64,000 bases of DNA from Sphingobium cloacae (lineage in GTDB: Bacteria; Pseudomonadota; Alphaproteobacteria; Sphingomonadales; Sphingomonadaceae), in contig NZ_AP017655.1 in assembly GCF_002355855.1 (NCBI RefSeq), forward strand, positions 2,013,501 through 2,077,500, in the 5' to 3' direction. Made by a program: the position numbers and the translations under genes. This document shows, one piece after another, positions 1-64,000 of this stretch. The notes below the pieces were generated by a model. That model saw only the letters and a list, made by a program, of their open reading frames with translations. It was not told where the DNA came from and did no database searches. How positions within the stretch are numbered: position 1 is the first letter of the stretch; each line of letters opens with the position of its first letter.

Positions 1-1
1 G

Positions 2-754
2 GTGTTCGCCTATCTCGCCATGTCGGGAGGATGGCAGCATATCCGGCCCAACCGGATGGGCATCCATGCCAGCCGGACGGTGGTGGGCCTGGTCGGCATG
101 GCGCTGAATTTCGGCGCGTTCATCCTGCTCCCTCCTGCCGAAGCGACGACGATCGGCTTCACCATGCCGATTTTCGGCACCATCATGGCCGCCCTGTTCC
201 TGCATGAGCCGACCGGCATCCATCGCTGGGGAGCGGTGTTGCTGGGGTTCCTGGGGGTGGTGATCATGGTGCAGCCGGACTCTGGACATTTCCCGATGCT
301 GGGGGTCGCGGTCGCGCTCGCCGGGGCTTTCAATACCGCGCTGGTCAGCATCCTGCTGCGCCAGCTTGGCCGCACCGAGAAGGCCGGCACGATCGTCTTC
401 TGGTTCACCGCGCTGTCGCTGCCGCCGCTGGGAATCGGCATGCTCTTCTTCGGGCAGGCCCATGACCTGGCGGCATGGGGCCTGCTGACGCTCATCGGCA
501 TCGCGGGAGCGGCGGGGCAGATCCTGCTGACGGCGGCGCTGCGCTGGGGGCCTCTGTCGATCGTGCTGCCGATGGATTACAGCACGATCCTGTGGACCAC
601 CCTGCTCGGCTGGATGCTATGGAACGTCTGGCCGATGGACACGACATGGATCGGCGCGGCGCTCATCATCGCCAGCGGGCTCTATATCGCCTGGCGCGAA
701 CATGTCCGCGCCCGGCGCGTGACGGTCACCCCAGCAGTTCAGCATCCAGGCTGA
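2..754 (+). CDS. EamA/DMT-family inner-membrane transporter, 5' end missing
   Basis: The 250 visible residues form a run of hydrophobic helices separated by short charged turns, as in the ten-helix drug/metabolite transporter (EamA) superfamily. A motif of the type PAEATTIGFTMPIFGTIMAA near residue 45 followed by LHEP marks the end of the first EamA repeat, and the second repeat follows from about residue 100. Family members are near 300 residues, so roughly the first 40-50 residues lie outside the window and the GTG at base 2 is probably internal. Substrate cannot be told; members export amino acids, nucleosides or metabolites. The last 29 bases overlap the convergent OsmC gene. Confidence 0.8.
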   Translation: MFAYLAMSGGWQHIRPNRMGIHASRTVVGLVGMALNFGAFILLPPAEATTIGFTMPIFGTIMAALFLHEPTGIHRWGAVLLGFLGVVIMVQPDSGHFPMLGVAVALAGAFNTALVSILLRQLGRTEKAGTIVFWFTALSLPPLGIGMLFFGQAHDLAAWGLLTLIGIAGAAGQILLTAALRWGPLSIVLPMDYSTILWTTLLGWMLWNVWPMDTTWIGAALIIASGLYIAWREHVRARRVTVTPAVQHPG

Positions 755-1157
755 TGTCCGCCCGCAGCAGTTTCGACACCGGGCAATGGGCCTTGGCCTT
801 CGCCGCCAGTTCCTGAAAGCCGGCTTCATCCAGGCCCGCTATCTTCGCCCGCAGCGTCAGTTTGCTGGCGGTGACGGCAAAGCCGCCCTCCTGCTGTTCC
901 AGCGTCACGACGGCGGTGGTTTCCATCTTCTCGGCGGTCCGTCCCGCCTCGCCCAGAATCAGCGACAGCGCCATGGTGAAGCAGGCGGCATGGGCAGCGC
1001 CGATCAGTTCCTCCGGATTGGAGCCGGGCACGCCTTCGAAGCGACTCGCGAAACCATAGGGATAGGCGCTGAGCGCGCCGCTCTGCGTGGAGATCGCGCC
1101 CTTCCCGTCTTTCAGGCCGCCGCTCCAGACGGCCGATCCGCTGCGATTGATCTTCAT
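726..1157 (-). CDS. OsmC/Ohr-family peroxiredoxin-like protein
   Basis: This 143-residue protein matches the OsmC family in length and layout: an N-terminal beta hairpin (SGSAVWSGGLKDGKG), the SNPEELIGAAHAACFTMAL helix and a second helix with AKAHCPVSKLL. The two redox cysteines fall at residues 59 and 125, the spacing expected for thiol-dependent reduction of organic hydroperoxides. It most resembles the OsmC rather than the Ohr branch, judging from the SNPEELIGAAHA motif. It is monocistronic, and its 3' end overlaps the convergent transporter gene by 29 bases. Cytoplasmic, no signal peptide. Confidence 0.88.
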   Translation of the reverse strand: MKINRSGSAVWSGGLKDGKGAISTQSGALSAYPYGFASRFEGVPGSNPEELIGAAHAACFTMALSLILGEAGRTAEKMETTAVVTLEQQEGGFAVTASKLTLRAKIAGLDEAGFQELAAKAKAHCPVSKLLRADISLDAELLG

Positions 1158-1246
1158 GACTTTCCTCCTGCTCCTGCGCCGATGGAACCCGATCCCCTGC
1201 GCATGGTTGCTTCAGGAGACAGACTTCATCCTACAGGAGAATGACC

Positions 1247-1612
1247 ATGGCCGACATGGGAGTGAATAGCAGCAGCGACCTGATCGCGTCCGATCGCGTC
1301 GAGGGCACCGCCGTCTTCGATCCGGCCGGCGAGAAGCTGGGCCATATATCGAACTTCATGGTGGAGAAGCGAAGCGGCCAGGTGCGCTATGCCACCCTGT
1401 CCTTCGGCGGATTCCTGGGCATCGGCAACGATCATTATCCGCTGCCCTGGTCGATGCTGAACTATGACACGGACAAGGGCGGCTATGTCGTCGAGCTGAG
1501 CAAGGAGACGCTGGAGGACGCGCCCCGCCACGGCGCCGACGATCGCCCCGATTATGACGAGACCTACGGGCGCAACGTGTTCCAATATTATGGACTGATC
1601 TACCCCTGGTGA
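1247..1612 (+). CDS. PRC-barrel domain protein
   Basis: A 121-residue soluble protein whose first 80 residues follow the PRC-barrel pattern: VEGTAVFDPAGEKLGHISNF, then YATLSFGGFLGIGNDHYPLPW and a strand ending YVVEL. PRC barrels occur in photosynthetic reaction-centre H subunits, RimM and many small alphaproteobacterial stress proteins; the specific role here is unknown. An ATG at 1241 is also in frame, but the AGGAG at 1235-1239 lies only one base from it and seven bases from the ATG at 1247, so 1247 is preferred. It is transcribed away from the OsmC gene, leaving about 90 bp for both promoters. Confidence 0.82.
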   Translation: MADMGVNSSSDLIASDRVEGTAVFDPAGEKLGHISNFMVEKRSGQVRYATLSFGGFLGIGNDHYPLPWSMLNYDTDKGGYVVELSKETLEDAPRHGADDRPDYDETYGRNVFQYYGLIYPW

Positions 1613-1709
1613 TGGCCGGGACGGGCGCGGGCCGAGACGCGCGCCCGTCCCCCGCCCTCTTCGATACAGCCAGCCGACGCCAGCCACAGCCTGCCGCTTT
1701 CCAATTGTC

Positions 1710-1725
1710 TACTAAATAAATAGTA
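1710..1725. promoter_or_regulatory. AT-rich inverted repeat upstream of the RBBP9-like gene
   Basis: TACTA-N6-TAGTA sits in an AT-rich patch in otherwise GC-rich DNA, 45 bp before the hydrolase start. The sequence TTGTCTA just before and inside it recurs in front of the YezD gene (2487-2493). A shared operator or promoter element is inferred; no protein can be assigned. Confidence 0.35.
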
Positions 1726-1769
1726 TTATTATGGAGCGACCCTGAGCATGAAGAGGAAGGCCGCTCATC

Positions 1770-2438
1770 ATGGAATATTTCGGAGATGCCCGTGACGACA
1801 GGCAACCCGTCGTCCTCACGATTCCGGGACTGAACAACAGCGGACCGGGCCATTGGCAGACATTGTGGGAAACCAGCCGGGGCGATTGCCGCCGAGTCGA
1901 TCTGGGACGCTGGGCCAGCCCGAATCGCAACGCCTGGGTCACGCGACTCGACGCGGCGATCCGCGAGGCGGAAGGGCCGGTGGTGCTGGCGGCGCACAGC
2001 CTGGGCTGCCTGGCGGTGGCATGGTGGGGCGCGCTCCAGAGCCAGGCCTATGGCTGGCCGGTGGCGGGTGCGCTGCTGGTGGCGCCGCCCGATTGCGACC
2101 GGATGGAAACGCCCCAGACCATCGGTGGCTTCGGCCCGACGCCGCGCGCGCCATTGCCTTTCCCCTCCATCCTCGTGGCGAGCCGGGACGACCCCTATAT
2201 CTTCTACGAACGCGCCCACAGCATCGCGAAGAATTGGGGAAGCGCGTTCATGGATGCGGGCCATAGCGGCCATATCAACGCCGAGTCCGGGCTGGGCGAC
2301 TGGGCCTATGGCCAGACTCTGCTGGAAGGATTGATCGACCACGCGCGCGATCAGGCCAGCGCCATGCGGCAGATCCGCCCTTCCATCCACCCGGTGCATC
2401 AGGACGCCCACCGCGTCGGCCTCTGCGCATCGCGTTAA
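1770..2438 (+). CDS. RBBP9/YdeN-family alpha/beta serine hydrolase
   Basis: The protein opens with VVLTIPGLNNSGPGHWQTLWE, the signature of the RBBP9/YdeN subgroup of small alpha/beta hydrolases. The nucleophile elbow AAHSLGC puts the catalytic serine at residue 77; candidate acid and base are the Asp in SRDDPY and the His in GHSGHINAESGLG. Members are about 180-190 residues, so the 222 residues include a C-terminal extension of about 35 residues after the fold. It is cytoplasmic and the substrate is unknown. It precedes the YezD gene by about 90 bp in the same direction, with a similar AT-rich element in front of each, so co-regulation is possible. Confidence 0.82.
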   Translation: MEYFGDARDDRQPVVLTIPGLNNSGPGHWQTLWETSRGDCRRVDLGRWASPNRNAWVTRLDAAIREAEGPVVLAAHSLGCLAVAWWGALQSQAYGWPVAGALLVAPPDCDRMETPQTIGGFGPTPRAPLPFPSILVASRDDPYIFYERAHSIAKNWGSAFMDAGHSGHINAESGLGDWAYGQTLLEGLIDHARDQASAMRQIRPSIHPVHQDAHRVGLCASR

Positions 2439-2489
2439 ACCGGGGCGCTGCAAGACAAACTTGCGCGCCCCCTATATTTGCTTTTTTGT

Positions 2490-2501
2490 CTATCATAATA
2501 G
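2490..2501. promoter_or_regulatory. AT-rich inverted repeat upstream of the YezD gene
   Basis: CTAT-N4-ATAG lies 25 bp before the YezD start, within a 35-bp AT-rich patch, and is preceded by TTTTTTG. It shares TTGTCTA followed by ATAG with the element at 1704-1725. It could be an operator or part of the promoter. Confidence 0.35.
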
Positions 2502-2526
2502 TTGAGATATAGCGAGGCAGAAGCCT

Positions 2527-2715
2527 ATGAATGGAAAGGTCATGACAGACATCCGCCACGCCCATGCGACGGCAACGCGCCCCGACATCACGCTCAGCAT
2601 CGACAAGGTGCGCGGCGTTCTGGAAGCGCTGCGCTTCGGCTCCATCACGCTGACCGTGCATGACGGGCGCGTGGTGCAGATCGACGTGACGGAAAAGACG
2701 CGCCTCCAGGCCTGA
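2527..2715 (+). CDS. YezD/DUF2292-family small protein (OscA-like)
   Basis: This 62-residue protein carries the whole DUF2292 core: a short helix (IDKVRGVLEALRFG) then SITLTVHDGRVVQIDVTEKTRL. Members include Bacillus YezD and Pseudomonas OscA; OscA is needed for growth on organosulfur compounds and for chromate tolerance. A sulfur-related role is therefore suggested by family, not shown here. An alternative start is the ATG at 2542. The gene lies between an alpha/beta hydrolase and a TonB-dependent receptor in the same orientation, which fits a scavenging locus for a sulfur compound. Confidence 0.8.
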   Translation: MNGKVMTDIRHAHATATRPDITLSIDKVRGVLEALRFGSITLTVHDGRVVQIDVTEKTRLQA

Positions 2716-2763
2716 GGGACAGAAGGGGGCATGTGCGATTTGCGCCGCCTGTAAGGCTGGCGA

Positions 2764-2802
2764 GCGGCTTTGGGGGGTAAGCCGCACCAAGGAGATTACC
2801 CC
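2764..2802 (+). promoter_or_regulatory. Possible H-type pseudoknot or alternative hairpins in the leader of the TonB receptor
   Basis: GCGGCTT (2764-2770) pairs with AAGCCGC (2779-2785) around a G-rich octanucleotide loop. The loop G-run plus TAA (2774-2780) can pair with TTACCCC (2796-2802). The two helices either exclude each other or stack as a pseudoknot, with AAGGAG (2789-2794) in the intervening loop. No known riboswitch class is recognised. This is a reading of base pairing only. Confidence 0.3.
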
Positions 2803-2817
2803 AGTATATCGGTTTTG

Positions 2818-2865
2818 ACCGGACCACCGGAAAGGCCGCGATCAACATTCACCGGACAGCCGGAA
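2818..2865 (+). repeat. Two 15-bp near-identical direct repeats before the TonB receptor start
   Basis: ACCGGACCACCGGAA at 2818-2832 recurs as ACCGGACAGCCGGAA at 2851-2865 with two mismatches and a 33-bp period, about three helical turns. The second copy runs into the ribosome-binding region of the gene starting at 2876. Each copy also contains an internal CCGG-N-CCGG-like symmetry, which fits a protein-binding site. Confidence 0.5.
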
Positions 2866-2875
2866 GGGGAAGAAT

Positions 2876-5350
2876 ATGATTGCGCGTTTCCTGTTGCTCG
2901 CCAGCGTGGCGGGCGCCTCACTCATCACGTCCCATGCCTTTGCGGAGGAAGCGCCGTCCGCGGCGGACAGCGCCGAACAGGCATCCAGCCCGCGCGGCGA
3001 CGTGATCGTCGTCACCGCCCGCCGCCGTCAGGAAACGGCGCAGGAAGTGACGCTGGCGATCTCGGTTATCAAGGGCGACAGCATCGAGGCGACCGGCAAT
3101 TTCAACGTCGTGAAGCTCCAGCAGCTTGCGCCGACATTGCAGGTCTACACCACCAATCCGCGCAACACCTCGGTCAATATCCGCGGCCTTGGCGTGCCAT
3201 TCGGCCTCACCAGCGACGGTTTTGAGCAGGGTGTCGGCATCTATGTCGACGATGTCTATAATTCGCGCGTCGCCGCCGCGACCTTCGACTTCCTCGATGT
3301 CTCTCAGGTCGAGGTGCTGCGCGGGCCGCAGGGCACGCTTTACGGCAAGAACACCACGGCAGGCGCGATCAACATCACGACCAACCAGCCGACCTTCGAT
3401 TTCGAGGGGCGCGCCGAACTGACGGTCGGCAACCTCAACTACAAGCAGGCGAAGGCCGCCATCTCCGGCCCCCTGTCGGACACGATCGCCGCCCGCATCG
3501 CGGTCGCCGCGACCAGCCGCCGTGGCACTCTGTTCAACACCACGACCGACCGATGGATCAACGAGCAGGACAATCTGGGCATTCGCGGGCAATTGCTGTT
3601 CAAACCCAATGACGATTTCAGCCTGACCCTGTCGGGCGATTTCAGCAGGCAGAACCCGGAATGCTGCGGCACCGTGTTCGTACGCGTGGGCACGACGCAG
3701 CGTCCGATCACGCGTCAATATGACGAACTGGTCAAAGCCATCAACGCCGCCAATCCCGGACGCAATTATGCGACGCCCAGCCGCAATCCCTATGATCGCC
3801 TGACCGACCTCGACAGCAGCCTCAGCGCGGGCAACAAGATCGGCGGCGTGTCGGCCAAGGCGGTCTGGAATGTCGGCCCCGGCACGCTGACATCCGTCAC
3901 CGCCTGGCGCTTCTGGGACTGGAAGCCGGAGAACGACCGCGATTTCACCGGTTTGTCGGTCGTGTCGAAATCGCAGAATCCGTCACAGCAGGACCAGTAT
4001 AGCCAGGAATTCCGCTATAATTACGAAAGCCAGAAGATCGACTTCGTGGTCGGCCTGTTCGGCTTCAAGCAGCGGATCGACACGCAGGGCACCGAGCAGC
4101 AGGGCGCGGATGCCAGCCGGTGGAGCCTTTCCGGCACGCAGGCCACGAACCCCGCCATTCTGCAAGGCTTGACCGCCACCAACACCCAATGGCTCAAGAG
4201 CACCAGCGCCGCGCTGTTCGGCCAGTTGAGCTGGAAGGTGACGGACGCCCTCACCCTCCAGCCGGGCGCGCGGCTCAACTATGACAAGAAATCGGGCTTC
4301 TATCAGCGCGTCGTGACCAACGGCGCGGGTCAGGTCATCAGTTGCACCCCGACGCCGACCGCAGGCACGGACCTGGCGGCGCAATGCGGCGTCTACCAGC
4401 CGCAGGTCAGCGCGCCGTCCGACAGCGCGTGGAACTTCACCTACGACTTCAACATCAATTACAAGATCGCGCGGGATGTCCTCGCCTATGCGACCTATGC
4501 CAAGAGCTTCAAGACGCTGGGCATCAACCAGAATGGCCTGCCGCTCAATGCCGACAATACGGTGAATTACGACGCGGGCACGGTGAAGCCGGAATCGGTC
4601 AACCATTTCGAAGTAGGCCTCAAGACCCAGTTCTGGGACCGCCGGGCGACCTTCAACCTCACCGCCTTCCGCACGGAGATCAAGAATTTCCAGGCGACGG
4701 TGAACGGCGGCCAGTTCGGCACCGTGCGCGGATATCTCGCCAACGCGGACAAGGTGCGGTCGCAGGGAATCGAGGCGGATTTCAAGGTCGTGGCGAGCGA
4801 CCGCTTCACCGCATACGCCAATGGCGCCTATACCGACGCCAAGTACAAGAAGTTCACCAACGCCCCCTGCCCGCCCGAACTGTCTGGCGGTACTTTCGTG
4901 ACGGGCAATCAGACTCCGGATGCTCCCGGTCAGGCGGGCAACACGCCGTCCCATCCCGGCGCATCGCTCAGTCCGCGGGCCTGCGACATTTCGGGACAGG
5001 ACCTGCCCGGCGTGTCGAAATGGGCTTTCTCCTACGGCGCGGAATATAACGTCCCGGTCACGCTGCTGGCGAAGGAAGGGCAGGTCTATCTGGGCGTCGA
5101 CGGCAATTACCGTTCGCACTGGAATTCGAACGCCTCGCCTTCGATCTACACCGATGTGAAGGGCTATGCGCTGACCAACTTCCGCGCCGGTTTCCGGGGC
5201 GAGGGGTTCGACATCTTCGGCTGGGTGCGCAACGCTTTCGACGTGAACTATATCGAAAATCTTCAGGTCGCGCCCGGCAACACCGGCCTCATCGCCGGAC
5301 AGCCCGGCGACCCGAGGACCTGGGGCGGCACGATCAAATTCTCCTTCTGA
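2876..5350 (+). CDS. TonB-dependent outer-membrane receptor
   Basis: An 824-residue receptor with a signal peptide (about 23 residues, cleavage after SHAFA), a TonB box-like segment (DVIVVTARRR near residue 42), a plug domain with VEVLRGPQGTLYGKNTTAGAINI near residue 145, and a long beta-barrel ending GGTIKFSF, whose last residue is the usual C-terminal Phe. The plug motif and size match the large sphingomonad TonB receptor group. It would carry a bound ligand across the outer membrane using TonB-ExbBD energy. The ligand is unknown; the upstream YezD/OscA-like gene suggests an organosulfur compound. The 160-bp leader carries unusual repeats and hairpins. A hairpin terminator follows. Confidence 0.93.
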   Translation: MIARFLLLASVAGASLITSHAFAEEAPSAADSAEQASSPRGDVIVVTARRRQETAQEVTLAISVIKGDSIEATGNFNVVKLQQLAPTLQVYTTNPRNTSVNIRGLGVPFGLTSDGFEQGVGIYVDDVYNSRVAAATFDFLDVSQVEVLRGPQGTLYGKNTTAGAINITTNQPTFDFEGRAELTVGNLNYKQAKAAISGPLSDTIAARIAVAATSRRGTLFNTTTDRWINEQDNLGIRGQLLFKPNDDFSLTLSGDFSRQNPECCGTVFVRVGTTQRPITRQYDELVKAINAANPGRNYATPSRNPYDRLTDLDSSLSAGNKIGGVSAKAVWNVGPGTLTSVTAWRFWDWKPENDRDFTGLSVVSKSQNPSQQDQYSQEFRYNYESQKIDFVVGLFGFKQRIDTQGTEQQGADASRWSLSGTQATNPAILQGLTATNTQWLKSTSAALFGQLSWKVTDALTLQPGARLNYDKKSGFYQRVVTNGAGQVISCTPTPTAGTDLAAQCGVYQPQVSAPSDSAWNFTYDFNINYKIARDVLAYATYAKSFKTLGINQNGLPLNADNTVNYDAGTVKPESVNHFEVGLKTQFWDRRATFNLTAFRTEIKNFQATVNGGQFGTVRGYLANADKVRSQGIEADFKVVASDRFTAYANGAYTDAKYKKFTNAPCPPELSGGTFVTGNQTPDAPGQAGNTPSHPGASLSPRACDISGQDLPGVSKWAFSYGAEYNVPVTLLAKEGQVYLGVDGNYRSHWNSNASPSIYTDVKGYALTNFRAGFRGEGFDIFGWVRNAFDVNYIENLQVAPGNTGLIAGQPGDPRTWGGTIKFSF

Positions 5351-5366
5351 CCCCCTCCCCCCCCTG

Positions 5367-5392
5367 GGAAGCGGCATCGCGATGCCGCTTCC
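5367..5392 (+). terminator. Hairpin terminator after the TonB receptor
   Basis: A perfect 26-bp palindrome, GGAAGCGGCATCG joined to its own reverse complement, begins 16 bp after the receptor stop and is followed by GCTTTTCC. The T-tract is short, but position and stem strength fit an intrinsic terminator, possibly acting on both strands. Confidence 0.7.
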
Positions 5393-5441
5393 GCTTTTCC
5401 GGCATTTGCGTGGGGGGAGCGGCTAGGGTAGAGCGCTCCGC

Positions 5442-6314
5442 ATGTCCACGACCTTCACGCTCGACACATCGACCAGCCGCGCCAACCCCACACCCGCGCC
5501 GATGAAGCGCCTGACCGTGCCCGCCATCCAGCGGCGCAAGTTCGAGGGGAAGACCGAAGAGCCGCTGGTCATGCTGACCGCTTATACCGCGCGGATGGCC
5601 CAGATCCTCGACCCGCATTGCGACATGCTGCTGGTGGGCGATTCGCTGGGGCAGGTGATCTACGGCCTGCCATCCACCCTGCCCGTCACGCTCGACATGA
5701 TGATCGCCCATGGCGCGGCGGTGGTGCGGGGCAGCTATCACAGCGTCGTCGTGGTCGACATGCCTTTCGGCGCCTATGAAGCCTCGCCGCAGCAGGCCTT
5801 CGCCGCCGCCAGCCGCATCCTCGCCGAAACGGGCGCCGCCGCCGTCAAGCTGGAAGGCGGGCAGGCCATGGCCGAGACCATCGCATTCCTCAGCCAGCGG
5901 GGCATTCCCGTCATGGCGCATATCGGCCTCACCCCGCAGGCGGTGAACGCGCTGGGCGGCTATGGCGCGCGCGGCAAGAGCCAGCAGGAACATGCCAGGA
6001 TCATGGCCGACGCGCGCGCCATCGCGGACGCGGGCGCCTTCGCCGCGGTGCTGGAAGGGGTGATGGAGGAACTGGCCAACGCCGTCACCCACAGCATCGA
6101 CATCCCCGTCATCGGCATCGGCGCTTCGGCGCAATGCGACGGGCAGGTGCTGGTGATCGACGACATGCTGGGCATGTTCGACCGGGTGCCGCGCTTCGTG
6201 AAACGCTATGAAAATCTCGCCGAAACGATCGAGTGCGCGGTGAAGAATTATGCCGCCGACGTGCGATCCCGCGACTTTCCGACCGAAGATCAGGTCTATC
6301 GGCCCAAAAAGTGA
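5442..6314 (+). CDS. panB: 3-methyl-2-oxobutanoate hydroxymethyltransferase
   Basis: PanB makes ketopantoate from 2-oxoisovalerate with methylene-tetrahydrofolate, the first committed step of pantothenate/CoA synthesis, in the cytoplasm. The sequence shows the family hallmarks: [29 protein letters not shown] (metal-binding Asp), [24 protein letters not shown] and [21 protein letters not shown]. Length (290 residues, about 20 more than many relatives) reflects an N-terminal extension; [13 protein letters not shown] at 5502 is a plausible alternative start. panC is not beside it. Monocistronic by position. Confidence 0.95.
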
Positions 6315-6388
6315 TTTGCGACTTGCCGCCGCGCCGCTAATGATCGCGGCTTTCGGCATTCTTACTCTTTCATTTCCCGGAGACGAGC

Positions 6389-7087
6389 GTGGCCCTGACG
6401 CCGCAAAATAGCGAAGCCTTCATGCGCGAGGTGGACGAGGCCGTCCGTCAGGACCAGCTCTTGACCTTCTGGCAGCGGTTCGGGCGCTGGATCGTGGTGG
6501 CGGTGGTCGTGGGCCTCGCCGCCTTCGGGGGTTGGCTCTACTGGCAGCATCACAGCAAGACCCAATCCGAAGCCGTGTCCGAAAAGATGGACGGCGTGCT
6601 GAGCACCGCCATGGGCGGCGGCGCGCCGGACGCCAAGGAACTGGACGCGCTGGCGCAGGCGAGCCAGCCGGGCTATCGCGCCTCCGCGCAACTCATCAAG
6701 GCAGGCACGGCCGCCCGCAAAGGCGATTCCAAGGCCGCCATCGCGCTTTATCAGGCGATGGCGCAGGACCAGTCGCTCGACCAGCCCTATCGCGACCTGG
6801 CGCTGATCCGGCAGACCACGCTGGAATTTGAAAGCCTCAAGCCCCAGCAGGTCGTCGACCGGCTGAAGCCGCTGGCGGTCGAAGGCGCGCCATGGTTCGG
6901 CAGCGCCGGGGAAATGGTCGCCATCGCCTATATGAAGATGGACAAGCGCGATCTGGCCGGGCCGCTGTTCGCCGCCATGGCGAAGGACCGGAACGTGCCG
7001 CAGTCCATCCGTTCACGCGCGCGACAGATGGCCGGGCTATTGGGGGTCGACGCGGTCGAAACGCCGGCCGAAGGCACCGAAGGATAA
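6389..7087 (+). CDS. YfgM-like TPR protein (SecYEG/BAM-associated ancillary subunit)
   Basis: A 232-residue type-II membrane protein: a short cytoplasmic N-terminus (VDEAVRQDQLLTFWQRFGRW), one transmembrane helix (about residues 32-50) and a periplasmic region with TPR-like helices. The order with bamB and der immediately downstream is the same as yfgM-bamB-der in E. coli, which together with the topology supports a YfgM/DUF2133 assignment. YfgM helps hand secreted proteins from SecYEG to periplasmic chaperones. The start is a GTG at 6389, preceded by GGAG; no better ATG exists before the conserved N-terminal region. Confidence 0.85.
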   Translation: MALTPQNSEAFMREVDEAVRQDQLLTFWQRFGRWIVVAVVVGLAAFGGWLYWQHHSKTQSEAVSEKMDGVLSTAMGGGAPDAKELDALAQASQPGYRASAQLIKAGTAARKGDSKAAIALYQAMAQDQSLDQPYRDLALIRQTTLEFESLKPQQVVDRLKPLAVEGAPWFGSAGEMVAIAYMKMDKRDLAGPLFAAMAKDRNVPQSIRSRARQMAGLLGVDAVETPAEGTEG

Positions 7088-7095
7088 GCGAGCAC

Positions 7096-8451
7096 ATGGG
7101 GATGCAGGACATGAGCAAATTTTCAGCCGTGGGCCGCGCGCTGACGGTCGCCGCGATGATGGCGATGGTCGCGAGTTGCGGCATCGTCGGCGGCAAGAAG
7201 GGTGGACCCAAGACGCCGGTCGTGGGCAAGCGCACGTCGATCCTGACCGCCGAACAGGGCGTGGAGGTCGATCCGGCGCTGGCGGACGTGCCGGTCGCCC
7301 TGCCCGAACCCTATGCCAACGACCAGTGGTCGCAGCCGGGCGGCGGGCCGTCCAAGACCATGGGCCATCTGGCGCTGGGCGCTTCGCCCCGGCAGATCTG
7401 GTCCGCCTCCATCGAAGGCAGCACGCCCAAGGCGCGCCTTGCCGCCGCGCCGGTGATCGTGGGCGGCAAGCTCTATGTCATCGACGCGGGCGCGCATGTC
7501 ATCGCCTATGACGCCAATAGCGGCGCGAAACTGTGGCAGACGTCCCTGCCCTCCGAAAGCAAGGGCAACGCGCGCGCCCTGTTCGGCGGCGGCGTCAGCG
7601 TGGTGGACAACCGCGTCTTCGCCAGCACGGGCGTCGGCGATGTCGCGGCGCTCGACGCCAATAACGGATCGATCCTGTGGAAGAAGCGCCCCGGCGGCCC
7701 GCTGCGCGGCGCGCCGACGCTGGCGAACGGCCATGCCTATGTGATGGGGCAGGACAATCAGGTCTTCGCACTCAACCAGTCGGACGGCGAAGTGCAGTGG
7801 ACCGACAGCGGCACGTTGCAGGTGACCGGCGTGTTCGGCGTCGCGGCCCCCGCCGCCGCGCAGGGCACGGTGATCGCGGGCTACAGCTCGGGCGAACTCA
7901 CCGCCTATCGGTATGAGAATGGCCGTTCGCTGTGGGGCGACGCCCTGTCGCGCACCAGCATCTCGACGGCCGTCGCCTCGCTCACCGACATCGATGCCGA
8001 TCCGGTGATCGACCGGGGCCGGGTGTTCGCCATCGGGCAGGCGGGGCGCATGGCCTCCTATGAACTCGTCACCGGCCAGCGCCTCTGGGAGATCAATATC
8101 GGCGGCATTTCGACGCCCTGGGTCGTGGGCGAATGGGTGTTCGTCGTCACCAGCGACGCCAAGCTGCTCTGCGTCGCGCGCGCCACCGGCAAGATCCGCT
8201 GGATCAGCCAGCTTCGCCGCTGGCAGAAGGAAAAGAAGAAGGACAAGGCGATCCGCTGGACCGGCCCGGTGCTGGCGGGCAACCGCCTGATCCTGGTATC
8301 GACCCGTGGCGACCTGGTCTATGCCGATCCGGCGACCGGCGCGGTACAGGCCGATGTCGAAATGGGCAAGCGCATGTCGCTATCGCCCGTGGTGGCCAAC
8401 AACACGCTCTATATCCTTGCCGATGACGGCAAGCTGACGGCGCTTCGCTGA
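7096..8451 (+). CDS. bamB: Outer-membrane protein assembly factor BamB
   Basis: BamB is the beta-propeller lipoprotein of the BAM complex that folds outer-membrane proteins. The N-terminus has a lipoprotein signal with lipobox MVAS before Cys, followed by Gly and Ile. The rest consists of repeated PQQ-type blades, seen as recurrent motifs such as ANSGAKLWQTSL, ANNGSILWKKRPGG, ENGRSLWGD, TGQRLWEINIGG and TGKIRWISQL. Length of 451 residues is somewhat above the E. coli protein (392). Starts at 7096, 7102 or 7111 are all possible, and the last still leaves a complete signal. It lies 8 bp after the YfgM-like gene, likely the same operon. Confidence 0.93.
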   Translation: MGMQDMSKFSAVGRALTVAAMMAMVASCGIVGGKKGGPKTPVVGKRTSILTAEQGVEVDPALADVPVALPEPYANDQWSQPGGGPSKTMGHLALGASPRQIWSASIEGSTPKARLAAAPVIVGGKLYVIDAGAHVIAYDANSGAKLWQTSLPSESKGNARALFGGGVSVVDNRVFASTGVGDVAALDANNGSILWKKRPGGPLRGAPTLANGHAYVMGQDNQVFALNQSDGEVQWTDSGTLQVTGVFGVAAPAAAQGTVIAGYSSGELTAYRYENGRSLWGDALSRTSISTAVASLTDIDADPVIDRGRVFAIGQAGRMASYELVTGQRLWEINIGGISTPWVVGEWVFVVTSDAKLLCVARATGKIRWISQLRRWQKEKKKDKAIRWTGPVLAGNRLILVSTRGDLVYADPATGAVQADVEMGKRMSLSPVVANNTLYILADDGKLTALR

Positions 8452-8476
8452 CGGCGGGAACGATGGAAGATCAGCC

Positions 8477-8539
8477 TGCTCCCGCGAAGGGGCGCGCCCG
8501 GTTCGGATAGTGGGACCGGGGCCCGTCTTCGCGGGAGCA
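8477..8539. repeat. REP-like inverted repeat between bamB and der
   Basis: TGCTCCCGCGAAG (8477-8489) is repeated in perfect inverted form at 8527-8539, separated by 37 bp that are rich in G and C. Sequences of the CTCCCGCGAAG type are, to my knowledge, common intergenic palindromes in sphingomonad genomes, so a dispersed REP-like element is likely. A transcript hairpin is an alternative reading. Confidence 0.6.
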
Positions 8540-8599
8540 TTCATGTTTTGACGCCTGATGTGCTAACAGGCAACCGAAGAAAGGAAACGGGCTCTCATC

Positions 8600-9967
8600 A
8601 TGCTGCCCACTGTTGCCATTGTCGGGCGGCCCAATGTGGGCAAGTCCACCCTTTTCAACCGGCTGGTGGGCAAGAAGCTGGCACTGGTCGACGACCAGCC
8701 CGGCGTCACGCGCGACCGGCGCGAGGGGCAGGCGAACCTGCTGGGCGTCGACTTCACCATCATCGACACCGCCGGTTATGAGGATGAAGACCCGCAGACC
8801 CTGCCCGGCCGGATGCGGATGCAGACGCAGGCGGCGGTGGAAAGCGCCGATGTCGCGCTGTTCCTGATCGACGCGCGCGCGGGCATCACCCCGCTGGACG
8901 AGGAAATCGGGCGCTGGCTGCGCGAAGGCGACGCGCCGGTGGTGCTGGTCGCCAACAAGGCGGAGGGCAAGGCCGCCGAGCCGGGGGTGATGGAAGCCTT
9001 CAGCCTGGGCCTGGGCGACCCCATCCCCTTTTCCGCCGAACATGGGCAGGGCCTGGCCGACCTGTTCCAAGCGCTCCTCCCCCATATCGACCGCGAGGAG
9101 GAGGAAGAGGAAGGCGAACCGGACGAGGCCGATCTGGAAGCCGCGCCGCTCAAGCTCGCCATCGTGGGCCGTCCCAATGCGGGCAAATCGACGCTCATCA
9201 ACCGGCTGCTGGGCCAGAACCGGCTGCTGACCGGGCCGGAAGCGGGCATCACGCGCGACAGCATCGCGGTGGACTGGACATGGACCAGCCCGGACGGGCA
9301 GGACCGTCCCGTCCGCCTGATCGACACCGCCGGGATGCGCAAGCGCGCCAAGGTGCAGGACAAGCTGGAAAAGCTGGCCGTGTCCGACGGCCTCAACGCC
9401 GTCAATTTCGCCGAGGTCGTGGTGCTGCTGCTCGACGCCACGCGGGGGCTGGAGGCGCAGGACCTGCGCATCGCCGACAAGGTGCTGGAGGAAGGGCGCG
9501 CGCTCGTCATCGCGCTCAACAAATGGGACACGGTGGACAATGGCTCGGCGCTCTATCAGGGCATCAAGCAGGCGTTGTCCGATGGCCTCGCGCAGGTGCG
9601 CGGCGTGCCGATCATGACCGTCTCCGCCGCGACGGGCAAGGGACTGGACGATCTGATCCGCGTCGCCTTCGACACGCGCACGGCCTGGTCGCAGCGCGTA
9701 TCGACGGGCATACTCAACCGCTGGTTCGAGCGCGCGCTGGAGGCCAACCCGCCCCCCGCGCCGGGCGGCAAGCGGATCAAGCTGCGCTACATCACCCAGA
9801 ACAAGACCCGGCCGCCGACCTTCGTGCTGTTCGGCACGCGGCTGGACGACCTGCCCGAAAGCTATCGCCGCTATCTGGTGAACGGCATCCGGAAGGAACT
9901 GGGTTTCGGCGCGGTGCCGGTGCGGCTGACGCTGCGGAGCGCCAAGAATCCCTATGCCAGCAAATAG
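8600..9967 (+). CDS. der: Ribosome-assembly GTPase Der (EngA)
   Basis: Der is the tandem-GTPase factor for 50S ribosome maturation. Two complete G domains are visible: GRPNVGKST near residue 8 with DTAGYED, and GRPNAGKST near residue 190 with DTAGMRKRAKV and NKWD. A KH-like C-terminal domain ends with VPVRLTLRSAKNPYASK. The linker between the G domains is very acidic (EEEEEEGEPDEADLE). Length 455 is typical. It follows bamB across the REP-like repeat, and its last 14 bases overlap the TusA-like gene. Confidence 0.97.
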   Translation: MLPTVAIVGRPNVGKSTLFNRLVGKKLALVDDQPGVTRDRREGQANLLGVDFTIIDTAGYEDEDPQTLPGRMRMQTQAAVESADVALFLIDARAGITPLDEEIGRWLREGDAPVVLVANKAEGKAAEPGVMEAFSLGLGDPIPFSAEHGQGLADLFQALLPHIDREEEEEEGEPDEADLEAAPLKLAIVGRPNAGKSTLINRLLGQNRLLTGPEAGITRDSIAVDWTWTSPDGQDRPVRLIDTAGMRKRAKVQDKLEKLAVSDGLNAVNFAEVVVLLLDATRGLEAQDLRIADKVLEEGRALVIALNKWDTVDNGSALYQGIKQALSDGLAQVRGVPIMTVSAATGKGLDDLIRVAFDTRTAWSQRVSTGILNRWFERALEANPPPAPGGKRIKLRYITQNKTRPPTFVLFGTRLDDLPESYRRYLVNGIRKELGFGAVPVRLTLRSAKNPYASK

Positions 9968-10175
9968 CGCGGTCCTGGTGAATGCGCGGGGGATGAAATG
10001 CCCCTGGCCCGCGCTGCGCGCCGCCCGTGCGATGCGAAGCGCCGGGGCGATCATCGTCGAAGCCGACGATCCCGTCGCGCCGGGGGAACTGGAGGCGCTG
10101 GCCCGGCAGCAGGGATGGGCGTTCGAGGCGATGGACGGCAACCGCTTCTCGCTGCGCCAGGATCGGGCGGGTTAA
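9954..10175 (+). CDS. TusA/SirA-family sulfur-carrier-like protein
   Basis: A 73-residue protein with the TusA/SirA signature: LVNARGMKCPWPALRAARAM places the conserved Cys at 16 inside CPxP, followed by a strand with VEADDP and a second helix (ELEALARQQGW). Family members relay sulfur for tRNA thiolation or molybdenum-cofactor and redox pathways. The start overlaps der by 14 bases in another frame, so translation is probably coupled. No partner sulfur genes are adjacent, so which pathway it serves is unknown. Confidence 0.8.
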   Translation: MPANSAVLVNARGMKCPWPALRAARAMRSAGAIIVEADDPVAPGELEALARQQGWAFEAMDGNRFSLRQDRAG

Positions 10176-10280
10176 GGGGCCGAAAGCCTGCCCAGTGCTC
10201 CCCATGTCCCGCCCCCCGCTTTAACAGGCTGTTTACACGCAACCTCTATGGTCATTCCGCTTGAGCAAGGAGTGATCGGG

Positions 10281-10721
10281 GTGTCCCACGACGATGCCGA
10301 CTTGGTGAACTGGCAGGAGTTCGCGCGCGCACGGGCCGAACTGGCCGCGGCCTTCGCGCGGATTCTGGGCTATTTCCGGGAGGATGGCGACAAGGCGATC
10401 GGCCTGATCGAACAGGCCTTCCGCAGCCGGAACGCCGCGGCGCTGGTCAGTCCCGCCCACAAGCTGAAAGGGGAAGCGGCCCAGTTCGGCGCCCATCGGT
10501 TGAGCGCCATGGCGGAAGAGATCGAGATGGTCGCGCGGCGCTGCGTCGAATCGCATGAAGGGCCGGACGAACTGATCGAGATCGTGGTCTCGCTGCGCCC
10601 CTGCTTTGCCGAGACGCTGACGCTGCTCGACCGGGAAGTCAATCCGCCGGCCCCACGCAAGGCGGCTGGTTTCGGTCGGCGCGCGCCGGGCGCGGCCATC
10701 GGGTTCGGGCGGGCGGGCTGA
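10281..10721 (+). CDS. Orphan Hpt (histidine phosphotransfer) domain protein
   Basis: The 146-residue protein is a four-helix Hpt domain: [14 protein letters not shown] carries the phospho-accepting His at residue 60 with the expected Lys and Gly following, and [10 protein letters not shown] is the next helix. Hpt proteins shuttle phosphate between hybrid kinases and response regulators in the cytoplasm. No kinase or regulator is adjacent. The open frame begins at 10248, but AAGGAG at 10267-10272 lies 8 bases before a GTG at 10281, which I prefer. The last 25 residues are a basic, glycine-rich tail outside the domain. Confidence 0.83.
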
Positions 10722-10774
10722 CCGCCGACGATTTGGTATTGAAACAAAACTGGCCCTGCCCCCATATGCGGGCC

Positions 10775-11782
10775 ATGACCCGTCTCTCGATGCTCGACCT
10801 GGTTCCCGTCGCTGAAGGCAGCGATGTCGCGACCGCCCTGTCCCACGCCGCCACGCTGGCCGCCCATGCCGAAAAGCTGGGCTATCACCGCTATTGGGTG
10901 GCCGAGCATCATGGCATGGCGGGGATCGCGTCGGCGGCGACGGCGGTGGTGCTGGCGCATGTCGGCCATGCGACATCCTCCATCCGCATCGGCGCGGGCG
11001 GCATCATGCTGCCCAATCATGCGCCGCTGCTGATCGCGGAGCAGTTCGGGACGCTGGCCGCGCTCTTTCCGGGGCGCGTCGACCTGGGGCTGGGCCGCGC
11101 GCCGGGATCGGACCAGCGCGTCGCGCAGGCGATACGGCGGAACCTGTCGGGCGGGCCGGACCAGTTTCCCCGCGACGTGATGGAGCTGCAGGCCTTTTTC
11201 GCGGACGACCCGCGCCTTGGCATCCAGGCGACGCCCGGCGCGGGCGCGCAGGTGCCGCTCTGGATTCTGGGGTCCAGCCTGTTCGGGGCGCAGCTCGCCG
11301 CCGCGCTGGGCCTGCCCTATGCCTTCGCATCCCACTTCGCACCGGCGGCGCTGGACGAGGCCATCGCTCTTTATCGCCGCGATTTCCGTCCATCGGTGCA
11401 GTTGGGCACGCCCTATGTGATGGCGGGCTTCAACGTCTTTGCAGCCGACAGCATGGACGAGGCGCAGTTGATCGCCACCTCCATGCAGCAGACTTTTATC
11501 CGCCTGCGCACCGGTGGCCAGCCCGGCAAGCTGCCGCCGCCCCTGCCCCATTATCCTGAAACGCTGCCCGTTCAGGCACGCATGATGCTGGACGAGGTGA
11601 TGAGCGCCTCCAGCATCGGCACGCAGGCCGATGTGGAGCGCGACCTGGCCGCCTTCATCGACCGGACGAACGCCGATGAGATCATCGTCGGCGGGCAGAT
11701 CTACGACGCACAGGCGCGGCGGCGCAGCTTCGCCATCGCCATGGCGGCCCATCAGGCGATCGACGCACGCAAAGCCGCCTGA
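10775..11782 (+). CDS. Luciferase-like (LLM class) flavin-dependent oxidoreductase, MsnO8 type
   Basis: A 335-residue LLM-class protein with [10 protein letters not shown], the active-site neighbourhood [12 protein letters not shown], and [42 protein letters not shown] (quoted in parts: the residues after IRIGAGG are [14 protein letters not shown]). This matches the LuxA-like TIM-barrel group called MsnO8, F420- or FMN-dependent monooxygenases of unknown substrate. The ATG at 10775 begins the conserved MTRLSML segment; ATGs at 10766 and 10733-frame alternatives exist and no clear ribosome site decides. It stands alone, convergent with the acyltransferase gene 4 bp beyond. Confidence 0.85.
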
Positions 11783-11786
11783 CCGC

Positions 11787-12869
11787 CTACGCTTCGCGCA
11801 AACGGCCCCCGCTGAGGAACGCCGCCACGCCCGGCGCCATGCGGCTGAGCAACGTGCCCAGCAGGACGACGGCGGCGAGCACGAGGAAAGGCTGCGCGAT
11901 CAGGTAGAAGGGATAGAAAGGCGAGCCCAGCTTGCCGAACACCATGCCCAGCAGCGGTCCGCCCAGCCAGATCAGGATCAGGTGCACGCAGAACAGCAGG
12001 AAGGCATAGGGCTCGATCCTGAGCAGCAGGCCGCGCGCGCGGCTGCCGGCCAGCGCCCATGACAGCCGCCAGAAAAACAGCGCCGCCGCGATCCGCACCG
12101 CCATGTCCAGCGCCGCGCCCGGCACGCCGGACGGATCGGGCCCCGGCGGCAGGATCAGGGAAAGCTGAAACGACATGAGCAGAAGGAAGGGCATGGCCGC
12201 CGCCCAGAAGGGCAGCGCCGCCGTCCGGTCAGCCAGAGTCCCGCGCCGGGCCAATATGCCGATCACGAAAAAAAACAGGATGGACGGGCGCATCAGCACC
12301 GGCGGTCCGAGACCGGCGACCTGGCAGGCGAGCGCCGCGCCCGCGACCGTCGCCAGCATCCAGCCCGGCAGGCGCACCAGCAGCGGCGCGGCCAGCATGC
12401 ACAGGAACAGGTCGCGCAGGAAAGGCATCTGCACATTGATGTCGGGATTGCGGCTGACGATGAAGAGTTCCTGCATCACCCATTCCGCCGATCGGGGCAC
12501 GGGCGCGAGCATGTGGAACAGGAAGGCCGCGCCGGACACCAGCAGGATGGCCAGCGCATTCCATGTCAGCATGGGCAGCAAGATGGTCTGCGCCTTGCGC
12601 CCGACATGGTCGCTCCAATCCAACGTCCGGGACGATCCGCCCACCAGCCAGCCGGAGATCAGGCCCAGCAGGGGGACGGCGCTGTGCCCGAAAATATCCA
12701 TTAGGACCCAGCGCAGGCTTTCCTGCCAGGTGCCGCGCAACTGGGCCAGGTCGCCGCCGCTCAGGCCCGTCCAGGCATGGACATAGACCACGCCCAATAT
12801 GCACAGGACCCGGGCAATGGAAATGGCATCCGATTGGCGCGCGGGATTCATCGTCAATCTGCTCTGCAC
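11787..12869 (-). CDS. Acyltransferase-3 family membrane protein
   Basis: This 360-residue protein has the N-terminal Acyltransferase_3 pattern (SIARVLCILGVVYVHAW, catalytic His in VYVHAW) followed by about ten membrane helices. Family members (OafA/YrhL, OpgC, NodX) transfer acetyl, succinyl or other acyl groups to sugars of surface polysaccharides or small molecules across the inner membrane. Nothing adjacent reveals the acceptor. An alternative start is the Met of MNPARQS at 12851. It is divergent from the HerA-like gene. Confidence 0.85.
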   Translation of the reverse strand: MQSRLTMNPARQSDAISIARVLCILGVVYVHAWTGLSGGDLAQLRGTWQESLRWVLMDIFGHSAVPLLGLISGWLVGGSSRTLDWSDHVGRKAQTILLPMLTWNALAILLVSGAAFLFHMLAPVPRSAEWVMQELFIVSRNPDINVQMPFLRDLFLCMLAAPLLVRLPGWMLATVAGAALACQVAGLGPPVLMRPSILFFFVIGILARRGTLADRTAALPFWAAAMPFLLLMSFQLSLILPPGPDPSGVPGAALDMAVRIAAALFFWRLSWALAGSRARGLLLRIEPYAFLLFCVHLILIWLGGPLLGMVFGKLGSPFYPFYLIAQPFLVLAAVVLLGTLLSRMAPGVAAFLSGGRLREA

Positions 12870-13094
12870 GCGGACTCCGGATCGTTACCCATGTACAATG
12901 TACTGACGCCCCTCATGTTCCTCCAATCCGGTCCAAAACGGACTCGCGGCAAGCGCCGCTTAATCTTTTTCCCGCGATCATGCCCATATTTTCGCCCGAT
13001 TCGACCGCGCATAAGCCAATTTTTACCAATGAGCGCTAGCGTCCTCCTGTTTGCCGGAAGATGAACCGGTGCTTTGGGGGGACAGGTAAAGTCT

Positions 13095-14753
13095 ATGAGC
13101 TACATGCCGGAGGCAGCCCATTTCAAACCGGCCGCCGCACCCGTTCCCCTGTCGCTGGTCGGCCCGGTCGGCATCGTGTTCGAAGCATCGGGATCCAGTT
13201 CCCGGATCATCCTCGACGCGGTGCGGCTGGAACAGCTTTCCGAACATGGCGATCCCTGCATCGCAACCGCCGGGCAGGTCGGCAGCCAGGTGAAGATGCG
13301 CGTCGGCCCATGCTGGCTGATCGCCAACATCCGCGCCATGGCGCTGGATCGCGAGAATAACGACACCATCGTCGCCGACATCGATTTCCTGGGTGAGGGC
13401 GAAGAGGATGCAGCCAGCCGCGCCATCTGCAATTTCCGCCGCGGCGTCACCCGCTATCCCCGGCCCGGCGCGGAAATCCATCCGGTTTCCAGCGAGGACA
13501 TGCGGCAGATCTACGCGGCGGAGGACCAGCCCCATGTGCAGATCGGCACCATCTATCCGACCGTCGACACGCGCGCGGCGCTCTATGTCGATGCGATGCT
13601 GGGCAAGCATTTCGCGCTGCTGGGATCGACCGGCACCGGCAAGTCGACCAGCGCCGCGCTGATCCTGCACCGCATCTGCGACCTGTCGCCGCAGGGGCAT
13701 ATCGTGATGATCGACCCCCATGGCGAATATGGCGCGGCCTTCGCCAGCAACGGCGCGGTGTTCGACGTCAACAATCTGGCGCTGCCCTATTGGCTGATGA
13801 ATTTCGAGGAGCATTGCGAGGTGTTCGTGACCTCGCAAGGGGCGGAGCGCACCGTCGACAGCGACATCCTCGCCAAATGCCTGCTCGCCGCGCGGTCCAA
13901 GAACCGGCTGGCCGAAAGCATCGGTCGGCTGACGGTCGATTCGCCCATTCCCTACCTGCTGTCCGACCTCACCAACATCCTCCAGAACGAGATGGGAAAG
14001 CTGGAAAAGGGCACGGGTGCGCTACCCTATATGCGGCTCAAGACCAAGATCGACGAAATCCGGTCCGACCCGCGCTATACCTTCATGTTCTCCGGCATGC
14101 TGGTGGCCGACACCATGCAGGATTTCCTCGCGAAGATCTTCCGCCTGCCTTCCGGGGGCAAGCCGATCTCCATCATCGACGTGTCGGCCATGCCGTCCGA
14201 CATCACGTCGGTCGTCGTGTCGGTGCTGTCGCGGCTGGTGTTCGACTATGCGCTCTGGGCGCGGGACGAGCCGCAGCGCCCCATCCTCCTCGTCTGCGAG
14301 GAGGCGCACCGCTACATCCCCAGCACCACGAGCGGATCGGGCCAGGCCGTGCGCCGCATCCTGGAACGGATCGCCAAGGAAGGCCGCAAATATGGCGTGT
14401 CGCTGGGCCTCATCACCCAGCGTCCGTCCGATCTGGCGGAAGGCGTGCTGTCGCAATGCGGCACGATCATCTCCATGCGCCTCAACAACGACCGCGACCA
14501 GGCGTTCGTGAAGGCCGCCATGCCCGAAGGCGCGCGCGGCTTTCTCGATTCGATCCCGGCGCTACGCAATCGGGAGGCGATCATCTGCGGCGAAGGCGTG
14601 GCCGTGCCGATCCGCGTGGCGCTCGACACGCTGGAGGAAGAGCGCCGTCCCGCTTCGGGCGATCCGAGCTTCACCGAGCTATGGCGCCAGACCGGCGGCG
14701 AGGCGGATATTCTGGACCGCACCATCACGCGCTGGCGTTCCCAGGGGCGCTAG
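13095..14753 (+). CDS. HerA-like ATP-binding protein (HAS barrel plus FtsK/HerA ATPase)
   Basis: A 552-residue ATPase. An N-terminal beta-rich HAS-barrel region (residues 1-150) precedes a HerA/VirB4-type motor with Walker A LLGSTGTGKSTSAALIL near residue 176, Walker B ILLVCEEAHRYIP near residue 396, and the late motif GLITQRPSDLAEGVLSQCGT. HerA proteins are hexameric DNA translocases usually paired with nuclease NurA in archaea; many bacteria carry HerA-like proteins alone or with other nucleases or Sir2 proteins in defence. No partner is adjacent here. The ATG at 13095 is used; the frame is open from 13074 with a TTG. Confidence 0.85.
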   Translation: MSYMPEAAHFKPAAAPVPLSLVGPVGIVFEASGSSSRIILDAVRLEQLSEHGDPCIATAGQVGSQVKMRVGPCWLIANIRAMALDRENNDTIVADIDFLGEGEEDAASRAICNFRRGVTRYPRPGAEIHPVSSEDMRQIYAAEDQPHVQIGTIYPTVDTRAALYVDAMLGKHFALLGSTGTGKSTSAALILHRICDLSPQGHIVMIDPHGEYGAAFASNGAVFDVNNLALPYWLMNFEEHCEVFVTSQGAERTVDSDILAKCLLAARSKNRLAESIGRLTVDSPIPYLLSDLTNILQNEMGKLEKGTGALPYMRLKTKIDEIRSDPRYTFMFSGMLVADTMQDFLAKIFRLPSGGKPISIIDVSAMPSDITSVVVSVLSRLVFDYALWARDEPQRPILLVCEEAHRYIPSTTSGSGQAVRRILERIAKEGRKYGVSLGLITQRPSDLAEGVLSQCGTIISMRLNNDRDQAFVKAAMPEGARGFLDSIPALRNREAIICGEGVAVPIRVALDTLEEERRPASGDPSFTELWRQTGGEADILDRTITRWRSQGR

Positions 14754-14759
14754 GCGGGA

Positions 14760-16214
14760 TCACCCGACCGGCGCGATGCGTCCGGCCGGTTCGCTTTCCG
14801 CATGGACCGATTCGCGGCATTCCTCCTCGTGCAGCGGCACGATCAGCTTTGCCTTGCGCCAGCCTCCGTGCAGGTAAAGGGCGGCCGCCAGCACCATCGA
14901 AGCGGCCGATCCGACCGAAAAGCTGTACCAGAGCGCATGGGCCCCGATATGCGGATAGGCCCAGTAATAGAAGCCCAGCCGGACCCCGAACAGGGTGAAG
15001 ATCAGGATCAGCAGCGGGCGGACCACCACGCCGTTCGCGCGCATCACACCGAACAGGATCATGGCAAGCCCGAACAGCATGAAGCTCCAGCTGGCGCGGA
15101 GCTGCATCTCCCACGCGGCGGCGCTCGCGGCTTCGTTATGGCCCAGGAACAGCGCCAGCAACGGCTCGTGAAAGAGCAGGATGATGACGATCATCGCGCC
15201 GGTGATCGCCAGCAGGTAAAGCATGCCATAGCCGGTGATGCGGCTGATCCGGTCCCAGCGGTCCGCGCCGATATTCTGCGCCGCCATCGCGCTCACCGCC
15301 GCGCCCATCGCCATGGCGGGCATCTGGAGATAGGTCCATATCTGCTGCGCCGCGCCATAGGCGGCCGTGACGATAAAGCCTTCGCGGTTGACGAGGCCGA
15401 TCATCACCAGCCCCGACGCGGACATGACGATCATCTGCAACCCCATGGGAAGGCCCTTGCCCAGCATCACGCGGACTTCCTGCCAGGCCGGGCGCAGATA
15501 GGCGATCTCTCCCCCGCGCAGGCGAAGCGGCAGCTCCTTCGCATAGGTGTAGCAGACAAGGCCGATCAGGCTGACGAAGCCCGCGATCGCCGTGGCCGCC
15601 GCCGATCCGGCGATGCCCAGCGCCGGGAAAGGCCCCAACCCCAGGATCAGCACCGGGTTCAGCACCAGATCGATGCCGACGCTGACGAACATGAAGATCA
15701 GCGGCGTGCGGGCGTCGCCCGTGCCGCGCAGCCCCATCATCATCATGACGCTGAGCAGGGTCGCGGGCATCGCCACGAAAATGACGCGCAGATAGACGAG
15801 CGCAAGGCCGAAGGCTTCGGGCGGCGTCCCCAACAGGTGCAGCAAAGCGGGGCTGCCGATCCATCCGCCGATGCCCACCGCCATCGCCAGCAGGAAACAG
15901 AAGCCGACCGCCGATCCGAAGGCCCGCCGCGCCGCGTCCACATTGGACGCGCCCATCGCCTGCGCGACCATCACCGTGGAGGCCATGCCAAAGCCGAACA
16001 CCACGGAGAACATCAGGAACATGATGATGTTCGCGTTGGCCGTCGCCGCCAGCGCCTGCGCGCCGAGGAAGCGGCCGACCCAGATCGCGTTGATCGATCC
16101 GTTCAGCGACTGGAGGACATTGGAGGCGAGCGTTGGGATGGCGAACAGCAGCAGGGTCGATGCGATCGGACCCTGTGTCAGGTTCCTTGCGCCGGTCGTC
16201 GTTCCTGCCGCCAT
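14760..16214 (-). CDS. MATE-family multidrug/sodium antiporter
   Basis: 484 residues with twelve predicted helices and the MATE pattern of two homologous halves; IPTLASNVLQSLNGSINAIWVGRF is the first helix region and GMASTVMVAQAMGA lies in the first half (quoted as short segments). MATE proteins export cationic drugs, dyes or secondary metabolites using sodium or proton gradients. It is convergent with the HerA-like gene (6 bp apart) and lies upstream of nothing obviously related, so substrate is open. Confidence 0.9.
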   Translation of the reverse strand: MAAGTTTGARNLTQGPIASTLLLFAIPTLASNVLQSLNGSINAIWVGRFLGAQALAATANANIIMFLMFSVVFGFGMASTVMVAQAMGASNVDAARRAFGSAVGFCFLLAMAVGIGGWIGSPALLHLLGTPPEAFGLALVYLRVIFVAMPATLLSVMMMMGLRGTGDARTPLIFMFVSVGIDLVLNPVLILGLGPFPALGIAGSAAATAIAGFVSLIGLVCYTYAKELPLRLRGGEIAYLRPAWQEVRVMLGKGLPMGLQMIVMSASGLVMIGLVNREGFIVTAAYGAAQQIWTYLQMPAMAMGAAVSAMAAQNIGADRWDRISRITGYGMLYLLAITGAMIVIILLFHEPLLALFLGHNEAASAAAWEMQLRASWSFMLFGLAMILFGVMRANGVVVRPLLILIFTLFGVRLGFYYWAYPHIGAHALWYSFSVGSAASMVLAAALYLHGGWRKAKLIVPLHEEECRESVHAESEPAGRIAPVG

Positions 16215-16335
16215 GCCTCCCCCTCCCCTTGCGAGCCTTCCTGCCGAGGATCGCGGCCTTCCGCTTGAAAGGGAAGGACGAAATTCGACAGGCGCGACAA
16301 AAACGGCAGACGGCGGGGGGCGGTTCCTTGAGGCC

Positions 16336-19035
16336 CTACCCCAATCGTTCCAGCGCCGCCTTCAGTCGTTCTGCTTCATCGGCCTTTTCGGCATGGTCCT
16401 CGCGCGCTTTCGCCACGGCTTCGGGCTTGGCCTTTTCGACGAAGCTGGCGTTGTTCAGCCGCCCGGCGAGGGAGTCCCGTTCCTTCTCGGTCGCGGCCAG
16501 CGCCTTGGCGAGCCGCGCTTTTTCCGCCGCGATGTCGATCACGCCTTCCAGCGGCAGGATGAAGGTCGCCTCGTCCACGACGATCTGCGCCGCGCCGCCT
16601 TCCTGCTGCTCGCCGAAGGACAGGCTTTCCACCCGCGCGAGCCGCGCCAGAGCCGCGCCCTGCCGGTCGAGCCTCCGCCGCGTTTCCTCCGACGCGTCGC
16701 GCACGACCGCGCGCATCTTCGCGCCGGGCGGGACGTTGAGTTCCGTCCGCGCGGCGCGGATCGCGCTCACCAGACGGATCAGCCAGTCGATCTCCGCCTG
16801 CGCATCGCTGTCCACCGCGTAGAGCGCCTGCGGCCATTGGGCGACGATGAGGTCGCTCTGCCGGTCGCCCATGGCGTGCCATAACTCTTCGGTTATGAAG
16901 GGCATGAAGGGGTGAAGCATGACGAGGATCTGGTCGAACGCCCAGCCTGCGACGGCGCGGGTTTCCTCGTCCATCTGGCCCTTGCTGAGTTCGATATACC
17001 AGTCGCAAAACTGGTCCCAGATGAAATGGTAGATGGCATTGGCGGCGGCGTCGAAGCGCAGTTCCTGCATCGCCATGTCGATGGCCTGCACGGTCGAAAC
17101 CGTCTCCGCGACGATCCAGCGGTTGACCGGGGCCTCAGCGGACGGCGCTTCATGGCTGGCCGAGGCAGTGACGCCATTGGCTTGCAGGAATCGGGCCGCG
17201 TTCCACAGCTTCGTCGCGAAATTGCGATAACCCTCGACGCGCTTTTCATCCATCTTCACGTCACGGCCCTGGCTTTCCATCGCCGCCATGAAGAAGCGCA
17301 GCGCGTCCGCGCCGAACTGGTCGATCAGGCCGAGCGGATCGACGACATTGCCCTTGGACTTGGACATTTTCTGCCCGTCCGCAGCACGGACAAGGCCGTG
17401 GAGGTAGAGCTTGCGCCACGGCACGTCGCCCATGAACTCCAGCCCCTGCATCGCCATGCGCGCATCCCAGAAGAACAGGATGTCGAAGCCGGAGATCAGC
17501 AGGTCGTTGGGATAATGGCGCCGCAGCGTCTCCGTCTCCTCCGGCCAGCCCAGCGTGCCGAAGGGCCAGAGCGCGGAGGAAAACCATGTGTCGAGCACAT
17601 CGGGATCGCGGGTCAGCTTCCTGTTCCCGGCGAGTGCCTGCGCCTCTTCCTCCGTCTCCGCGACATAGGGATGGCCGTCCTCGTCATACCATGCCGGAAT
17701 CCGGTGCCCCCACCAGAGCTGGCGGGAGACGCACCAGGGCTGGATATTCTCCATCCAGTTGAAGAAGGTCTTTTCCCATGTCCTAGGGACGATCTCGATC
17801 CGTCCGTCGCGGACCGCCTGCATCGGCGCGACGGCGAGCTTTTCCGCATCGACATACCATTGGTCGGTCAGCCAGGGCTCGATCACCACGCCGGAGCGGT
17901 CGCCATAAGGGGTCTGGATGGTGCGCGGCTCGAAATCGGCTTCCTGCGGTTCGCCTTCCTTGTTCTTGGTGGCGTGCGGGACCAGCAGGCCCAGCGCCTT
18001 CATCTCCGCCACGACCAGCTCGCGCGCGCCATCCACGCCGTCCTTGCGGAAACGGTGCAGGCCGAGGAAGCGGTCCGGGATCAGGCCGTCGGCGGTCTGG
18101 ATCACATGGGCGTCGGCGTCGAACATGTTGAGCATGTCGGCGGCCTTCATGCCCGCGCGCTTGCCCACCTCGAAATCGTTGAAGTCGTGCCCCGGCGTGA
18201 TCTTGACCGCGCCCGACCCCAGTTCCGGATCGGCATGTTCGTCCGCGACCACCTTGAAGCGGCGGCCGGTGATCGGCTGAAGGATGTCCTTGCCGATGAC
18301 ATCCCTGTAGCGCGCGTCGTCGGGATGCACGGCGACCGCCATGTCGGCCAGCATGGTTTCCGGGCGGGTGGTGGCGACGACGATATGGTCCGATCCGTCC
18401 GCCAGCTTGACCCCATCGGCCAGCGGATAGCGGAAGCGCCAGAAGCCGCCGCTCGTCTCCTTCGTCTCGACCTCAAGGTCCGAGATGGCCGAGCGGAAAT
18501 GCGGGTCCCAGTTCACCAGCCGCTTGTCGCGATAGAGCAGGCCGCGCTTGTGCAGTTCCACGAAGGTCTTGATGACGGCCCGCGAAAAGCCTGCGTCCAT
18601 GGTGAAGCGTTCGTTCGCCCAGTCCATCGAACAGCCCAGCCGCCGCAACTGGCGCGTGATCGCGCCGCCGCTCTCGGCCTTCCACTCCCACACTTTCGCG
18701 ACGAAATCCTCGCGGGTGAAGTCGGTGCGCTTCTGCCCGGCGGCGTTCAGTTGCCGCTCGACCACCATCTGCGTCGCGATGCCGGCATGGTCGGTGCCCA
18801 CGACCCACAGGGCATCCTTGCCGCGCAGCCGCTCGTAACGGATCACGATATCCTGCAAGGTGTTGTCGAGCGCATGGCCGATATGCAGGCTGCCCGTGAC
18901 ATTGGGCGGCGGGTTCACGATGGTGAACGGTTCGGCACCGGGGCGTTCCGGGCGGAACAGGCCGTTGCTTTCCCAATGGGCGTACCAGCGGGACTCGATG
19001 GCGGCGGGGTCGAAGGTCTTGGGCAGTTCGGTCAT
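16336..19035 (-). CDS. valS: Valyl-tRNA synthetase
   Basis: Class-I aminoacyl-tRNA synthetase charging tRNA-Val. Visible hallmarks are the HIGH-box [15 protein letters not shown], the KMSKS motif [14 protein letters not shown], the CP1 editing domain between them ([20 protein letters not shown]), and the C-terminal coiled-coil typical of bacterial ValRS ([19 protein letters not shown]). Length 899. The open frame extends upstream to 19122 but conserved sequence begins at [11 protein letters not shown], so 19035 is chosen. In many alphaproteobacteria valS follows popZ; here popZ lies 12 kb away on the other strand. Confidence 0.97.
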
Positions 19036-19078
19036 GGAAAGGCGCCATAATGCGCCTTCCCTTACCATTCCAGCGCTT

Positions 19079-21106
19079 TTACTTGCGCGTCCATCGGGCG
19101 AGCCAGTCCAGCGCCTCGTCATACCATTGCAGCGAGTTGCGGGGTTTGAGCACCCAGTGATTCTCGTCCGGGAAGACCAGCAGCTTCGACGGGATGTTCC
19201 GCCGCTGGAGCGCGGTGAAGGCGGCCAGCCCCTGCGTATAGGGAATGCGGAAATCCTTTTCGCCGGTCACGACCAGCATCGGCGTCTTCCATGCCGCGAC
19301 ATGGTTGACGGGGTTCCACTTCTCGAACTCTTCCGGCTTTTCATAATAGGGGCCGCCATGTTCCCATTCGTCGAACCACAGTTCTTCGGTCTCATAGGCC
19401 ATGGCGCGGGCGTCGAACACCCCGTCATGCTGGACGAGGCATTTGAACCCGTCCGGCCATTGGCCCGCGATCCAGTTCATCATATAGCCGCCATAGCTCG
19501 CGCCCAGCGCGCAGGCATTGGCCGCATCGACATTGGCGTCCTTCGCGGCCGCGGCGGCGAGGCCCAGTTTCAGGTCTTCCAGAGGCTTGCCGCCCCAATC
19601 CCTGTTGATGCTGTCGGTGAAAGCCTGTCCGTAACCCGTCGAGCCATGGAAATCGACGATGACGGCGGCATAGCCATGGGCGGCGAACGCCTTGGGATTC
19701 CAGCGATAGGACCATGAATCGTTGAAGCTGCCCTGCGGCCCGCCATGGACGAGGAAGGCGACGGGGAGCTTGCCCGCCGCGCCCTTGGGTTTCACGATCT
19801 GGCCCCATACCGTATCGCCGTTCGCGCCCTTGAAGCTGAACCGCTGGACCGACACGTCATCGACGCCCGCCAGCTTGTCGGCATTGACGCTGGTGAGGCG
19901 CACCGGCTTGCCCTTCGCGGGCATCTTCCAGAAATCGGCGGGGGACTGGATGCTGTCGAGCGCATAGACGAAGCCGCCATCGGGCAGCGGGTTGACGCTC
20001 GCCACATGCCCGCCCTGCGTCAGGCGCGTGACCTTGCCGCTCGCCGCATCCACGCGGAAGACGGGGTGATCGAGCACATCGTCGGCGGTGACGAGCAGGC
20101 CCTTGCCATCCGCTTCCCACGCGATCGAGGCCACCGAGCGGTCCCATTCTTCGGTCAGCGCCTTCGTCTCGCCGGTCGCTATGTTGCGGAGCATCAGCAC
20201 CAGCCGGTCGGCTTCATAGCCCGGACGCTTCATCGCGGCATAGGCGAGCCACTGGCCGTCCGGCGACACGGCGGGCATGGTGTCGGTCGCGTCATTGGCG
20301 TCCGTCAGGTTGACCGGCGCGGCGCTGCCGTCGGCGGGCGCGGCGAAGATGTCGAGATTGGTGGAGAGCGGCTCGATCCGTCCCGCCTCGCGCAGCGCGA
20401 AGAACAGGGTCTTGCCGTCCTTGCTCCACGCGATTTCCTCGGCCCCGCCAAAGGGCCTGGACGGACTGTCGCCGACGAGGGTGCCCATGACCGACACCGC
20501 CTTTCCGCCCGACAGCGGCATGACGAAGATCTGCGAACGCTGGCCATCCGACCAAGTGTCCCAATGGCGCACGAAAAGCTGCTCATAGACGTGACCCGTG
20601 CCCGCGCCGGGCGGATTGGCAGGCTTGGCATCGTCCAGCGTCTTCGCGCCCACCGGACGGTCGGCCCAGAGCGCGACCTTCTGCCCATCGGGGCTCAGCA
20701 GATAGCCGGATATGCCGCCGGGGGCCTTGCTGACCTGCTCCGCCTGCCCGCCCGTCAGACTGACGCGCCAAAGCTGATCGTCGCCGCTGGCGTTCGACAG
20801 GAAATAGAGCGACGCGCCATCCGCCGAAAAAGCGGGCGAGGCTTCATTCCTGTCCGGCGTCGAAGCGATCATGCGCGGCGCCTGCCCCTTTCGGCCGATG
20901 TCGAGCAGGTAGAGGTCCGTACGGCCCCGATTGCCCGCCAGATCGGTGGTGCGCAGCTGATAGGCCAGCCATTGGCCGTCCGGCGACACCACCGGCGCGG
21001 ATATGCGGTCGAGGCCAACCATGTCGCTCGGCGTAAAGGGCCGCGCGGCGGCGGGGGCCTGCGACAAGGCAAAGCCGGCCAGCCCGGCAAGCAATAGATG
21101 TTTCAT
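19079..21106 (-). CDS. Secreted S9-family prolyl oligopeptidase-type peptidase
   Basis: 675 residues with a signal peptide (cleavage after APAAA, about residue 21), an N-terminal beta-propeller with SPDGQWLAY and [10 protein letters not shown] blades, and a C-terminal alpha/beta hydrolase domain. The nucleophile motif [11 protein letters not shown] puts Ser near residue 535; [12 protein letters not shown] holds the Asp and PDENHWV the His. It is likely a periplasmic dipeptidyl or acylaminoacyl peptidase that recovers peptides. It lies 43 bp upstream of valS in the same direction, and its 5' side faces the accessory island. Confidence 0.9.
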
Positions 21107-21255
21107 GCAATGTCCCTTGCTATCGAGCGGCGCGGGCGTCTCAACCGCGCCGCCATGATAGTAAGGGTATTAGGACGGCAACACAGCAGCGGCAAGGGCG
21201 GAACGCGGCGTCATTTGCAGGGCCATGGCGGGCCTTTTTCCGACAGTTCACCGTC

Positions 21256-21783
21256 CGGTTCCGTCCCTCGCTGCTCTTTCGCCGAGGCGATCACGGTCGC
21301 AGACTTATTATCTGATCTCGACATCCCCGCTGAGATCGGCGCAGCCCCGTACACAGGATCACAGCAGCAGCTTGTCAGCATCACCCGATGGCTGGCCATG
21401 CAGCACGGGAAGGACACTTTGTGCAGCCTCAAGCAGCCGACCCCTTCTGCACTCGTTAAAGAATGCAAGAAGATGTCGGGTGTTTGGTGGAGCCACCTCA
21501 CCGATTACTGGGGCGTCGCTGACGACCTCAAGAAGGTCTTTTTTATCATTTTAGTGATGCGTTGGAGCACACAACCCATAAGATGCTCACGGGCCATGAT
21601 CTGCCCAAGACCAAAGACAGGTTCCAGCACAATGCCCTCAAGGGGCTTCGGCAGGCGACCGGTCATGGTGATGCTGCCCTACTGCTCTACCGCAACCGCT
21701 ACTGGTGGCCGAAGGCCAGCGTGATCCAAGACGGTAAGAAGTGGATCATCATCATCGCATCGAGAACATTTGGACCCCGATAG
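21256..21783 (+). pseudogene. Unrecognised ORF interrupted by a frameshift
   Basis: Two stretches in different frames look like one gene. The first, from about 21256 to 21545, reads AITVADLLSDLDIPAEIGAA through KKMSGVWWSHLTDYWGVADD and KKVF; the second, from 21541 to 21783, reads YHFSDALEHTTHKMLTGHD through YRNRYWWPKASVIQDGKKW. Moving from one to the other needs a single missing base, or two extra, in the T6 run at 21539-21544. Amino-acid composition is normal in both halves and poor in the other frames. I do not recognise the family, and no start codon is clear. Confidence 0.4.
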
Positions 21784-21844
21784 GCCGGGACGGCTTTGGC
21801 CGACGCGACGTCCGGTCTTTCACGCCTACATCGTCGGAACCAGG

Positions 21845-22251
21845 TCAGCACCCATGGGATCGCAACCGCCAGTTCATGCTATGGCCGGTCACGAGAAACA
21901 GGCTTCCTGCCACCGTGAACCAAAGCTCGGTGCTTTCGCCCCACCCGGAAGGAGGGCGATCACCAGACAGCCTATGCCAGCCAGTCCCATCAAGACCGGC
22001 AGGACCGCACCATGCCGTCGATAGCCGAGCGAGAACGCCGCAAGGGCGGTCGGAAGGACCAGCGCCAGCGCGAAATAGTGAAAGGCGGGCGATTGCGCGA
22101 AGAGGCCGATGATTCCCGGCAACAGCAGCAGCAGGAATGGCAGCGCAAGGCAATGGACGAGGCATAGGAGCGACGCGGAGACCGCAGCCCCCTCGATAAC
22201 ATTTGTCCGCAGTTGGCGCCTGCTGGCTGACGACTCATTATTGGCACGCAT
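21845..22251 (-). pseudogene. MerC-domain membrane protein, frameshifted
   Basis: The first about 105 residues (from the ATG at 22251) match MerC-type proteins: two or three hydrophobic helices with SLLCLVHCLALPFLLLLLPG, holding the paired Cys, and LVLPTALAAFSLGYRRHG. The expected C-terminal helix, ELWFTVAGSLFLVTGHSMNW, appears in a different frame and ends at 21845; the switch lies in a GGTGGGGCG run at about 21940-21950. MerC relatives near zinc receptors are thought to belong to zinc-limitation regulons. The gene is divergent from the ZnuD-like receptor across 82 bp. Confidence 0.65.
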
Positions 22252-22277
22252 AAAAACTATCAAAACACCACTTGAGT

Positions 22278-22287
22278 AATGTTATAT
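22278..22287. promoter_or_regulatory. Zur-like half-site between the merC-type and znuD-like genes
   Basis: AATGTTATAT resembles the left arm of the proteobacterial Zur box (core TGTTATA with dyad to TATAACA). The right arm is not intact, so this may be a decayed or unrelated site. It sits in the divergent promoter region of two zinc-type genes. Confidence 0.35.
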
Positions 22288-22333
22288 CGTCTCTTAATGG
22301 GTCGAAAACTCAAGCGTAAAAAGGGGATTGTTC

Positions 22334-24305
22334 GTGAAAATTCGTGTCGTTCTGTTGTCCGCCGCCTCCGTGTCGGCGCTGCTGCCGCAGGCAGCGCTCG
22401 CAGCCGCGCAAGCCGGCAGCGCCGCAGACCGCGATATCATGGTGACGGCTTCGCCCCTGGAGCAGAAGGCCGACGAGACCGCGACTCCTGTGGCTACTCT
22501 GACGGGTGACGACCTCGTTCACCGCCGGCAAGCGACGCTGGGCGATACGCTGGCGGGGCAGCCCGGCATCAACTTCGATAATTTCGGCGGCGGCGCGAGC
22601 CGTCCGGTCATTCGCGGGCAGACCGCGCCGCGCGTCCAGTCGCTGTCTGATGGGGCCAATATCCAGGATGCGTCCGCGATCTCGCCTGACCATGCCATAA
22701 CGACCGAGCCCCTACTGCTGCGCGGGATCGAGGTGCTCCGCGGACCCGCCACCTTGCTCTACGGCGGCAGCGCCATTGGCGGCGCGATCAACCTGCTCGA
22801 CGACAAGGTTCCCACGGCGATTCCCGAAGGCGGGATTTCGGGCATGGCGGAAGGGCGGCTTGGCACGGCCAACCCCGAACGCTCACTGGTCGGCGGCATG
22901 TCGACGGCTCCTACAACGATACGTCCACGTTCAGCGTCGGCGGTTCCTGGGTCGGCCCGGACGGCTATCTCGGCGTCGCCTATACGCGCCAACGCAGCGA
23001 ATATGGACTACCGGGCCACAGCCACGAATATGAATCCTGCCATCCTCACGGCAGCAGCCTGCATTGCGGTGGCCACGATCACGGCGAAGACGATCACGAT
23101 CACGATCACGATCACGATCATGACCATGATCACGACCATAACCATGACGAAGTGCCCTTCGTGAAGTTGCGCAGCGAACGCTTCGACATCCGAAGCGAAT
23201 ATCGCGACCCGCTGCCCGGTTTCGATAAGGTGCGTTTCCGCATGTCGTTCACCGATTACGAGCATGACGAGATCGAGGAAGATACCGTTGCGACCACCTT
23301 CAAGAACAAGGCGCACGACATTCGCTTCGAGCTGACCCACAAGCCGATCGGGGCCTTGCGCGGCGTATTCGGCGTCCAGCATTCCAGCAGCGAGTTCAGC
23401 GCGGTGGGCGAGGAAGCCTTCCTGCCTGAAAGCGAGACCACCAACACGGCTCTCTTCCTGATGGAGACCCTGCAGGCGGGACCAGTGCGGTTCGAGCTCG
23501 CAGCGCGCCACGAATGGCAGACGGTCGAGACGACGCTCAATCGCAAGGTCAGCCACCGGCCGTTCTCGATCTCCGGGGCGGCGATCTGGGACATCGGCGG
23601 CGACTATTCGCTGGCCTTGTCCTTCGCCCGGTCACAGCGCGCGCCCAATGTGCAGGAACTCTATGCCCGTGGCGTGCATCTGGCGACCAATACCTACAAT
23701 TGGGCACCGCGACGCTGGGCAAGGAGACGGCGAAGTCGGTCGACCTGACCTTCCGCAAGACGAGCGGAGCGACGACATTCACCATCGGGGCCTATCATCA
23801 GGATTTCGACAATTACATCTTCGCCGACACCCTTGATCGGTTCGAGGACTTCCGCCTGATCCGCTACACGGCGGCCGATGCAAGGTTTACGGGGATCGAC
23901 GGCGAAGTCCGGCAGCAATTCACGCCCGATTTCGGCGTGTCGGTCTTCGGCGATTATGTTCGCGCCAAGCTGAAACGAGGCCTCGGCAATCTGCCGCGCA
24001 TACCGGCCGGCAGGCTCGGCGCGCGCGCCGATGGCAGGTGGGGGCCGCTGTCCGCTGATCTCGAATATTATCACGTCTTCGAACAGGGCAAGATCGCCGC
24101 ATTCGAGATGCGAACGCCGAACTATGACATGCTCAATGCGACACTGGCCTACAAATTGGAACTGGGGCCCAAAGCCCATGCTGAATTGTACGTGCGGGCG
24201 AGCAATCTGACGAACGAACTGGCCTACAACCATGCCTCGTTCATCAAGGATGCGTCACCGCTGCGCGGCCGCAACTTCGTGTTCGGGCTGCGGACCGGAT
24301 TCTGA
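22334..24305 (+). pseudogene. ZnuD-like TonB-dependent zinc receptor with two frameshifts
   Basis: Read across three frames this is one receptor of about 650 residues. Frame 2 (GTG at 22334) gives the signal peptide, TonB box (DIMVTASPLEQK) and plug with GIEVLRGPATLLYGGSAIGG. Near 22900 the frame must change to reach VDGSYNDTSTFSVGGSW; frame 1 then carries a His/Asp-rich loop and barrel to 23700. A second shift near 23700 leads into LGTATLGKETAKSVDLTFRK and the barrel end, GRNFVFGLRTGF, at 24305. The His-rich extracellular loop is the trademark of ZnuD, which imports zinc. As sequenced the protein would be truncated after about 200 residues. Confidence 0.8.
23092..23145 (+). repeat. GATCAC-type hexamer repeat encoding a His/Asp-rich loop
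   Basis: Four exact GATCAC units are followed by GATCAT, GACCAT, GATCAC, GACCAT and AACCAT, encoding alternating Asp-His. It lies inside the znuD-like gene and would form a metal-binding surface loop. Tandem hexamers can change copy number without breaking the frame. Confidence 0.9.
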
Positions 24306-24397
24306 CGAAGATGGCGCTCCCTTGGCGCCAGGACGCGGGGAGGCAGATCAGTCTTCTGTCTCTCCGTTCCACACAAAAGCCATGCGAGGACGACATT

Positions 24398-24690
24398 ATG
24401 CAGGTTCGACAGAAGGCAACTGAGGACGTTACCGTCCAAGCCGCGCGGTGGGCCAGCGCCTACAAGTCCCCTCGATGGCGGTGCGCATCGCTGAGAGATT
24501 CTTCATGACGTCCACACCGTCATGGGCGGCGATGGCGCAGGGTTCGTCGCAGGAAGTCGAGACGCTGGCGCTCGGTGACGGCATGATCCTGATGCTGAGC
24601 CAGCTTGGTCCTGCCGCTCCGCGCCATTTCCATTTCGAGGAGCCGCGCGATGTGCTGGGCATCGGTTTCCACCTCAGGGGGAAGCGCCGT
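24398..24690 (+). pseudogene. Remnant of an AraC-family regulator (PchR-like N-terminal part)
   Basis: A segment reading VETLALGDGMILMLSQLGP then PRHFHFEEPRDVLGIGFHLRG matches the N-terminal sensor part of AraC regulators that sit beside TonB receptors. The likely start, MQVRQKATEDVTVQAARWAS at 24398, is in another frame, so a frameshift falls near 24470-24480. Homology ends about 24690, and the DNA-binding HTH domain is absent. It follows the znuD-like gene in the same direction. Probably non-functional. Confidence 0.5.
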
Positions 24691-24829
24691 CGCCTGGTCT
24701 TTACGATATACGCAACAAACATATGAGCTACGATTACCCGTCAGGTCACACGACCTGAGGCTGGACTTGGGCTTTCATTCTTTCAAGCATTGCACCGAAT
24801 CGGCGCTCGGCCGCAGGCGCATTTTCACC

Positions 24830-25696
24830 TCATCGCGACAGGAAAAATTCGACGGGTATTGAGAGCTCCATGATATCCGGTTTGCCATTCGGGATCGTCG
24901 TCAATGGCTGCGCTCGCCGCAGCGTTTCGAGTGCGGCTTGATCGAGCGTGAAATAGCCGGATTTTCGGATGATGGTGGATGTCAGCACCATGCCCGCGCG
25001 ATTCATCGAGAAGCGGATATAAACGACACCCTGTTGCCGGGCGGCACGGGCACGGGCCGCGTACTGGCGGAAACGCTGAAGATGCGCGAGCACCAGACTC
25101 TGCCAATCGGGTTGCGCGTCACTGGACAGTCGATCAGCAGGAGGCGCGACGGCGTTTTGTGGCGCGTAGGTTTTCGGCATGGATGGACCGGGATCAACGA
25201 TTTCAACCGGTCGCGGGGCATCCGCTTGCGCCGGGGGCCAAGTCGGAAGTTGAAAAAGCGGCGGCGGCGTGTCCCTTGGAGGAACCGGCGGCGCATTCTG
25301 CTTTTCTACCACCGTTGGACCTGGAGCCACATCGCGCACAGGGTCCGGCGGCGCCGCCAGCGGACGCAATTCGACCACCAGCGACCGTGAGGTCGATACG
25401 GTAGGACGATAGACCGTCCGCCACGTGAACAACATAGCGAGTAGCACCAGACCGAAGATCGCCGCTGTGCCGGAAAAGCCGGCAAGCCGCGCGCTCCAAC
25501 TCGTGGGCTGATTGCAATAGCGGCCTTGGCCCTGTGAAGCGGCATCGGCGTGATGGTATGTTGCCGGCCGCGATGCCATCCCGCAATGGGATGACCGATA
25601 GGGCTGGTCGATCCTTTCGATGGCATGAGGCGCCAAGGCACCCGTCCGGTCGCTTGCCAGAGCAAGCTGGCGCGACAGATCGTCCGCTCTTTTCAT
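24830..25696 (-). CDS. TonB-family energy-transducing protein
   Basis: 288 residues: a cytoplasmic region of about 75 residues, one membrane helix (GTAAIFGLVLLAMLFTW), a proline-rich periplasmic linker (PPVPPRDTPPPLFQLPTWPP) and a C-terminal TonB domain with GVVYIRFSMNRAGMVLTSTI, SGYFTLDQAALETLRRAQPL and IPVEFFLSR. The cytoplasmic N-terminus is unusually long for TonB. It probably energises receptors such as the neighbouring zinc-type one, though exbB/exbD are not here. The ATG at 25696 overlaps the stop of an upstream membrane-protein fragment as ATGA, implying an operon whose beginning has been lost to the IS element. Confidence 0.85.
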   Translation of the reverse strand: MKRADDLSRQLALASDRTGALAPHAIERIDQPYRSSHCGMASRPATYHHADAASQGQGRYCNQPTSWSARLAGFSGTAAIFGLVLLAMLFTWRTVYRPTVSTSRSLVVELRPLAAPPDPVRDVAPGPTVVEKQNAPPVPPRDTPPPLFQLPTWPPAQADAPRPVEIVDPGPSMPKTYAPQNAVAPPADRLSSDAQPDWQSLVLAHLQRFRQYAARARAARQQGVVYIRFSMNRAGMVLTSTIIRKSGYFTLDQAALETLRRAQPLTTIPNGKPDIMELSIPVEFFLSR

Positions 25697-25811
25697 CGTC
25701 GCGTTCCCGGTTCGGGACGCCGAACGATCCATACAGCCCAGAAAAGCATGAATGCCCCGACGCCGCCTGTGAGGAGAACGCCGGGACGGACATGGAACCA
25801 AAACAAGCTAA
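25693..25811 (-). pseudogene. C-terminal fragment of a membrane protein, cut by the IS element
   Basis: Reading leftwards from the IS boundary, a frame encodes SLFWFHVRPGVLLTGG, VGAFMLFWAVWIV and RRPEPGTRR before a TGA that overlaps the tonB start as ATGA. It has one hydrophobic helix and a positive tail. The N-terminal part is missing; the DNA on the other side of the IS is an integrase gene, so it was deleted. Family not recognised. Confidence 0.5.
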
Positions 25812-26824
25812 GTGTTTGATCCCACGGTTTGATGGTGCGATCCTTTCGTTGGAATGGAAGGAAGCCTTATGGGACAGGTACGTCACGGGAGCGCCACGAC
25901 CACGCACGCCGTCCGAGCAGCAATACAGCGATCGCAAGCTTCGCTCGCGACGCTGAGCCGGGATTTGGGGATCAACCCGAAGACGGTGGCGAAGTGGCGC
26001 AAGCGGGCGACGGTCGAGGATTTGAAGACCGGGCCGAAGGCCCCTCATTCCACCACCCTGTCCGAGGCCGAGGAGGCAATGGTTGTGGCGTTCCGTCGAC
26101 ACACGTTGCTGCCGCTCGATGACTGTCTTTATGCCCTGCAACCATCGATCCCGCACCTGACACGATCGGCGCTGCACCGATGCCTGCAGCGACACGGCAT
26201 CTCTCGCCTGCCCGACATCGAAGGTGACAAGCCAAAGCGACAACGCTTCAAACGCTATCCGATCGGCTTCTTCCACATCGATATTGCCGAAGTGCAAACT
26301 GCAGAAGGCAAGCTGTACCTGTTCGTCGGCATCGACCGCACCAGCAAGTTCGCCGTCACGCAACTCGTCGACAAGGCGGATCGCCGAACGGCGTGGGAGT
26401 TCCTCGAACACCTGCTGAAAGCGGTGCCCTACCGCATCCACACGATCCTGACGGACAATGGCATCCAGTTCGCCGAGCAGCCGCGCAACCGTAACACCGC
26501 ATGGTCACGCCAGATGCGCTTCGACATGATCTGCGAGGCAAACGACATCGAGCATCGTCTCACCAAACCGAACCACCCGTGGACCAACGGCCAGGTCGAG
26601 CGGATGAACCGGACCATCAAGGAGGCGACCGTCAAACGCTTCCACTACGACAGCCATCAGCAACTCCGGACGCACCTCGCTGACTTCATGGCCGCCTACA
26701 ACTTCGCCCGAAGGCTCAAAACGCTCAGCGGGCTCACACCCTACGAATACATCGCCAAGATCTGGACGTCAGAGCCAGAACGGTTCATCGTCAACCCAAT
26801 CCACCAGATGCCGGGACTGAACAA
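25812..26824. mobile_element. IS481-family insertion sequence, about 1.0 kb
   Basis: The element holds one transposase gene. Imperfect ends are proposed: TGTTTGATCCC at the left and TGTTCAGTCCC (reverse complement) at the right. A four-base CTAA flanks both ends (25808-25811 and 26825-26828), in keeping with the CTAG-like target preference reported for IS481. Boundaries are tentative because the inverted repeats match only partly. The two flanks belong to unrelated genes, so the copy marks a deletion or recombination junction rather than a simple insertion. Confidence 0.7.
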
Positions 26825-26828
26825 CTAA
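25869..26828 (+). CDS. IS481-family transposase
   Basis: A 319-residue DDE transposase with an N-terminal helix-turn-helix (LSRDLGINPKTVAKWRKRAT) and an rve integrase-core domain: Asp in FFHIDIAEVQ, Asp in ILTDNGIQF and Glu in NGQVERMNRTIKEATVKRF, followed by YNFARRLKTLSGLTPYEYI. It appears intact. The ATG at 25869 follows GGAAGGAAG and begins the usual MGQVRHGSA; an in-frame ATG at 25854 is less likely. If the IS ends at 26824, the TAA stop comes from the target sequence. Confidence 0.92.
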   Translation: MGQVRHGSATTTHAVRAAIQRSQASLATLSRDLGINPKTVAKWRKRATVEDLKTGPKAPHSTTLSEAEEAMVVAFRRHTLLPLDDCLYALQPSIPHLTRSALHRCLQRHGISRLPDIEGDKPKRQRFKRYPIGFFHIDIAEVQTAEGKLYLFVGIDRTSKFAVTQLVDKADRRTAWEFLEHLLKAVPYRIHTILTDNGIQFAEQPRNRNTAWSRQMRFDMICEANDIEHRLTKPNHPWTNGQVERMNRTIKEATVKRFHYDSHQQLRTHLADFMAAYNFARRLKTLSGLTPYEYIAKIWTSEPERFIVNPIHQMPGLNN

Positions 26829-27756
26829 TCGGCCTTGCCCGTGTCCTGATCGACGGGAACGCATATCGCCCGGAACCGGACAGGGAGCGCATATCGGTGA
26901 GGATCGCCAGCGACTGCCGGGACAGCGGCACCGAATGGGGCTGGCGCATCTTCATCTTTGCGTCCGGGATGATCCAGACCGCCTTATCAAAATCCACCTC
27001 CGTCCATTCCATCTGCCGGATTTCGCCCGGACGCTGGAAAACGTGGGGCGTGAGTTTCAGGGCATAGATAACGGCGGGATCGCCCTGATAATCTTCGATC
27101 GCCCGGAGTAACGCGCCGAACGCCACCGGATCGGTGATCGCGGGGAAATGCTTGACCCTCGCTGTCGTCAGCGCGCCTATCAGCAGTTGGGCCGGGTCGC
27201 GATCGGCCCGCGCCGTCGCCACCCCATAGCGAAAAACGCGGCTGGCGAACGCCCGGAGAAGATTCGTCGTATCCAACCGGCCCCGCCGCTCATGCTTACG
27301 CAGTTCGTGCAACAGTTCCTGCGGAGTGATCTCCGCGATGGGGCGCTTGCCGAAATCGCGGCCCAGCAGCTTCACAAACCAGCGCATCTTTTTCAGTGTC
27401 GGTTCCGCCAGCCCCTCCCGCGTCTTCTTCTCAATCAATTCCTCGGCCACGCTGGCGAAACTGTGGCTGGCGCGGATGCTCGCCTCGATGCAAGCTTGAC
27501 GCTTGGCGGCGTTGGGATCGACCGCATGGGCAACTTGCCTACGGGCCGCATCGCGCGCTGAGCGCGCTTCGGCCAGCGTGATTTCAGTATACGACCCCAG
27601 CGCCAGCTTTCGCTCCACGCCGTTGAGCCGATATTTGACGCGCCAGAGTTTGCTGCCTCCCGGATTGACCAGCAGGTAAAGCCCCTGGCCGTCCGTGATC
27701 TTGTAGGGCTTGCCTTTGGGCTTCGCGTTGCGGACTGGGGTGTCTGTCAGCGCCAT
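26825..27756 (-). pseudogene. P4-type tyrosine recombinase (tRNA-targeting integrase), truncated by the IS
   Basis: From its start at 27756 the gene shows the DUF4102 N-terminal domain (MALTDTPVRNAKPKGKPYKI, GQGLYLLVNPGG), a core-binding domain, and the beginning of the catalytic domain with LTPHVFQRPGEIRQMEW (first catalytic Arg). It stops at RYAFPSIRTRARPIS where the IS begins, so the HxxR and nucleophile Tyr are missing, about 90-100 residues. Integrases of this group insert at tRNA 3' ends; a tRNA-Cys gene lies 170 bp upstream. This copy cannot be active. Confidence 0.88.
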
Positions 27757-27758
27757 TT

Positions 27759-27797
27759 GGGGGCCTCGCTCTTGTGGGGGCCTTTGGCGAGGCCCCC
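27759..27797. repeat. Strong inverted repeat just upstream of the integrase start
   Basis: GGGGGCCTCGC (27759-27769) and GCGAGGCCCCC (27787-27797) form a perfect 11-bp stem with a 17-base loop, two bases before the integrase ATG on the minus strand. It would fold in the leader mRNA and could limit translation, or serve as a recombinase arm site. Confidence 0.5.
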
Positions 27798-27923
27798 AAA
27801 ATTGCCCCGATCTGCCACATTTATAGGCAAACAGAGGCAGTCGCTGACAATCAGCGATGCCCCTAAACTAACGGAAATCTAAGGTTTTTTCAACCATCAG
27901 CACACGTTGGCTGACAGGGTAGA

Positions 27924-27997
27924 TGGAGGCCCGAGCCGGAATCGAACCGGCGTATACGGATTTGCAGTCCGCTGCGTCACCACTCCGCCATCGGGCC
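27924..27997 (-). tRNA. tRNA-Cys (GCA anticodon)
   Basis: The minus strand folds into a complete cloverleaf of 74 nt. The acceptor stem is GGCCCGA with TCGGGCC, the discriminator is T (U73, expected for Cys), and CCA is encoded. The anticodon loop reads CTGCAAA, giving GCA, and the T-arm is CCGGTTCGATTCCGG. Its 3' end faces the truncated integrase, so it is the probable attachment site of the accessory island to the left. Confidence 0.95.
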
Positions 27998-28284
27998 TCG
28001 GCCGCAATTCCGTGCGGCAGACGGGCCAACTAGCGGGAAGGCGTTCGCAGCGCAATCCTGAAAGTTCGCGATGCGCCTTTGGGCAGCTTTCAGGGCAGGC
28101 GGTCTTGCGTTGCGCGGGATCGCCGGCATCGGCCACTTGCGGCCGTTCGCCCGTCGCGGAACGCAAGAATCTGCTTCCGGGCCGCGCAAAGCCGCTTGGC
28201 GTCGGCTCGATGCTGATTTAGAGGTCCGGTGAACGCCTTACTGTATTGCATTGTCAATACAGTTGTGCCAAGCGAGGAACCGTC

Positions 28285-28917
28285 GTGACCGATCAGAATT
28301 TTTCATCGATGCGGACCGCCATGGTCGAAAGCCAGCTTCGCACCAGCGATGTGGACGATCCGCGCGTGATCGCCGTGATGGCCCGCGTGCCGCGCGAGGA
28401 TTTCCTGCCCGCCGAGCGCCGCGCCATGGCCTATATCGACCGGGCCGTGCCGCTGTCGGGCGGACGCGCGCTCAATCCGCCGCTGGCGACGGGGCGGCTG
28501 CTCAAGGAAGCCCAGGTCGAAGCAGGGGACAAGGTCCTGCTGATCGGCGCGGCCACCGGCTATAGCGCGGCGCTGCTGGTCGAACTGGGTGCGGTCGTCA
28601 CCGCCGTCGAGGAAGAGGGCGGGCCGGAGATCGCCGTGCCGGGCGCGACCGTGAAACGCGGTGCACTCCATGCGGGAGCCACGGACGGTGCGCCTTACGA
28701 CGTGCTGTTCATTGATGGCGCGGTGCAGGACGTGCCGGCGGCGCTCGTCGCGCAGATCGCGGAAGGCGGCCGGGTCGTGACCGGCCTGGTCGAGCGCGGC
28801 GTCACGCGCCTGTGCAGCGGCCGCGTCGTGGCGGGGGCTCTGGGGCTCGTCCGGCTGGCCGACATCGAAATGGTGGTGCTGCCGGGTTTCGCCGCGCCGG
28901 AGCGTTTCACCTTCTGA
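28285..28917 (+). CDS. pcm: Protein-L-isoaspartate O-methyltransferase family protein
   Basis: A 210-residue SAM-dependent methyltransferase of the PCMT family: the N-terminus FSSMRTAMVESQLRTSDVDD and VPREDFLPAERRAMAYIDR are characteristic of the alphaproteobacterial branch, and SAM motif I is VLLIGAATGYSAAL (about residues 84-97). It methylates isoaspartyl residues in damaged proteins. At 210 residues it is a little short, with a reduced C-terminus. The GTG at 28285 has GAGGA six bases upstream and is preferred to the earlier frame opening. It lies 14 bp before tolC, an order common in alphaproteobacteria. Confidence 0.85.
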   Translation: MTDQNFSSMRTAMVESQLRTSDVDDPRVIAVMARVPREDFLPAERRAMAYIDRAVPLSGGRALNPPLATGRLLKEAQVEAGDKVLLIGAATGYSAALLVELGAVVTAVEEEGGPEIAVPGATVKRGALHAGATDGAPYDVLFIDGAVQDVPAALVAQIAEGGRVVTGLVERGVTRLCSGRVVAGALGLVRLADIEMVVLPGFAAPERFTF

Positions 28918-28931
28918 AGAAACGGGAACCG

Positions 28932-30395
28932 ATGACAGCAAGGCGACCTTCCCTCCGGCTCTGCGCCGCCACGGCTTTGCTGCTGGTTTCCCCGGCAATG
29001 ACGGGGCCTGCCCTGGGCGAGACGTTGCAGGTCGCGCTCATCAAGGCCTATCGCTCCAATCCGACGCTGACGGGCGCGCGGGCAGGGCAGCGGGCGACGG
29101 ACGAGAATGTGCCGATCCAGAAGGCGGCGGGGCGGCCCGCGCTCGACGCGACCGGCACCTATTCCGAAAGCATATTGAAGCCGACGATCAGCTTCACTTC
29201 GCCCCAGCGGACGGTCGACGCCAACGCGCAACTGAGCGTCCCGATCTATTCCGGCGGTTCGGTGCGGAACGGCGTCAAGGCGGCGAAGGTCCGCGTCGAA
29301 GCCGGGCAGGCGAACCTGCGCGGCACGGAAGCGAGCATCTTTTCGCGAGTGGTGGCCGCCTATATGGATGTCATCCGCGACAGCGCGATCGTGTCGTTGA
29401 ACCGCGCCAATGTGAAGGTGCTGGACGTCAATTTGCAGGCGACCAACGACCGGTTCGAAGTCGGCGACGTGACGCGCACCGACGTCGCCCAGTCCGAATC
29501 GCGTCTGGCGCTCGCGCGGTCCGATTTGCAGACGGCCGAAGCGAACCTGATCACCAGCCGGGAGAATTATGTCGCGCTGGTGGGCGATGCGCCCGACGAT
29601 CTGGAGCCGCCGCCCGCCTTGCCGGGCCTGCCCGATTCGCCTGCCTCGGCGGTACAGGTGGCGCTCAACGACAATCCCGACATCCTTGCGGCGAAGAAGG
29701 CCGCCGACGCCGCGCGCTATGATGTGAAGGTGGCGAAGGCAGGCACGTCGCCGCGCCTGTCGGCCTTCACGCAGGCGGGCTATACCAATTATCTGGACTC
29801 GCTGGAGAACAGCACGGGAAGCCAGATCAACAAGCAGGCGGCGGCGGGCGTCCAGATCAATGTGCCGCTCTATCAGGGCGGCGGGCCCGGCGCGCGGGTG
29901 CGGCAGAGCCAGGCGCTCGAATCGCAGGCGATGGAGCAGCAGGTCGAGGTGGAGCGCAGCATCATCGCCCAGACGCGCGCTTCCTATGCCAGCTGGCAGG
30001 CCTCGCTCCAGACCATCGCATCCAGCCAGAAGGCGGTGGATGCCGCCAGCCTGTCGCTGGAAGGCGTGCGCGCGGAAAATTCGGTGGGTAGCCGGACGAT
30101 CCTCGATATCCTCAATGCCGAGCAGGAATCCTTGAACGCCCGCGTGGAACTGGTGTCGGCGCGGCGCAACGCCTATGTCGCGGGCTTCAGCCTGCTCGCC
30201 GCCATGGGCCATGCCGAAGCCCGCGATCTGGGGCTGGAGGGCGGCGCGCTCTATGACCCGATGGTCAATTACGACCGGGTGAAAGGCAAGTGGTTCGACT
30301 GGGACTATGACCCCGCGCCCGTGCCGCAGGCCACGCGCACCGTTGACACGCCCGCGCAAAACGCCAATGTGGAGGCGGAAACCGCACGGCCTTGA
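28932..30395 (+). CDS. tolC: TolC-family outer-membrane channel protein
   Basis: 487 residues with a signal peptide (ends near GPALG, residue 32) and two homologous outer-membrane efflux protein repeats: ETLQVALIKAYRSNPTL at the start of the first, SAVQVALNDNPDILAAKKAA at the start of the second, with VPIYSGGSVRNGV and VPLYQGGGPGARV as paired beta segments. It forms the trimeric exit duct for type I secretion and tripartite pumps. The ATG at 28932 begins the signal sequence. It probably forms an operon with pcm and popZ. No inner-membrane partner is adjacent. Confidence 0.93.
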   Translation: MTARRPSLRLCAATALLLVSPAMTGPALGETLQVALIKAYRSNPTLTGARAGQRATDENVPIQKAAGRPALDATGTYSESILKPTISFTSPQRTVDANAQLSVPIYSGGSVRNGVKAAKVRVEAGQANLRGTEASIFSRVVAAYMDVIRDSAIVSLNRANVKVLDVNLQATNDRFEVGDVTRTDVAQSESRLALARSDLQTAEANLITSRENYVALVGDAPDDLEPPPALPGLPDSPASAVQVALNDNPDILAAKKAADAARYDVKVAKAGTSPRLSAFTQAGYTNYLDSLENSTGSQINKQAAAGVQINVPLYQGGGPGARVRQSQALESQAMEQQVEVERSIIAQTRASYASWQASLQTIASSQKAVDAASLSLEGVRAENSVGSRTILDILNAEQESLNARVELVSARRNAYVAGFSLLAAMGHAEARDLGLEGGALYDPMVNYDRVKGKWFDWDYDPAPVPQATRTVDTPAQNANVEAETARP

Positions 30396-30460
30396 GTTGG
30401 CGGATATATTTGCGTGGCCTTTCAGAGCGGACAGGCCGGAAAAGCCGTTAGGGGACGTCC

Positions 30461-30958
30461 ATGGGTGACATGAGCAAGGAACCCTCGATGGAAGAGATCC
30501 TCTCGTCCATCAAGCGCATCATCGCCGAGGAAGGCGAGGAAGCCGTCGCGCAGCAGTCCGCGCCGCGCCGCAGCCGGGGCGAAGGGACCAAGGCTCCGGT
30601 GGAACTGGGCGTGCCCGCTCCGGCGATCGAACCCGCCGTCGAGGAAGTGCTGGAACTGACCGATGAGGTCGGGATGGAGGAGGAACCCATGCCCGTTTCC
30701 AGGCCTGCGGCCGTCGACGCGCCGGAAACGCCGGAAGACGACGGCATCCTGTCGGTCGAAAGCGAAGTCGCCGCGCGCCATTCCCTGTCGGCGCTCTCCT
30801 CCATGCTGGTGACGCCCAAAGAGGGAAGCGGGAACACGCTGGAAGGACTGGTCCGCGCCATGCTGCGCCCGATGCTGAAGGAATGGCTGGACGCCCGCCT
30901 GCCCGCGCTGGTCGAGGATATGGTGGCGAAGGAAATCCAGCGCATTACGGGGCGATAG
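30461..30958 (+). CDS. popZ: Polar organising protein PopZ (DUF2497)
   Basis: 165 residues with the PopZ architecture: N-terminal helix KEPSMEEILSSIKRIIAEEG that binds client proteins, a central acidic proline-rich linker (residues 35-95), and C-terminal oligomerisation helices (GLVRAMLRPMLKEWLDARLP and VEDMVAKEIQRITGR). In Caulobacter PopZ polymerises at cell poles and anchors the ParB-parS complex. The linker is comparable in length to the Caulobacter protein. It follows tolC by 65 bp. valS, the usual next gene, is not present here. Confidence 0.9.
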   Translation: MGDMSKEPSMEEILSSIKRIIAEEGEEAVAQQSAPRRSRGEGTKAPVELGVPAPAIEPAVEEVLELTDEVGMEEEPMPVSRPAAVDAPETPEDDGILSVESEVAARHSLSALSSMLVTPKEGSGNTLEGLVRAMLRPMLKEWLDARLPALVEDMVAKEIQRITGR

Positions 30959-31110
30959 GGTTTTCGGGCGGCTGGTCGCTGGCGGTTGCTTTCACCCAGG
31001 ATGTATTGGCTCGACCATCACTACACCGGCAATGAGGATGAGTTCGCGCCGAACTCCAATCGCCGCGCCGCCTGTGTCCGCCGAAGCATGACCGGCAATG
31101 GCGCCATGCC

Positions 31111-31850
31111 TCATCTGAACTTCAGAAGGCCGGACATCGCCGGACGCTCTGCATCCACAAATTCATCGATTCCCCATGTCGCGGCGTTCGGATTCTGCTC
31201 CACCACAAGGCGCGCCATCGTCGATGCCCGGGGCGCGAGATTCACGCCGCTCCGTGCTATCCTGACCTTGCCCGCCAGATAGACGCCATCGTCATAGGAC
31301 TGGATTTTCGCTGGCGGAGCCTCCCGATAGGCGCCGGTGGCCTTATCCGTCACGCTCACATAAAGCCGCGAGGGTTCAGGAGGCGCGCCGATCGTCGTTG
31401 AAATTTCGACGATCTGCCTGGCGGACTCCCTGACCTTCAGCAGGAAACGGCAATCGCTCCCGCCAGCGCTCACAATCGCGGCCGCCCGGTCGATCAGCGC
31501 GCTGTCCTCCGGCTTGAGCGCCTTGAGGCAGGCCATGATCCCTGCGGCAGCACCCTGCTCGACATCCTCGCCCGGGAAGCCTCCGGGGACACCGACCGCC
31601 ACCGTCCGAACCACCAGTCATCAGGCGTAAATCTTGGCGGTTCCGCTGCAACGGCGCCGATGGGAAGGTCGCAAATGTAGCTGACATACAGCGCCGGGCT
31701 ATGCCCGATGCTGAAGCCTTCGCCGTTGAGCCACCAGCCCAGACGGCGGGCAAATGCCCACGCGTCGTGGTATCCCTCCAGATGATGCCGCCCATTGCCG
31801 ACGAAGAAGCGGATATCGTGAAGCCGCGAGGGCGGCCCATCTTTTGTCAT
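31111..31850 (-). pseudogene. Hypothetical protein, apparently split by a frameshift
   Basis: Two overlapping minus-strand frames look like parts of one protein of about 245 residues. The N-terminal part, from the ATG at 31850, reads LHDIRFFVGNGRHHLEGYHD through GWWLNGEGFSIGHSPALYVS to FTPDDWWFG. The C-terminal part, ending at 31111, reads GIMACLKALKPEDSALIDRA through RLYVSVTDKATGAYREAPPA to the stop. The switch falls in the repetitive TGGTGGTTCGGACGGTGGCGG area around 31600-31615. If they are two genes they would overlap by 120 bases, which is unlikely. Family unknown; no signal or membrane segments. Confidence 0.45.
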
Positions 31851-31957
31851 GGTCTGATGTTAATCGCAGTGTCCGGCAAATTCCACGCGTTTGAGCCGCC
31901 AAATTCATCGGCCCATGGTGCTTGCGGTCTCTGCTGCCGCAATGCCATGGGGGAGCC

Positions 31958-32662
31958 ATGAAAAATATGTTCCGGTGGATAGGCGGCCTGTTTGCCGCGG
32001 TGGGATTGATCTTCCTCCTCTTCAGCGCCGTTCTGTTGCAGCGGGATGCCGGCTTTAGTGCGCGGGCGGCAAAGGCGCGAGGAACCGTCATGGAACTCGT
32101 CCGCCATGTCGACCGTGATCGCACGCAGGGCATCAGCTATACAGCCGTCATCGGCTTTGCGGATGGAAGCGGGCAGCGGCGGGAGTTCAGCGAGTCCGTG
32201 CGCTCCAACCCGCCGCGCTTTTCGGTGGGGGAGGACGTCTCGGTTCTCTATGATCCGGCGCGCCCGTCCCATGCCGTTGTCGATGATTTCTGGGGCCGCA
32301 GGGGTGCGATGGCGATCTTCCTCGGCCTCGGCGCGGTATTTGCCGCGCTTGGCACGGTTCTGCTGGTCATCGACCTGAAGCGAGGCAGAACAATTTCGCG
32401 ATTGTTGCGCGAAGGCAAGCCAGTGGAAGCGGGTTTTCTCCATGTGTTTCGCGATAAGCGCATCACCCGCCATGGCGATCATCCCTTTCGGGTCGTGGCT
32501 CAGGCGATGGACCCGGCGACCGGGCGCCTGCGTCGTTTCGAGAGCGAAGCGATCTGGGTCGATCCGACGGCGCAACTGGCGGGGCGCACGCTGCGCGTGC
32601 TGCTCGATCCCGCCGATCCGCTGCGCTATCATGTCGACCTGTCGGACATCCAGCCCTTATAG
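31958..32662 (+). CDS. DUF3592 membrane protein
   Basis: 234 residues with an N-terminal membrane helix (IGGLFAAVGLIFLLFSAVLL), an extracytoplasmic beta domain with SYTAVIGFADGSGQRREF and VGEDVSVLYDPARPSHAVVD, a second helix (AMAIFLGLGAVFAALGTVLL), then a second, related beta unit with FRVVAQAMDP and LRVLLDPADPLRYHVDLSDI. The VLYDP-type motif is the DUF3592 signature and appears in both units. Function unknown. The ATG at 31958 has a GGGGGAG site; the frame is open a little further upstream. Confidence 0.8.
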   Translation: MKNMFRWIGGLFAAVGLIFLLFSAVLLQRDAGFSARAAKARGTVMELVRHVDRDRTQGISYTAVIGFADGSGQRREFSESVRSNPPRFSVGEDVSVLYDPARPSHAVVDDFWGRRGAMAIFLGLGAVFAALGTVLLVIDLKRGRTISRLLREGKPVEAGFLHVFRDKRITRHGDHPFRVVAQAMDPATGRLRRFESEAIWVDPTAQLAGRTLRVLLDPADPLRYHVDLSDIQPL

Positions 32663-32795
32663 GGTGACGAGGATGTGCGCCGGAGGCCATGGATGAGGCC
32701 CGCGACAAGGGCGCTGTCCGAACATCGCGGCTTTTGAAGCACAGGGCGGAGAGGCTACCGCGCGAAAATTGCGGTGGCATCCCGGATAAAAGGAT

Positions 32796-33290
32796 ATGCA
32801 GGCCGGTATGAGCGTAATGATGGGAATGAAATGGTCGATCATTGTCTTTGCCAGCGCGCTCGTCCTCGGTTTTCTCGGCATGGGAGCGCTCGGTGCGGCG
32901 CTCTACTATGCGTGCTACCCGCTACTGGCGCCATTCTATGGCAATCTCGTCAACTGGCACGGCGACTGGGTCTGGAGCGCGACCATCTGGGCAGGCGTTC
33001 TGTGGCCATTCACATTTCTCATTGCAGGCGGGCTCAATCTCTATCTCACGCCTTATGCGCCCGTTCTCCTGAGAGGGGCAGGCTATGTCCTGGTGCTGTG
33101 GCTCGGCGCGGCCCTGATCTGGGCGCTCATACTGGCTATATCCTACAAGACGCCGGAAGCGGCCTGTGCCGAGACCGGCAGCGCGCGTTTCGGGCCTTGC
33201 ACACGGGCAGACATCATGACCGGGAACGCGACGCCCGTTTCCGCGCGAACAGGCGCCGCCATCCGATCACGACGCCGCTCATGGAAATGA
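32796..33290 (+). CDS. Hypothetical integral membrane protein
   Basis: Up to 164 residues with three or four hydrophobic segments: IIVFASALVLGFLGMGALGA, VLWPFTFLIAGGLNLYL, and GYVLVLWLGAALIWALILAI. No family recognised. Several in-frame ATGs (32796, 32808, 32817) make the start uncertain. Its last 77 bases run into the convergent PepSY gene, and the C-terminal 35 residues are Arg/Ala/Thr-rich and may be read-through of what was a shorter protein. It follows the DUF3592 gene by 130 bp. Confidence 0.55.
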   Translation: MQAGMSVMMGMKWSIIVFASALVLGFLGMGALGAALYYACYPLLAPFYGNLVNWHGDWVWSATIWAGVLWPFTFLIAGGLNLYLTPYAPVLLRGAGYVLVLWLGAALIWALILAISYKTPEAACAETGSARFGPCTRADIMTGNATPVSARTGAAIRSRRRSWK

Positions 33291-34740
33291 CGATGCCTGC
33301 CACGGACAGGAGCCAGACGACGATATGCCGCAGCGGCGGCCAGACAAGCAGCCACGGCAAATCAAAGCTGTGCAGCGCATTGAACAGCCAACGGTAGGAG
33401 CGCCCGCCCGATCCCAGCTTTCCGAGCAACGCGCCCGTGACCGGATCGATGTGGAGCCATGTGTGGGAAGGATCGTCGAATTTCAGCCGCCATATCGGCA
33501 GCGGCCGGCTGTCATCCCGTTCGTCGCCCGTCGAATACCAATAGCGGTCGGGGCGCTCCAGACGCTCCATGTCGACGAGTCGGGCGCCAGGCATGGCTTT
33601 CCCCGCCAGGGCGGCAATGCGCGTCCAGTCCAGGGCCACCACACCGGCCGTCCGCCCATCCAGCAACGTGGCAGGTCCGCGCCCCCACAGGCTGATGACC
33701 GGATCGCCGCCCAGATAGGCGAAACGCAGTTCGCGGGCGCCATGCGCGATCCGGGTCAGCGCCGCGATGTCGGTCGCGGGAAAGCCGGGCTTTGCGCCGA
33801 CATAGAGGCTGGCCGCATCGGCATGGCTCCTGTCCCGCAGTCCGCCCCAGGGACTCATCGAGAGCCAGCCGCTGAAGACCCAGCCGATGAGAAACACGCC
33901 GCCGAGCAATCCGATGACATGATGCCATTTCATCCAGCCCGCATAGGGGCTGATCGAACCCGACCGATACCGCCGGGTCAGGCGGACGCGCAGCATGCCG
34001 ACCCAGAAACCCGCGACCGCGCCCAACATGCCGATGCCCGATGTCCAGAGCACGACCTGCCGCCACGGTTCCTGAAACAGGCGCAGCGCCTCGAAATAGA
34101 TCCAGTGCGGGACAGCGCCCAGCCAGTTCCAGAATCGCTCATGCGCGGTCGTGTTCTGCACGACCTCCCCGGTCTTCTGGCTGACATAGATGTCGGTCGA
34201 CGCCGGATCGGCGAGCCGCACGCGCCAGAAGGGCGCCATCGCGTGATAGGCGCGGGTGACGACCCATTGGTCATGGGCAACGGGATCGACGGAGAGCGCC
34301 CGCGCCCCGGCAAGCTGCTCCGCGATCTGCCGGGCGCGGGGCGCGTCGACGCCGCCGATCTCCCGGCCGGTCCTTGCCGACACCGCCCGCCGCCCTGCTT
34401 TCGTGACGAAGCGATAGACGGGCTCCCCGCCTGTCATGCCCAGCCGCATCTCGGCGGGGAAATCCTTTTCGCCCAGGCTCGCCAGGGCCTGGCCGGGATC
34501 GACATGCACCTGCGGCCAGTCGATCGGCGCTGCCGTCCCGACCCGCTCCGGCGCGCGAAAGGATGGGAAAGACACATAGAGCATCACCAGTCCCGACAGG
34601 AACCAGATGGCGAAAAGGAGGCAAAGGATGATGCCCGTCCAGCGGTGGAAGACGTAAAGCCAGCGCTTCGCCTTCTTCCAGAGGGCGACGGGGACGGTTG
34701 GTCCCCGCCGCGCCGCTTGCCCCGGGTCAGAAGCCGACAT
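33214..34740 (-). CDS. PepSY-associated transmembrane protein (PiuB/FoxB-like reductase-type)
   Basis: 508 residues with four membrane helices and PepSY repeats in the periplasmic loops. Helix 1 with LYVFHRWTGIILCLLF carries a His expected to bind haem in PepSY_TM proteins; helices 2-3 contain WTSGIGMLGAVAGFWVGML and KWHHVIGLLGGVFLIGWVFS with a His pair; the last helix is near residue 475. Relatives (FoxB, PiuB) help release iron from siderophores by reduction at the inner membrane. Its start overlaps the TonB receptor's end by 14 bases, so both are read from the cobalamin-riboswitch transcript. It may reduce or process the receptor's ligand. Confidence 0.88.
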   Translation of the reverse strand: MSASDPGQAARRGPTVPVALWKKAKRWLYVFHRWTGIILCLLFAIWFLSGLVMLYVSFPSFRAPERVGTAAPIDWPQVHVDPGQALASLGEKDFPAEMRLGMTGGEPVYRFVTKAGRRAVSARTGREIGGVDAPRARQIAEQLAGARALSVDPVAHDQWVVTRAYHAMAPFWRVRLADPASTDIYVSQKTGEVVQNTTAHERFWNWLGAVPHWIYFEALRLFQEPWRQVVLWTSGIGMLGAVAGFWVGMLRVRLTRRYRSGSISPYAGWMKWHHVIGLLGGVFLIGWVFSGWLSMSPWGGLRDRSHADAASLYVGAKPGFPATDIAALTRIAHGARELRFAYLGGDPVISLWGRGPATLLDGRTAGVVALDWTRIAALAGKAMPGARLVDMERLERPDRYWYSTGDERDDSRPLPIWRLKFDDPSHTWLHIDPVTGALLGKLGSGGRSYRWLFNALHSFDLPWLLVWPPLRHIVVWLLSVAGIVISMSGVVIGWRRLFARKRASRSRS

Positions 34741-36847
34741 GGAGCGTCGCTTCCACCGTGCGCGGGTCTCCCAGCACCCATTGCGTCGCGCCATAGGTGG
34801 AGCGGGCATAGGTTTCGTTGAAGACATTGCGCAGGCGCAAGGCGATGCTGGCCCCTTCGACCAGTTGCCGCCTCAGGCCGATATCGGTGAGGGTATAAGC
34901 GGGCACCACGCGGGTGTTCGCTGCGTCCTGATACCGCTTGCCGACATGGCTGACGCCGCCGTCGACGACCCACCCTTCGGCGAACTCCCAGCTGACGAAG
35001 GCATTGGCGCTTTTCGCCGCGACATTGCTCGGCCGGTTACCGGCGCGCTGGAAGAGGACGCCGCCCACGGACTCGGTGAAATCGTCGTAGCGCGCCCGCA
35101 GCAGCGCGCCGTTGAGGGTGATGCTGAAACCGTCCACCGGCTCCAGGAACAGGGATGCTTCGACCCCGCGCGAGGATTGCTGGCCGACCTGGACCTGGAT
35201 GGTGGGCACCAGGGGATCGGAAGTCAGCAGCTTGCGCTTCACGATGTCATAGACCGCCAGCGTCCACTGGCCGCGCGTTCCCCAGAAGACATGCTTGATC
35301 CCGGCCTCATATTGGCGGCCGGTCGACAGGTCGAAGGCGCTTTGGGCGAAGCTGGTGGAAACGAGCGCGCCCACCGGATCGGCCGCCGTCGCATATTGTC
35401 CGTAGAGCGCCAATGCCGGCACCGGATTATAAACCGCGCCGACGCGCCAGGTGACGGCATCGGGGGTGGCCGTGAAATTATTGGCGGCGTTCACATAATC
35501 CGTCTTGGTGATTTCCGGCTGGTCGTAGCGCAGCCCGCCCACCAGCGAGAATTGCTCGCTGAACTTCAGCCGATCCTCGGCAAAGATGGAATATTGGCGG
35601 ATCTTGTTGGTATAGCGCGGCCTGGTCGGCGCGCTCGCCTGATGGATGAAAAGGCCGGGCACCGGATCGATGGCGTCGACCAGCCGCGTCGCGTTGTTGC
35701 CGCTGTTACTGACATTCTTGTAGCTGATCCGGTTGATGTCGAACCCCAGGACCAGCTGGTTTTCCAGTCCGCCGATCTGGTGCGCCAGGTTCGCGGTGGT
35801 CCGGTTCCCCGTCTGCTTCTGGATATGGTAGAGTTCGAGAAAGCTCGACTGCCGCACCTGTGCCGGGCTGTCCGCCGTCGCAGGCACATAGGTGACGCTT
35901 TCCGCATTCTTCCAATATTTATTGGCCCAGAGATGATAGAAGGTGCTGCGGATCGTCAGCGCTTCGGAAGGAGTCCATTCCACCTTCGCCTGACTCCAAT
36001 TGTCCCGGAAGCGCAGGTTGGCGTCGGCGGCATTGTAATTGTTGCGGCGAAGCGACCGGTCGAGCTTGCCGTTCACCAGCGGTACGCCGAACCAGGTGCG
36101 CGGGCTCTGGCTGCTATAGTCGTGCGAAAGGGTGATGCTGAGGTCCGCAGCCGGTTTCAGCCGAACCGCCCCGGAAAGCGCCAGCGCATGGGAATCCCCC
36201 CGATCCATCCAGCCTTCCGACCGACGATAGCTGGCATCGGCGCGGAAGCCGACGCCCGCGACGACCGGACCGCCCGCCCCCGCCGCAACGTTCAGGCTGT
36301 CATAGGACGCAAAGCCGATGCGGCCGCTGGCCATCATCTCGTCCGAAGGTTCTTTGCGCACGACGTTGACCGCGCCGCCAATAGCGCCCTCGCCATAGAG
36401 GACCGAGGCGGGACCGCGCAGGATTTCCACGCTCTGCGCCATCCACGGATCGGCCGGGAAAGTCAGCGTGTTGTTGTACATGCGCATCCCGTCATAAAGC
36501 GTCATAACCGAGTTCTGTCCGGTGAAACCGCGCGCCGAGAGGCCGTAGCCGAACACGCCCGACATATTGACGATACCGGTCGCGCGGGCGGCCGCATCCT
36601 GGATGGTGAGGTCGCCGCGCAGGCGAATCGCATCCCCATCCAGCGTTTCGACGCTGGCGGGCATCTCCAGCGGCGTCAGGCCAAGACGGCTCGCGCCTTC
36701 GGTCTTATGGTTCAGGCGGAGCGGATCGACCGTGCCGGTGACGACGATCGTCGCATTGTCCGCCACCGCACCGGGATGCTCGGCGTGGACAACGACCGGT
36801 GCGGCCAGTGCCGGGACCGCGATCGCGGCCGAAACATATTTCAACAT
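34727..36847 (-). CDS. TonB-dependent receptor under cobalamin-riboswitch control
   Basis: 706 residues: signal peptide (cleavage after VVHA, about residue 22), TonB box ATIVVTGT, plug with QSVEILRGPASVLYGEGAIG, and a 22-strand-type barrel ending TVEATLHVGF. By sequence style it belongs to the siderophore-receptor group (RGLxxQ-like plug, RQYEAGIKH in the barrel). Yet a full cobalamin riboswitch lies in its leader, which argues that its ligand is vitamin B12 or another corrinoid. The ATG at 36847 is chosen because the signal peptide starts there; the frame is open to 36946. The PepSY gene follows by overlap. Confidence 0.92.
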   Translation of the reverse strand: MLKYVSAAIAVPALAAPVVVHAEHPGAVADNATIVVTGTVDPLRLNHKTEGASRLGLTPLEMPASVETLDGDAIRLRGDLTIQDAAARATGIVNMSGVFGYGLSARGFTGQNSVMTLYDGMRMYNNTLTFPADPWMAQSVEILRGPASVLYGEGAIGGAVNVVRKEPSDEMMASGRIGFASYDSLNVAAGAGGPVVAGVGFRADASYRRSEGWMDRGDSHALALSGAVRLKPAADLSITLSHDYSSQSPRTWFGVPLVNGKLDRSLRRNNYNAADANLRFRDNWSQAKVEWTPSEALTIRSTFYHLWANKYWKNAESVTYVPATADSPAQVRQSSFLELYHIQKQTGNRTTANLAHQIGGLENQLVLGFDINRISYKNVSNSGNNATRLVDAIDPVPGLFIHQASAPTRPRYTNKIRQYSIFAEDRLKFSEQFSLVGGLRYDQPEITKTDYVNAANNFTATPDAVTWRVGAVYNPVPALALYGQYATAADPVGALVSTSFAQSAFDLSTGRQYEAGIKHVFWGTRGQWTLAVYDIVKRKLLTSDPLVPTIQVQVGQQSSRGVEASLFLEPVDGFSITLNGALLRARYDDFTESVGGVLFQRAGNRPSNVAAKSANAFVSWEFAEGWVVDGGVSHVGKRYQDAANTRVVPAYTLTDIGLRRQLVEGASIALRLRNVFNETYARSTYGATQWVLGDPRTVEATLHVGF

Positions 36848-37039
36848 TCTCTTCCCCCGTCGGCGTCTCACGACAAATGGGCGGGGGCGTGCCGTTCGCG
36901 AACGGTCGGCAACCGGCATCGGCCGGACGCCTGAGGCGACCGACACGCGGCTCCGATGCGGCCCCTGCCGCTCGTTCGTCGCTCAGACGGAGTTCACCGT
37001 GCCGCGGCCATCCCCTGGACCAGGGCAAGAGCGACCAGA

Positions 37040-37262
37040 CGCCGGCAGGTCTCCTGGCTCATGGGTCATCGCTTGACATACGGCCTTCCCAGGCCCCGCA
37101 GGATTTAGCGTCCGGCCCAGTGGCTGGCGGCTCGGGCGCAATGCCGTCCGCACTTATATGTCGCGCTCGCCACTTACAGTTGCAGGGACAGCTGCGGGAT
37201 AAGGCCTCGAACGACCCGCACCGCATTCCCTTTTCATCCCCGTCTCCGGGGAAACCGACGCG
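37040..37262 (-). promoter_or_regulatory. Cobalamin (adenosylcobalamin-type) riboswitch
   Basis: Read on the minus strand, the RNA contains in order GATGAAAAGGGAATGCGGTG, CTGTCCCTGCAACTGTAAG, AGCCACTG, CTGGGAAGGCC and finally the B12 box AGCCAGGAGACCTGCC followed by GGC. These are the conserved blocks of the cobalamin riboswitch in the right order and spacing. About 190 bases separate it from the start of the TonB receptor at 36847. Binding of cobalamin would lower expression, so the receptor and PepSY genes are expected to be switched on in B12 shortage. Confidence 0.96.
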
Positions 37263-37308
37263 ATCTTCATCCTCCCTACGGCCGAAGGACGCGGAAAGGA
37301 CAAGGCTC

Positions 37309-37335
37309 TTTATATTTTAGGCTTGAACTAGGCAA
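37309..37335 (-). promoter_or_regulatory. Candidate promoter of the riboswitch transcript
   Basis: On the minus strand TTGCCT (37335-37330) and TATAAA (37314-37309) are separated by 15 bases, about 45 bases before the riboswitch core. Spacing is a little short for sigma-70, so this is tentative. The rest of 36848-37039 holds no feature I can support. Confidence 0.35.
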
Positions 37336-37370
37336 TAGCTATCCGACAGGGTCCGGCTGGCGCGGTCGCA

Positions 37371-38102
37371 TCATGGCCGCCAGCGGCAGAAATCATCCTG
37401 CATGGCCCGGTCCAATGTCGCGCGGCAATCCGCATAGGCCGGGTGGGCCGGTTCGATCACGCCCATCGCCATGTCGGGCAACTGCGCCTGCGGCACGAAG
37501 GCAATCGGACAGGCAACCGGCACCAGTTGCGATCCCGCGCCGACCTGCAAGGTTGTCAGCAGGCCGAACATCCGCCCCTCGCGCGTCGGACGGCTGAGGA
37601 TGATGAGCCGGTGCTGCCCCTGCTCATTGGTCGAAAGATAGATATGTCCCGACAGGTTGGGCATCGACACATGGCCCGACTGGGCGAAGGCGCCGTCCGC
37701 GCGGTCCGCCTCGGCGAAGCGCAGATAGCCCGCCGCCTCGTCCCATGCGACCCGCGTCCGATAGGCGATGACCGCGCCCGGCGTGCCGAAACTGGCCCGC
37801 AGCGTCACATAATCCTGTTCGATCCAGCGGATCGCGGCGCGGCTGTAGGCACCCATATGATCGGGCGCCAGATCACGCCCCACACCCGGATCGCCACCAT
37901 TCCCGCCACGCAACGCCGCGCCCAGCGCCTCCTCGATCCTCACTACCGTCGCCAGGGTGAAGGGGCGGCTGCCCGATAGCGCCTTTTCCAGCGTCGACAG
38001 GCTGATCCGCGCCATATCCGCCAGCGCCTGCCGCGACATGCGCCGCCGCGCCAGTTCTTCGCGCAGCCTTTCGGCAAATCCCTCGTCCGCTTCCGGCTGC
38101 AT
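37371..38102 (-). CDS. XRE-family transcriptional regulator with C-terminal sensor region
   Basis: 243 residues. Residues about 10-70 form a helix-turn-helix of the XRE type (ERLREELARRRMSRQALADM, then ISLSTLEKALSGSRPFTLAT). The remaining 170 residues form a single soluble domain of alternating strands (AYSRAAIRWIEQDYVTLRAS, GHIYLSTNEQGQHRLIILSR) that I do not recognise and that may bind a small ligand. The ATG at 38102 is preferred over the frame's upstream opening. It is divergent from the sortase-substrate gene, with direct repeats in between, so it may regulate itself and that pair. Confidence 0.8.
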   Translation of the reverse strand: MQPEADEGFAERLREELARRRMSRQALADMARISLSTLEKALSGSRPFTLATVVRIEEALGAALRGGNGGDPGVGRDLAPDHMGAYSRAAIRWIEQDYVTLRASFGTPGAVIAYRTRVAWDEAAGYLRFAEADRADGAFAQSGHVSMPNLSGHIYLSTNEQGQHRLIILSRPTREGRMFGLLTTLQVGAGSQLVPVACPIAFVPQAQLPDMAMGVIEPAHPAYADCRATLDRAMQDDFCRWRP

Positions 38103-38130
38103 CGGCTTCCCCCATAAGGACCGGACAATT

Positions 38131-38148
38131 CCGCACAAAACCGCACAA
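38131..38148. promoter_or_regulatory. Direct repeats CCGCACAA upstream of the XRE regulator
   Basis: CCGCACAA occurs at 38131-38138 and again at 38141-38148, a 10-bp period that puts both on the same DNA face, 28 bp before the regulator's start. A related GGACAATTCC lies just left of it. This arrangement suits autoregulation by the adjacent XRE protein; it is inference. Confidence 0.4.
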
Positions 38149-38263
38149 TCCGTCAAGCCCCTTCGCGCGCGCCGCACATCCCTGCCCGCTCCGGCAAGAA
38201 ACGGCATGGCTTGCCGATGGCTGTCCGGCATGGCGCGCGCCTAGTGGAAAGGCTCCTCATTTC

Positions 38264-40399
38264 ATGGAGTCCGCCATGCCCCTTTGCCTCTTTCCCCGCC
38301 GGTCGCGCAGTCGTCTGGCGCTCGGCCTCTCGCTGCTTCTGGGCCTTGTCGCCCTCATCTTCCTGACGAGCCGCCTCACCGCCGCCGAACCGGCCGCCGA
38401 TCCCGACGCCATCGGCAGCGGCACGCTGATGCTGCAAGGAAAAGGGGTCGCCACCGCCATGCCCGCCATGCGGCTGGGCACCGACATGGACGTAACCGTC
38501 AGCGGCCAGACCGCCCGCGTGCGCGTGACGCAGGCGTTCCGCAACAGCGGCAATCAGTGGATGGAGGCGACCTATCTCTACCCGCTGCCGGAAGAGGGCG
38601 CGGTCGACAGCCTGAAGATGGTAGTCGGCCAGCGCGTCATCATCGGCCATATCAAGCGCCGGGAGGAAGCCCGCGCCATCTACGAGAAAGCCCGCGAGGA
38701 AGGGAAGAAGGCGGGCCTCGTCGAATCCGAACGCCCCAATCTGTTCCGCAACAGCGTCGCCAATGTGGGACCGGGCGAGACGGTGCTGATCTCCATCGAA
38801 TATCAGGCCCCCGTCCGCCAGCTCAGCGGCGAGTTCGCGCTGCGCCTGCCGCTGGTCGCGGGGCCGCGCTACACGCCGCAGCAGACCCCCGCCGCCGACG
38901 CGCAGGCCGTGACCGCGCGCCTCGCGCATCCCACGCTGGGCAAGGATCTGAACCCCGTTTCGATCACCGTCCGCCTCACCCCCGGCTTCAAGCCCGCCAA
39001 TCTCATCAGCCCCTGGCACCGCATCGCGGTCGAGCAGGACGGCGAGCAGAACCGCACCATCCGCCTCGCCGACGGCGAAGTCCCCGCCGACCGCGACTTC
39101 GAGCTGCGCTGGCGTTCGGCCAGCGCCGATCCGACGATCGGCCTGTTCCGTCAGACCCTGAATGGCGAAGATTATCTGATGGCCGCCATCACCCCCCCGA
39201 TGCAGGAGCGGAAACGCGCCGCGCCTCCCCGCGAAATGGTTTTCGTCATCGACAATAGCGGCTCCATGGGCGGCCAGTCGATGGATGCGGCCAAGGACAG
39301 CCTGCTCTATGCGCTCGGCACGCTCCGCCCGCAGGACCGCTTCAACATCATCCGGTTCGACGACACGATGACGCGCCTGTTCGACGACAGCGTCCCCGCC
39401 ACGGCGGAGCAGATCGCGCTGGCCCGCCGCTTCACCGAGGGGCTGGAGGCCAATGGCGGCACCGAAATGCTGCCCGCGCTGCAATCGGCCCTGATCGACA
39501 GCCGTCCCGCCGACATGCAGGGCGTCCGCCAGATCGTCTTCCTGACCGATGGCGACATCTCCAACGAGAAGGAGATGATGGCCGCCATCGCCGCGAAGGC
39601 AGGCCGCAGCCGCATCTTCATGGTCGGCATCGGCTCCGCGCCCAACCAGTATCTGATGCGCCGCATGGCCGAAGCGGGCCGGGGCACCTTCACCAATGTC
39701 GGCACCGGCGAGGAAGTCGCCGCGAAGATGACGGCGCTGCTCGACCGCCTCGCCAGCCCCGCCGTCCGCGACCTCAAGGTCAGCGTCGAAGGCGCCAGCC
39801 TCGACCTGACCCCGCGCAAGCTGCCCGACCTCTATGCGGGCGAACCGCTGGTCCTGCTGGGCCGGGAGAAGCTGATCGGGGGCAACGCGCCTGGCGGAAA
39901 GCTGACCGTCACCGGCATGATCGGCGACAAGCCCTGGTCGCAGACCTTGGACCTGCGTGACGCCGCCGAAAGCCCCGCCGTCGCGAAGCTCTGGGCCAAC
40001 CGCCGCATCGCCGATGCCGAAGCCGCCCGCTGGGCCGATGAGACGGACGACGCCACCGCCGACGAAACCATCGCGCAACTCGGCCTCGCCTACTCCATCG
40101 TCACCAGCCAGACGAGCCTCGTCGCGGTGGACGAAACCCCGGCCCGTCCCGAAGGCGCGAGCCTGACGCGGGAGGAACTGCCGCTGCTGCTGCCCGCTGG
40201 CTGGGATTTCGATGTCCTCTTCGGCGGACAGGCCGCCGGGGCCGCGAAGGGCGGCGACACGCAGCCCGCCGAACAGGCGCAGGCGATGGACCTGCCCCAG
40301 ACCGCCACCGGCTATATGGGCATGATCGCCGGGGGCATGGCCCTGCTGCTCATCGGCCTTGCAGGGCTTGGCATCCAGCGCCGGAAGGTCCGCGCATGA
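38264..40399 (+). CDS. Marine-proteobacterial-type sortase target protein (VIT and vWA domains)
   Basis: 711 residues: N-terminal signal or anchor helix (LALGLSLLLGLVALIFL), a VIT domain (VRVTQAFRNSGNQWMEATYL, then REEARAIYEKAREEGKKAGL), a von Willebrand A domain with the metal-ion site VIDNSGSMGG near residue 330, and a C-terminal sorting signal: LPQTATG near residue 676, a hydrophobic helix, and RRKVRA at the end. The design is that of the single dedicated substrate of class GN sortases in Gram-negative bacteria. The exposed protein is likely surface or periplasm-anchored; ligand unknown. Its stop overlaps the sortase start as ATGA. Confidence 0.9.
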   Translation: MESAMPLCLFPRRSRSRLALGLSLLLGLVALIFLTSRLTAAEPAADPDAIGSGTLMLQGKGVATAMPAMRLGTDMDVTVSGQTARVRVTQAFRNSGNQWMEATYLYPLPEEGAVDSLKMVVGQRVIIGHIKRREEARAIYEKAREEGKKAGLVESERPNLFRNSVANVGPGETVLISIEYQAPVRQLSGEFALRLPLVAGPRYTPQQTPAADAQAVTARLAHPTLGKDLNPVSITVRLTPGFKPANLISPWHRIAVEQDGEQNRTIRLADGEVPADRDFELRWRSASADPTIGLFRQTLNGEDYLMAAITPPMQERKRAAPPREMVFVIDNSGSMGGQSMDAAKDSLLYALGTLRPQDRFNIIRFDDTMTRLFDDSVPATAEQIALARRFTEGLEANGGTEMLPALQSALIDSRPADMQGVRQIVFLTDGDISNEKEMMAAIAAKAGRSRIFMVGIGSAPNQYLMRRMAEAGRGTFTNVGTGEEVAAKMTALLDRLASPAVRDLKVSVEGASLDLTPRKLPDLYAGEPLVLLGREKLIGGNAPGGKLTVTGMIGDKPWSQTLDLRDAAESPAVAKLWANRRIADAEAARWADETDDATADETIAQLGLAYSIVTSQTSLVAVDETPARPEGASLTREELPLLLPAGWDFDVLFGGQAAGAAKGGDTQPAEQAQAMDLPQTATGYMGMIAGGMALLLIGLAGLGIQRRKVRA

Positions 40400-40989
40400 C
40401 CGCCGCCGCCGCGATGAAAGGGGGACGCGCCTTCAGGCGCGTCCTTCCCACGATCCTCCTGACGGCGCTCTGCCTGCTCGGCCTCACCCTGATGGCGAGG
40501 GGCGCGATCGTCCCGATCAAGGCATGGGCCGCGCAAATCCTGCTCGACCGCGCCTTCGACCAAAGCCTTGCCCGCCACCAGCCGGTCAAGCCATGGCCCT
40601 GGGCCGACACCGCCCCTGCCGCCCGCATCGCCGTGCCGCGTCTGGGCGTCAGTCAGGTCGTGCTGTCGGGTGGATCGGGACAGGCCATGGCGTTCGGCCC
40701 CACGGTCATGCCCGCCAAGCCGCCGGTCACGATCATGGCCGCCCACCGCGATACCCATTTCGCCTTCCTAAAATCGGTGCGCCCCGGCGACATGGTGGAG
40801 GTCCAGTCCATCGATGGAGAAACCCACCGATACACCATCATCGGCTCGACCGTCGTCCGCTGGGATCGCTTCGCCTATCCGGCGCATCCGGAACGCCCGC
40901 TGCTGGCGCTCACCACCTGCTATCCATTCGATGCGAACAGCCATGGCCCCCTGCGCTATATCGTCTGGGCGGAACGGCATGACGGATGA
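40396..40989 (+). CDS. Class GN sortase
   Basis: 197 residues with an N-terminal membrane anchor (VLPTILLTALCLLGLTL) and the sortase beta-barrel. The catalytic triad is visible: His117 in MAAHRDTHF, Cys175 in LALTTCYPF and Arg187 in GPLRYIVW. Sortases cleave the LPxT-like signal of a substrate and join it to an acceptor. The start overlaps the substrate gene by four bases, so the two are translationally coupled one-to-one. The nature of the acceptor in Gram-negative cells is unsettled. Confidence 0.93.
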   Translation: MTAAAAMKGGRAFRRVLPTILLTALCLLGLTLMARGAIVPIKAWAAQILLDRAFDQSLARHQPVKPWPWADTAPAARIAVPRLGVSQVVLSGGSGQAMAFGPTVMPAKPPVTIMAAHRDTHFAFLKSVRPGDMVEVQSIDGETHRYTIIGSTVVRWDRFAYPAHPERPLLALTTCYPFDANSHGPLRYIVWAERHDG

Positions 40990-41079
40990 GATTGCCGGCA
41001 TGATCGGGATCGGCGAGCGGCACGGGAAGGATGGCATCGAGCACTCGACTTTCTCCGCCCGGCAGCTAAAGCTGGGGCC

Positions 41080-41754
41080 ATGATGAAGCTGTTCATTGGC
41101 AACAAGGCCTATTCGAGCTGGTCGCTGCGCGGCTGGCTGGCGTGCAAGCTATCGGGCCTGCCCTTCGAGGAGGTGGTCGTCCCCCTCTATGACGAGGCAT
41201 GGGAAAAGCGGCGCGAAGGCGACGAGTTTGCCCCTTCCTCGGGCAAGGTGCCGATCCTTTGGGACGGCGACGACATCGTCGTGTGGGACAGTCTGGCCAT
41301 CATCGAATATCTCAACGAGAAATCGGGTGGCGACAAATTCTGGCCCATCGATCCCGCCGCGCGCGCCATGGCCCGTTCCATGGCGGCGGAAATGCACAGC
41401 AGCTTCGCCGCCCTGCGCCGTGAGCACGGCATGAACATCCGCCAGATCTACGACCCGGCCCCGGTGTCGGAAGCCGTGGAACAGGACATGGCGCGCATCA
41501 TGCAGCTTTGGGCGCAGGCCCGCGCCCGCTATGGCGGCGAAGGCGATTTCCTGTTCGGGGCGTTCGGCGCGGCGGACGTGATGTTTGCGCCGGTGGTGAC
41601 GCGCTTCATCACCTATCAGCTTCCCGTCGCCCGCTTCGCGCAGGCCTATATGCACGCGATCATCGCGCATCCGTGGATGCAGGAATGGATCGGCGGCGCG
41701 CAGGCGGAAGAATGGGTGATCGACCGCTTCGAAGCGCCGCCGCAAACCTTGTGA
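41080..41754 (+). CDS. Glutathione S-transferase family protein
   Basis: 224 residues with a thioredoxin-like N-terminal domain (LFIGNKAYSSWSLRGWLACK, Ser in SSWS as candidate catalytic residue; GKVPILWDGDDIVVWDSLAI with the cis-Pro and glutathione-binding DS) and an alpha-helical C-terminal domain. The pattern resembles bacterial GSTs of the MAAI/zeta-like or YfcF group. Substrate unknown. The second Met, at 41083, is an alternative start. It stands alone between the sortase and NO-defence operons. Confidence 0.85.
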   Translation: MMKLFIGNKAYSSWSLRGWLACKLSGLPFEEVVVPLYDEAWEKRREGDEFAPSSGKVPILWDGDDIVVWDSLAIIEYLNEKSGGDKFWPIDPAARAMARSMAAEMHSSFAALRREHGMNIRQIYDPAPVSEAVEQDMARIMQLWAQARARYGGEGDFLFGAFGAADVMFAPVVTRFITYQLPVARFAQAYMHAIIAHPWMQEWIGGAQAEEWVIDRFEAPPQTL

Positions 41755-41889
41755 AACCAAGGATGCGTGGCGCTGGCCGCCACGCCCATTCATGCCGAGC
41801 CGGGGCTCGATAGAGCTGGCGGCAAGCGACTTCGCGCCTCCCCTGTTTATATTGTGTATTTTATTTGCATGTTTTTCCGCGCCGCTATA

Positions 41890-41908
41890 GATGCATTTCA
41901 TATGCATG
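41890..41908. promoter_or_regulatory. NsrR-type operator upstream of the NO-defence operon
   Basis: GATGCATTTCATATGCATG is a near-perfect dyad (ATGCAT-N5-ATGCAT) matching the published NsrR consensus of beta/gammaproteobacteria, gATGyATTT-N-AAATrCATc, at almost every position. It overlaps TATAGAT, a candidate -10, and lies 17 bp upstream of the haemoglobin start at 41925. NsrR is a nitric-oxide-sensing repressor; no nsrR gene lies in the window. Confidence 0.8.
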
Positions 41909-41924
41909 ATTGGAGTCGCGGCGC

Positions 41925-42332
41925 ATGGCCGGGTTGCGGATGGATGAAAGCGGATTGGGACGACTGGTCGACGCTTTCTATGCGCGGATCAGGGAGGATG
42001 AGGCGCTAGGCCCCATCTTCAACGACGCCGTGGAGGACTGGCCGGAGCATATCGAGAAGCTGACCGCTTTCTGGTCGTCGGTCATGCTGGCGAGCGGGCG
42101 TTACAAGGGTCAGCCGGTTCCCGCGCATAACAAGCATCGCGAACGGATCAGCCCGGCGCTGTTCGACCGCTGGCTGGCTTTATGGGCGCGCACGACCGAC
42201 GAGATGATGGAACCGCAAGCCGCGCGCGCGTTGCAGGACAAGGCGGCCCGGATCGCCGAAAGCCTGCAACTGGCGCTGTTCTTCCGATTGGATCGCACGG
42301 ATTCTCCTGGGTGCGTGGCGGCACTGCCATGA
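41925..42332 (+). CDS. Group III truncated haemoglobin
   Basis: 135 residues with the group III trHb pattern: LGRLVDAFYARIREDEALGP, FNDAVEDWPEHIEKLTAFWSSVML (quoted as key positions: Phe, Trp and the YKGQPVPAHNKH stretch), and the proximal His in PAHNKH near residue 66. Such globins bind O2/NO and are often induced by nitric oxide. The ATG at 41925 is used; a TTG lies five codons upstream. The stop overlaps the next gene by four bases. First gene of an NsrR-type operon. Confidence 0.88.
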   Translation: MAGLRMDESGLGRLVDAFYARIREDEALGPIFNDAVEDWPEHIEKLTAFWSSVMLASGRYKGQPVPAHNKHRERISPALFDRWLALWARTTDEMMEPQAARALQDKAARIAESLQLALFFRLDRTDSPGCVAALP

Positions 42333-42610
42333 GCGTGGCGATCCCGCTGCCCTATCGGTCGACGCCGGTATTCGATCAGGACAGCCTTCCCGCGGCATTG
42401 CGCAGCAACCATGCGACGAAGGCCAAGGTCTGGGGCGTGATCCGGGTGATCGAGGGACGGCTGAAGCTGACCTGCCTCGATCCTTTTTCCGAGCGGATGC
42501 TGGACCCCGATCATGCGGCGGTGTTGCAGCCCCGACAGGTGCATTTCGTCACGCCCGAAGGCGCGATGAAGATGCGGATCGATTTCTACGACCAGCCGCC
42601 CGGCGGCTGA
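42329..42610 (+). CDS. DUF1971 (TehB N-terminal-like) small protein
   Basis: 93 residues matching DUF1971: LPYRSTPVFDQDSLPAALRS, HATKAKVWGVIRVIEGRLKL and HFVTPEGAMKMRIDFYDQP. The fold is a small cupin-like domain also found fused to TehB methyltransferases; its biochemical role is unknown. Recurrent linkage to haemoglobin and NO-related genes suggests a role in nitrosative stress. Translation overlaps the haemoglobin gene as ATGA. Confidence 0.8.
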   Translation: MSVAIPLPYRSTPVFDQDSLPAALRSNHATKAKVWGVIRVIEGRLKLTCLDPFSERMLDPDHAAVLQPRQVHFVTPEGAMKMRIDFYDQPPGG

Positions 42611-42640
42611 TTCCCCGTTTTCATGTCCCAAGGAGGTTTT

Positions 42641-43852
42641 ATGTCGCAGACGTTGAATGAGCAGACCATTGCACTCGTCAAGGCCACCGTTCCCGCGCTG
42701 GAAGCGCATGGGCTGGACATCGTGCACGAAATGTATGGGCGCATGTTCCAGAACCCCGACATCCGCGACCTGTTCAACCAGTCGCATCATGGCGACGCCG
42801 GGTCGCAGCCTCGCGCGCTGACGGGCGCGATCCTCGCCTATGCCAGCAATATCGACAATCTGGGCGCTCTGGCCCCCGCCGTCGAGCGGATCGCGCAGAA
42901 GCATGTGGGCCTGCAGATTTTGCCGGAGCATTATCCGCATGTCGCCGAGGCGCTGCTGGGCGCGATCAAGGCGGTACTGGGCGACGCGGCGACCGATGAG
43001 ATATTGGCCGCATGGGGCGAGGCTTACTGGTTCCTCGCCAACATCCTGATCGCGCGGGAAAAGCGCGTCTATGAGGAGCAGAAGGGGGCCGAAGGCGGCT
43101 GGAACGGCTGGCGCGAGTTCCGCGTCGAACGGGTGGTTCGCGAAAGCAGCGTCATCCGGTCCTTCATACTGCGTCCGGCCGACGGAGGGCCGGTGATCCG
43201 GCACAAGGCGGGGCAATATCTGACCTTCTGGTTCGAGATTCCGGGACATCCTCCGGTCAAGCGCAACTATTCCATTTCGGACGCGGCCAATGGCGAAACC
43301 TATCGCATTTCGGTGAAGCGCGAGCCGATGGGGCTGGCTTCGGGATGGCTGCACGACCATGTAACAGAGGGAACGATCCTGAAAGTCGCGCCACCGGCGG
43401 GCGAGTTCTTCCTGGCCGAGCATCCGGAGCGTCCGGCGGTACTGCTGTCGGGCGGGGTCGGACTGACGCCGATGGTCGCGATGCTGGAGACGATCGCATC
43501 GCGCCATCCGCAGCTTCCCACATGGTACATCCATGGCACGCATGACCGCGAAACCCATGCGATGCGCGACCATGTGCGCGCCGTCGCGGCGAAAGGGAGC
43601 GCGATCAAGGTCGTGGATTTCCACCAGACGCCGCTGGCCGGGGAAGTGGCCGGGCAGGATTATGACTATCCGGGGATCGTCACCGACGAATGGCTGATCG
43701 CCAACACGCCGGTGGGCGAGGCGGATTATTATATCTGCGGGCCGCGTCCCTTCCTGCGCGCCGCCGTTTCCGCGCTGTCGCTCGCCGGCGTGGAAGCGGG
43801 GCGCATCCATTATGAATTCTTCGGGCCGGCGGACGAATTGCTCGCCGCCTAG
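42641..43852 (+). CDS. hmp: Flavohaemoglobin (nitric oxide dioxygenase)
   Basis: 403 residues in three domains: a globin (residues 1-145) with B10 Tyr near residue 32 and proximal His88 in IAQKHVGLQI; an FAD-binding barrel with YSISDAANGE in the RNYSIS motif; and an NAD(P) domain with LLSGGVGLTPMVAML and YYICGPRPFL. It oxidises NO to nitrate. The strong AAGGAGG at 42629-42635, six bases before the ATG at 42641, sets the start, six codons after the frame's first possible start. It is the enzymatic core of the operon. Confidence 0.97.
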   Translation: MSQTLNEQTIALVKATVPALEAHGLDIVHEMYGRMFQNPDIRDLFNQSHHGDAGSQPRALTGAILAYASNIDNLGALAPAVERIAQKHVGLQILPEHYPHVAEALLGAIKAVLGDAATDEILAAWGEAYWFLANILIAREKRVYEEQKGAEGGWNGWREFRVERVVRESSVIRSFILRPADGGPVIRHKAGQYLTFWFEIPGHPPVKRNYSISDAANGETYRISVKREPMGLASGWLHDHVTEGTILKVAPPAGEFFLAEHPERPAVLLSGGVGLTPMVAMLETIASRHPQLPTWYIHGTHDRETHAMRDHVRAVAAKGSAIKVVDFHQTPLAGEVAGQDYDYPGIVTDEWLIANTPVGEADYYICGPRPFLRAAVSALSLAGVEAGRIHYEFFGPADELLAA

Positions 43853-43867
43853 GGAAAGGATTTCCGC

Positions 43868-44332
43868 ATGGACGACTTCATCCTGGCGCGCGTCCTTCAT
43901 GTCGTCGCAGTGCTGATGTGGATCGGCGGCGTGGCGTTCGTGACGCTGGTGGTGATGCCGTCCGTGCGGGCCGGGCATGAGCCGGAGGACAGGCTGGCGG
44001 CCTTTCACCGGATAGAGGGCCGCTTCGCCCCGCAGGCGCGGTGGTGGGTGCTGATCGCGGGGGCGAGCGGGCTGTGGATGACGTGGCGGGCGGATATATG
44101 GGACCGTTTCGCCGATCCGCGCTTCTGGTGGATGCACGCCATGCTGATCCTCTGGCTGCTCTTCGCGGCGATGCTGTTCGTGGTGGAGCCTTTGTTCCTG
44201 CACCGGCGGCTTAAGGCGTCCGCCGATCCCGCCGCGGATTTCGCACGGATGGAACGGATGCACCGGATCGCGCTGGCGGCGTCCATCGTGACGGTGATCG
44301 GCGCTGTCGGGGGCAGTCACGGTCTTTTTTGA
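43868..44332 (+). CDS. CopD-like four-helix membrane protein
   Basis: 154 residues with four hydrophobic helices: ARVLHVVAVLMWIGGVAFVT, WWVLIAGASGLWMTW, WWMHAMLILWLLFAAMLFVV and LAASIVTVIGAVGGSHGLF. The first helix with H and W/G spacing resembles CopD/DUF2269-type proteins, possibly haem- or metal-binding. It is the last gene of the operon, 15 bp after hmp, and is likely membrane support for NO detoxification or respiration; the exact function is unknown. The terminator follows 60 bp later. Confidence 0.7.
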   Translation: MDDFILARVLHVVAVLMWIGGVAFVTLVVMPSVRAGHEPEDRLAAFHRIEGRFAPQARWWVLIAGASGLWMTWRADIWDRFADPRFWWMHAMLILWLLFAAMLFVVEPLFLHRRLKASADPAADFARMERMHRIALAASIVTVIGAVGGSHGLF

Positions 44333-44391
44333 AGAAGGGCCATGCGGGCGGCGCGGAAACGGCTATCGATCGAGAAGGAACATCAAACAAA

Positions 44392-44428
44392 AGAGGCCGG
44401 AAGCATATGCCCCGGCCCCTTTTTTTTT
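44392..44428. terminator. Bidirectional intrinsic terminator between the NO operon and ndk
   Basis: GGCCGG (44395-44400) pairs with CCGGCC (44412-44417) and the stem extends by flanking purines and pyrimidines with one mismatch; a run of nine T follows on the + strand. On the minus strand the stem is followed by TCTTTTGTTT. It lies between convergent transcription units. Confidence 0.85.
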
Positions 44429-44451
44429 GGATTTTACGCCTGATATCAGGA

Positions 44452-44874
44452 TCAGCCGACGATCTCTTCCGGCTTGAAGAAATAGGCGATCTCGATCGCG
44501 GCGTTTTCCTCGCTGTCCGAACCATGCACCGAATTGGCTTCGATCGATTCGGCATATTCCTTGCGGATCGTGCCTTCGTCGGCATTGGCCGGGTTGGTGG
44601 CGCCCATGATGTCGCGGTTGCGTTTCACGGCGTCCTCGCCTTCCAGCACCTGCACGACGACCGGGCCGGAGATCATGAAGGCGACCAGATCGGCGAAGAA
44701 GGGGCGTTCCTTGTGGACCGCGTAGAAGCCTTCGGCCTGTTCGCGGCTCATGCGGATGCGCTTCGATGCGACGACGCGCAGGCCCGCTTCCTCCAGCTTC
44801 TTGGTGACGGCGCCCGTCAGGTTGCGACGGGTCGCATCGGGCTTGATGATCGAAAAGGTGCGCGTGACGGCCAT
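44452..44874 (-). CDS. ndk: Nucleoside-diphosphate kinase
   Basis: 140 residues and the classical NDK layout: [19 protein letters not shown] at the start, [40 protein letters not shown] and the catalytic His117 in [13 protein letters not shown]. It balances NTP pools. It is downstream of holC and pepA on the same strand, a conserved alphaproteobacterial order, with a 92-bp gap from holC that may carry its own promoter. Confidence 0.98.
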
Positions 44875-44966
44875 GAGACCCGAAAACTCCGAATTGTTGG
44901 GATAAGATCGCGCGCCCTTTAGACCGGGCGGCTTCCCGCCGCAAGAGGCCTATGCGCCGCCGCCCG

Positions 44967-45404
44967 TCAGGCCACGCGAATCCATTTGCGCCCGTCCTGC
45001 CGCCAGAAGCGGGGTTCCACCCCTTCCCGCTTCGCCAGCGTCCGCCAGCTTTCCCGCGCCGCCTCGATCGTGTCGGCATCGAAGAAGTGGAAGGCGCGAT
45101 CGAACCCCAGCGCCTCGTCCCGCCACCGGCCGTCCGCCAGCGCCACATGCCGCGCGCCATTATCCGCCGCGCAGGCGTGAGACAGCAGGATGGGCTGGAC
45201 ATACTCCCGCCCCTCCCCGGCGCGGCCATGCGCAAGGTAGCTCTCGGGCGGCCCGCTCCAAAGCCCGGCGGAAATCCGTGCCAGCTTTTCCGGCTCATCG
45301 GCCACTACCAGCAGCCGCTCCCCCAGGTCCAGGACACGCGCCGCGATGGCGGGCAGCACCTGTTCCACGGGATCGCGGCTCAACTGGTAGAAATCGACCT
45401 GCAT
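44967..45404 (-). CDS. holC: DNA polymerase III chi subunit
   Basis: 145 residues with the HolC pattern: MQVDFYQLSRDPVEQVLPAI, LLVVADEPEKLARISAGLWS, YVQPILLSHACAADN (partial) and EALGFDRAFHFFDADTIEAA. Chi links the polymerase III clamp loader to single-stranded-DNA-binding protein. The ATG at 45404 overlaps the pepA stop (ATGA); the upstream open frame is antisense read-through of pepA and is excluded. Confidence 0.92.
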   Translation of the reverse strand: MQVDFYQLSRDPVEQVLPAIAARVLDLGERLLVVADEPEKLARISAGLWSGPPESYLAHGRAGEGREYVQPILLSHACAADNGARHVALADGRWRDEALGFDRAFHFFDADTIEAARESWRTLAKREGVEPRFWRQDGRKWIRVA

Positions 45405-46849
45405 CAGCCTTCGAACTTGTCCGCCACCAAACGGTCGATCAGCCGCACGCCATAGCCGGTCGCGCCCTTGTCCCACACCGGACCGGGCTTGTCGGCCCAC
45501 ACCATGCCGGCAATGTCGAGATGCGCCCATTTGACGCCATCGTCGACGAACCGCTTGATGAACTGCGCCGCCGTGATCGACCCGGCAAAGCGCGGCCCGA
45601 TATTCTTCATGTCGGCGATCGGGCTGTCGATCAGCTTGTTATAGGCATCCGACAGCGGGAAGCGCCACAGCGGATCGCCCACCGCCTTGCCGGCCGCGAC
45701 CAGATCGTCGGCGAGGCCGTCGTCATTGGAGAAGATGCCCGCATATTCGCTGCCCAGCGACACGATCATCGCGCCCGTCAGCGTGGCTAGGTCGACCAGC
45801 ACCTCGGGATCGTAGGTCTTTTGCGCCCATGTCACTGCATCGCACAGCACCAGCCGTCCTTCGGCATCGGTGTTGAGCACCTCGATGGTCTGGCCGGACA
45901 TAGAGGTCACGATGTCGCCGGGCCGCTGCGCCGCGCCGTCCGGCATATTTTCGACCAGGCCGCAAATGCCGACGACCCGCGCCTTCGCCTTGCGCCCCGC
46001 CAGCGCCTTGATCGCGCCCGCGACCGCGCCCGCGCCGCCCATGTCCCACTTCATGTCCTCCATGCCCGCCGCGGGCTTGATGGAAATGCCGCCGGTATCG
46101 AAGGTCACGCCCTTGCCGACGAACACCACGGGCTTCTTCTGGGCGCCGCCCGTGCCGTCCCATTCCAGCGCCAGCAGGCGCGGCTCGCGCATGGACCCCT
46201 GCGCCACGCCCAGCAACGCGCCCATGCCGAGTTCCGTCATCGCCGCCTTGTCGAGCACGGTGACCTTGACGCCCAGTTCCTCCAGATGCCGGCAGCGTTC
46301 GACGAAGCTTTCCGGATAGAGGATGTTGGCCGGTTCGGACACCAGTTCGCGGGTGAAGGCGACGCCCGCCGCGACGGCGGACAGCCTTTCCCACTCCGCC
46401 CCGGCATCGGCGGCAACGACCGTGATCGTCTGGAGCGTGGGCTTCGCCTTTTCCGGCTGGCGCGTGCGATAGGTATCGATCCGCCAGCCGCGCAGCAAAG
46501 CGCCGTAAGCCAGCCGCGCCGCATCCTTGCCCGAAACGCCCGCCGGAAACTCGACGGCGGCATGAACCGCGCCGCTGGTCGCCAGCTTCGCCGTCAGCGC
46601 GCCGCCCGCCCGTTCCAGATCGGCCTCGCCGCCCGCGCCGATTCCCAGCAGGACGACGCGCAGCACCTTGCCGCCTTCCTCCGCGAAGCTCTCGAAGCTC
46701 GTCCCCGCTTCGCCGGTGAAGCGCGCCGCGGCGGCTCCGGCCGTCAATGTGGACGATGCCGCCAACGGCAAAGCTTCGACCGGGCCCTTCGATACGGCCA
46801 ACACCAGCGTATCGGCGTCGGGGCGGGAGGAGCTGAATGCGATATCCAT
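45404..46849 (-). CDS. pepA: Leucyl aminopeptidase
   Basis: 481 residues of the M17 family. Metal and catalytic motifs are present: VGKGVTFDTGGISIKPAAGM (Lys and Asp ligands), MKWDMGGAGAVAGAI and the signature NTDAEGRLVL with Arg. It removes N-terminal residues from peptides in the cytoplasm as a hexameric two-zinc enzyme. Translationally coupled to holC. It is divergent from lptD, with 189 bp between the starts. Confidence 0.97.
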   Translation of the reverse strand: MDIAFSSSRPDADTLVLAVSKGPVEALPLAASSTLTAGAAAARFTGEAGTSFESFAEEGGKVLRVVLLGIGAGGEADLERAGGALTAKLATSGAVHAAVEFPAGVSGKDAARLAYGALLRGWRIDTYRTRQPEKAKPTLQTITVVAADAGAEWERLSAVAAGVAFTRELVSEPANILYPESFVERCRHLEELGVKVTVLDKAAMTELGMGALLGVAQGSMREPRLLALEWDGTGGAQKKPVVFVGKGVTFDTGGISIKPAAGMEDMKWDMGGAGAVAGAIKALAGRKAKARVVGICGLVENMPDGAAQRPGDIVTSMSGQTIEVLNTDAEGRLVLCDAVTWAQKTYDPEVLVDLATLTGAMIVSLGSEYAGIFSNDDGLADDLVAAGKAVGDPLWRFPLSDAYNKLIDSPIADMKNIGPRFAGSITAAQFIKRFVDDGVKWAHLDIAGMVWADKPGPVWDKGATGYGVRLIDRLVADKFEG

Positions 46850-47038
46850 CCTGGAACCTTTTCTTCATTTCTCATGCGGCCCATGCGGACCCATGCCTGC
46901 CAGATAGGCGGCTTTCTTCGTCTGGCAAAGGCCGTTCGACCGATTTTAGAGCAAAAGAGCCGCCACGACCGATTGCGGCGCGCGCCAAGCAATGCGATAG
47001 GCGATCGCAAAGAAGCGCCCCCGAAAAGGCACAATCCT

Positions 47039-49312
47039 TTGCAAACAACCCTTTCCTCTTCCCTTTTCCGTTCCGCGCTGCTCGCCGGCGCCGCGCTGCC
47101 CATGCTGGCCCTGTCCGCGCAGGCCATGGCGCAGCAGCTCAACGAACCGCAGGCGCCGATCAGCGCGCCCGACGCGCCGGTGCCAGCAACCGATGACGAG
47201 ATTGGCTTCGCCGCGGACTCGCTGGTCTATGACAGCGATACGGAAATCGTGACCGCCAGCGGCAATGTGCAGCTTCTGCGCGAAGGCAACCGGCTGCGCG
47301 CGGACAAGGTGGTGTGGAACCGCAACACGGGCCAGGTGGTGGCGCAGGGCCATGTTTCCGTCACCGATCCGGAAGGCAATACGGCCTATGGCGACCGTTT
47401 CGACGTCACCGATACGCTGAAGGACGGCGCGGTCGACAACATGCTGCTGGTGCTGGAACAGGGCGGCCGCCTCGCCGCTGCCAAGGGCGAGCGCGTCAAC
47501 GGCGTCTATACGCTGCACAAGGCCGCCTATACCGGCTGTTCGGTCGAGGATAGCGACGGCTGCCCCAAGGAGCCCACATGGCAGATCAATGCCGTGAAAG
47601 TGACCTACGACCCCAATCGCCAGCGCGTGACCTATAACCGCGCGACGATCGAGCTGTTCGGCTTGCCGCTGATCCCGCTGCCCGGCCTGTCGCATCCGGT
47701 GGGCGACAATGGCGGCACGGGCCTGCTCATCCCCAATATCCGCTACGACCGCACCAACGGCTTCGAAGTCGCGCTGCCCTATTATTTCAAGCTCGCGCCC
47801 AATCGCGACCTGACCGTCACGCCTCATGTCTATTCCGACACGCTGCCGATGCTGGAAACCAATTTCCGGCACCTGTGGGACCGGGGCGCTTACCAGATCA
47901 CCGGCTATGTCACCCATGGCCGGCGCGTCGGCATCGGCGAGAGGCTGCCGGGCGGAGGCATCAGCACGGCCAATTCGCAAAAGGACCTGCGCGGCTATTT
48001 CGACGCCAGCGGCGGCATGCAGCTGACGCCGGAATGGAGCGTCAACGGATCGCTGCGGGTGGCGACCGACCGCACTTTCCTGCGCCGCTACGACATCAGC
48101 CGGGACGACCGGCTGCGTTCAACCCTGGGCGTGCAGCGGATCGGGACCAACAGCTATTTCTCGCTGGCGGGCTGGGCGGTCCAGACGTTGCGCGCGGGCG
48201 ACCCGCAGGGGCAGACGCCCATCGCGCTGCCCGTCATGGACTATCGCCTGCGGATGGCCGATCCCCTGCTGGGCGGCCGCATCCAGTTGCAGGCAAACAC
48301 GCTGGCCATCACCCGCACCCACGGGCAGGACACGCAGCGCGCCTTCGCCGCGTTCGAATGGAATCTCCGCAAGCTGACCGGCATGGGGCAGGAGGTGAAC
48401 TTCACCACCTATCTGCGCGGCGACGTCTATCACAGCAGCGACAACCTGCTGACCAGCGTGGAGAGCTATCGCGGCCGTCCGGGCTGGCAGGCCCGCGGCA
48501 TCGCCGCCGCCGCCATCGACGTGCGCTGGCCCTTCATCGGCGAAGCGTTCGGCGGGGTGCAGCGGATCACGCCGCGCATCCAGGTCGTTGCCGCGCCGCG
48601 CCTGGCGAATCTGTCCGTCCCCAATGAAGACGCCCGCGCCGTCGACCTGGAGGACAGCAACCTCTTCGCGCTCAACCGCTTCGCGGGCTATGACCGTTTC
48701 GAGGATTCGACCCGCATCACCTATGGCCTCGAATACAGCCTGACCCTGCCCGATTTTGCGCTGGAAAGCATCGTCGGCCAGAGCTATCGCCTCAACAGCC
48801 GGGAAAGCATCCTCCCCGACGGCACGGGCCTGTCGGACCGCACCTCCGACATCGTGGGGCGCACCACCGCCCGCTTCAAGGATTTCATCAGCCTGACCCA
48901 CCGTTTCCGGCTGGACAAGGACAATCTGGCCATCCGCCGCAATGAGATCGACGCGACCGTCGGCAGCCGCAAGACCTATGTCATGCTGGGCTATCTGCGG
49001 CTGAACCGCGACATCGACGACACGCTGGAGGATTTGCGCGACCGTGAGGAACTGCGGCTGGGCGCACGCGTCCAGTTCGCCAAATTCTGGTCTGTGTTCG
49101 GATCGACGGTGATCGACCTGACCGACGCGAAGGAGGACCCGTTCAGCCTGGCCGACGGCTATGAGCCCGTGCGGCACCGGCTCGGCATCGCTTATGAGGA
49201 CGACTGCCTGACGCTGGGCCTCACCTGGCGGCGCGATTATCAGACGACCGGTGACGCCCGAAAGGGCAACGCCTTCCAACTGCGTCTGGCTTTTCGCAAT
49301 ATTGGCATATAA
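47039..49312 (+). CDS. lptD: LPS-assembly protein LptD
   Basis: About 757 residues: a signal peptide ending at AMAQQ (near residue 33), an OstA/LptA-like periplasmic domain (EIGFAADSLVYDSDTEIVTA, VVWNRNTGQVVAQGHVSVTD) and a large C-terminal barrel whose central pattern includes NIRYDRTNGFEVALPYYFKL. With LptE it inserts lipopolysaccharide in the outer leaflet. No ATG precedes the signal peptide; the TTG at 47039, nine bases after AAAAGG, gives a complete one. The next ATG, at 47101, would truncate the signal. First gene of lptD-surA-pdxA-rsmA. Confidence 0.93.
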   Translation: MQTTLSSSLFRSALLAGAALPMLALSAQAMAQQLNEPQAPISAPDAPVPATDDEIGFAADSLVYDSDTEIVTASGNVQLLREGNRLRADKVVWNRNTGQVVAQGHVSVTDPEGNTAYGDRFDVTDTLKDGAVDNMLLVLEQGGRLAAAKGERVNGVYTLHKAAYTGCSVEDSDGCPKEPTWQINAVKVTYDPNRQRVTYNRATIELFGLPLIPLPGLSHPVGDNGGTGLLIPNIRYDRTNGFEVALPYYFKLAPNRDLTVTPHVYSDTLPMLETNFRHLWDRGAYQITGYVTHGRRVGIGERLPGGGISTANSQKDLRGYFDASGGMQLTPEWSVNGSLRVATDRTFLRRYDISRDDRLRSTLGVQRIGTNSYFSLAGWAVQTLRAGDPQGQTPIALPVMDYRLRMADPLLGGRIQLQANTLAITRTHGQDTQRAFAAFEWNLRKLTGMGQEVNFTTYLRGDVYHSSDNLLTSVESYRGRPGWQARGIAAAAIDVRWPFIGEAFGGVQRITPRIQVVAAPRLANLSVPNEDARAVDLEDSNLFALNRFAGYDRFEDSTRITYGLEYSLTLPDFALESIVGQSYRLNSRESILPDGTGLSDRTSDIVGRTTARFKDFISLTHRFRLDKDNLAIRRNEIDATVGSRKTYVMLGYLRLNRDIDDTLEDLRDREELRLGARVQFAKFWSVFGSTVIDLTDAKEDPFSLADGYEPVRHRLGIAYEDDCLTLGLTWRRDYQTTGDARKGNAFQLRLAFRNIGI

Positions 49313-49397
49313 GGATCGGCGTTCCCGCCATCGCTCAGCACGGGTTAAGGCGGACCCGCGCATGACGCGTCGGACCGTATGGAGAGTTTAGTCGACG

Positions 49398-50780
49398 ATG
49401 CATTCTGTTTCCCTGTCGAACCGCATCAGCCGGACCATTGGTTTTGGAGCGCGCGCGCTTTTGCTGTCCACCGCCGTATCTGCGATGGCGCTGTCGAGCA
49501 CGTCGGCGCAGACGGTAGGCGATGACGACATGATCGCGTCGCATCAACTCAACCTGCCGCAGGACATGACCGTCTTCGGCAAGAGCGATCCCAATGTCCG
49601 AAAGGCGACGGCCATCGTCAACGGCCGCATCATCACCGGCACGGACGTGGACCAGCGCCTCGCGCTCATCATCGCGGCCAATGGCGGCAAGGTGTCGGAC
49701 GAAGAGAAGGAAAGGCTGCGCGTCCAGGTGCTCCGCAACCTGATCGACGAAACGCTCCAGATCCAGGAAGCCGCCGCCAACGACATCCGCGTGGCGAAGG
49801 AGGAGATCGACGAAAGCTATCAGCGGGTCGCGGCCAATTTCCGCCAGTCGCCCGCGCAGTTCGATCAGTATCTGCGCGCGCAGGGCAGTTCCGCCGCGAG
49901 CATCAAGCGCCAGATCGAAGGCGAAATGGCGTGGAGCCGCCTGCTCCGCCGCAACATCCAGCCCTTCGTCAATGTGAGCGAGGAGGAAGTGAAGTCGGTC
50001 GTGGACCGGTTGAACGCCTCCAAGGGCGCCGATGAATTCCGCATCGGCGAAATCTACCTGTCCTCCACGCCCGAAAACATGGCGCAGATCGAAGCGAACG
50101 CCCGCAACATCATCGAACAGATCAAGCAGGGCGGCAGTTTCCAGGCCTATGCCCGCCAGTTTTCCGAAGCCTCCACGGCGGCGGTCGGCGGCGATCTGGG
50201 CTGGGTCCGTCCGGGCCAGCTCCCCGACGCGCTGGCGCAGGCGGCCAATGAAATGCAGGTGGGCCAGCTTGCCGGCCCCATCGCGGTGCCGGGCGGCGTG
50301 TCGATCCTCTATGTGATGGACAAGCGCAAGGTGCTGACCGCCGATCCGCGCGATTCGCTGCTCAGCCTGAAACAATTGTCCGTCTCCTTCCCCGCCGGCA
50401 CCACGAAGGAGCAGGCAAGCCAGAAGGCGGGAGCCTTCGCCGCCGCCGTCAAGGACATCAAGGGCTGCGGTCAGGCCAATGAACTGGGCGCGAAGATCGG
50501 CGCCGAGGTCATCGACAATGACAATGTGAAGGTGCGCGACCTGCCGCCGCAGTTGCAGGAAATCCTGCTTGGCCTTCAGGTCGGCGAGGCCACTCCGCCC
50601 TTCGGTTCCATCAACGACGGCGTGCGCGTCCTGATCCTGTGCGGCCGCGACGACGCCAGCGCGGGCGGCGCACCCAATGCCGACCAGATCATGGCGCAGA
50701 TGGAAGAGGAACGGGTCAACAAGCGCGCGCGCATCTATCTGCGCGACCTGCGACGCGATGCCATTATCGAATATAACTGA
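49398..50780 (+). CDS. surA: SurA-type periplasmic chaperone / peptidylprolyl isomerase
   Basis: 460 residues with a signal peptide (cleavage after STSAQ, about residue 36), an N-terminal chaperone region (VNGRIITGTDVDQRLALIIA) and a parvulin domain with ARQFSEASTAAVGGDLGWVR around residue 255. A second, degenerate parvulin-like region follows. SurA escorts outer-membrane proteins to BAM. Placement between lptD and pdxA is the classic order. The ATG at 49398 is the only sensible start. Confidence 0.93.
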   Translation: MHSVSLSNRISRTIGFGARALLLSTAVSAMALSSTSAQTVGDDDMIASHQLNLPQDMTVFGKSDPNVRKATAIVNGRIITGTDVDQRLALIIAANGGKVSDEEKERLRVQVLRNLIDETLQIQEAAANDIRVAKEEIDESYQRVAANFRQSPAQFDQYLRAQGSSAASIKRQIEGEMAWSRLLRRNIQPFVNVSEEEVKSVVDRLNASKGADEFRIGEIYLSSTPENMAQIEANARNIIEQIKQGGSFQAYARQFSEASTAAVGGDLGWVRPGQLPDALAQAANEMQVGQLAGPIAVPGGVSILYVMDKRKVLTADPRDSLLSLKQLSVSFPAGTTKEQASQKAGAFAAAVKDIKGCGQANELGAKIGAEVIDNDNVKVRDLPPQLQEILLGLQVGEATPPFGSINDGVRVLILCGRDDASAGGAPNADQIMAQMEEERVNKRARIYLRDLRRDAIIEYN

Positions 50781-51783
50781 TCCCGCCGCTCTCCCGCCCT
50801 TCGCCGTTTCGCTCGGCGATCCGGCGGGGATCGGACCGGAAATCGTCGCCAAGAGCTGGGTCATGCGCGAGGCGCGCGGCCTGCCGCCTTTCTTCGCGGT
50901 GGGCGATGCCGCCTCCCTTCGCGCGGTGTGGCTCGGCCCCATCGCGGCCGTCAGCACGCCGGAGGAAGCCATGCAGGCCTTCGGTTCCGCCCTTCCCTGC
51001 CTTCAGGTGGCCGAAGCGGGAGAGATCGTTCCGGGCACGCCCAGCATCGACGGCGCCCGCACCGCGCTTCAGGCGCTGGAGGTCGCCGTCGGTCTTGCCC
51101 GTACTGGCTCCGCGGCGGGGATCGTCACCGCGCCGGTCGGCAAGGAACAGCTTTACGGCGTCGGCTTCGCCCATCCGGGGCAAACCGAATTCATTGCCGA
51201 ACGCTGCGGCGTGGCTCCCCATAATGCCGTCATGATGCTGGCCGGGCCATCCCTCAAGGTCGTTCCCGTCACCATCCACATCCCTCTGGCGAACGTGTCC
51301 GACGCCCTCACGATCGACCTCATCCGTGCCCGCGCGCTCACCTCCGTCAAGGGGTTGCAGCGCAATTTCGGTATCGCCCGCCCCCGCCTCATCGTCGCGG
51401 GGCTCAATCCCCATGCGGGCGAAGGCGGCGCGCTGGGCCGGGAAGAAATCGAGATCATCGGTCCCGCCATCGAATCGCTTCGGGCCGAAGGGCTGGACAT
51501 CAAGGGGCCTTTCGCCGCCGACGGACTGTTTCATTCGCGCGCGCGGGAAACCTATGACGCGGCGCTTTGCATGTATCACGATCAGGCGCTGATCCCCCTC
51601 AAGACGCTGCATTTCGACGATGGGGTGAACATGACGCTGGGCCTGCCCATCGTCCGAACCTCGCCCGATCACGGCACCGCCTTTGGCATAGCGGGCAAGG
51701 ACAGCGCCAATCCCGGCGCGATGATGGCCGCGCTCAAAATGGCCGCCGAAGCCGCCCGCGCCCGCATCGCGCATGACAACTGA
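50758..51783 (+). CDS. pdxA: 4-hydroxythreonine-4-phosphate dehydrogenase
   Basis: 341 residues with PdxA motifs: [40 protein letters not shown] (with GQTEF), [20 protein letters not shown] and [20 protein letters not shown]. It takes part in pyridoxal-phosphate synthesis, with divalent metal bound by three His. The ATG at 50758 overlaps the surA end by 23 bases in another frame. The downstream end overlaps rsmA by 11 bases. Confidence 0.95.
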
Positions 51784-52621
51784 GCTTCGCCCGTCCCTGC
51801 CGCCGCTGCGCGACGTCATCGCCGCGCACGGGCTTCAGGCGAGCAAGGCGCTGGGCCAGAATTTCCTGCTGGACGAACAGCTTCTGGACCGCATTGCCGC
51901 CATCCCCGGCCCGCTGAAAGGCGAGCGGGCTTTCGAAGTCGGCCCCGGTCCCGGCGGCCTGACCCGCGCCATCCTGCGGACGGGCGCGCGGCTGGTCGCG
52001 GTGGAGCGGGATTCGCGTTGCCTTCCTGCCCTCGCCGAACTGGAAACGGCCTTCCCCGGTCAGCTTCGCGTGATCCCGGGCGACGCGATGGAAATCGACG
52101 CCCGCGCCGAAGCGGGCGATGGCGCCCATGTCATCGCCAACCTGCCCTATAATGTCGGGACGGCCCTGCTGGTCGGTTGGCTGTCGGCGGGATGGAGCCC
52201 GTTGCCTTGGTGGTCGTCCCTGACCCTGATGTTCCAGATGGAGGTGGCCGAAAGGATCGTCGCGAAACCGGGCGGCGACCATTATGGCCGCCTGGCCGTG
52301 CTGGGTCAGTGGCGTTCCGACGCGCGCATCGCGATGAAGGTGCATCGCAGCGCCTTCACCCCTCCGCCCAAGGTCATGTCGGCGGTCGTCCACATCACCC
52401 CCAAGCCAGCGCCGGAAGGGGTGCAGCTCAAGCATCTCGAACGCTTGACCGCCGCCGCCTTCGGCCAGCGCCGCAAGATGCTGCGCCAGAGCCTGAAGGG
52501 ACTGCCCGGTGCGCTGGACGCGCTGGAAGCCTTGGGTATCGACCCGCAACGCCGCGCCGAAACGGTGAGCGTCGAGGAATTTGTCGCAGCCGCCCGCCAT
52601 CTGGGCGAGGCGGCCGCCTGA
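51773..52621 (+). CDS. rsmA: 16S rRNA dimethyladenosine transferase
   Basis: 282 residues with motif [21 protein letters not shown], the Q-type start [19 protein letters not shown], the catalytic [16 protein letters not shown] (NxxY) and a C-terminal helical domain. RsmA (KsgA) dimethylates two adjacent adenosines in helix 45 of 16S rRNA. It ends the lptD operon and is convergent with the efflux genes, 13 bp apart. Confidence 0.97.
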
Positions 52622-52634
52622 CCCTGCGTTCCGG

Positions 52635-54164
52635 TCAGTGCGCCGCCGACGTGTCCACCTTTCCGGTGGGCTTGGGGGCCAGCCATACCATCGCGGCCGC
52701 CACGAACAGCAATATCATGCTGATGAAGAACACATAATCCATCGCGATGACCGTCGCTTCCCGATCGACGATGCTGGAGATGAACTGCCGGATCTGCTCT
52801 GCTGACATGCCGCTGGCGGAAAGCTGCGCCTGCGTGTCGCCGGCTTGAAGCACGGACGCCATCTCGTTGCGCGAGACCCGCTGCCCGTCGCCCCATGCCG
52901 TCAGCACGACGGACGTGGAGATGGCGATCGCCATGGTCCGCAGGAAATTCTGCATCCCTGCCGCGGACGCCGTTTCCGAAGGCCGCACCGCACTCAATGT
53001 CAGGGTCGTCAGCGGGATCATGAAGAAGGGCATGGCAAAGCCCTGGAATATCTGCGGATAGCACAGGGTCCAGAAATCCGCCCCGCTCGTCCAATGCGCG
53101 CGCCAGAAGGACATGATGCCCATCCACGCCACCGCGATGGACATCAGGATGCGCACGTCCACCCGCGCCATCCACCGCGCGGCGAAGGGTACGGCGAGCA
53201 ACGCGGTCATCGCGGTAAAGGCCGTGACGAAGCCCGCCCATGTCGCAGTATAGCCCATGGAAAGCTGCAACCATTGCGGCACGATCACGATGCTGGCGAA
53301 ATAGGCGCCGAAGCACAAAGCCAGGGTGAACACGCCCGACGAAAAGCCGACATGGCGGAACACCCGCAGGTCGACGATCGGATGCTCTTCCGTCAGTTCC
53401 CATATGATGAACACCAGGAAACCGATCCCCGCCAGGATCGCCAGAACGACAATCAGGGGATCGGCGAACCAGTCATGATCCCGGCCGATGTCCAGCATGA
53501 TCTGAAGGCATCCGATCCAGAAGACCAGCAACGCCAGTCCCGCAAAGTCGATCGGCAGCTTTTTCGTTTCGGTTTCCACCGGCGTCATCAGCGCGGTGGC
53601 CGCCAGAATACAGACGAAAGCGATCGGCAGGTTGATGAAGAAAATCCAGTGCCAGCTCCAGTTGTCGCTGATATAACCCCCGATGATCGGTCCCATGGCC
53701 GGGCCGAGCAACGTGGTCATGGCCCATATCCCCATCATCTTGCCGCGCTGTTCGGGCGGGAATATGCGCATCAACAGCGTCTGCGACATCGGCATGATCG
53801 GGCCGCCGCATAGCCCTTGCCCGATGCGGCAGGCGACGATCATGCCCAGCGTCACCGACAGGCCGCACAGAAGCGAGAAAATGCCGAAACCGATCATCGC
53901 CGCAGTGAACACGCGCACCACGCCGAAACGCTGCGCCAGCCAGCCGGTCAACGGCACGCAAATCGCCTCCGCCACCGCATAGGATGTGATGATCCACGTC
54001 CCCTGGTCGGGCGTGATGCCAAGATTTCCCGCGATATGCGGCACCGACACATTGGCGATGGTGAGGTCGAGCACGACCATGAAGTTGCTCATCGCCAGCA
54101 CCAGGCCGGCCAGCAGCCGCTGGCGGGGCGACAGAAGCGAGAATGTGTTTTCGGAGCCGCCCAC
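52635..54164 (-). CDS. EmrB-type MFS (DHA2) drug exporter
   Basis: 509 residues with fourteen helices. DHA2 motifs are seen: DLTIANVSVPHIAGNLGITP, the conserved WIITSYAVAEAICVPLTGWL, RIGQGLCGGPIMPMSQTLLM and GPIIGGYISDNWSWHWIFFI. It is the proton-driven pump of a tripartite system with the HlyD and outer-membrane genes upstream on the same strand; the substrate is probably a hydrophobic drug or fatty-acid-like compound. The last gene of the three. Confidence 0.93.
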   Translation of the reverse strand: MGGSENTFSLLSPRQRLLAGLVLAMSNFMVVLDLTIANVSVPHIAGNLGITPDQGTWIITSYAVAEAICVPLTGWLAQRFGVVRVFTAAMIGFGIFSLLCGLSVTLGMIVACRIGQGLCGGPIMPMSQTLLMRIFPPEQRGKMMGIWAMTTLLGPAMGPIIGGYISDNWSWHWIFFINLPIAFVCILAATALMTPVETETKKLPIDFAGLALLVFWIGCLQIMLDIGRDHDWFADPLIVVLAILAGIGFLVFIIWELTEEHPIVDLRVFRHVGFSSGVFTLALCFGAYFASIVIVPQWLQLSMGYTATWAGFVTAFTAMTALLAVPFAARWMARVDVRILMSIAVAWMGIMSFWRAHWTSGADFWTLCYPQIFQGFAMPFFMIPLTTLTLSAVRPSETASAAGMQNFLRTMAIAISTSVVLTAWGDGQRVSRNEMASVLQAGDTQAQLSASGMSAEQIRQFISSIVDREATVIAMDYVFFISMILLFVAAAMVWLAPKPTGKVDTSAAH

Positions 54165-54175
54165 CGGCTTTCTCC

Positions 54176-55333
54176 TCAGCGGCCCGAGACGTTGACGTCG
54201 ACTTCCATCGACAGCCCCACGCGCAACGGATGCTCGGCCAGTTCCCTGGGGTCGAGCGCGATGCGGATCGGCACGCGCTGAACCACCTTGATCCAGTTGC
54301 CGGTCGCGTTCTGCGCGGGGATCAGCGACATGGACGATCCGGTGCCGCCCGCGAAGCCGATCACCCGGCCATGATAGACGACATCGCCGCCATACAGGTC
54401 CGACGTGACCTTGGCGGGCATGCCCACCTTCACGCGGCGCAACTGGCGTTCCTTGAAATTGGCGTCGACATAGACCTGCGAGATCGGAACGATGCTCATG
54501 ATCGGGCTGCCCTGCGTCACGCGTTGGCCGATCTGAACCTGCCGCTTGCTGATAACGCCGTCGATGGGCGCGCGGATGACGGTCCGCTCCAGGTCCAGCT
54601 TCGCATTGTCGAGCTTGGCCTTGGCGGCGAGCACGGCGGGATCGGTATCCTCGGTCGATCCCTTCACCAGCGCGTCATTGGCGGCCAACTGCCCGGCGGC
54701 GGCCACGCGCGTCGCCTCCGCCTGCGCCACGCCCGCGCGGGCGAGGTCAAGCGCCGCCTTCGCCGCCGCATAGCCCTTGCGCGCGCTGGTCAGTTCGTCG
54801 CCCGACACCGCGCCGTCGGGGGCCAGCGCCTCGCGCCGTTGCAGGTCGATGCGCGCCTTCTCGAAATCCGCCTGCGCCGTGGCGAGCTGCGCCCGCGCCT
54901 GCGCGATGTCCGCCCCCCGCGCCGTCACCTGCGCGGACAGCGCGCCGCTGGTGGCCGTGGTCTGCCGGAAGCGGCGACGCGCTTCGGCCAGATCCGCTTC
55001 CGCCTGCTCCACGGCAATGCGGGCATTGGTGGGGTCGAGCTTGACCAGAATGTCGCCCTTCTTCACCGCCTGCGTGTCGGTGACGCTCACCTCCGTCACC
55101 TGCGCGGACAGCAGCGGCGTGACCTGCGCGATCTCCGCGTTCACATAGGCATTGTCCGTGCCGACATGATTGCGCCCGACCAGCACATACCAGATGCCAT
55201 AGAGCGCCCCCAGCACCAGCACGACAATCAGCAGGCGAAGCAGCCATTTCCGGCGCGTCGCCATCCGCTCATCCTTGGCGGCGTCGGGCGCCTGCTCGGT
55301 ATCGGCGGTGAATTCCTGCGCGGCGTCAGCCAT
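54176..55333 (-). CDS. EmrA-type (HlyD) periplasmic adaptor
   Basis: 385 residues: an N-terminal helix (LLRLLIVVLVLGALYGIWYV), a biotinyl-lipoyl half (VTEVSVTDTQAVKKGDILVK), a long alpha-helical hairpin with Ala/Arg-rich repeats (residues about 100-210), and a barrel with PIDGVISKRQVQIGQRVTQG. It bridges the MFS pump and the outer-membrane channel. Twelve bp upstream of the pump and overlapping the channel gene by 8 bases. Confidence 0.94.
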   Translation of the reverse strand: MADAAQEFTADTEQAPDAAKDERMATRRKWLLRLLIVVLVLGALYGIWYVLVGRNHVGTDNAYVNAEIAQVTPLLSAQVTEVSVTDTQAVKKGDILVKLDPTNARIAVEQAEADLAEARRRFRQTTATSGALSAQVTARGADIAQARAQLATAQADFEKARIDLQRREALAPDGAVSGDELTSARKGYAAAKAALDLARAGVAQAEATRVAAAGQLAANDALVKGSTEDTDPAVLAAKAKLDNAKLDLERTVIRAPIDGVISKRQVQIGQRVTQGSPIMSIVPISQVYVDANFKERQLRRVKVGMPAKVTSDLYGGDVVYHGRVIGFAGGTGSSMSLIPAQNATGNWIKVVQRVPIRIALDPRELAEHPLRVGLSMEVDVNVSGR

Positions 55334-56840
55334 TGGGTCGGTCCTTGGCGATCATGTCGCTGGCAGCAAAGCCGCCGCCCAGCGCACGGATGAGAGAGAT
55401 GTCCAGCGAGAAGGCGCTCGCTTCCAGTTCCGCGACCGATTGGCGCGCGGAGAGCAGCTGGTCCTCGACGTTGAGCACGTCGAGATAGGTGGAAAGCCCG
55501 CCCTTGTAGCGTTTCCCGGCGATGGCATAGGCTTCCTCAGACGCCGCGAGCGCCGCCCGCGCATCGGTCAGCCGCTGATCCAGCGTCCGGCGGCCGGTCA
55601 CGGCGTCGGCGACCTGCTGATAGGCGGTCAGGACCGTCTTGTCATAATTGGCAACCGCCTCGTCATACGCGCCGCGCGCGCCACGATACTGTCCCTGCAA
55701 GGCGCCGCCCCGGAAGATCGGCAGGCTGATCGCCGGACCGGCATTGCCGAACAGCGAATCCTTCTTGAACAGCGTGTCGGTGAAGGGCTTGGCCTTGCCC
55801 GCGTTCTCCCCGAACATCATGTCGTAACCCAGCGATTGCACGCCCACCAGCGCGGAGAGCCTGAGCGCCGGGAAGAAATCCGCCCGCGCCACCTTGATCC
55901 GCTTGGCGGCGGCCTCGGTGCGGGCCAGCGCGGCGGCGATGTCGGGACGGCGGGCCACCAGTTCGGTGGTCACATCGGCGGGCAGGCCGAGCGACGCCAG
56001 CACGCCCACCCGCGGACGGCCGATCTCCAGTCCGCGATCCGGCCCCGCGCCGATCAGCGCCGCGATCTGATGCTGGCGCAATTCGATCGCCATCTTCGCC
56101 GCGGCCAGTTGCGCCCGCGCCGACGATACGGTCGCATCCGCCTGCCGCGCGCTGCCCCGGGTTTCGAGGCCGTTGGTCATCCTGTCGGACACCAGCTTCT
56201 GGCTGGCGAGCCGGATGTCGAGCGCGCGCTGCTGGATATCCGCATAGTCATAGAGCCGGGCAAGGTCGGCATAGGCGTCCGCGATGCCCGTGGTCAGCAT
56301 CAGCCGCGCCTGCCGCGCCTCGATCTCGGCCGCGCGCGATTCGGAGGTCGCGGCGGCCAGCGCCGCGCGGTTCCGTCCCCACAGGTCGAGGTCGAGCCCG
56401 ACATTCAGCGCGACCTGCCCGGTACCCAGCCATCCCTTGGGCACGAATTCCTTGGGCATGCCCATATTGTAGCTTTGCTTGGTCGTGCCTGCCTTGGCAT
56501 CCAGGTCGACCGATGGGAGCAGCGGCGCGCCCGCCTGCTGCGCCATGGCCTGCGCCTGACGGAAGCGCGCCGCCGCCGCCGCCATGTCCGGGGCGTTGCG
56601 CAGCCCTTCTTCGATCAACGCCGTCAGTTGCGGGTCGCCATAGGCGGTCCACCAGCCCTCGCCCGGCCACGCGCGCTCCTCCGCTGCAAGGCTGCGAGTC
56701 GCGGCCACGCTTTGCGGGGAACGGATTTCCGGCTTTTTGCCGAGATCGGGCACCGCCGCGCAAGCCGACAGCGCCATCATGAGGCCCGCCGCGACCGTGC
56801 CACGCACCGAAAAAGGACGACGACTCATGGGCATGCCCAA
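55326..56840 (-). CDS. Outer-membrane efflux lipoprotein, NodT/RND-type channel
   Basis: 504 residues with a lipoprotein signal whose lipobox is ALSAC (LMMALSACAAVPDLG), and two outer-membrane efflux repeats, e.g. YGDPQLTALIEEGLRNAPDM and GLETRGSARQADATVSSARA. These NodT-type trimers are the exit duct of RND or MFS tripartite pumps. It is the first gene of the three, transcribed from the divergent promoter shared with the TetR gene. Confidence 0.92.
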   Translation of the reverse strand: MGMPMSRRPFSVRGTVAAGLMMALSACAAVPDLGKKPEIRSPQSVAATRSLAAEERAWPGEGWWTAYGDPQLTALIEEGLRNAPDMAAAAARFRQAQAMAQQAGAPLLPSVDLDAKAGTTKQSYNMGMPKEFVPKGWLGTGQVALNVGLDLDLWGRNRAALAAATSESRAAEIEARQARLMLTTGIADAYADLARLYDYADIQQRALDIRLASQKLVSDRMTNGLETRGSARQADATVSSARAQLAAAKMAIELRQHQIAALIGAGPDRGLEIGRPRVGVLASLGLPADVTTELVARRPDIAAALARTEAAAKRIKVARADFFPALRLSALVGVQSLGYDMMFGENAGKAKPFTDTLFKKDSLFGNAGPAISLPIFRGGALQGQYRGARGAYDEAVANYDKTVLTAYQQVADAVTGRRTLDQRLTDARAALAASEEAYAIAGKRYKGGLSTYLDVLNVEDQLLSARQSVAELEASAFSLDISLIRALGGGFAASDMIAKDRPNG

Positions 56841-56904
56841 CCGTACCGACTATTAAAAAAAAGCGCGTTTGCGCCTGACACCTCTGCTTGTCAATAAAAT
56901 ATCA

Positions 56905-56916
56905 TACTATATAGTA
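56905..56916. promoter_or_regulatory. Palindromic operator between the efflux operon and its TetR gene
   Basis: TACTATATAGTA is a perfect 12-bp palindrome, 8 bp before the TetR start at 56924, and overlaps a TATAGT-type -10. It sits in the only non-coding gap between the divergent units, so it is the obvious TetR binding site. Confidence 0.7.
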
Positions 56917-56923
56917 CGCTTTC

Positions 56924-57580
56924 GTGATGAGCCCTTCTTCCGTCCCTCCCCTCAGCCGCCGCGAAGCGCGCCGTCGTGATCGGCGGGAGGCCATATTATG
57001 CGTGGCGGCCCAGTCCTTCCTCGAAAACGGCTATGCCGGCACCACCATGTCGGGGATCGCCGCGACCCTGGGCGGATCGAAAGGCACATTATGGAATCAT
57101 TTTCCATCCAAGGAGGAATTGTTCGAATCGGTCCTGGAGGAGAAGACGGCGGCCTATCGCGCCCATCTGTCCCAGATACTCGATCCCGATGGCGATCTGG
57201 TGACCACCCTTCACCACGTCTGCGTCAGTCTGCTGGAAAAGATCACCTCTGCCGAAGCGGTCGCGCTGAACCGGCTTGTCGTGTCCGAGGCGGGGCGCTT
57301 CACGGAAATGGGCAAGATTTTCTATCTGCGCGGCCCGCGCCGAACCCTCAGGATGCTCGCCGATTTCCTGTCGGGCGCAATGGGAAGAGGACAGTTGCGG
57401 AAAGGCGATCCGGAGGCCGCCGCGCGCGTGCTGACGGCGCTGGTGACGTCGGGGTGCCACCAGCAGCTCTTGGTCGGCCAGATCGGTTCCGCGACGCCGG
57501 AGATGATCCGGAACGACGCCGATTTTGCGGTGAGCATCTTCATGCGCGCCTATGCTCCGGAACAGCCCATGGCCGACTGA
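56924..57580 (+). CDS. TetR/AcrR-family repressor
   Basis: 218 residues with the N-terminal TetR HTH: AILCVAAQSFLENGYAGTTM, then SGIAATLGGSKGTLWNHFPS (recognition helix) and KEELFESVLEEK. The ligand-binding C-terminal region resembles the TetR_C_7/AefR type (LNRLVVSEAGRFTEMGKIF). It is divergent from the EmrAB-type efflux operon, which it probably represses until a drug-like inducer binds. The start is ATG 56924, close behind the palindrome. Confidence 0.93.
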   Translation: MMSPSSVPPLSRREARRRDRREAILCVAAQSFLENGYAGTTMSGIAATLGGSKGTLWNHFPSKEELFESVLEEKTAAYRAHLSQILDPDGDLVTTLHHVCVSLLEKITSAEAVALNRLVVSEAGRFTEMGKIFYLRGPRRTLRMLADFLSGAMGRGQLRKGDPEAAARVLTALVTSGCHQQLLVGQIGSATPEMIRNDADFAVSIFMRAYAPEQPMAD

Positions 57581-57646
57581 GGGCATCCGCATCCGTTAAC
57601 CATTTCTTTGCGCTCGATTCCTATTCTTCGGGCAAAAGGTGGGACG

Positions 57647-58255
57647 ATGCAGATTTTCAAGCGCGGCGAACGAAATCAGCCCAGCAGGGAGTCGATGAGG
57701 AGCGACAGGCGGCTGCGCGTCCTCGTCATCGATGAAAATTCCACGGCCCGCTCCGTCATTGCCCGCCGCCTGTCCCATCTGGGCTATGACGTGGCCCTGG
57801 CGGAAAACGGGTTCGCGGCGCTTGGCCTGCTCGTCACGCGGCCTTTCGACATCGTGCTGATCGACATGGGGGTGACCCTGCTGTCCGCCGTCGCGACCAT
57901 GGATAAAATCCGGGAATCCGGCCTTTCTCCCCATGCCTGTTTCGTGACCATCGCAGGCCGCCTGGAACGCCCGCTTGCGGTCGAAGCGCTGGAGTCGGGC
58001 GCCGCCGACCATATCGCCAAGCCGCTGGACTTCGATCTGCTCGATGCGCGCCTGCGCCATCTGTGCGCCAAGGCCGAACGGATGGACGCGCTTTCCCGGC
58101 ACAATGCGGAACTTGACGCCCGTATTGCCCGCCGTGCGGTGGAACTGGGTGAAACGCGCGAAGCCCTGCATGAATTGCAGGCCGACCGCGCCCGGCTCGT
58201 CTCATCGATCCAGGCCCTGAATGACGAGATCGCCCGGCTGAACGGTCGCGCCTAG
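57647..58255 (+). CDS. Single-domain response regulator with C-terminal coiled coil
   Basis: 202 residues. A receiver domain (residues 22-140) has all phosphorylation residues: Asp29/Glu30 in VLVIDEN, phospho-acceptor Asp73 in VLIDMG, Thr101 and Lys125 in IAKPLD. The following 60 residues form a charged coiled coil (LDARIARRAVELGETREALH, then LVSSIQALNDEIARLNGRA). No output domain is present, so it acts by protein interaction or is a phosphate sink. No kinase adjacent. The ATG at 57647 is chosen. The last bases overlap the convergent gene by four. Confidence 0.85.
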   Translation: MQIFKRGERNQPSRESMRSDRRLRVLVIDENSTARSVIARRLSHLGYDVALAENGFAALGLLVTRPFDIVLIDMGVTLLSAVATMDKIRESGLSPHACFVTIAGRLERPLAVEALESGAADHIAKPLDFDLLDARLRHLCAKAERMDALSRHNAELDARIARRAVELGETREALHELQADRARLVSSIQALNDEIARLNGRA

Positions 58256-59010
58256 CCTTCCATCTCCAGCCAGAGCGAGAGACCTTCCCCCGGCGAAACC
58301 GGCGGACCCTCCGCAACGATCCGCGCCGCGTCTGCCCGGGCGCGGTCCAATATCGCCGCCGGCACATCGGCCCGGTGATAGATGCGATCCGCCTGCCCCA
58401 GCCACCGCGCCGCGCGAAGCGTCAGATCGTCGGGTTCGCCGGAAAGCAGCCGGATCGTGAGCAGCCTGCCCTCCGTCCCGCCATCCTCCCGTTCCAGCCA
58501 GAGCGGCACCGCCCTGTCCGGCGCGTCTCCCAGCGGATCGATCGGGCCGCCCGCCGCCAGCCCCGCATCGATGGCCCGCCGCCGCGCGCCCGCATCGGGC
58601 CAGCGCATTCGCACCGCCTGACGCGCATCGCGCAGCGCCATCGCCAGGGCGCCCAGCCGCGCGGGCAGGAGCGCCTCGATCCGTTGGCGCAGCGCCTTGG
58701 CGAGGCCCGCCGACGCCCCGCCCGTCCCGATGGCGATCAGCACCGGATCGCGATCCACGATGGCGGGAAGGGTGAAATCGCACAGGTCCGGCTTGTCGGT
58801 CACATTCACCAGAACGCCCCGCGCCTTGAGCCGCGCCGCCACAAGGGCATCGCCATCGGCGACGATGGCGATGGCTGCGGCCCCATCCTCGCCCACGATC
58901 AGCGCGCCGGCGCGTTCCAGCAGGCGCCGCTTGGCGGCGGCCGCCTCGCCTTCCCCGGTCAGGATGACCGCCCGCCCGCGCAACCGCAGAAAGACGGGCA
59001 GACTGTGCAT
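58252..59010 (-). CDS. Precorrin-2 dehydrogenase/sirohydrochlorin ferrochelatase-like protein with vestigial SUMT segment
   Basis: 252 residues. Residues 1-150 follow the CysG N-terminal (Met8p-like) domain: MHSLPVFLRLRGRAVILTGE (partial) with a modified GEGEAAAAKRRLLERAG nucleotide site, NVTDKPDLCDFTLPAIVDRD and ATGGASAGLAKALRQ-type segment (IGTGGASAGLAKALRQRIEA). It would oxidise precorrin-2 and load iron for sirohaem. The last 60 residues, with EPDDLTLRAARWLGQADRI and AILDRARADAARIV, look like the first elements of the uroporphyrinogen-III methyltransferase fold but stop there. ATGA overlap with lysA. Confidence 0.78.
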   Translation of the reverse strand: MHSLPVFLRLRGRAVILTGEGEAAAAKRRLLERAGALIVGEDGAAAIAIVADGDALVAARLKARGVLVNVTDKPDLCDFTLPAIVDRDPVLIAIGTGGASAGLAKALRQRIEALLPARLGALAMALRDARQAVRMRWPDAGARRRAIDAGLAAGGPIDPLGDAPDRAVPLWLEREDGGTEGRLLTIRLLSGEPDDLTLRAARWLGQADRIYHRADVPAAILDRARADAARIVAEGPPVSPGEGLSLWLEMEG

Positions 59011-60308
59011 CAGTCCCGCACCCAGTCGGGGATGCTGTCCCCTTCGATCAGCGCCTCGATCGGCGGACGCGCGCGGACAACGGCCCATTTGCCACCCGAC
59101 ACCAGTACCTCGGGCGTCAGCGCACGGCTGTTATAGGTACTCGCCATGGTCGCGCCATAGGCGCCCGCCGTCATGAAGGCGACCAGATCGCCCGCCTCCA
59201 CCACGTCCATGTCGCGATGCATGGCGAAGGTATCGCCCGTCTCGCACACCGGCCCCACCACATTGGCCGCACTCCGCTCGGCCGCGGGTTCCACGGCACG
59301 AATGTCATGCCAGGCATCATAGAGGCTGGGCCGAAGCAGATCGTTCATGGCGGCGTCGACGATCACGAAGGGCGCCTGCGCGCCCTGCTTCACCCGCACC
59401 ACGCGGGACAGGAGCGCGCCCGCATTGCCGACGATCACGCGGCCCGGCTCGAACATCAGCCGGACATTCCAGCCCGCCGTCACCCGGGTCACCATCGCGC
59501 CATAATCGGCGGGGCTGGGCGGCAGGGGCTTGGACGGATCATAAGGCACGCCCAGGCCGCCGCCCAGATCGGCGGTACGGATGTCGTGCCCCGCTTCCCG
59601 CAATCTCCCGATCAGCGCGCCTACTTTCACGAAGGCCGCTTCCAGCGGTGCAAGGTCGGTCAACTGGCTGCCGATATGCACCGCCACGCCCTGCACGTCG
59701 AGGCCGGGAAGGTCGCGCGCCCCCGCATAGGATGCCAGCGCCCGGTCATAGGGGATGCCGAACTTGTTCTCCGACTTGCCGGTCGAAATCTTGGCATGGG
59801 TGCCCGCGTCCACATCGGGATTGACGCGGTAGGCGACCGGCGCGCGCTTGCCCATGGACAACGCGACCTCCGAAAGCATTTCCGCCTCCGGCTCGCTTTC
59901 GAGGTTGAACTGGAAGATTCCATGCTCCAGCGCCAGCCGCATTTCCTCCGCCGTCTTGCCGACGCCCGAAAAGACGATGCGATCCGCCGGGATTCCCGCC
60001 GCCACCGCGCGCAGCAATTCCCCGCCCGACACCACGTCCGCGCCCAGGCCCAGCTTCGCCAGCGTCGCCAGCACCGCCGCATTGGGATTGGCCTTCACCG
60101 CAAAGGCGACCAGCGGATCGTCGAGCTGGCCCAGCGCATCGCGGAACACGCCGACATGGCGCGTCAGCGTGGCGGTCGAATAGACATAGACCGGCGTGCC
60201 CACGGCCTGCGCGATCGCGGGCATCGGCACCTGCTCCACATGCATGACGCCGTCCACATAATCGAAATGGTCCAAGGGTTTGTCCTGTCGGCTCTTATTG
60301 GGGGTCAC
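59010..60308 (-). CDS. lysA: Diaminopimelate decarboxylase
   Basis: 432 residues of the fold-type III PLP decarboxylase family. The PLP lysine is Lys72 in AFAVKANPNAAVL; further markers are SENKFGIPYDRALA, GVAVHIGSQLTDLAPLE, GGGLGVPYDPSK, FEPGRVIVGNAG and the active-site CETGDTFAMHRD. It makes lysine from meso-diaminopimelate. The start is a GTG at 60308, inside the end of the LptM-like gene, implying coupling. The stop overlaps the next gene as ATGA. Confidence 0.96.
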   Translation of the reverse strand: MTPNKSRQDKPLDHFDYVDGVMHVEQVPMPAIAQAVGTPVYVYSTATLTRHVGVFRDALGQLDDPLVAFAVKANPNAAVLATLAKLGLGADVVSGGELLRAVAAGIPADRIVFSGVGKTAEEMRLALEHGIFQFNLESEPEAEMLSEVALSMGKRAPVAYRVNPDVDAGTHAKISTGKSENKFGIPYDRALASYAGARDLPGLDVQGVAVHIGSQLTDLAPLEAAFVKVGALIGRLREAGHDIRTADLGGGLGVPYDPSKPLPPSPADYGAMVTRVTAGWNVRLMFEPGRVIVGNAGALLSRVVRVKQGAQAPFVIVDAAMNDLLRPSLYDAWHDIRAVEPAAERSAANVVGPVCETGDTFAMHRDMDVVEAGDLVAFMTAGAYGATMASTYNSRALTPEVLVSGGKWAVVRARPPIEALIEGDSIPDWVRD

Positions 60309-60558
60309 GTTCGGGCGGCAGGTCGAACTCGTCGTCGCCGCGCGATTTGGATTGGGTCAGCAACTCGACATTGCGTTCGGGCCGCGCCTGCGTGCCGGGC
60401 GTGGTCAGATCCTGCGCGGTGGGCGCCGTCGCGGCGCCGACCGGCACGGCGGGCAGTTTCTGCCCCTGGACCGGCTTGAGCGGCTGACGACCGCCACAGG
60501 AAGCCAGCGCCACGGCCAGCGCCGCCATCGCCAGCCCCTTCGTCCAACGCATCGTCAT
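60295..60558 (-). CDS. LptM/YifL-like small lipoprotein
   Basis: 87 residues: signal peptide [18 protein letters not shown] before Cys21 with Gly-Gly following, then a proline-rich unstructured region ([35 protein letters not shown]). Position directly upstream of lysA and the YPLKxPxGQKLP-like segment fit the LptM (YifL) family, which helps LptD reach its native disulfide state. Start and stop overlap argH and lysA respectively. Confidence 0.75.
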
Positions 60559-61931
60559 GCCTTCTGCTCCCGTTTCGTCCGCGCCTCGCCGATCCGCGCC
60601 CGCACCTGATCGGGGGCGGTGCCGCCATGGCTCTTGCGGCTGGCGACCGACGCGTCGACCGTCAGCACGGCATAGATGCGCTCGTCGATGCGCGAATCAA
60701 TGGCCTTGAGCGTCCCGATGGGCAGGTCGGCGAGCGCCACGCCCGCCTCCTCCGCCGCCGCGACCGCGCGGCCGGTGATATGATGCGCCTCGCGGAAAGG
60801 CACGTCGCCTTCCCGCACCAGCCAGTCGGCAAGGTCGGTGGCAGTCGCGAAACCGCTCTCCGCCAGCGCCCGCATCCGGTCCGTGCGGAAAGCGACCGTC
60901 CCGATCATTCCCGTCATCGCCGCGATGGAAAGGCCCAGCAGGTCATGCGCCTCGAACACCGGCGGCTTGTCGTCCTGCATATCCTTCGAATAAGCGAGCG
61001 GCAGCCCCTTCATCGTGACGCACAGCGCGTTCATGCAGCCCATGATCCGTCCCGCATGGCCGCGCACCAGTTCGGCGGCGTCGGGATTGCGCTTCTGCGG
61101 CATGATCGAACTGCCCGTCGAATAGGCATCGGGCAGCTTCACGAAGCCGAAGGGCTGGCTCGCCCAGATGATGAACTCTTCGGCCAGCCGCGACAGATGC
61201 AGGCTGCACTGGGTCGCGGCCATCAGATAATCGAGCGCGAAGTCCCGGTCCGAAACGCTGTCCAGGCTGTTGTCGGTCGGCTTGGCGAAGCCCAGTGCCG
61301 CCGCCGTCGCATGTCGGTCGATGGGAAAGCCCGTCCCCGCCAGAGCCGCCGCGCCCAGCGGGCATTCGTTCATCCTGACCCGCGCATCGGCAAAGCGGCT
61401 GCGGTCGCGCCGGATCATCTCATGATAAGCCATCAGATGATGCCCCAGCGTCACCGGCTGCGCGGACTGGAGGTGGGTGAAACCCGGCATCACCGCGTCC
61501 GCATGTTCCTCCGCGCGCGCCAGCAGCGCGTCCTGCAACGCCGCCAGCCCCGCATCCACCTCGTCCATCGCGTCGCGCACCCACAGGCGGAAATCGGTCG
61601 CCACCTGATCGTTGCGCGAGCGCGCCGTGTGCAGCCGTCCCGCCGCCGGACCGATCAACTCGGCCAGCCGCGATTCCGTCACCATGTGGATGTCCTCAAG
61701 GTCCAGGTTCACCGGGACTCCATCCGCTTCATATTCCTGCGCGATCCGGCTCAGCCCCTCGGTGATCGCCTGCGCGTCCTCGCCATCGACGATGCCCTGT
61801 TTCGCCAGCATCGCGACATGCGCCTTGGAGCCGGCAATGTCCTGTTTCCACAATCGCTTGTCGAAAGGGATGGAGGCATTTATCTCCCGCATGATCGAAG
61901 CCGGACCCGCCGCGAAGCGTCCGCCCCACAT
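60555..61931 (-). CDS. argH: Argininosuccinate lyase
   Basis: 458 residues with [40 protein letters not shown], the active-site signature [20 protein letters not shown] and [20 protein letters not shown]. It splits argininosuccinate to arginine and fumarate. The frame is open to 62108 but the conserved start is the ATG at 61931; a GTG at 61958 is possible. First gene of an overlapping operon argH, LptM-like, lysA, precorrin-2 dehydrogenase-like. Divergent from the TlpA gene with almost no gap. Confidence 0.96.
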
Positions 61932-61950
61932 GCTGTTGGAGCCTTCTCCC

Positions 61951-62571
61951 GTGCGAACTTCCTTGCCCTGCGTAATGACACTGCTCCTGCTGGCTGGCCT
62001 TGCCGCGTGCGATAGGCAATCGCCGCCTCCGGAGCAAGCGGCTGCGAACGCCGGAGCGCCCGCGCCCGTCACCAGCGGCGAAGCGACCGCCCCCGCCGCG
62101 AGCGGCAAGGGCGACTTCAGCTATACACTGGATCGGTCCAAGGCCGGAACCCCCGCCCCCGACATCCGCTTCCGCAATCCCGATGGCGGGGACGCGACGC
62201 TCCGGGATTTCGCGGGCAAGCCGATGCTGGTCAATCTCTGGGCGACATGGTGCGCGCCTTGCGTGGCGGAGATGCCGACGCTGGATGCCGTGGCGGCTTC
62301 CCATGGGCCAAAGGGCCTTGGCGTCCTCACCATCTCGCAGGACACGCAGGGCGAGAAGGCGATCGCCTCCTTCTTCGAGAAGCACGACCTGCCGCACCTC
62401 AAGGGCTGGGTGGACCCGGAAAATGGTCTGGGCTTCCATTATGCGACCGGGATGCTGCCGACGACGGTCCTTTACGACGCGCAAGGCAAGGAAGTCGTCC
62501 GGGTCATCGGCGCGATGGACTGGAACGGAGAGGAAGCCCGCAAGCTGCTCGAGGAGGCGATGGCGTCCTGA
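61951..62571 (+). CDS. TlpA-like thioredoxin lipoprotein
   Basis: 206 residues: lipoprotein signal [19 protein letters not shown] before Cys20, an Ala/Pro-rich linker of about 40 residues, then a TlpA/ResA-type thioredoxin domain with WATWCAPC (Cys101 and Cys104), [20 protein letters not shown] and [20 protein letters not shown]. It reduces disulfides in the periplasm, for example for cytochrome or LptD maturation. GTG at 61951 has TTGGAG eight bases upstream and gives a charged signal; ATG 61975 is the alternative. The start regions of this gene and argH lie 20 bp apart. Confidence 0.9.
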
Positions 62572-62591
62572 ACGCGGCACGGAAGCACCGG

Positions 62592-62768
62592 CTATAAGGG
62601 TCGCGCTTCCCGCGCCACCAGCACAGGCACCCCGTCTCGTACCGGATAAGCCAGCCCCGCCGCATCCGACACCAGCTCGCTCCGCTCCGCGTCCCATCGC
62701 AACGGGCCGCGCGTCGCCGGACATACCAGCTTGGCGAGCAGCCATGGATCGACCGGCACCGCGGTCAT
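62592..62768 (-). CDS. Trm112/UPF0434-family small protein
   Basis: 58 residues: [20 protein letters not shown] then [20 protein letters not shown] and [18 protein letters not shown]. This is the complete Trm112 pattern (LLxxLVCP at the start, AYPVRDGIPVLL near the end). In bacteria such proteins (YcaR) have one remaining Cys here instead of a full zinc site. In eukaryotes Trm112 activates methyltransferases; the bacterial role is unclear. It follows the LON-domain gene by 13 bp, so the two and ybbN form an operon. Confidence 0.88.
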
Positions 62769-62781
62769 CGCCCCGCACCCC

Positions 62782-63456
62782 TCATTGCATTGTCGCGCCG
62801 CCGTCGCGTTCGGCGCGGCCCACGATCTGCATCAATTGGATGATGAGGTCCGCCCGCTCGTTCAGCGTATCGGCCTCCAGCAAGGTCTGCTTCGCGGCGG
62901 GGTCGAAGGGGGCGATCTGCGCGATGCCGTTCACCAGCGACTGGTCGTCCAGCCGCGCCACCGCCGTCCAGTCGACGACATAACCCAGCATCTTCGCGAA
63001 GCGCTGCGATTCCTGCTCCAGCGCCGCGCGCTCCACGGCGGAAAGCACCTCGTCCGGATCGGGCGCCTGCTCCACGTCCGCCTCGATCTGGCGGAAGGCG
63101 GTGGAGACCTCCAGTTCCCGCATCACGCGAAAACGCGCGAGCCCTTTGAGGACGATATTGAACCGCCCGTCGTCCAGCGCCTCGATATGGGAAATATGGC
63201 CCAGGCACCCCATGTCGAACAAAGCGGGCCTCAAACCGTCCCCGCGCGGCTGGATCATGCCGATGCGCCGGTCCCGCGCCATGGCGTCGTGGATCAGCGC
63301 CCGATAGCGCGGCTCGAAAATGTGCAGCGGCAAGTCCATCCCCGGCAGCAGCAAGGCCCCGGACAGCGGAAAGATCGAGACGCGCGCGGTCGGCACCGGC
63401 CGCGCCGTCAGGAAAAGAGGATCTGCGACAGTCGCCGCCGCTGCGCCGCGACCCAC
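62782..63456 (-). CDS. LON peptidase substrate-binding-domain protein
   Basis: Up to 224 residues with the LON N-domain pattern: [60 protein letters not shown] and [13 protein letters not shown], followed by a helical region. No ATPase or protease domain is attached. Function of stand-alone LON N-domain proteins is uncertain (cereblon-like substrate recognition). The GTG at 63456 would overlap ybbN by 49 bases; a GTG at 63396 gives a shorter protein starting just before the conserved core. Confidence 0.85.
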
Positions 63457-64000
63457 GGGTCCTCCAGCCCGACCGCGCCGAACAGCGTCAGCAACTGCGT
63501 GCGCGCCGCGCCTTCATTCCAGTCCCGGTCGCGCCGCACGATCTCCAGCAAGGCATCGGCCGCGCCGTCCCTGTCGCCATTGCCCATCAGGCCCGTGGCC
63601 AGTTCGAAGCGGGCTTCATGATCGTCGGGATCGGCGGCGACCCGCGCCTGCACGGCGGAAAGATCGGCCACCGGACGGGCATTGCGGGCGAGCGCGATGG
63701 CGGCCCGCGCCTGCTCGACATGGCTGTCCTTCGCGGCTTCGGACGGCAGGGCGTCCAATGCCGCCTCCGCCTCGTCCACCCGCTCCAGCGCCACGAGGGC
63801 ACGGGCGCGGCCCGACGCCACCTCGGCATTGTCCGGCGCCATCTGCGCGATCTGCTCGAACACCGACAGGGCGCGTTCATGCTCGCCGTCCGCCAGCATT
63901 TCCTCGCCCATGGCGATCAGGGGAGCGATCTCCTGGGCCTGCGCCTTTTCCTCCGATTCGATCGGAAGCTGGCTCAGAAGCTGGTCGAGATATTGCTTGA
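63408..64000 (-). CDS. YbbN/CnoX-type thioredoxin-TPR co-chaperone, 5' part missing
   Basis: The visible about 195 C-terminal residues run off the right edge of the window. They read KQYLDQLLSQLPIESEEKAQ, then helical repeats (LSVFEQIAQMAPDNAEVASG, ARALVALERVDEAEAALDAL, RFELATGLMGNGDRDGAADA) and [18 protein letters not shown] at the end. This is the TPR half of YbbN proteins, whose N-terminal thioredoxin domain would lie beyond base 64000. YbbN protects proteins from oxidation and passes clients to chaperones. First gene of the operon with the LON-domain and Trm112 genes. Confidence 0.85.
   Translation of the reverse strand, partial: KQYLDQLLSQLPIESEEKAQAQEIAPLIAMGEEMLADGEHERALSVFEQIAQMAPDNAEVASGRARALVALERVDEAEAALDALPSEAAKDSHVEQARAAIALARNARPVADLSAVQARVAADPDDHEARFELATGLMGNGDRDGAADALLEIVRRDRDWNEGAARTQLLTLFGAVGLEDPWVAAQRRRLSQILFS

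Follow-up and report, generated by a model that had tools for sequence, protein, structure and literature searches.

In Sphingobium cloacae, a cobalamin riboswitch stands at the head of an operon encoding a TonB-dependent receptor and a PepSY_TM membrane protein. To judge from sequence comparison, this pair probably imports chelated cobalt (a probability of about 0.6), with the PepSY_TM protein predicted to reduce the imported complex in the periplasm and so free the metal. The operon lies within the window, i.e. the whole stretch of 64,000 nucleotides that was analysed. The cobalt reading draws upon the kinship of the receptor with CrtA, with residues Y124, E316 and H341 kept, the PepSY_TM neighbour, the recurrence of the riboswitch, the NiCoT/cobN and cbtA/cbtB neighbours of some related pairs, a link with corrin-ring synthesis and a likely separate BtuB/BtuFCD system. 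Against it stand the lack of a detected CbiC in the organism's own genome and the ABC transporters that take the place of the PepSY protein in some relatives.

Co(III) chelates are inert. In the proposed mechanism, the receptor would import a cobalt chelate using TonB energy, electrons would cross the inner membrane via two haems held on the His pairs H32/H273-274 and H212/H457, and inert Co(III), or otherwise tightly held cobalt, would become labile Co(II), which would then reach CobN through a separate permease, here CbtAB and in certain other genomes NiCoT. More tentatively, and with less than even probability, this may be a widespread reductive pathway of cobalt uptake, in which a Co(III)-chelate receptor, a haem-relay PepSY enzyme yielding Co(II) and a NiCoT/CbtAB permease are all tuned by B12 through riboswitches; such a pathway would be the cobalt twin of ferric-siderophore reduction. 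The cobalt of B12 has to cross the outer membrane, a step for which, by the account of a 2021 review (PMC7689651, section 17), a receptor specific to cobalt had yet to be confirmed. A receptor family and its likely inner-membrane partner are offered here for that step, and the sequences point to E316 and H341 of the receptor and H212 and H457 of the PepSY protein as residues of interest. If true, the reading would account for the way in which bacteria of soil and water obtain cobalt that is tightly bound in organic complexes, would bear on the B12 makers in microbial communities and would present one receptor family turned to different metals through a change of regulator. Earlier literature already gives riboswitch-linked sphingomonad receptors a role with cobalt; what is new here is the PepSY step and the kinship with CrtA.

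The operon and its leader

The ATG of the PepSY gene falls inside the 3' end of the receptor gene (an overlap of 14 nt), and the transcript apparently holds two genes only, because the next coding-like frame past the PepSY gene (32796-33290) is on the plus strand. Translational overlap and a two-gene transcript had both been described in the first-pass annotation, as had the lack of btuB, btuF, btuC or btuD nearby, with which the frames around the pair agree; its view of the system as little described was also right. Neither NiCoT nor CbtAB is found within the window operon, a point against the cobalt reading.

Table 1. Features of the operon (positions are those of the window)
Feature	Position	Strand	Basis
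Cobalamin riboswitch aptamer, RF00174	37027-37274	minus	cmscan; whole-genome search too
Candidate expression platform, predicted hairpin	36854-36887	minus	RNAfold
TonB-dependent receptor, CrtA-related, predicted cobalt-chelate receptor	34727-36847	minus	Pfam Plug and TonB_dep_Rec domains
PepSY_TM membrane protein, predicted to reduce the imported complex with the aid of haem	33214-34740	minus	PF03929

The presence of a full cobalamin riboswitch, claimed earlier from the letters, was confirmed with the covariance model, the match scoring 104.6 bits (E 4e-25) against a gathering score of 31.5 and extending over model positions 1-189 of 189. The receptor ATG (36845-36847) is preceded by the Shine-Dalgarno-like GGGGGAAG, and in folded leader fragments the Shine-Dalgarno run GGGGG (36854-36858) pairs with CCCCC (36883-36887). 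A C-run/G-run hairpin before the start was likewise predicted by RNAfold in 15 of 16 sphingomonad leaders, the exception (L078) giving no match to the pattern; these 16 were drawn from 18, L075 and L125 being left out. When the whole window leader was folded, the G-run paired with 37022-37025 and not with CCCCC, and the hairpin is thus one of two alternative folds. Scarce cobalamin would have the riboswitch open the start codon to ribosomes, and plentiful cobalamin would have it turn the receptor-PepSY pair off.

Related loci, corrin-ring synthesis and the case for a corrinoid

Among 80 related loci from named genomes, surveyed with a riboswitch profile built from 11 copies, the riboswitch lies immediately before the receptor in 49 and before an ABC-plus-receptor operon in 5 more; verification with Rfam found it in 8/8 checked loci of the riboswitch class and in 0/8 checked loci of the 'none' class. 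The receptor family spans the Alphaproteobacteria and some Betaproteobacteria, having been traced to Hyphomicrobiales, Rhodospirillales, Rhodocyclales and Variovorax, and several of its bearers are cultured strains. The receptor tree was built by a quick method and has long branches; in it, L100, L117 and L151, with almost no upstream DNA, have no riboswitch label, L113 has a riboswitch and is unlabelled by choice, and the rows L119, L125, L085, L134 and L148 were removed because they were duplicate, fragmentary or too long. A PepSY gene is directly 3' of the receptor in 41 of the 50 riboswitch loci, window counted, and also in 10 of the 26 loci without a riboswitch, three of which have almost no upstream DNA; hence, PepSY pairing is not peculiar to the riboswitch class, which counts against the cobalt reading. 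Four sphingomonad genomes (L098, L115, L070 and L067, the last being the same as L119) continue the riboswitch-receptor-PepSY order with a NiCoT gene and then cobN, the NiCoT assignment being based on PF03824 in L067 and L070, on TIGR00802 in L067, and on similarity in L098, L115 and L119. Elsewhere, cbtA (L069) or cbtA/cbtB (L081) adjoins the pair. Overall, NiCoT, CbtAB or cobN occurs near 4/50 riboswitch loci vs 0/26 others, and that cobalt-specific neighbours are seen in only four of the 50 is a further point against the cobalt reading. A FecCD/BtuC-type ABC transporter replaces the PepSY protein in L094, L103 and L142 and, from an upstream position, in five Azospirillum-type loci; in L130, where there is an upstream ABC operon, the contig ends before any distant-type riboswitch could appear.

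A search for the corrin-ring gene CbiC covered 48 of the 80 named genomes, and 53 of the 82 tree rows carry data; the gene was present in 31 of 36 tested riboswitch genomes vs none of 17 without the riboswitch, although absences are soft because several of the genomes are drafts or metagenome bins. Its absence from five of the 36 speaks against the cobalt reading. CbiC and the receptor-PepSY pair occur together in, for example, Sphingobium sp. AP50 (L074), S. lactosutens (L076) and the Bradyrhizobium of L089. The link between riboswitch and CbiC is confounded by descent; among independent pairs the agreement is 4 to 0 (p 0.125). In a sample of 149 family genomes, where a locus was opened only if its PepSY match reached at least 190 bits, CbiC occurs in 4/6 genomes with a riboswitch-linked pair vs 3/143 others, and CobN-type proteins, by the authors' own sorting, in 6/6 vs 16/143; since loci entered this count via the PepSY match, a riboswitch-linked receptor lacking PepSY would escape it. 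CbiC was not found in the S. cloacae genome, where tetrapyrrole methylases gave two matches over the cut-off (taken for SUMT and RsmI) and one weak match. With corrin-ring genes missing there, the cobalt need of this genome is not accounted for, although CobN, CobT, CobW, CobO and CbtAB are present (the last at some other place, following a riboswitch match that, at 25.6 bits, is weak). Import of a metal-free corrin to feed an orphan CobN was considered and set aside, as nothing was found in its favour and there would be nothing for a reductase to do.

The first-pass annotation took the riboswitch to imply a corrinoid ligand. On a corrinoid reading, the ligand of the receptor would be cobalamin or an incomplete corrinoid, from which the PepSY protein would strip the upper ligand in the periplasm, or whose cob(III) form it would there reduce to cob(II)alamin. 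The B12 riboswitch itself and a genome that, without corrin-ring genes, must salvage speak for this idea, and the BtuC-like ABC partners in L094, L103 and L142 would suit an intact corrinoid too; in L142 the permease reaches 234 bits on a BtuC model (cut-off 461) and the binding protein 52.7 on BtuF. However, B12 riboswitches also govern cobalt uptake genes (PMC7689651, section 17), and thus a corrinoid is not implied by the riboswitch. Moreover, NiCoT and cobN follow the pair in the four relatives, riboswitch copies are mostly in corrin makers (the 31 of 36 tested) and the closest solved relative of the receptor is CrtA, not BtuB. The same S. cloacae genome also has, behind another riboswitch (L010), a BtuB-like receptor with likely BtuF/C/D genes next to it, these names resting on context, with no curated cut-off passed. 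On the BtuB model TIGR01779 the window receptor scores 54.5 bits vs 319 for the L010 receptor, but the equivalog cut-off of 599.7 is by itself a weak test, as the BtuB-like receptor misses it as well. Together, these data make a corrinoid ligand unlikely, and, with likely BtuF/C/D genes located elsewhere in the genome, the earlier suggestion that the pair could replace BtuFCD is rejected.

The receptor, its metal and the PepSY partner

Two further elements of the first reading stood: a siderophore-type receptor, which passes the cut-off of subfamily TIGR01783 (231.5 bits vs 223.5), and a PepSY_TM partner of reductase type, which scores 53.9 bits on PF03929 (cut-off 28.8). The closest solved relative of the receptor is the copper-chelate importer CrtA (9RVQ/9RVX, 322.5 bits; next, 113.8), although 9RVQ was absent among the matches listed in a structure search with the receptor model. 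From the CrtA ligand set of Y130, W265, E337, Q356, H358 and R395, three of six residues are kept, with Y130, E337 and H358 corresponding to Y124, E316 and H341; the position of E316 is E in 82/82 aligned receptors, and that of H341 is H in 76/82. W265, Q356 and R395 become F253, L339 and about Y376, the R395 position being uncertain in the alignment. With three of the six residues differing, filing the window receptor as a CrtA copper transporter was rejected. The changed residues were also dropped as a sign of another metal, for 13 Achromobacter/Bordetella-type receptors without a riboswitch share these departures much alike, and no residue found therefore marks cobalt.

Import of a copper, iron or nickel chelate, in the manner of CrtA or Hiu and with the B12 riboswitch there for another reason, is improbable. 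The copper importer is indeed the best solved relative, receptor-PepSY pairs are described for copper (PMC12914433, PMC13038864) and for ferric hydroxamates (PMC13001220), and, with the other three CrtA residues altered alike in the presence and absence of the riboswitch, sequence cannot separate the metals. What tells against these metals is the company of the genes, for riboswitch loci track corrin-ring synthesis whereas riboswitch-less loci do not, and cobalt-type neighbours were seen only beside the former; NiCoT might carry nickel too, but the B12 switch favours cobalt. As for copper control, CruR is described as the first gene in >40 % of CrtA copper-receptor operons; in the window, the sole upstream gene scanned (37371-38108) is HTH_3 by Pfam, and the leader of the receptor is occupied by the riboswitch.

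The cobalt reading gives the PepSY protein its reductive role. The predicted model has four membrane helices and two periplasmic PepSY domains, the topology likewise being a prediction, and H32, H212, H273, H274 and H457 are invariant among 32 PepSY sequences. In CrpH, replacing H200 and H444 together has the same effect as the deletion (PMC13038864), and these two residues lie 244 apart, close to the 245 that separates H212 from H457, a likeness of His positions and spacing between unaligned sequences. Compared with the FoxB fold, the model has an rmsd of 10.3, Foldseek found nothing with an E-value of 0.001 or lower and a PDB search with the protein or its profile returned no credible relative. 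It is quite improbable that the pair imports cobalt with a PepSY protein that is not a reductase, e.g. one that has a structural function or helps the complex to dissociate, as the weak PepSY_TM score, the loose FoxB match and the independence of CrpH from CrtA (PMC13038864, section 21) might suggest, but the invariant two-haem positions and the CrpH-like spacing argue otherwise.

Comparison with known systems

The literature search found no paper joining PepSY with a cobalamin riboswitch and none using the word 'cobaltophore'. Several characterized or predicted systems nonetheless resemble the window pair in part. BtuB-BtuFCD shares a TonB receptor under a cobalamin riboswitch, but its receptor is of another family, its inner-membrane partner and its genomic surroundings are different too, and a likely copy of it sits elsewhere in the genome. 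IcuAB of Methylobacterium extorquens, likewise a TonB receptor and a partner with overlapping frames (PMC2732905; the same operon in PMC2773004), improved growth under cobalt limitation when its expression was raised, which was taken as improved cobalt uptake (PMC2732905). However, IcuB, of 243 aa, is predicted to be periplasmic and is not a PepSY_TM protein (PMC2732905), deletions had small effects only, and the word 'riboswitch' is absent from the texts of PMC2732905 and PMC2773004. Novosphingobium aromaticivorans is a sphingomonad in which a riboswitch-TonB receptor-NiCoT-CobW arrangement is predicted to be cobalt-specific (PMC7689651, section 17, citing its ref. 22). It shares with the window the cobalamin riboswitch, the TonB receptor and the cobalt reading, whereas section 17 of that review mentions no PepSY protein and the window operon is without NiCoT. 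HiuABC of Caulobacter (PMC13001220) and FoxA-FoxB of Pseudomonas each combine a TonB receptor with a PepSY reductase-type protein, and periplasmic reductive release of the metal has been proposed for them; in contrast to the window pair, Hiu handles ferric siderophores under Fur control.

The window pair also resembles CrtA-CrpH (BfrG-BP2921), the copper system of Bordetella pertussis, in which a TonB receptor gene is followed by a PepSY_TM gene (PMC12914433, PMC13038864). A PepSY_TM gene follows in >75 % of CrtA loci (PMC12914433, section 4), and the window receptor, with its own PepSY_TM gene downstream, fits that layout. The paired His residues of CrpH recur in the window PepSY protein, and the receptor is homologous to CrtA along its whole length, with Y130, E337 and H358 kept, the match of 322 bits over 700 residues marking a relative without implying orthology. 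The two systems part where W265, Q356 and R395 are replaced in the window receptor, and in their regulation, with CruR copper control in the one and a cobalamin riboswitch in the other.

The riboswitch-linked pair and its recurrence

In the window, the cobalamin riboswitch lies 179 nt ahead of the ATG of the TonB-dependent receptor gene, and the ATG of the PepSY_TM gene falls inside the end of the receptor gene (14 nt overlap). Since the next downstream coding-like frame is on the opposite strand, the operon appears to contain two genes. In a leader fragment, a hairpin is predicted at 36854-36887 in which an upstream C-run pairs with the Shine-Dalgarno run, and such hairpins are predicted in 15 of the 16 sphingomonad leaders folded (of 18; L075 and L125 were left out). 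When the whole window leader is folded, the G-run partner is 37022-37025 and not the C-run. These predictions allow a translation-controlling switch. Elsewhere in the window, the gene for a marine proteobacterial sortase target protein (701.7 bits on TIGR03788) overlaps a 197-aa frame behind it that may encode the sortase, and a tRNA gene adjoins a 321-aa frame for a putative phage-type integrase, perhaps a genomic island edge.

Features of the window and of the loci and genomes compared
Feature	Position or source	Strand	Remarks
Cobalamin riboswitch, full	window 37027-37274	minus	104.6 bits
TonB-dependent receptor gene	window 34727-36847	minus	Pfam Plug and barrel domains
PepSY_TM gene	window 33214-34740	minus	Pfam PepSY_TM, 53.9 bits
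Sortase target gene and 197-aa frame	window 38264-40989	plus	
tRNA gene	window 27927-27997		
321-aa frame and tRNA gene	window 26791-27997		
DUF2946 gene	L127 7488-7892	plus	Achromobacter/Bordetella locus, directly ahead of receptor
DUF2946 gene	L145 7487-7894	plus	Achromobacter/Bordetella locus, directly ahead of receptor
PepSY gene remnant	L096 9911-10198	plus	Bradyrhizobium semiaridum
Riboswitch locus	L010, own genome		ahead of BtuB-like receptor beside periplasmic-binding, FecCD-permease and ABC-ATPase family genes
Riboswitch locus	L008, own genome		ahead of CobS-, CobD- and CbiB-type genes
Riboswitch locus	L009, own genome		ahead of cobW-cobN-cobO
Riboswitch locus	L007 5899-7961, own genome	minus	ahead of 335-aa gene without NCBIfam match and short MetE-type gene
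cbtB-cbtA	own genome		behind weak riboswitch match (25.6 bits)
Second receptor-PepSY pair	L059 5005-8542, own genome	plus	
CobN-type match without CbiC	G107, G021, G088, G000, G133, G084, G071, G061, G094, G101		by PF02514 score

An alignment-based scan of named genomes gave 321 receptor loci, of which the best 80 were kept. By nhmmer profile, 49 of these have a riboswitch immediately upstream of the receptor and five have it ahead of an ABC-receptor operon (ABC-first type), with none seen in 26, three of these being short of upstream DNA; Rfam was concordant for all eight positives and all eight negatives tried. The directly linked class spans Sphingomonadales (17), Hyphomicrobiales (23), Rhodospirillales (2), Rhodocyclales (5), Burkholderiales (1, Variovorax) and one unplaced alphaproteobacterium, and the riboswitch label switches approximately seven times along the receptor tree. 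Of the 50 riboswitch loci (window counted), 41 have PepSY directly after the receptor, as opposed to 10 of the 26 loci without riboswitch. Among the nine exceptions, an ABC transporter is directly downstream in L094, L103 and L142 and convergent in L106, L085 ends early, and no PepSY gene was recognized in L073, L080 and L090. In L096, riboswitch and receptor are kept, and the PepSY gene is reduced to its two ends, joined in a single short frame. The same receptor family and cobalamin riboswitches occur with an ABC transporter instead of PepSY in L086-L088, L091 and L092 as well as in L094, L103 and L142; the models that come closest to the L142 binding protein are those of F420-0 and EitA, and on the BtuF model it reaches 52.7 bits.

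Among receptors without riboswitch, both Bordetella/Achromobacter loci tested carry a DUF2946 gene directly ahead of the receptor. CruR, the copper regulator of the Bordetella pertussis copper-chelate receptor CrtA, is presumably a DUF2946 protein, and these genes are possibly a copper-sensing counterpart of the riboswitch. CruR is reported to head over 40% of crtA operons (PMC12914433). Because the L145 receptor, at 338 bits to the CrtA structure 9RVQ, is not a CrtA orthologue, and the gene after the receptor varies (PepSY_TM in L140, sulfate permease in L127), assigning a copper role to this branch is guesswork.

Cobalt genes and corrin-ring synthesis

In L067, L070, L098 (Novosphingobium kunmingense) and L115 (N. 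endophyticum), riboswitch, receptor and PepSY are followed by a NiCoT permease and, further on, cobN, which in L067, L098 and L115 is preceded by a second riboswitch and cobW; L119 (Rhizorhapis suberifaciens) is a twin of L067, and the receptor in L070 belongs to a more distant type. In L069 the pair is flanked by cbtA, encoded on the opposite strand, and in L081 by cbtA/cbtB. Such cobalt genes occur near 4 of 50 riboswitch loci vs 0 of 26 others. NiCoT permeases transport free Ni(II)/Co(II) ions, and a PepSY protein placed between the receptor and such a permease would fit as the step freeing the ion.

CbiC, a marker of corrin-ring synthesis, is present in the genomes of 31 of 36 riboswitch rows (four being ABC-first) vs 0 of 17 rows without riboswitch (Fisher 8e-10; 53 tree rows with data), the rows being non-independent and independent pairs standing at 4 to 0 (p 0.125). 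Each CbiC-less riboswitch row (L073, L081, L107, L123 and the window) has a full-length CobN-type match. In the family sample, where CbiC is rare (7/149 genomes), it is found in 4/6 genomes with a riboswitch-linked pair vs 3/143 others (p 2.6e-5), and CobN-type genes, separated from magnesium-chelatase matches by score, in 6/6 vs 16/143 (p 5e-6). No CobN-family match was obtained in six genomes from this sample (G076, G014, G085, G008, G147 and G079) whose related PepSY gene has no riboswitch beside it. Were the pair a corrinoid importer, salvagers would be expected to have it at least as often.

Vitamin B12 genes elsewhere in the genome

In the 4.55 Mb Sphingobium cloacae genome, five cobalamin riboswitches score strongly and a sixth match is weak. 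At L010, the receptor's top model is TIGR01779 (319 bits, under the cut-off of 599.7) and the other genes also score under Btu cut-offs (BtuF model, 20.7 bits); from context, they are likely BtuB/F/C/D. The first-pass suggestion that the pair replaces BtuFCD is not needed, because this likely B12 uptake route exists elsewhere in the same genome. The riboswitch at L007 is the genome's strongest (112.7 bits), and the 335-aa gene behind it, taken here to be DUF1852/MesX-like, is accompanied by a short MetE-type methionine synthase gene. The L059 pair is of a more distant type and without riboswitch; its relatives in L069 and L070 carry one, L070 also having NiCoT and cobN.

The case is weakest in the genome that the window comes from, where a cobaltochelatase is present and the ring pathway missing. 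CobN is confirmed (TIGR02257, 1544 bits vs cut-off 822) and CobT was found. Because a search of this genome for CbiC found none and tetrapyrrole methylases are limited to two matches above cut-off, taken for SUMT and RsmI, and one weak match, the strain does not seem to make the corrin ring. The cobaltochelatase is an orphan, with CobN, CobT, CobW and CobO present and CbiC and corrin methyltransferases missing. CobN-type matches of at least 1235 bits (PF02514) without CbiC occur in ten family genomes, this one included; the CobN-model check covered this genome and G071.

Proposed mechanism and known systems

A cobalt reading of a Novosphingobium riboswitch-linked receptor already appears in a review (PMC7689651). 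Titles and passages of the open-licence literature yielded no report joining PepSY with a B12 riboswitch or cobalt uptake; as far as seen, the frequent presence of a PepSY partner is new, as are the kinship with CrtA, the taxonomic breadth and the CbiC/CobN tie. Beyond RNA and gene anatomy, we infer that falling cobalamin would let the riboswitch open the start codon, that the receptor would import a cobalt chelate, that the PepSY protein would hand electrons across two haems to give labile Co(II), and that a permease would take up this Co(II). In Methylobacterium under cobalt limitation, raised IcuAB expression is reported to have improved growth (PMC2732905). For the proposed reduction step, the models are FoxB and the iron system HiuABC (PMC13001220).
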